Assembly (NCBI GenBank): GCA_002422765.1
Contig: DITI01000032.1
Location: 1 to 16,193, forward strand
Length of the DNA: 16,193 nucleotides
Direction of reading: 5' to 3'
DNA from: Candidatus Pacebacteria bacterium UBA6188
GTDB taxonomy: Bacteria > Patescibacteriota > Microgenomatia > UBA1400 > PJMF01
The position numbers and the translations under genes are program-made. The first letter of the stretch is position 1. Every line of letters starts with the position of its first letter. Positions 1 to 16,193 of the stretch are shown piece after piece. The notes below the pieces were generated by a model that searched no databases, had not been told where the DNA came from, and was given only the letters and a program-made list of their open reading frames with translations.

Positions 1-2
1 AA

Positions 3-158
3 AAACCAAGGTGGCAGGAAGATCTTATTTCCAAGGAAATAAAATACTCCCATAAGCCAATAAAAGAGCTGTTGAGGAAAACATTGCTTGACTTTCCTGC
101 AAAAGAAAGTGGAATTAAGGTGCTAGTTCATCTAAGTCAATTTAGAACAAATTCGTAG
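3..158 (+). CDS. C-terminal fragment of an unknown protein
   Basis: An open frame enters from the left edge and ends at TAG 156-158, giving 51 visible residues. They are rich in Lys, Leu and Glu, with a likely amphipathic helix (about residues 18-32, around IKELLRKTLL) and an IKVLVHL strand-like run. I do not recognise a family. Other frames here are broken by stops, and the reading frame lies just before the intergenic hairpin at 212-230. An open run of this length in AT-rich DNA can occur by chance, so this is only a plausible gene end. Confidence 0.35.
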   Translation, partial: KPRWQEDLISKEIKYSHKPIKELLRKTLLDFPAKESGIKVLVHLSQFRTNS

Positions 159-211
159 ACAAAAAAAGCTGTTCTTCGTAAAGCAAAAATGTTAAAATGG
201 AGGATGTTCTT

Positions 212-230
212 TTTTAGCCTTCGGCTAAAA
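212..230. other. hairpin over the galU-like stop codon
   Basis: TTTTAGCC (212-219) and GGCTAAAA (223-230) form a perfect 8-bp stem with a 3-nt loop. The arm contains the stop codon of the minus-strand gene. Neither strand has a proper T run after it, so it may be a weak terminator or a 3'-end stabilising hairpin. It could serve the converging fragment at 3-158 as well. Confidence 0.4.
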
Positions 231-1125
231 TTTCCTCTACCCAACCCTTGACTTTTTGGCCATATTTTTCTTGCTCGATCACAAACTTCAAATGAGCCTT
301 GAAATAATTTTCTGGATCACCAGTGGTTAGCCATTTACTATTGTTTTTGGCTACCAAGACTTTTTTACCAGCTCGATTGAGCTTGCCAATCGCATCAGCA
401 GTCCATAGCTCACCATCCTTGCCCACTCCACTAACAGTGAGGTGCTCAAAAATTGCTGGAGTCAATAAATAGCGGCCGTAGGAAGCCAAGTTGGTGGGAG
501 CATCTTCCACACTAGGTTTCTCAATGATATCGACCAAAACGTTTTCCTGACCCTCTCGATAACTACCATCACGCAGAGCCACTGCGGCATACTTGGTGAT
601 TTCAGCAATCGGTAACTCTTCGACCATAATGATGGCTGAAGCGTCATTATATTGATGATAAGTGTCAACCAAAGTTTTGGCTGCACTGGGACTACCAAAC
701 ACAATGTCATCACTGTAAATAGCTAAAAAGGCGTCTTCATTTTCCACAAAAGCCTTGGCGCTAGCAAAAGGTGAACCATTGCCGTAAGGCAAACTTGGAT
801 CTTGAGTGATTACGGTAATTTTGGGGTAATCCAAAACTTGTTGTACCAATTCATAACGGTCTTCTTTGCCTTGAGCGGCCAATTGCTTGCGAATGCGGTT
901 TACATTATTGTTGAAATAATCTTCGTAGATGGGCTTACCCTCTGGGGTGGCAACAATAATAATCTCTTCCACATTGGCTTCCACACATTCTTCGATCACG
1001 AGCTGCATAACTGGGCGATTGCCCATTGGCAACATGCCTTTGGGTACGGTTTTGGTGATGGGTAAATATCGACTGGCAAAGCCAGCATCGGTAATAATCG
1101 CTTTGCGGACAAGTTTTTCAGACAT
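214..1125 (-). CDS. galU: UTP-glucose-1-phosphate uridylyltransferase-like nucleotidyltransferase
   Basis: The 303-residue product matches the GalU family, which makes UDP-glucose from UTP and glucose-1-phosphate for envelope glycans in the cytosol. The N-terminal nucleotide loop and lysine motif run TDAGFASRYLP...TVPKGMLP (residues 12-33; usual form GAGxGTRxLPxTKxxPKxMLP). The metal-binding acidic pair is in YSDD (137-140), and LPYGNGSPFA (112-121) replaces the usual GLGHA region. The first Gly of the loop is Asp here, a real departure from consensus, so the exact sugar or nucleotide specificity is uncertain. An open frame extends upstream to 1173. I choose ATG 1125 because the family motif follows directly and an extended -10 box ends 8 nt before it. 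The gene is divergent from the surface protein at 1226. Confidence 0.8.
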   Translation of the reverse strand: MSEKLVRKAIITDAGFASRYLPITKTVPKGMLPMGNRPVMQLVIEECVEANVEEIIIVATPEGKPIYEDYFNNNVNRIRKQLAAQGKEDRYELVQQVLDYPKITVITQDPSLPYGNGSPFASAKAFVENEDAFLAIYSDDIVFGSPSAAKTLVDTYHQYNDASAIIMVEELPIAEITKYAAVALRDGSYREGQENVLVDIIEKPSVEDAPTNLASYGRYLLTPAIFEHLTVSGVGKDGELWTADAIGKLNRAGKKVLVAKNNSKWLTTGDPENYFKAHLKFVIEQEKYGQKVKGWVEEILAEG

Positions 1126-1133
1126 ATGCAAAA

Positions 1134-1142
1134 AGTATAACA
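1134..1142 (-). promoter_or_regulatory. extended -10 promoter of the galU-like gene
   Basis: On the minus strand TGT-TATACT (TATACT at 1139-1134) ends 8 nt before ATG 1125. There is no good -35. The position predicts a transcript that begins at or next to the start codon (leaderless). Confidence 0.6.
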
Positions 1143-1188
1143 CAGCTAAAAAACTGAAAAGATCAGCAAACAATTTAACAATGCCCTC

Positions 1189-1218
1189 TTGACCAGTAGC
1201 AAGAAAAAGCGCTATGCT
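1189..1218 (+). promoter_or_regulatory. promoter of the surface protein gene
   Basis: TTGACC (1189-1194), 18 nt, TATGCT (1213-1218), then 7 nt to ATG 1226. The upstream in-frame ATG at 1214 lies inside the -10 box, so it cannot be on the transcript. This fixes the start at 1226. Confidence 0.6.
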
Positions 1219-1225
1219 GGAGTTG

Positions 1226-3190
1226 ATGTCGCAAACTCAAAGAAGAAACCCCTTTGCCATTCTTGGCTTATTTACTATTATCTTGGTCACCTCCATCGCT
1301 TTGCTAGCGGTAATGTTTCTACAAAAACCAGCCACCGAATTAAGCCTCGACTCTCGTAAAGCTGCCATGGTCGACTCTGGCTTGGCAGAACTCAACACTT
1401 ACCCTTTTAATCAAAGCACTCTGAAGGTCAAGGAAGAGCAAAAAATTAATCTCCAACTCAACACCAAAACCAAATCTCTCGACTCGATTGAGTTAATTTT
1501 TGAGGTTATTGCTGATAAAGGCTTGCTGAATGCAGATAAAATCAAGTTCACCGGCACAGTGCCAGCAGAATTAGAGGTCAATAAACAAGAAGTAGTACCC
1601 AGTATTTGTGAAAAAGATTGTTACACCGTTACTCTTTTGCTCAGCGTCAAAGATCCAGAAACTGCTTTTAACAGCAACAACCAGATGGAAACCATCTCTC
1701 AACTGAGTTTCACTCCGCAGAAAGAAGGTAGTTTAAAACTAAAAATCAGTCAAGACAGCACCGCCATTGAACATGAAACTACTGAAGACATTTTACAAAA
1801 ACCCACTGTTTTGGATTTTCAATATTACGTTACTGAGAATGGCATCGACCGCTCCCAATGTTCTTTCGAGTATTCAGCTTGGGGAGAATGTAAAAATGGC
1901 TGGCAAACTCGCCAATATTCAGTCCAACCAGACAAATGCTACTGGTATGAAGAAGAAACCCTCAAGGAATTGAGTCAAAAATGCGCCGATCAAGATGTAA
2001 TTAGCGCTAATAGTCAATATTTCTACCTCTACTCCAATGACCGTTGCTGGAACAAGCCTTCAGAAGGAGAATCTCTCTACGTCATCTGGAATAAAAAGCA
2101 ATACAGCAATGTCACCTGGATCGACGTCAGCAGTAGTCCAGAGTTTGGCGACTATTATCACAAAAAAGTTGAGGGCAACATCGATCAAACCAATGGCGAC
2201 TGGCTCATCGTCAATGCTAAAGGCTTTACCCACGCCACTGGCAATAAAGGTCCCTTGAGCTTCGAGCCCAACAAAGAATATTTCTTCCGCCTCTACACCA
2301 CCAACAATGACGGTCAGCACATCTCTTCAGTTCGTTATTACATCACCTTCTGTAGTGGTGATCAAAGCAGTTATAAGAACTGCAATGACGCTTGTGGCGA
2401 AGGTAGCGACCAAAGTAAAAGTTGTGCCCCAGGCTTAACCTGTCATGAGGGTCAATGTCGTAATGAAAAAAATCTCGACAACACTCTCTGTTTAGCCACT
2501 CCTGGCATTCAAACTAATGACCGCAGCTGCAATCAATATTGCGCCAATAGCAATGATTGTTCAGCTGGTCTAACTTGCTTCTGGAATCGTTGTCGCGCTC
2601 CACAAAATCTAGACAGCAGTAGTTGTGAAGTCAAAACTGCCGCAACCACCACTAGCTCCGTCAGTACCGTGGCCAATAAAGGCAGTAATATTAATTCCTA
2701 CACCGATCAATCAGGCAAAACAGTCCTCTTGCCAAGCGAAGCCTATGATTTAACTACTTATGGTTGCAATCAAGGTTGTAACAACAATCGCGACTGTGAC
2801 GTGGACATGCGCTGTTACAAGGGCAAATGTCGTCTCGCTGATGATCCTGAAGAAATAGCTTGTAAAGTTAGTCAAGATTCAAGCGACAAAGAAATAGACT
2901 CCACTCCTAGCGCAGTCAAAACTCAGGTTAGTCCTACTCCTACTGATCAAAAAAAGAGCGGTCCTTTCCAAAGTAGCTTGAGTAAAATGATTTCCAACTT
3001 CTCCTGGCAGTGGCTGGCTTTTGCTGGAGCATTGCTTATCGTTGCTTTGGGTCTCATTGTTAGCTCCATCGCTCGAGCCAAAAAAGATCCTTGGCAAGCT
3101 AGTCTCACCAGAACTCCAGAGCCAACAAACAATGAACAGGCTGATGACGAGGAAATCAAAATCCCAGAAGACAAGCCTTTGAGATTTTAA
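1226..3190 (+). CDS. large Cys-rich surface protein with two membrane anchors
   Basis: 654 residues. An N-terminal membrane segment (about residues 10-32, FAILGLFTIILVTSIALLAV) and a C-terminal one (WLAFAGALLIVALGLIV, around nt 3010-3065) flank a long external part; an acidic Pro-rich tail of about 40 residues follows. From the N-terminus: a beta-rich region (about 45-190) resembling a cohesin-type fold; a thrombospondin-1-like motif, CSFEYSAWGECKNGWQTR (nt 1859-1912), ending in LSQKC; a region resembling fibronectin III (EYFFRLYTTNNDG near nt 2275-2313); then three six-Cys modules at 2381-2491, 2528-2626 and 2765-2863. A Ser/Thr/Pro-rich linker precedes the last anchor. Such mosaics fit adhesion or cell contact in host-dependent CPR bacteria, but that role is inferred. 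Domain names other than the Cys modules and the membrane segments rest on short motif resemblance. Confidence 0.75.
   Translation: MSQTQRRNPFAILGLFTIILVTSIALLAVMFLQKPATELSLDSRKAAMVDSGLAELNTYPFNQSTLKVKEEQKINLQLNTKTKSLDSIELIFEVIADKGLLNADKIKFTGTVPAELEVNKQEVVPSICEKDCYTVTLLLSVKDPETAFNSNNQMETISQLSFTPQKEGSLKLKISQDSTAIEHETTEDILQKPTVLDFQYYVTENGIDRSQCSFEYSAWGECKNGWQTRQYSVQPDKCYWYEEETLKELSQKCADQDVISANSQYFYLYSNDRCWNKPSEGESLYVIWNKKQYSNVTWIDVSSSPEFGDYYHKKVEGNIDQTNGDWLIVNAKGFTHATGNKGPLSFEPNKEYFFRLYTTNNDGQHISSVRYYITFCSGDQSSYKNCNDACGEGSDQSKSCAPGLTCHEGQCRNEKNLDNTLCLATPGIQTNDRSCNQYCANSNDCSAGLTCFWNRCRAPQNLDSSSCEVKTAATTTSSVSTVANKGSNINSYTDQSGKTVLLPSEAYDLTTYGCNQGCNNNRDCDVDMRCYKGKCRLADDPEEIACKVSQDSSDKEIDSTPSAVKTQVSPTPTDQKKSGPFQSSLSKMISNFSWQWLAFAGALLIVALGLIVSSIARAKKDPWQASLTRTPEPTNNEQADDEEIKIPEDKPLRF
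2381..2863 (+). repeat. three six-cysteine modules within the surface protein
   Basis: Modules begin at 2381, 2528 and 2765 with the pattern C-x3-C-x5-C-x5-C-x4-C-x10-C (x9 instead of x5 in the first). Shared residues include CN at the start, D/S before the third Cys, GLTC in modules 1 and 2, and CR at the fifth Cys. A Thr/Ser-rich insert of about 45 codons separates modules 2 and 3. Three internal disulfides per module are likely. Confidence 0.75.
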
Positions 3191-3191
3191 C

Positions 3192-3220
3192 TTGAAAAAA
3201 CAAACACTTCAGGCTAGAAT
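3192..3220 (+). promoter_or_regulatory. promoter upstream of secE
   Basis: TTGAAA (3192-3197), 17 nt, TAGAAT (3215-3220). The predicted start near 3227 leaves about 20 nt before ATG 3248. The -35 lies immediately after the stop codon of the preceding gene. Confidence 0.6.
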
Positions 3221-3247
3221 CCTAGACATCGCCAGAAAAAATTGCAT

Positions 3248-3430
3248 ATGTTGACCAAAATCAAAAAATACTTTCAGGAAGTCCTCACTGAAATCAAGAA
3301 CACCACTTGGCCTACTAAAACTAACACCAAAAATATGACTCTTTTGGTGGTAGCGGTTGCCATCCTGATTGCTCTCTATCTTGGGGGCATTGATTTCCTC
3401 CTACAAAAAATTATGGGGGTTCTGATATAA
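3248..3430 (+). CDS. secE: preprotein translocase subunit SecE
   Basis: 60 residues, the usual size of the short bacterial SecE. SecE clamps SecY in the membrane as part of the SecYEG channel. The cytosolic amphipathic helix KKYFQEVLTEIKNTTWPTK carries the conserved TWP signature, followed by one membrane segment (MTLLVVAVAILIALYLGGIDFLL). ATG 3248 is preferred over TTG 3242. Location directly before nusG is the standard bacterial order. Its stop codon TAA (3428-3430) lies inside the -10 box of the nusG promoter. Confidence 0.92.
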   Translation: MLTKIKKYFQEVLTEIKNTTWPTKTNTKNMTLLVVAVAILIALYLGGIDFLLQKIMGVLI

Positions 3431-3431
3431 T
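3423..3431 (+). promoter_or_regulatory. extended -10 promoter of nusG overlapping the secE stop
   Basis: TGA-TATAAT (3423-3431) ends 9 nt before ATG 3441. It gives nusG its own nearly leaderless transcript in addition to read-through from secE. No clear Shine-Dalgarno sequence is present in the 10-nt gap. Confidence 0.6.
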
Positions 3432-3440
3432 ACTTCTCCT

Positions 3441-4061
3441 ATGACCGATCAAATGCAAGTTCCAGAAGTACCAGAAATCCAAGAAGTGCAGGTGCAATCA
3501 CCCAACTTGGTTAACATCTCTGACGTCGATAACAAAAAAGCCCGTTGGTATGTCGTTCACGTTTACTCTGGTCATGAGAAAAAAATTGCCGAGGCACTCC
3601 GCCAACGCGCTCAAACTTTGCATTTAACTGACAAAATCATCCAAGTTCTCATTCCTACTCAAGACAAGATTCAAATTCGTCGTGGTCAACGCAAGACTGT
3701 AAGTGAAAAAATCTTCCCAGGCTACATGCTGGTCAAATTAGAAATGACTGATGACGCTTGGTTGGCGATTCGCACCACCGATGGCGTGACCGGTTTTGTC
3801 GGCATGAGTAGCAAGCCTACTCCTCTACCAAAAAGCGAAGTTGAAGCTATCATGAAATACACCGAGCAATCTGGTGAAGCCTCCTACAAAGCTGACTTTG
3901 TTGATGGTGAAGCAGTCAAAGTGGTTGAAGGACCATTCAATGACTTCTTGGGCACTGTTGACAAAATTGATGAGGAAAAAGGCAAAGTCACCGTTTTACT
4001 CAATATTTTCGGTCGCGAGACTCCAGTGGAATTAGATTTCTTGCAAGTCAAGAAGGTCTAG
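3441..4061 (+). CDS. nusG: transcription termination/antitermination factor NusG
   Basis: 206 residues. NusG binds RNA polymerase through its NGN domain and links it to Rho or to the ribosome via its KOW domain. NGN starts at about residue 35 (ARWYVVHVYSGHEKKIAEAL), with IFPGYMLVKLEMTDDAWLAIRTTDGVTGFVG in the middle. The KOW domain is at the C-terminus (FVDGEAVKVVEGPFNDFLGTV...NIFGRETPVELDFLQV). An extra acidic N-terminal stretch of about 33 residues precedes NGN. It lies between secE and rplK in the canonical order. Confidence 0.95.
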   Translation: MTDQMQVPEVPEIQEVQVQSPNLVNISDVDNKKARWYVVHVYSGHEKKIAEALRQRAQTLHLTDKIIQVLIPTQDKIQIRRGQRKTVSEKIFPGYMLVKLEMTDDAWLAIRTTDGVTGFVGMSSKPTPLPKSEVEAIMKYTEQSGEASYKADFVDGEAVKVVEGPFNDFLGTVDKIDEEKGKVTVLLNIFGRETPVELDFLQVKKV

Positions 4062-4067
4062 TTTACA

Positions 4068-4076
4068 TGCTATAAT
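4068..4076 (+). promoter_or_regulatory. extended -10 promoter for rplK-rplA
   Basis: TGC-TATAAT (4068-4076) lies just after the nusG stop codon, with no good -35. The predicted start near 4083 gives a 5' leader of about 180 nt, in contrast to the leaderless genes nearby. Confidence 0.6.
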
Positions 4077-4265
4077 ACTCTTCTTCGATTAAAATTTTGG
4101 TGGATTAGGGAATCCACGCTTCTCAGACTTTTAGTTGGAAGAAAACAAAAAATAAAACTTAAATATAAATGAAAGGAGCAATTTAATTTTTCGATGCATT
4201 GCGCCACCCGAGTAAGCGTCCTTACTCGAGAGACGCTGAGGAGAAAAATTTAGATTGCGACGAAC
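4077..4265 (+). ncRNA. structured 5' leader of rplK
   Basis: The leader contains a 7-bp hairpin GTGGATT/AATCCAC (4100-4117), then a Shine-Dalgarno sequence GAAAGGAG (4171-4178). A long hairpin follows directly. Its outer stem pairs 4179-4192 with 4243-4257 (14 pairs including one G-U, and one bulge at 4249). Inside, GCG/CGC (4201-4203 with 4234-4236) and an 8-bp stem CGAGTAAG/CTTACTCG (4209-4228, loop CGTC) are stacked. After folding, only CGACGAAC remains between the stem base and ATG 4266. An alternative stem AGCGTC/GACGCT (4215-4220 with 4231-4236) competes with the inner one. The likely role is control of rplK translation. Confidence 0.6.
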
Positions 4266-4688
4266 ATGGCCAAAAAAGTCAAACAAATCTTAAAACTAAA
4301 TCTACCAGCTGGTACTGCTACTCCAGCCCCTCCAGTCGGTCCTATTTTGGGTCAAGCTGGTATCAACATGATGGATTTCTTGAAGCAATACAATGCTGCT
4401 ACTTCTGATCAAAAAGGTCAGATTATTCCTGCCGAAATCACCATCTTTGAAAACAATTCTTTTACCTTTGTCCTTAAATTACCTCCAGTTGCAGACTTGA
4501 TCAAGCAAACACTCAAGCTCAAAGCTGGTAGCGCTACTGCAGGCAAAGACAACAAAGCCAAACTGACCATGGATCAAGTCAAGGCCATTGCTGAAAGAAA
4601 AATGCCTGACATGAACACCAACAATTTGGAATCAGCCATGCAAAGCGTCATCGGCTCAGCCAAATCAATGGGTGTAGACGTTGTTTAA
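4266..4688 (+). CDS. rplK: 50S ribosomal protein L11
   Basis: 140 residues, standard length. L11 binds the GTPase-associated centre of 23S rRNA. The start MAKKVKQILKLNLPAG and the N-terminal signature PAPPVGPILGQAGINMMDFLKQYN are canonical. The C-terminal rRNA-binding domain contains the helix MDQVKAIAERKMPDMN and ends in SAKSMGVDV. It is followed 67 nt later by rplA, with the L1-binding site in the gap. No Shine-Dalgarno sequence lies at normal distance; the leader hairpin appears to supply it. Confidence 0.97.
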   Translation: MAKKVKQILKLNLPAGTATPAPPVGPILGQAGINMMDFLKQYNAATSDQKGQIIPAEITIFENNSFTFVLKLPPVADLIKQTLKLKAGSATAGKDNKAKLTMDQVKAIAERKMPDMNTNNLESAMQSVIGSAKSMGVDVV

Positions 4689-4705
4689 TTAAAAAATATA
4701 AATAA

Positions 4706-4743
4706 GTGGGAGGCTCAAGCTTTACTCTAGCCGTTTGCACCAC
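4706..4743 (+). promoter_or_regulatory. L1-binding site mimic before rplA
   Basis: GTGG (4706-4709) pairs with CCAC (4740-4743) and GGCT (4712-4715) pairs with AGCC (4729-4732). They leave an asymmetric internal loop of GA opposite GTTTGCA. The 5' strand GTGGGAGGCT and the 3' parts AGCCG and ACCAC match the L1-binding stem of bacterial 23S rRNA (helices 76-78). It ends 12 nt before the rplA ATG, so bound L1 would block initiation, as in known L1 autoregulation. Confidence 0.75.
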
Positions 4744-4755
4744 AGAAAGTAAAAT

Positions 4756-5487
4756 ATGGGAAGCAAAAAAAACGTCGACATGACGCAGACCGAGATGGAA
4801 ATCAAAACCGTCGAAGTCGAAAATCCTACAGAAGTTAATGTTGAAGGCAGTGAAGAAACTGTCGTCAAAAAAGCCGTCAAGGCCAAAAAAGCGAGAAGTA
4901 AACGCTATCAAGCTGTACGTGCTCAATTAGACAAAAGCAAATTTTACCCAGTTAAGGAAGCTGTTGAGTTAGTCAAAAAACTTTCTTACAGTCATTTCGT
5001 TGGTTCTGTCGAAGCTCACATTATTGTGCGCGAAGTTTCTAGTAGTGTTGATCTCACTTTGCCACATTCCACTGGCAAAAGCGTTAAAGTAGCGATTGTT
5101 GATGCTGCTCTACTCGCAGAAATTGAAGCTGGCAAGCTTGATTTTGACATCTTACTCGCTCATCCAGAGTTCATGCCTAAATTAGCCAAATTAGCTAGAG
5201 TTTTGGGTCCAAAAGGCCTGATGCCTAACCCAAAAAATGGCACTTTGACTCCCAATCCAGAAATCAAAAAGAAAGAGTTGGAAGCTGGTAAATTTACTCT
5301 CAAAACTGAAAAAAAAGCTCCCCTCATGCACTTGGTGATTGGTAAAACTGACATGAGCAACGATCAGCTTAACGAAAACATTGAAGCCTTGCTCAAAGCC
5401 CTCAAAGGCAAAGTTCTCAAGCTAAGTCTTTCTCCCAGTATGGGACCAGGCATTAAAGTTTTGGTAGAAGATAAAGACGAAGAATAA
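4756..5487 (+). CDS. rplA: 50S ribosomal protein L1
   Basis: 243 residues. L1 forms the mobile stalk at the ribosomal E site and represses its own mRNA. The conserved core starts near residue 45 (SKRYQAVRAQLDKSKFYPVKEAVELVKK) and carries the signature LARVLGPKGLMPNPKNGTLTP, ending in LSPSMGPGIKVLVED. An acidic, Val/Glu-rich N-terminal extension of about 40 residues is unusual. ATG 4756 has only a weak purine stretch upstream (AGAAAG), and internal ATGs at 4780 and 4795 are possible alternatives. Some CPR lineages lack L1, so its presence is informative for placement. Confidence 0.96.
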   Translation: MGSKKNVDMTQTEMEIKTVEVENPTEVNVEGSEETVVKKAVKAKKARSKRYQAVRAQLDKSKFYPVKEAVELVKKLSYSHFVGSVEAHIIVREVSSSVDLTLPHSTGKSVKVAIVDAALLAEIEAGKLDFDILLAHPEFMPKLAKLARVLGPKGLMPNPKNGTLTPNPEIKKKELEAGKFTLKTEKKAPLMHLVIGKTDMSNDQLNENIEALLKALKGKVLKLSLSPSMGPGIKVLVEDKDEE

Positions 5488-5494
5488 TTCTTTA

Positions 5495-6082
5495 TTAATT
5501 TAAAACAGGAAAACCCGCCTTTTTAGGCGGGTTTTTTGAAGCTGTAACTGTATAGAAAAAGAGGGAATCCTTCGCCAAGCCAAAGGTGCGTGAAAACCAA
5601 TTAGGACGCTGATTGGTAAAAGTTTTTTCGACACTTACTTCATCAGTAGACTTGAGACGCTCATACATGGCAACTGCACCGGTGGAAAGACTAGTAGAAG
5701 AAACCCAGCGGTGAAAAACTTTGCTAAGCAGTAATTGCTTAATCGTTTCCCCAACTAAACCAGGAGTATGATTGGACTTTTTCTCGACTTGACTCCAACT
5801 CTTGTGCTTAATTCCTGTATTTCCCAATCCCAAACTAAAAAATTCATGCTTATTGCTAAAGCCATCTAGCTTAACTTTTCCACTTAAAATTGCAACATCT
5901 TGCTCTTCTGTTTGCACCTGAATGTTTATAAAACACTCATTTTCATCTAACTCTTCAGTTTTTTTAACATAAGTGAGGACAACATTAAAAATTTTTCCAG
6001 AAAAATCAAACGAAAATAATGGGAAATTTTTTTCTCCTTGATGTTCCATTTGCAACATCAACTCGCCCATTGAAACCTTCAT
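5495..6082 (-). CDS. hypothetical protein downstream of thrS
   Basis: 195 residues, no family recognised. It is soluble by appearance, with no signal peptide or membrane segment. The N-terminal half is beta-rich and hydrophilic (FPLFSFDFSGKIFNVVLTYVKK); a helical part follows (TPGLVGETIKQLLLSKVFHRWVSS), then a C-terminal part with Trp and Phe (RPNWFSRTFGLAKDSLFFYT). It starts 19 nt after the thrS stop with a Shine-Dalgarno-like GAGAGG about 9 nt before the ATG, so it is co-transcribed with thrS and probably under the same attenuator. Its last codons, KNPPKKAGF, are encoded by the terminator hairpin at 5508-5537. The function is unknown; co-regulation with a tRNA synthetase is the only clue. 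Confidence 0.7.
   Translation of the reverse strand: MKVSMGELMLQMEHQGEKNFPLFSFDFSGKIFNVVLTYVKKTEELDENECFINIQVQTEEQDVAILSGKVKLDGFSNKHEFFSLGLGNTGIKHKSWSQVEKKSNHTPGLVGETIKQLLLSKVFHRWVSSTSLSTGAVAMYERLKSTDEVSVEKTFTNQRPNWFSRTFGLAKDSLFFYTVTASKNPPKKAGFPVLN
5508..5537. terminator. bidirectional terminator between rplA and the converging gene
   Basis: AAAACCCGCC-TTTTTA-GGCGGGTTTTTT: a 6-bp GC stem with T runs on both strands. On the plus strand it ends secE-rplA transcription. On the minus strand it lies inside the last codons of the gene at 5495-6082. Confidence 0.85.
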
Positions 6083-6101
6083 TTCATTTGCCTCTCTAGT
6101 T

Positions 6102-8144
6102 TTATTTGCTCAACAATTGCTTCAAGAAATCCAAAGCCTGCTTGCCTAAATCCCCACTCTGATTGATTTCTTCCTTGAGTTTGCCTGCTTCAATCATCTC
6201 TTCCGCTCTCACTCGAGCCTTACCGCGCACGCGCACGCCAACTTTATTCGCTTCAATTTCACTATCACCAATAATCAACATAATTGGCACTCTAGCGACT
6301 TCAGCAGCGCGAATTTTGGCTTGCAAACGCTCGGAGCGGTCATCTAGTTCAACACGCACATCTTGATCCAATAATTGTTCGAAAACTTGGCGAGCATAGG
6401 CGCTGTGACGATCGGCAATTGGCAGAACTTTGACCTGCACTGGCGCCAACCAAGTTGGAAAATCTCCACCATGATGCTCGATCAAGAAAGAAAAGAAGCG
6501 TTCAAAAGAACCCACCAAAGCGCGGTGAATGACAAAAGGACGTTGTTTTTCACCGTTTTCATCAACATAAGAGAGGTCAAAACGCTCCGGCAAATTGAAA
6601 TCCACCTGAATGGTAGAAATACTATCTTCCTTGCCAAAAACATTAACTGCTTGAACATCAAGTTTGGGGCCATAAAAAGCAGCTTCACCCTTAGCTTCCA
6701 CATATTCGACTCCAGCTTCGTCAAGAATTTCGCGCAAAATATTTTCAGCTTTTTCCCAATCACTACGTTTACCACAGGCTTGGAATTTTTCCTTGTCTGG
6801 GTCAGAAAGTGACAAGCGGAAGTGATAATTGGTTAGGCCCATGTCTTCATAAAAAATATCCAACATTTTCATCACTTCACGAAACTGATCCTTGAGTTGT
6901 TCTGGAGTACAGAAGATGTGAGCATCGTTCTGAGTAAAACCACGCACTCTCTGCAAACCATGCAATTCACCTGATTTTTCGCGACGATAAACCGTGCCAA
7001 ATTCACCCATCTTGATCGGCAAATCACGGTAACTGTGACTTTTGAGTCGATAAACCATCATCCCTGCTGGACAGTTCATGGGTTTGGGGTAATAGGTTTC
7101 CTGCTCATGACCTATAACTTTACCCGAATCATCTTTTTCTTCATAGGTTAAAGGTGGATACATACTTTCATCATAAAATCCTAAATGGCCTGATTTTTCA
7201 AACAATTCTTTACGATTCAAATGTGGGGTCAAAATATGCACATAACCGAAACGACGTTCCATTTTCATCATGTAGTCTTCTAGAACACGTCTCATGGCAT
7301 AACCATTGGGCAACCAGACTGGTAAGCCTTGACCAATCTCTGGAATGATGGCAAAAAGCTCCATTTCTTTACCAATTTTACGGTGATTACGTTCCTCAGC
7401 CATTTGTTTTTTGCTCAGATAATCATCTAGCTCTGCTTGACTGGCGAAAGCTGTACCATAAATGCGAGTTAGCATTTTGTTTTTCTCACTCCCGCGCCAA
7501 TAAGCTCCAGCTACACTCAACAATTTGAAAGCTTTAATTTCAGAAATTTTGCTAACGTGAGGACCTTTACACAAATCGACAAAAGAAGCCAATTTAATAC
7601 TGGCTTGTTCGTGGTCAGACATCAACTCTAAGCCAGCTAAAAGCTTCTTATCGGCCTCAATTTGCTCGCTGCGACCAGTAAGGTAGAAAGTCACTTGGCT
7701 AGGTTTTTTTTCTAAAACTTGATGCTTAATAGGTGAACTGCCATCGCTCACCGATTCACTCAACTCAAAATCTTCAGCATTTTCCAAACCATCAAGCAAT
7801 TCTTGCTTATAAACATTGTCAGCAAAAACTTGTCTTGCCACTTTAATTGACACCTCCACTCGCTCCATCAATAAACCTTGCTGAATAAGCTTCTTCATTT
7901 CTTTTTCAATTTTTGGAAAATCTTTTTCCGTAATTCTCAAGCCTTGCTCACGAGCACTATCGGCCAAGTCAAAATCAAAATAAAAACCGTCAGCAATAGC
8001 TGGACCCATAGCCTTGATAATGTTGGAGTTGTTCTTGCTACCGCTACCGTAAATTTTCTCCATCGCCATGGTTAGCACGTGCTCACTAGTGTGACGTAAA
8101 CGAAAAAGTTGGTCGGCCTGATCTAAATTCTTTGCTTTGGGCAT
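6102..8144 (-). CDS. thrS: threonyl-tRNA synthetase without a TGS domain
   Basis: 680 residues. It charges tRNA-Thr with threonine. The editing (N2) domain has H18xxxH22 and DLCKGPH (C192, H196). The class II core follows, with zinc ligands C358 (MNCPAG), H409 (NDAHIF) and H540 (HRALVG). Motif 2 arginines are in VYRREKSGELHG and motif 3 is HRALVGSFERFF. The anticodon-binding domain starts around APVQVKVLP (567). The usual N-terminal TGS domain is absent: the protein begins right at the editing domain. That domain carries an insertion (about 125-185) that restores total length. MNCPAG departs from the common MNCPGH. GAAAGG lies 4 nt before ATG 8144. The gene sits behind a Thr-codon attenuator. 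Confidence 0.95.
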   Translation of the reverse strand: MPKAKNLDQADQLFRLRHTSEHVLTMAMEKIYGSGSKNNSNIIKAMGPAIADGFYFDFDLADSAREQGLRITEKDFPKIEKEMKKLIQQGLLMERVEVSIKVARQVFADNVYKQELLDGLENAEDFELSESVSDGSSPIKHQVLEKKPSQVTFYLTGRSEQIEADKKLLAGLELMSDHEQASIKLASFVDLCKGPHVSKISEIKAFKLLSVAGAYWRGSEKNKMLTRIYGTAFASQAELDDYLSKKQMAEERNHRKIGKEMELFAIIPEIGQGLPVWLPNGYAMRRVLEDYMMKMERRFGYVHILTPHLNRKELFEKSGHLGFYDESMYPPLTYEEKDDSGKVIGHEQETYYPKPMNCPAGMMVYRLKSHSYRDLPIKMGEFGTVYRREKSGELHGLQRVRGFTQNDAHIFCTPEQLKDQFREVMKMLDIFYEDMGLTNYHFRLSLSDPDKEKFQACGKRSDWEKAENILREILDEAGVEYVEAKGEAAFYGPKLDVQAVNVFGKEDSISTIQVDFNLPERFDLSYVDENGEKQRPFVIHRALVGSFERFFSFLIEHHGGDFPTWLAPVQVKVLPIADRHSAYARQVFEQLLDQDVRVELDDRSERLQAKIRAAEVARVPIMLIIGDSEIEANKVGVRVRGKARVRAEEMIEAGKLKEEINQSGDLGKQALDFLKQLLSK

Positions 8145-8229
8145 GATGCCTTTCTTTGTTTTGATTTTTATTTTACTTTGTTTCTTAATAATTTGCTTGC
8201 TGGTTGTGACAAGATTACACTTCTTGCAA

Positions 8230-8256
8230 TAAAAAATCCCGCTCTGTGGCGGGGTT
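8230..8256 (-). terminator. attenuator terminator before thrS
   Basis: On the minus strand CCCGC (8253-8249) pairs with GCGGG (8242-8238) across a 6-nt loop, followed by A and six T residues (8236-8231). The 5' arm AACCCCGC (8256-8249) is also complementary to the upstream GCGGGGTT (8285-8278), so this stem competes with an antiterminator. Confidence 0.75.
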
Positions 8257-8285
8257 TATTTTGCAAACAACAATCACAACCCCGC
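8249..8285 (-). promoter_or_regulatory. antiterminator stem of the thrS leader
   Basis: GCGGGGTT (8285-8278) pairs perfectly with AACCCCGC (8256-8249): 8 bp around a 21-nt loop. Segment 1 begins 4 nt after the leader peptide stop. A ribosome finishing the peptide would cover it and allow the terminator, while one stalled on the Thr codons would leave it free. Confidence 0.7.
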
Positions 8286-8288
8286 TTC

Positions 8289-8330
8289 TTAAGCAGTAGT
8301 AGTGGTAGTGTTTGAAATAAGGCTTAACAC
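8289..8330 (-). CDS. threonine-rich leader peptide of the thrS attenuator
   Basis: GTG (8330-8328) starts a 13-codon ORF, MLSLISNTTTTTA, with stop TAA at 8291-8289. Five consecutive Thr codons (ACT ACC ACT ACT ACT, 8309-8295) sit just before the end. The GTG lies 7 nt after a perfect TATAAT, the same spacing as the leaderless starts elsewhere in the window; no Shine-Dalgarno is present. TTAAGC (8327-8322) and GCTTAA (8294-8289) can form a 6-bp stem enclosing the Thr codons, a candidate pause hairpin. The product is expected to act only in cis, by reporting charged tRNA-Thr supply. Confidence 0.75.
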   Translation of the reverse strand: MLSLISNTTTTTA

Positions 8331-8337
8331 GAGTCTC

Positions 8338-8365
8338 ATTATAAACCAATGATAAAATTTGACAA
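8338..8365 (-). promoter_or_regulatory. promoter of the thrS leader
   Basis: On the minus strand TTGTCA (8365-8360), 16 nt, TATAAT (8343-8338). It is the strongest consensus match on this strand. It lies 15 nt after the DUF368 stop codon and predicts initiation at about 8331-8330, at the leader GTG. Confidence 0.75.
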
Positions 8366-8379
8366 GCTTGGACAAAAAA

Positions 8380-9357
8380 TCAAATTTCTCCAGACTTTTG
8401 CGAGCGCAAGGCTTTGGCGTGCTCTTTTTCAAATTGCTTGTCTTCCACGTCTTTAACACTCTCCTTGGTCACGTTAAAACGATCCAAAAATAGAATTAGT
8501 CCAAAACCAAGAGCAATGAGAACAAGTGAGAAGAAAAAAGCGCTGTTTAAGATCGGTAAAACATTGCTTTCCAGTAAAGGCACTACTTCACCATGACTAT
8601 TAATTCTGGTACTGATTACCTCCTTCCAAGGCCAAACTTTGCGCAATGAACCAATCATAAAACCAATTAAAGCTGCCACTACGATGTCATGATGTTTGGC
8701 AAAAAGCCAAGACAAAAGACGAGAAAAAAGCGCCAAACCCAAGATTGAACCGGTCATCACCGCACCCAAAACCAAGAAATTTTGTTCAGACACCGCAGTC
8801 AAAACCTGTTCGTACTTACCCATAATCACCAATAAAAATGAGCCAGAAATTCCAGGTAAAATCATGGCACAAATGGCTACAGCTCCAGCCAACAAAAAAG
8901 CCAAAAGGGTGGCTGGGGTTTCAACTGGCACTGAACCAACCAAGAAATAAGCAAAGATCGCCGTCAGAACCAAGGCAAAATAATCATGCTTATTCCAAGT
9001 CACTACTCTCTTGCGCACCACCATAACTGAAGCCAAGACTAGACCAAAGAAAAAGGACCAAACAAACTCTGGCTGATGTTTTAACAAATAAGAAATACCG
9101 TTAGATAAAGCCAAGATTGCGGTCATCATGCCCAAAAAGAGGGGCACTAGAAATCCAAAAGGCACTTTCTGCCAAGCCTCTTTAATTTTGAGACGCACTA
9201 TCAAATGTAAAACTTCACCACTCAAAAGCTTAATACTGTAAATTAACTGCTCATAAATACCCAATAAAAAAGCAATTGTTCCTCCAGAAACTCCTGGAAC
9301 AGTATCGGCTGAACCCATCATAAAACCAGAGAAAAACAAACGGAGAAATTTTTTCAT
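8380..9357 (-). CDS. DUF368 / PopT-family polyprenyl-phosphate transporter
   Basis: 325 residues, polytopic (about 8-10 membrane segments). DUF368 proteins (PopT) have been shown in other bacteria to return undecaprenyl phosphate across the membrane for peptidoglycan and glycan synthesis. The hallmark duplicated motif is clear: DTVPGVSGGTIAFLLGIYE (residues 18-36) and LPGISGSFLLVIMGKYE (167-183), consistent with two inverted halves. The tail after the last membrane segment is charged (KDVEDKQFEKEHAKALRSQK) and cytosolic. The start ATG 9357 is 7 nt after an extended -10 box. It begins 40 nt after the stop of the DUF2207 gene, with its own promoter. Confidence 0.85.
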   Translation of the reverse strand: MKKFLRLFFSGFMMGSADTVPGVSGGTIAFLLGIYEQLIYSIKLLSGEVLHLIVRLKIKEAWQKVPFGFLVPLFLGMMTAILALSNGISYLLKHQPEFVWSFFFGLVLASVMVVRKRVVTWNKHDYFALVLTAIFAYFLVGSVPVETPATLLAFLLAGAVAICAMILPGISGSFLLVIMGKYEQVLTAVSEQNFLVLGAVMTGSILGLALFSRLLSWLFAKHHDIVVAALIGFMIGSLRKVWPWKEVISTRINSHGEVVPLLESNVLPILNSAFFFSLVLIALGFGLILFLDRFNVTKESVKDVEDKQFEKEHAKALRSQKSGEI

Positions 9358-9364
9358 GAAATCA

Positions 9365-9373
9365 ATGATAACA
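9365..9373 (-). promoter_or_regulatory. extended -10 promoter of the DUF368 gene
   Basis: TGT-TATCAT on the minus strand (9373-9365) ends 7 nt before ATG 9357. It predicts a leaderless transcript inside the short gap after the DUF2207 gene. Confidence 0.55.
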
Positions 9374-9396
9374 AAGAACTTTGAGCTACACCAGAA

Positions 9397-11511
9397 CTAA
9401 CCAGCTCCACCGCCTCCTCCACCACCTCCGCCACCGCCTCCTCCAGAAAAGCCACCACTCGAGCCAGAACCTGAAGCTCCGTAACTATGACTGGCAGAAC
9501 TAGTCAAACCTGCAAAAGCTCCGCCCAAAGAATTAAGTGAATCACTAAAAGAACCCAGATTAATTGAGTTTAAATCCCCGACTGAAGAGTCGCTTAAATT
9601 ATTGAAGCTCGATACTCCCCAATAGGTCTGTAGGACCTGTTGATCGCCGGCTGAAAATTTGACCGGCAACTGCGATAAAGCCTTAACTGAAACACCAAAC
9701 AAAGTGCCATAAATTAAATATTTTTCCCATAAAATCACGCTGTCGATAGCGTAATCTTTGGTCTTTTGGTAAGCGAACATGTGTTTTTTGAAAGCCTGCC
9801 AAGCACTAGCTTCTTCCCAGCCTTTTTTACTACGCTTCTGAGCAAAATGCTGCAAAAAAGCAAAGATCATTCCTATAGCAAAGAAGCTTAGTAGATTGAT
9901 TGTGCTCATAAATAGGCCTAGCGTGACCAAATCCGCTGTTTTGCTTGACGCCTCCCCTTCCAGCAAAGCACCCAGCAAAAACAATAAAATAAAACTAAAA
10001 AGTGGAATCAAGAAAATTTTCAAAGCTGAAAAGCTCTTTGCATAAAGATAAGAATCTTTTTCAAAATAACCGGCTTGAAGACCTTCATCCAGAGCAATTT
10101 TTTCTAAACTCTTAAAAAAATTATAACTTGATGAAGGATAGGTCTTAATATATTTGCCAATATCTAACAGAGCTAAGCGACGCTTAGTTTCGCTTGCCGG
10201 AGCCTGACTCAGATCCAAACGAGTTGACCAGGTTTGCTTGGTAGTATCGAAATACTGTAAATAGCTTTTGGCAATTTTTCTGGTCAAAAATTCATAGACC
10301 GCTTGTTCGACAGGAGCCAATTTGACTACTCTCGCTCCTTTAGGCAACTCATCAATTCCTTCCACCAACCGCGCGGTTTTTTCCAAAAAGTAATGATACT
10401 CCTTTTTGAGAAAACCAATTTTTTCTTTGCTGCGCGTAATTTTAAAAAGTTTTTTTTGCACCAAAGACAAAACAGTGGCCGTAAAAACTTTGGGGCTGAG
10501 TTTGGTCGTGGCAGTCAAAAGTTGCAGAACCAAAGCCGGCTCGCTGTCGCTAGGTGGCTCCCAAACACCACTTAAATTCTGCAGGGGTTTGTCTTTACCC
10601 AAACGCCAAAATTTCAAAAACTCCACGATGGTGAGAAAAACTCCAAAGAAAAAGAGTAAAACGCTTAAAACTAAATAAAAAGTTCCCAAGCGCTCCGCTC
10701 TCTTCAGCTGATCAGTGGTTGTTTTGATGAAAGCTTCTTCTTCTGCCAAAATGGCGGCGAGACTCAAGTTGCCATTGTCCAACTCATCTTTTTTGCTTGG
10801 AAAAAGGCTCTTTGGCAATAAAAGTCGTCCTTCAAAAAATTGTCCAACTTTTAAATCTTGAGCTTGCCAAGAAACACTGAAAAAACCTGTTTCTTTTTCT
10901 GGCAAAGAAGCGATGCTAACCATAGCGTTAAGCGGACCATGGCCAAAAGCCTTAACTTCATCCATTTGACTAGCCAAAGTTTCCTTGGGTAAGAATAGCT
11001 TGGCTTGCACCTGCTGACTCGCTGTCTCCCAGTCTCGACCAACAAATTGCCAATACAACTCTGCCACATCTTGGTGTTTGGTGAGAGCATTGGCAACTTT
11101 ATAACTTAAAACAAAAGTTTTAGGCTCGTAGTTGGCTTGAAAGTGCCATTGTAGGTAGTATTCATTTTCCCTTTCCTCCACTACAAAAGTGTGATCAGGA
11201 TTATTTCTGGCTTCGCTGAAGTTAGTTGCAGCAGGCGATAATTCTTGATAGCAAATTTCGCTATCTTTTTCACAAAGTTGGAAATCAGATAGAAGATAAG
11301 CTTCTTCTCTGCCAGTAGCTTGTTTGCTAATACTTTGATAAACAAAACGATAGTCACCTTGAAAATCAAATTGTCTGGTTTCAGTCACCTGCATTGATCC
11401 GTCTTGGTTGAGAAAAGCTTGGATCTCGACCTGATTGATAGAGTATTCTTTGGCGAAAGCTGAGTTGGGGAAAATGAAAAACAAAGTTAGAAAAAAAAGA
11501 AACAATTGCAT
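9397..11511 (-). CDS. DUF2207 domain membrane protein with glycine-rich tail
   Basis: 704 residues from ATG 11511. A signal peptide (MQLFLFFLTLFFIFPNSAFA, cleavage likely before KEY) is followed by an external DUF2207 beta domain (about 22-270). Then come a membrane segment (LGTFYLVLSVLLFFFGVFLTIV) and a cytosolic middle with KKLFKITRSKEK and QAVYEFLTRKI. Two more membrane segments follow (FLIPLFSFILLFLLGALL and LLSFFAIGMIFAFL). The C-terminus is SGGFSGG and a run of glycines, as is usual for this family (YciQ-like). The molecular function is unknown. A longer frame starts at 11529, but the -10 box covers that part, and the signal peptide begins at 11511. It is divergent from rplJ. Confidence 0.85.
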   Translation of the reverse strand: MQLFLFFLTLFFIFPNSAFAKEYSINQVEIQAFLNQDGSMQVTETRQFDFQGDYRFVYQSISKQATGREEAYLLSDFQLCEKDSEICYQELSPAATNFSEARNNPDHTFVVEERENEYYLQWHFQANYEPKTFVLSYKVANALTKHQDVAELYWQFVGRDWETASQQVQAKLFLPKETLASQMDEVKAFGHGPLNAMVSIASLPEKETGFFSVSWQAQDLKVGQFFEGRLLLPKSLFPSKKDELDNGNLSLAAILAEEEAFIKTTTDQLKRAERLGTFYLVLSVLLFFFGVFLTIVEFLKFWRLGKDKPLQNLSGVWEPPSDSEPALVLQLLTATTKLSPKVFTATVLSLVQKKLFKITRSKEKIGFLKKEYHYFLEKTARLVEGIDELPKGARVVKLAPVEQAVYEFLTRKIAKSYLQYFDTTKQTWSTRLDLSQAPASETKRRLALLDIGKYIKTYPSSSYNFFKSLEKIALDEGLQAGYFEKDSYLYAKSFSALKIFLIPLFSFILLFLLGALLEGEASSKTADLVTLGLFMSTINLLSFFAIGMIFAFLQHFAQKRSKKGWEEASAWQAFKKHMFAYQKTKDYAIDSVILWEKYLIYGTLFGVSVKALSQLPVKFSAGDQQVLQTYWGVSSFNNLSDSSVGDLNSINLGSFSDSLNSLGGAFAGLTSSASHSYGASGSGSSGGFSGGGGGGGGGGGGGAG

Positions 11512-11519
11512 TGCTTCAC

Positions 11520-11548
11520 ATTCTAGCAACTACAGGAGGGATTAGCAA
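11520..11548 (-). promoter_or_regulatory. promoter of the DUF2207 gene
   Basis: On the minus strand TTGCTA (11548-11543), 17 nt, TAGAAT (11525-11520), with TGC just before the -10 box. ATG 11511 follows after 8 nt, so the transcript should be leaderless. Confidence 0.65.
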
Positions 11549-11573
11549 AGAATTAGAAACAAAACAGCCCCTC

Positions 11574-11602
11574 TTCACAAATTAGCAGATCAGCTGTATA
11601 AT
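11574..11602 (+). promoter_or_regulatory. promoter of rplJ-rplL
   Basis: TTCACA (11574-11579), 17 nt, TATAAT (11597-11602). The predicted start near 11609 coincides with the beginning of the L10 leader structure. It is divergent from the DUF2207 promoter. Confidence 0.75.
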
Positions 11603-11608
11603 CTCCTC

Positions 11609-11684
11609 TTATTCCAAAGACAGTGTGGCTTTTCGCTCGATAGAAATCAAGCCAAAAGTTAAAAATCGCACCGAGGAAAAATAG
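11609..11684 (+). ncRNA. L10 leader (ribosomal protein autoregulatory RNA)
   Basis: The segment CCAAAGACAGTGTGG (11614-11628) and the return strand CGCACCGAGGAAA (11667-11679) match the recurrent sequence of L10 leaders. GTGTG pairs with CGCAC, GGCTT (11627-11631) can pair with AAGCC (11649-11653), and TTCC pairs with GGAA at the base. CAAAGACA opposite CGAGG is the probable kink-turn. In known systems L10(L12)4 binds here to repress rplJL. The remaining 90 nt before ATG 11774 is pyrimidine-rich, with no strong terminator seen. Confidence 0.75.
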
Positions 11685-11773
11685 CTTTTTTGTTATTTTC
11701 TCCCCCTCTTGCTTTTTCCACCCTGCACTAGAATTTGAATTGAAAAATAATTTAGTAGTTTTGAAAGATTTTT

Positions 11774-12277
11774 ATGCCAAATCAACATAATCAAGAACAA
11801 GTTAAAATCGTTCAAGAAAAATTGGACAGAGCCGCTTCCATGGTCGTGATTGACTATGCTGGAGCCAATGTTAAAGATTTAACCGAGTTGCGTGCCGCTC
11901 TGGTTGAAGCTGGTGGTGAAATGTTCGTCACCAAAAACACCTTGATCGACATCGCCGTCGGCAAAGGTAAGATGACTGAATCTTTGCAAGGCATGAGTGC
12001 CGCTGTTTTCTCCTACAACGACCCTATTTCCGCTATCAAAGCTTTGGTTAAATTTCATGACGAAAAAGAACTCTTGGAAATCAAGCAGGGCTTCATGGAC
12101 GACAAAGTTTTGTCCACTGCTGAAGTTAAAGCTTTGAGCAAATTACCAAGCAAGAACGAGCTAATCGTTATGCTTATCCAACGCCTCAAGTCACCTGGTC
12201 AAGGCTTGGTAAACGTTTTGCAAGCCAATGCTCGCAACTTGGTCTACGTTATGAAGGCTATCGCCGACAAAAAATAA
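11774..12277 (+). CDS. rplJ: 50S ribosomal protein L10
   Basis: 167 residues, normal length. L10 is the base of the L7/L12 stalk. The N-terminal rRNA-binding domain includes VVIDYAGANVKDLTELRAALVEAGGEMFVTKNTLIDIAV, and the middle has GMSAAVFSYNDPISAIKAL. The C-terminal helix (ELIVMLIQRLKSPGQGLVNVLQANARNLVYVMKAI) holds the L12 dimers. Only a weak GAAAG precedes the ATG. It is followed 50 nt later by rplL. Here rplJL is separated from rplKA by about 6 kb of minus-strand genes, whereas these are usually adjacent. Confidence 0.96.
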   Translation: MPNQHNQEQVKIVQEKLDRAASMVVIDYAGANVKDLTELRAALVEAGGEMFVTKNTLIDIAVGKGKMTESLQGMSAAVFSYNDPISAIKALVKFHDEKELLEIKQGFMDDKVLSTAEVKALSKLPSKNELIVMLIQRLKSPGQGLVNVLQANARNLVYVMKAIADKK

Positions 12278-12327
12278 TATTAATTAGCTGTTAGAAAAAA
12301 TAATAAGTAATAAAGAAAGGAATATAT

Positions 12328-12729
12328 ATGGCAGATGAGAAACAACTCTCAGAAAAAGTCCAAAAAGTCGTTGACGCAGTCAAAGAACTTTCCCTAATGG
12401 AAGTATCCGAACTCGTAACCGCTTTGGAAGACACCTTTGGTGTGACCGCAGCTGCTCCCATGATGATGGGTGCTATGCCTGCTGGTGCAGCCGGAGAAGC
12501 TCCAGCCGCTGAGCAAGACGAATTTGACGTCATCCTCAAAGAAGCTGGTAGCAACAAAATTGGTGCCATCAAAGCTGTGCGCACCATCAAACCAGAACTT
12601 GGTTTGGGTGAAGCCAAAACCTTCGTCGAATCCGCTCCTAAGCCAGTCTTAGAAGGTGTGAAGAAGGAAGATGCAGAAGCCGCCAAGAAAACCTTGGAAG
12701 AGGCTGGTTGTGTCGTTGAATTGAAATAA
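12328..12729 (+). CDS. rplL: 50S ribosomal protein L7/L12
   Basis: 133 residues. It forms the factor-recruiting stalk with L10. The N-terminal dimerisation helices ([32 protein letters not shown]) are joined by an Ala/Met/Gly hinge ([22 protein letters not shown]) to the C-terminal domain [23 protein letters not shown]...[18 protein letters not shown] clear Shine-Dalgarno GAAAGGA lies 7-8 nt before the ATG. The hinge is Met-rich. No rpoB follows within the window; transcription ends at the terminator just downstream. Confidence 0.97.
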
Positions 12730-12752
12730 TTATTTCTTTTTCAAAGCAATCA

Positions 12753-12783
12753 AGAAAACCCGCGCTTTAAGGCGCGGGTTTTT
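12753..12783. terminator. terminator after rplL
   Basis: GAAAACCCGCGC-TTTAA-GGCGCGGGTTTTTG: a 7-bp GC stem with a T run on the plus strand and a shorter T run on the minus strand. It ends rplJL and can also serve the converging gene at 12805. Confidence 0.85.
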
Positions 12784-12804
12784 GTTTGTTTAAAAAATCG
12801 TTTT

Positions 12805-13182
12805 TTATTTTAGAAACCTCTTGCCAATGAAAATTCCAGTTCCCAAAAAGAGATAAAATAAAGAAACGCTAATATCATTCACCTTAGCAGTTTCTCTTGA
12901 TTTTGCCACACGAGACAAACAAATTTCCTTCTGCTCTGTTGCCATTTTTTCCTCATCCTCAGTGGCTTCTCTTGGCTTGCCTTCCATGCCGTAATAAGTC
13001 ATTGGATAAGCGCAATCTTCTTCCCTCTCACCATAGTAATTATTGAAGGACAAGACTCCACCACTGGGATACTTGTCAAACAAATAAAAATTAAGGGTCG
13101 TTCTAATTCCACCATAGACGCCCAATAAGACAAAAATTAAAGCTAAAACGGAAACAAAGTAAGAGAGTTTGTTTTCTTTCAT
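12805..13182 (-). CDS. hypothetical two-TM protein
   Basis: 125 residues, no family recognised. The N-terminal membrane segment is YFVSVLALIFVLLGVYGGI (8-26) and the C-terminal one VSLFYLFLGTGIFIGKRFLK (105-124). The loop between them is about 75 residues, highly charged, and contains two Cys (DCAYP and EICLS) that could form a disulfide if it is external. An acidic stretch EATEDEEKMATEQKE lies before the second Cys. The start is supported by a -10 box 8 nt upstream. It is divergent from the gene at 13258, with overlapping promoter regions. Confidence 0.65.
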   Translation of the reverse strand: MKENKLSYFVSVLALIFVLLGVYGGIRTTLNFYLFDKYPSGGVLSFNNYYGEREEDCAYPMTYYGMEGKPREATEDEEKMATEQKEICLSRVAKSRETAKVNDISVSLFYLFLGTGIFIGKRFLK

Positions 13183-13190
13183 ATGCGCTT

Positions 13191-13219
13191 ATTATGAGCT
13201 TGGAGCAAAAAATAAGCAA
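13191..13219 (-). promoter_or_regulatory. promoter of the two-TM protein gene
   Basis: On the minus strand TTGCTT (13219-13214), 17 nt, CATAAT (13196-13191), then 8 nt to ATG 13182. The predicted transcript is leaderless. Confidence 0.55.
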
Positions 13220-13222
13220 ATC

Positions 13223-13251
13223 TTGCCTTAGAACTACAGAGGTGAAATACT
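13223..13251 (+). promoter_or_regulatory. promoter of the SemiSWEET-like gene
   Basis: TTGCCT (13223-13228), 17 nt, AATACT (13246-13251) preceded by TGA, then 6 nt to ATG 13258. Its -35 is 3 nt from the -35 of the divergent gene, so the two promoters may compete. Confidence 0.5.
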
Positions 13252-13257
13252 CAATCC

Positions 13258-13557
13258 ATGCCCAAAAAAATAGTTAAAGCAGATAAAAATAAAAACGGTG
13301 TTGATGACCGCTTAGACTGGATCACTAACGTTTGCGCAGTCGTCCTACCCTTCACCACTCTTGACCAACTCTACATCATTTACGTCAAGCGAGAAACCGC
13401 TGGCGTCTCCGCTATCACTTGGTTTCTCTATGGCCTGCTTAGCATTCCTCTCCTAATCTACTCTTTGAAAAGAAAAGACTTGCCTATGATTTTGCTCAAC
13501 GGTCTGTGGGTGTTGTTTGATTTCGCCGTCTGGGCTGGAGTAACTATTTTTTCCTAG
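13258..13557 (+). CDS. PQ-loop/SemiSWEET-like small membrane protein
   Basis: 99 residues with three membrane segments: ITNVCAVVLPFTTLDQLYIIY (22-42), AITWFLYGLLSIPLLIYSL (52-70) and LLNGLWVLFDFAVWAGVTIF (79-98). The pattern Pro31...Gln37, then VKRETAGVSAITWF and the final Asn/Trp-rich helix, resembles half-transporters of the SemiSWEET/PQ-loop type, which dimerise to move sugars or other small solutes. The N-terminus D9xNxNGxDDxxD20 looks like a calcium-binding EF-hand loop. The family call rests on pattern only. Its 3' end overlaps the converging methyltransferase by 14 nt. Confidence 0.55.
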   Translation: MPKKIVKADKNKNGVDDRLDWITNVCAVVLPFTTLDQLYIIYVKRETAGVSAITWFLYGLLSIPLLIYSLKRKDLPMILLNGLWVLFDFAVWAGVTIFS

Positions 13558-14185
13558 CCAAACAATAAATCCACTTAACCTCCAAGCGCCCGCCAATATC
13601 TGGCAAATTGTCCTGAATTTGCAAAATTTCAAAACCAGTTTTTGCCACCAAAAACTCGACTTCAGTCTTAGTAAACCATCTAAAAAACCGCTCGTGCAAG
13701 GAAACATTATCAGCAACCACCGCGGTTTTTGCCTGACCAAGTTGTTGCTTGACGTAAACGTGCAAAATACCACCCTTTTCCAAAACTCTATTAAATTCCT
13801 CTAGAGCCTTGGTAACTTCCTCAATCGTTTCTAGATGCAATAAAGAAGCCTGAGCCCAGACTCCAGCGAAGCTCTCATTGGCAAAAGGCAGATCTAGAAA
13901 ATTGCCTTGTATAAAAGTGAGGTCTGGATAACTCTCTCTGGCCAACCCTATTAAAGAATTGGACAAGTCAAGACCAGTCACCTCCAAACCCAGCTCACTC
14001 AAGATTTGCGTATCTCTGCCAGCAGCACAACCAGCATCTAAAACTTTTTTGCCTTGACCAACGGCTAGGGAAAATTTTTCTTGAAGCTCTCTGTTTGATA
14101 AATTCGAAATGGTGAGCGCATATTGCTTGGCATTGGCTTCATACCAAGCAATAGTATCCTTAAAACCTTTAATTTTCTTTGTCAT
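13544..14185 (-). CDS. class I SAM-dependent methyltransferase
   Basis: 213 residues from ATG 14185. The Rossmann motif I is VLDAGCAAGRDT (48-59), the ribose-binding acid is D73 in VTGLDLS, and motif II is FIQGNFLDLPFANESFAGVWAQASLLHL (91-118). The post-motif region FNRVLEKGGILHVYVKQ (about 133-150) is also typical. It resembles UbiE/type 11 methyltransferases; the substrate cannot be read from sequence. A GTG in frame at 14212 would add nine residues, but TGT-TAAAAC ends 7 nt before ATG 14185, which favours the shorter form. Confidence 0.85.
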   Translation of the reverse strand: MTKKIKGFKDTIAWYEANAKQYALTISNLSNRELQEKFSLAVGQGKKVLDAGCAAGRDTQILSELGLEVTGLDLSNSLIGLARESYPDLTFIQGNFLDLPFANESFAGVWAQASLLHLETIEEVTKALEEFNRVLEKGGILHVYVKQQLGQAKTAVVADNVSLHERFFRWFTKTEVEFLVAKTGFEILQIQDNLPDIGGRLEVKWIYCLARKK

Positions 14186-14192
14186 GTCTACA

Positions 14193-14201
14193 GTTTTAAC
14201 A
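14193..14201 (-). promoter_or_regulatory. extended -10 promoter of the methyltransferase gene
   Basis: On the minus strand TGT-TAAAAC (14201-14193) followed by 7 nt and ATG 14185. The match to the -10 consensus is moderate. Confidence 0.4.
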
Positions 14202-14230
14202 AATTTTCCCACATTTGGCTATTCTCAAAA

Positions 14231-14462
14231 GTTATAGGATAAGAGTTTCGCCTTTTTTCGCCATTTCAAAAAATTATAGGATAATTATGTGGAAAGAAAG
14301 GGAAAACTCCAACAAAAGCTTGTTTTGCAAAAGCAAAGTCAGCATTTTTCCCTCTTGACCCACAGAGCCACAATCTGTTACTGTTGGATATAGATCAAAA
14401 CAATACTTTGATCTAAAAAGATTCATTCCTCACCAATTAACCCACAAAGTTATGGGATATAG
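14231..14462. repeat. four copies of a GTTATAGGATA-type direct repeat
   Basis: Copies are at 14231-14243 (GTTATAGGATAAG), 14273-14285 (ATTATAGGATAAT), 14380-14393 (ACTGTTGGATATAG) and 14449-14462 (GTTATGGGATATAG), all in the same orientation. GG-to-GG distances are 42, 107 and 69 nt. The fourth sits between the -35 and -10 of the HTH gene promoter. They fill the longest gene-free stretch near the right end (14186-14506), which otherwise holds only a palindrome and promoters. Confidence 0.5.
14391..14415. repeat. perfect 9-bp inverted repeat
   Basis: TAGATCAAA (14391-14399) and TTTGATCTA (14407-14415) are separated by 7 nt. There is no T run on either strand, so it looks more like a regulator site than a terminator. 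Its left arm touches the third direct repeat. Confidence 0.5.
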
Positions 14463-14465
14463 AAT
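14437..14465 (+). promoter_or_regulatory. promoter of the HTH gene
   Basis: TTAACC (14437-14442), 17 nt, TAGAAT (14460-14465). The predicted start near 14472 leaves a 35-nt leader with the Shine-Dalgarno AAAGGA (6 nt before the ATG). A direct repeat copy occupies the spacer. Confidence 0.5.
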
Positions 14466-14506
14466 TTATTTAGTCAGGGTCTAGCGCCCAAGTAGCGAAA
14501 GGAAGC

Positions 14507-14779
14507 ATGAACGATAATCTCAACATGATTAGTGAAGACGAAAAAAGAACCGGCCGAGCCGATGATGCTAGTAAGTTAGACATCAAAAACTTACCAGATC
14601 TCTTAACCGTGCGAGAAGTAGCAGATCTATTGCGCGTTTCCCCTCTCACTATCAAGCGCTGGGGCAAAAGAGGTAAATTACCAGCCATTCGCATCAATTC
14701 TCGAGGTGACAGACGCTACAAAAAAGAAGCCGTTCTCTGGTTATTGGGAGTCAATCCTAATGGCGCTGAAGAAGAATAG
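14507..14779 (+). CDS. BldC/MerR-like helix-turn-helix DNA-binding protein
   Basis: 90 residues. The core LLTVREVADLLRVSPLTIKRWGKRGKLPAIRI (32-63) followed by RGDRRYKKEAVLWLL (66-80) is a winged helix-turn-helix of the MerR/excisionase type (HTH_17). It closely matches the architecture of BldC (LLTPxEVAxxxxVxPxTVxRWxxxGKL...GxHRRY). BldC proteins bind head-to-tail on direct repeats without a ligand domain. The first 28 residues are acidic and probably disordered. GAAAGGA lies 6 nt before ATG 14507. The stop codon abuts that of the converging glycosyltransferase with no spacer. Autoregulation through the repeats upstream is an inference. Confidence 0.8.
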   Translation: MNDNLNMISEDEKRTGRADDASKLDIKNLPDLLTVREVADLLRVSPLTIKRWGKRGKLPAIRINSRGDRRYKKEAVLWLLGVNPNGAEEE

Positions 14780-15568
14780 TTAAGTAGCCAAAATTTCTCG
14801 CCAAGTCAGCTTGATAAAAGCCAACAAACGCAATTGGCGACGATAACGCCAAGGTTGCTTGATGAGGCGATAGAGCCATTCCAAACCGATTTTTTGCACT
14901 AGCTGAGGTGCTCTAGGCACTTTAGCCAAGATAAAGTCAAAAGAACCGCCCACTGCCATGGCAGTTCTGACTCGATTGCTTTGTAAAAGTTGCAAATGTT
15001 CAACAATCCACTTCTCCTGATCTGGAGCTCCTAAGGCTACAAAAACTAGACTTGGTTGTAGTTTTTTAATAATTGCAGCCAAGGCCTGCTCTTCGACTGG
15101 TAAAATTTCATTTTTTTCCTGATAAGCCTCGGTCCAATAAAGATTGGGGCCAATTTTTAACAAACTACTTTGATCCTCAAATGACTCACCCTGATAAGAA
15201 CCCTTGTAATCTCGACCACCAATTACCAAAGCTTTGAGTTCATGCTGTTGCGCCAAATCGAGTAAATACTCGACCACTTCCACTCCAGCCAAGCGCTCGG
15301 TCAAAGCCGCTGGCAATCGCCCAAATAACTTGAGCAAACGAGAAGCCCAAACCAAGCCAATTCCATCTGCCAATAAATAGTCGGCCTGCTGAAGATTTTT
15401 GGCAAAAGCTGGATCTTGCTTGGTTAGAACAACTTGCTCTGGATTGGGAGTAAAAATGCTGAGGGTTGCTTTTGCCTGATCAACAAGCAAAGAATCTTGC
15501 AAAGTGGCAAAAAACTCCTTTTTTGAAGTGTTGAGAATTGGCAAACCAAAAAGCCTGACTTTTTGCAT
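14780..15568 (-). CDS. WecG/TagA/CpsF-family glycosyltransferase
   Basis: 262 residues. The family transfers a sugar (for example N-acetylmannosamine) onto a polyprenyl-diphosphate-linked acceptor at the inner membrane face. Motifs are TPNPEQVVL (40-48), YLLADGIGLVWASRL (64-78), LTERLAGVEV (89-98), VFVALGAPDQEKW (about 174-186) and AVGGSFDFI (about 204-212). The C-terminal RAPQLVQKIGLEWLYRLIKQPWRYRRQ is a typical membrane-associated tail. The usual Asp in the RxxGxD motif is Glu here (AGVEV), which could affect catalysis or be a tolerated change. The start ATG 15568 follows an extended -10 box by 7 nt. It is divergent from the MurL-like gene. Confidence 0.88.
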   Translation of the reverse strand: MQKVRLFGLPILNTSKKEFFATLQDSLLVDQAKATLSIFTPNPEQVVLTKQDPAFAKNLQQADYLLADGIGLVWASRLLKLFGRLPAALTERLAGVEVVEYLLDLAQQHELKALVIGGRDYKGSYQGESFEDQSSLLKIGPNLYWTEAYQEKNEILPVEEQALAAIIKKLQPSLVFVALGAPDQEKWIVEHLQLLQSNRVRTAMAVGGSFDFILAKVPRAPQLVQKIGLEWLYRLIKQPWRYRRQLRLLAFIKLTWREILAT

Positions 15569-15575
15569 AGCCCTA

Positions 15576-15584
15576 ATTTTAACA
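15576..15584 (-). promoter_or_regulatory. extended -10 promoter of the WecG/TagA gene
   Basis: On the minus strand TGT-TAAAAT (15584-15576) followed by 7 nt and ATG 15568. Confidence 0.6.
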
Positions 15585-15589
15585 GGTTT

Positions 15590-15619
15590 TTTACGCTAAA
15601 GGCTAAATCATGCTAAAAT
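15590..15619 (+). promoter_or_regulatory. promoter of the MurL-like gene
   Basis: TTTACG (15590-15595), 18 nt, TAAAAT (15614-15619) preceded by TGC, then 7 nt to ATG 15627. No Shine-Dalgarno is present. Confidence 0.6.
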
Positions 15620-15626
15620 TTAAGCT

Positions 15627-16193
15627 ATGGATTTAGCACATTTACGTCAAAAGCACCCGCGCCTCATTTATGATGGCTTTAAGTTGCATCAGGTAGAACA
15701 AGATTTGATTTTAACTTTTCACTTGTTTTTAGAACCAGATTTACATTTTGCCCCAACTCTCAAAATTAAAAATTTGCCTCAAGAGATTCTAGAGCAAATC
15801 AACGATAGTCAAACTCTCGACCCTACTCTTGAGCGCTTATTTTTTCATCTTGGCTTGGCAGAAATACCTAGTTATTTCAAAGCCGCTTGTCCAGCTGAAG
15901 TTCTGATCAGACATCAAGGTCAAATTGAAACCGCTGCTCTAGATTTTTGGCATGATTTATTAATTCGAGGCTTAGGCGAGTTTTATTATCAAAATCAACT
16001 TGATTTCACCCCTGCCAATTTTGTACAAGTCAAAAGTGAATTGATCGAAAATTCAGAAAATTCAGGTCAAAAAAGCAGTTTTCAAAGCCCAAAAGCTAGT
16101 CAAATTTTGATCCCTGTTGGCGGCGGGAAGGATTCGGCTACGGTCTTGGGCATGATGGAAGAGCGTCGCCTACCTTACGACGTCTTATTACTA
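15627..16193 (+). CDS. murL: MurL-like UDP-MurNAc-L-Ala-L-Glu epimerase, N-terminal part
   Basis: 189 codons are open to the window edge. The P-loop-like motif ILIPVGGGKDSATVLGMM (about 161-178) and the preceding FFHLGLAEIPSYFKAACP and LLIRGLGEFYYQNQ resemble the MurL family. MurL converts the terminal L-Glu of UDP-MurNAc-L-Ala-L-Glu to D-Glu, in place of glutamate racemase, together with a modified MurD (MurD2). The GGGKDS motif is ATP-pyrophosphatase-like, consistent with adenylation of the glutamate. A Ser/Lys/Gln-rich stretch (around ENSENSGQKSSFQS) before the motif is probably a loop. The rest is outside the window, and other ATP-PPi-loop enzymes are the main alternative. Confidence 0.65.
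   Translation, partial: MDLAHLRQKHPRLIYDGFKLHQVEQDLILTFHLFLEPDLHFAPTLKIKNLPQEILEQINDSQTLDPTLERLFFHLGLAEIPSYFKAACPAEVLIRHQGQIETAALDFWHDLLIRGLGEFYYQNQLDFTPANFVQVKSELIENSENSGQKSSFQSPKASQILIPVGGGKDSATVLGMMEERRLPYDVLLL

Follow-up and report, generated by a model that had tools for sequence, protein, structure and literature searches.

The gene thrS in this 16,193-nt stretch of DNA (the window) is preceded by what is very probably a ribosome-mediated transcription attenuator, one that makes the gene respond to charged tRNA-Thr. The gene predicted to be under its control (8144–6102, minus strand) encodes a threonyl-tRNA synthetase (ThrRS) of 680 aa; several relatives carry that name, and homology agrees with the precomputed Pfam domains (PF03129, PF00587 and PF07973). 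The window is contig C18 of a MAG of 776,431 bases in 66 contigs, with a completeness of 89%. Its nearest named ThrRS relatives are 'Candidatus Pacebacteria' UBA6180 (88%), CP011212.1 (85%) and two uncultured bacteria (84%). We take Pacebacteria to be CPR bacteria of the Microgenomates group, and the closest record supports the CPR host that an earlier, sequence-only reading of this DNA had thought probable.

Every element described in that reading (promoter, 13-codon Thr ORF and three segments) was recovered at the same coordinates on the minus strand. The promoter scan found a –35 hexamer TTGTCA (8365–8360) and, 16 nt away, a –10 hexamer TATAAT (8343–8338), which jointly give 11 of 12 matches. 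Shuffles of the scanned region average 0.6 promoter-like sites, whereas the region itself has two, the other one being weaker and on the plus strand. Seven nucleotides past the –10 hexamer begins the leader ORF (8330–8289), with 13 codons and a stop: GTG TTA AGC CTT ATT TCA AAC ACT ACC ACT ACT ACT GCT TAA. It starts with GTG at 8330 and stops with TAA at 8291–8289. The run of five Thr codons, ACT ACC ACT ACT ACT (8309–8295), is the predicted stall site and would also contribute to the 5' side of a protector hairpin. By comparison, Thr accounts for 198 of 4065 codons in the 12 ORFs of the window. Segment 2 in the classical numbering, GCGGGGTT (8285–8278; previously segment 1), was identified from sequence and pairing tests and starts 6 nt past the first base of the stop codon. 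Segment 3, AACCCCGC (8256–8249; previously segment 2), has two possible partners according to pairing tests and folding: 8285–8278, giving the antiterminator, or, via CCCGC, 8242–8238, giving the terminator. Segment 4 (8242–8231), seen in both scan and folding, supplies the 3' arm of the terminator and the U-tract, and consists of GCGGG (8242–8238), an A and six T (8236–8231).

Known examples of leader-peptide attenuation are trp, his, thr and pheST. The elements found here, together with their geometry, conservation and covariation as read from the genomes, support the trp/his/thr type of logic that had been proposed for this leader. From them we infer the start of transcription, translation, stalling, termination and read-through, as follows. 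RNA polymerase would start at about 8331–8330, placing the start codon at the 5' end of the transcript, and a ribosome would load at once on the leaderless mini-ORF. With Thr-tRNA plentiful, the ribosome would reach the stop codon (8291–8289) and cover segment 2 (8285–8278); segment 3 would then pair with segment 4, and transcription would end near 8231. With Thr-tRNA scarce, the ribosome would stall on the Thr codons, leaving segment 2 free to capture segment 3; no terminator would form, and thrS would be transcribed. Were the leader left untranslated, the Thr-codon region could pair with segment 2 as a protector, and the terminator would form by default.

To assess conservation, we compared the DNA upstream of thrS across the order. 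Of 55 genomes searched for ThrRS, upstream DNA was read for 50, leaving out G017, G025 and G043 (no strong ThrRS match) as well as G019 and G051. Two loci (L117 and L126) had no anchor motif, giving 48 loci, and the named record L036 was added by hand, giving 49. A Thr-rich ORF of 13–24 codons with 4–8 Thr, followed by an intrinsic terminator, is present in 30 of the 49 regions, spanning 18 genera; the other 19 thrS loci in the sample have no such leader. L036 was chosen because its leader was already visible, and without it the count is 29/48. The terminator search scores T-runs and stems, so that the presence of a terminator in 30/30 is partly by selection. Loci with a weaker Thr ORF (L025, L031, L120, L124, L127 and L130) were not counted. 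A separate, common criterion picks the same 30: at least three of one amino acid within five codons, in an ORF of 8–25 codons, with a terminator within about 130 nt, over 700 nt searched. Examples of the leader are MLNQIILTTTTTTTTNP (L128), MIRRYQTTTTTTTP (L016) and MLNIISTTNTTSP (L010). For comparison, a Thr-run ORF with terminator was found in 1 of 63 upstream regions of other tRNA synthetases, comprising 34 regions of the window's genus and 29 hisS regions of its family (Fisher p = 3e-13, for loci that are not independent). Within the window's genus, 700 nt upstream of other synthetase genes held no cognate codon runs (ileS, 0/7; valS, 0/6; pheS, 0/6; tyrS, 0/7; trpS, 0/8).

An alignment of related thrS upstream regions, called for beforehand by the sequence-only reading, places the leader in all eight genomes of the genus. 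Codons –3 to –6 from the stop encode Thr in 8/8, with third-base changes only. The compensatory changes expected in the three segments are also there, with the segments changing together across genera. In L007 and L009, the leader starts about 440 nt upstream of thrS. In L009, the opposite strand between leader and thrS carries a tmRNA-like stretch, to which Rfam gives 33.4 bits against a gathering score of 47; this match was seen in L009 only, not L007, and ARAGORN found no tmRNA. Another type of short conserved ORF (MYKK.G...KVVYTTC or the like) precedes thrS in L039, L040, L042, L043 and L045, four of them Dojkabacteria-labelled records and one Patescibacteria-labelled, with no terminator evident by eye.

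Folding of the window's leader gave strong single hairpins. In isolation, the terminator (8256–8231) reaches –9.5 kcal/mol (z = –3.6) and the antiterminator (8288–8249) –17.0 kcal/mol (z = –4.3), each beating all 200 shuffles. The complete leader RNA (8330–8231) is less striking, at –27.3 kcal/mol (z = –2.2). Since the antiterminator is the more stable of the two isolated hairpins, the outcome would hang on kinetics. Across the 30 loci, we took the best pairing of the terminator 5' arm with DNA past the last Thr codon. Tested against 1000 dinucleotide shuffles, this antiterminator is stronger at p < 0.05 in 21 loci and not in the other nine. When sought from near the stop codon instead, it is so in 16/30; this search misses three loci that have segment 2 within the leader ORF (L020, L023 and L122). 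The Fisher combined p over the 30 loci, 4.5e-22, is overstated because the loci are related, and hence one representative was taken for each of the 18 genera. Their own pairings sum to –283.7 kcal/mol, versus –223.0 (sd 10.8) for permuted ones, with p = 5e-5 being the floor of 20,000 permutations. Judged by these predicted pairings, segment 2 suits the terminator arm of its own leader better than arms taken from other genera.

Positions of segments 2, 3 and 4 that pair in both forms number 123, of which 77 are G-C-G and 46 are other triples. Among the latter, 26 (TAT, TGT) have T in segment 4, mostly from the U-tract; the remaining 20 (ATA, GTA, CGC and others) are not attributable to it. Mutually exclusive pairing, claimed from the window by itself, was thus borne out by the permutation test and by three-way changes. 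The geometry is similarly constrained. In 30/30 loci, the start of segment 2 falls at –19 to +7 nt relative to the first base of the stop, and at +7 to +18 nt relative to that of the last Thr codon. Assuming the textbook ribosome footprint, a ribosome at the stop would mask segment 2, whereas stalling at most of the Thr codons would leave it free; in some loci, a ribosome halted at the very last Thr codon could still cover it.

The three-segment layout of the sequence-only reading therefore stands, but it lacked a probable fourth element of the classical kind, a protector pairing of the Thr-codon region with segment 2. In the window, a weak –11.6 kcal/mol (z = –1.1) is obtained for this pairing; in L036, it is strong (–23.5 kcal/mol). 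Genus representatives favor their own protector pairings over permuted ones (p = 0.0017), but individual loci score above shuffles in only 11 of 30 cases. With this pairing, the layout of the leader, 1:2, 2:3 and 3:4, would be that of classical attenuators.

Where the leader transcript begins is suggested by the spacing of the –10 box. In 28 of the 30 loci, a –10-like box (at least 5/6 to TATAAT) ends 6–12 nt ahead of the leader start, versus 3.3 expected from shuffles of the same upstream DNA, and the leader ORF is on this basis predicted to be leaderless. In the other two loci, the box ends 15 and 18 nt before the start codon. None of the ribosome-binding motifs GGAG, GAGG, AGGA and AAGG occurs within 18 nt before the leader start. 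By eye, TTGAC or TTGACA is found at about the expected distance in several class members. An in-frame ATG (8339–8337) overlaps the window's –10 box. Yet in the genus, window included, the start codon (GTG in 5/8, ATG in 3/8) sits 7–12 nt past the –10 box, which supports the GTG reading of the window. Both the box spacing and the congener starts thus favor the leaderless, GTG-initiated ORF originally proposed. Some Thr leaders follow a tRNA-Val gene (L314, L227 and L298; also L292, L307 and L308). In L314, the leader ATG shares its A with the tRNA's CCA; in L227, it starts one base past CCA. In such cases, tRNA processing might produce the leaderless 5' end.

A possible second –10 box, TAAAAT (8175–8170, minus strand), lies between the terminator and thrS. 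This tentative assignment comes from a motif count: GTA[AC]AAT (GTACAAT or GTAAAAT) occurs between terminator and thrS in 14 of the 30 loci, versus 1.1 expected in shuffles. The two-hexamer scan of the region reported no promoter at 8175–8170. The box may represent an unregulated, basal second promoter before thrS, in which case the effect of the attenuator would be limited.

Could the hairpin simply be the terminator of the upstream gene, with the Thr ORF incidental? That gene is on the same strand, its stop ends at 8380 and the hairpin starts 127 nt past its ORF; moreover, the scanned stretch contains four terminator-like hairpins, versus 0.4 in shuffles. But the Thr run, stop position, segment 2 and –10 box recur together in the 30 leader-bearing loci of 18 genera, behind at least two kinds of upstream neighbor (the end of a Gly-rich ORF in L008, L010 and L011), and the combination of Thr-run ORF and terminator is nearly confined to thrS (1/63 elsewhere). 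We consider this explanation highly unlikely. Equally hard to credit is control of thrS by a tRNA-sensing RNA (T-box) or other aptamer, with the ORF untranslated. In Firmicutes, thrS is governed by a terminator-based T-box that senses uncharged tRNA-Thr by direct binding, with no translation. Gene and signal are the same as in the window, whose leader nevertheless lacks the T-box motif: TGGNACC is absent from it, the two matches in the window lying at 5441 and 12562. In addition, no Rfam family reaches its gathering score in the window, and the leader's reading frame and Thr identity are conserved. Motifs like TGGAACCG/A were seen, by eye or pattern, at thrS of some related families and other CPR groups (L025, L029, L031, L041, L044, L121, L126 and L131). 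RF00230 scores in just one of the loci tested, L025, with 30.5 bits (E = 0.0033) against a gathering score of 93; Rfam gave no T-box support for L029, L031, L121, L126 and L131 or for the ileS loci L132 and L136.

In E. coli, ThrRS represses translation of its own mRNA at a tRNA-like operator near the start codon. The same arrangement is extremely improbable here, as 8230–8130 folds no better than shuffles (z = –0.3). A further scenario, in which the terminated leader RNA or the peptide acts in trans in addition to attenuation, has a parallel in trpL of Sinorhizobium meliloti (rnTrpL/peTrpL), where the ATG of the leader ORF forms the 5' end of the transcript, making the ORF leaderless, as described in the accessible part of PMC7298713. 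That leader serves trp biosynthesis, and both its RNA and its peptide also act in trans, unlike what is proposed for the window. Among the eight congeners, the peptide varies outside the Thr run and the Ala that follows it, which argues against a sequence-specific peptide, and we regard trans action as very unlikely. Ribosome-mediated attenuation is thus the reading that we retain.

This kind of attenuator is known. The best Rfam family on the window's leader is RF00506 (Thr_leader, Enterobacteria; 27 bits, E = 0.0029, short of the gathering score of 55), which similarly combines a Thr-rich leader peptide, alternative hairpins and a terminator. The enterobacterial leader differs in its target, the thr biosynthesis genes, and in its longer, mixed Thr/Ile peptide. 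Closer in position is thrL of Streptomyces lividans TK24, a leaderless leader peptide, MKRVRPFLETTPGFVPAR, upstream of thrS that is listed as an attenuator (PMC8079986). Like the window's leader, it is a leaderless ORF with Thr codons directly upstream of thrS. It belongs to Actinobacteria and has two Thr codons, termination is called unclear, and segment covariation does not figure in the accessible part of that paper. Classical leader-peptide attenuation of synthetase genes is also described for Streptomyces trpS and leuS and for gammaproteobacterial pheST, with amino acids other than the Thr of the window; the same source reports no conserved RNA structure upstream of actinobacterial threonine operons (PMC1262725). 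In Rhodobacterales, a uORF with tandem cognate codons precedes cysS and is predicted to act by ribosome-mediated attenuation (PMC8632094), differing from the window in amino acid (Cys) and lineage (Alphaproteobacteria).

The claim of novelty made for the window hence holds in part: a leaderless Thr leader before thrS is known from S. lividans, while the claim may stand for CPR bacteria. The open-access literature searched, with preprints and most subscription papers outside, gave no earlier report of a leader-peptide attenuator in CPR/Patescibacteria. Two candidate precedents were rejected, as in the accessible parts 'leader peptide' refers to bacteriocin precursors (PMC7143001) and 'leaderless' appears only in a reference on secretion (PMC6851277). 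Within the literature searched, the presence and breadth of such attenuators in CPR bacteria seem to be new. From the genomes compared, the thrS attenuator appears unusually widespread in these related, mostly uncultured small-genome (CPR) bacteria.

To gauge this breadth, we searched with R1, a covariance model of 29 leaders (29/30; L020 was left out of the alignment). RNAalifold found only four consensus pairs in the leader alignment, so R1 is mainly a sequence model. It matched 62/88 genomes of the order (E ≤ 0.01), at least 124/373 of the class (E ≤ 1e-4) and 16/379 of the phylum (E ≤ 1e-5), counts that include leaders for other amino acids and some matches of unclear meaning. Among the class matches listed, 57 were inspected, 45 of them chosen mostly in E-value order with some skipped. 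In 24 of the 57, a Thr run is accompanied by a ThrRS motif no more than 900 nt away. L324, missed by the motif, has a Thr run and thrS by NCBIfam (467 bits; cut-off 383.65), making 25/57. Outside the class, three of six genomes with matches have, by eye, a Thr run before a ThrRS-like gene (L326, L329 and L331). Thr leaders would accordingly seem to precede thrS across the class and to be rare elsewhere in the phylum. Several R1 matches come without a cognate run (e.g. L296, L313, L320 and L322).

The sequence-only reading had suggested a search for other repeated-codon leaders before synthetase or biosynthesis genes, and this was productive: hisS, pheS, tyrS, trpB and others emerged. Formal control tests cover thrS and hisS only. 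By the common criterion, a His run occurs before hisS in 9/29 cases versus 1/83 for other genes; G010, G013 and G032 have only two adjacent His. The hisS leaders, with the gene assigned by family matches, contain FHHHSS in three congeners and the variants HHN and THHHSS in two. Genes scoring over the NCBIfam cut-off include pheS behind SSFFSHC, SFFFFSHC and FYFTYF (L219, L241 and L323), tyrS behind CNYYFYQ (L236) and trpB behind TAWWNSLK (L237). Also over the cut-off are aspartokinase behind TTKKTAKT and IIVTTTI (L310 and L318), threonine ammonia-lyase behind IIAITTTLL (L306) and cystathionine gamma-synthase behind TTTCT (L303). Best matches below the cut-off are leuS behind LSLLLLQ (L325), DAHP synthase behind tandem LYFYF and FYFYQLLY (L321), trpS behind FSWWRHSK (L222) and, for three DapF-like genes behind HHH or HHHH (L242, L287 and L316), histidine racemase (E = 1e-19 to 1e-25). 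These fall short partly because the fetched DNA ends inside the gene.

Several other arrangements were observed. Tandem leader-like ORFs with terminators precede one gene in L286, L288, L290, L300, L321 and L335/L339, often with the same amino acids (Tyr-Tyr, Cys/Thr, Phe/Tyr or Thr-Thr); no NCBIfam model matches the gene that follows the tandem Tyr leaders in L288 or the one that follows the Cys/Thr leaders in L290. Thr-run leaders also precede NAD-dependent epimerase-family genes (L213, L276, L294, L312 and L317). For L213 and L294, the best NCBIfam match of this gene is D-erythronate dehydrogenase, below the cut-off; our guess is threonine dehydrogenase. In L327, a Thr-run leader, MNKIFLTTTTTTIFFSY, precedes a SerB-like HAD phosphatase (TIGR00338, E = 6e-27, below the cut-off). 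In the window's genus, a conserved short ORF, e.g. MFNFCRKHTTIIFQNFLMKENVG, lies between an rplT-like gene and pheS in L206 (G000:C26:4287-4432, plus strand), and likewise in L148, L150–L153 and L156 (genes read by eye); it has an apparent antiterminator and terminator and no codon run. Leader-like ORFs (e.g. ...TINFKHLLVWGVAGCV) with terminators were seen by inspection upstream of a DprA-like gene in L214 and L218, and L221 has a similar ORF with another gene behind it.

On balance, we lean towards a class-wide reading, with outliers elsewhere in the phylum: CPR bacteria would control amino-acid genes by leaderless attenuators, which replace T-boxes and depend on close coupling. As part of this joint claim, Thr would point to thrS, and Thr with Ile or Lys to aspartokinase and threonine ammonia-lyase; His to hisS and histidine-racemase-like genes; Trp to trpB and trpS; Leu to leuS; and Phe/Tyr to pheS, tyrS and DAHP synthase, several of them in tandem. 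If this is true, the leaders hold the place of the T-boxes of neighboring lineages, and transcription in CPR bacteria is closely coupled to translation.

Gene regulation in CPR bacteria is, in our judgement, little explored. The amino acid concerned can be read off the repeated codon, which makes the pattern a possible clue to the function of unknown downstream genes, and codon runs may reveal substrate specificity, as for the DapF-like genes behind His leaders. A conserved attenuator would show that CPR cells sense charged tRNA. It would also imply that their ribosomes follow RNA polymerase closely, and it provides a leaderless start that can be tested.
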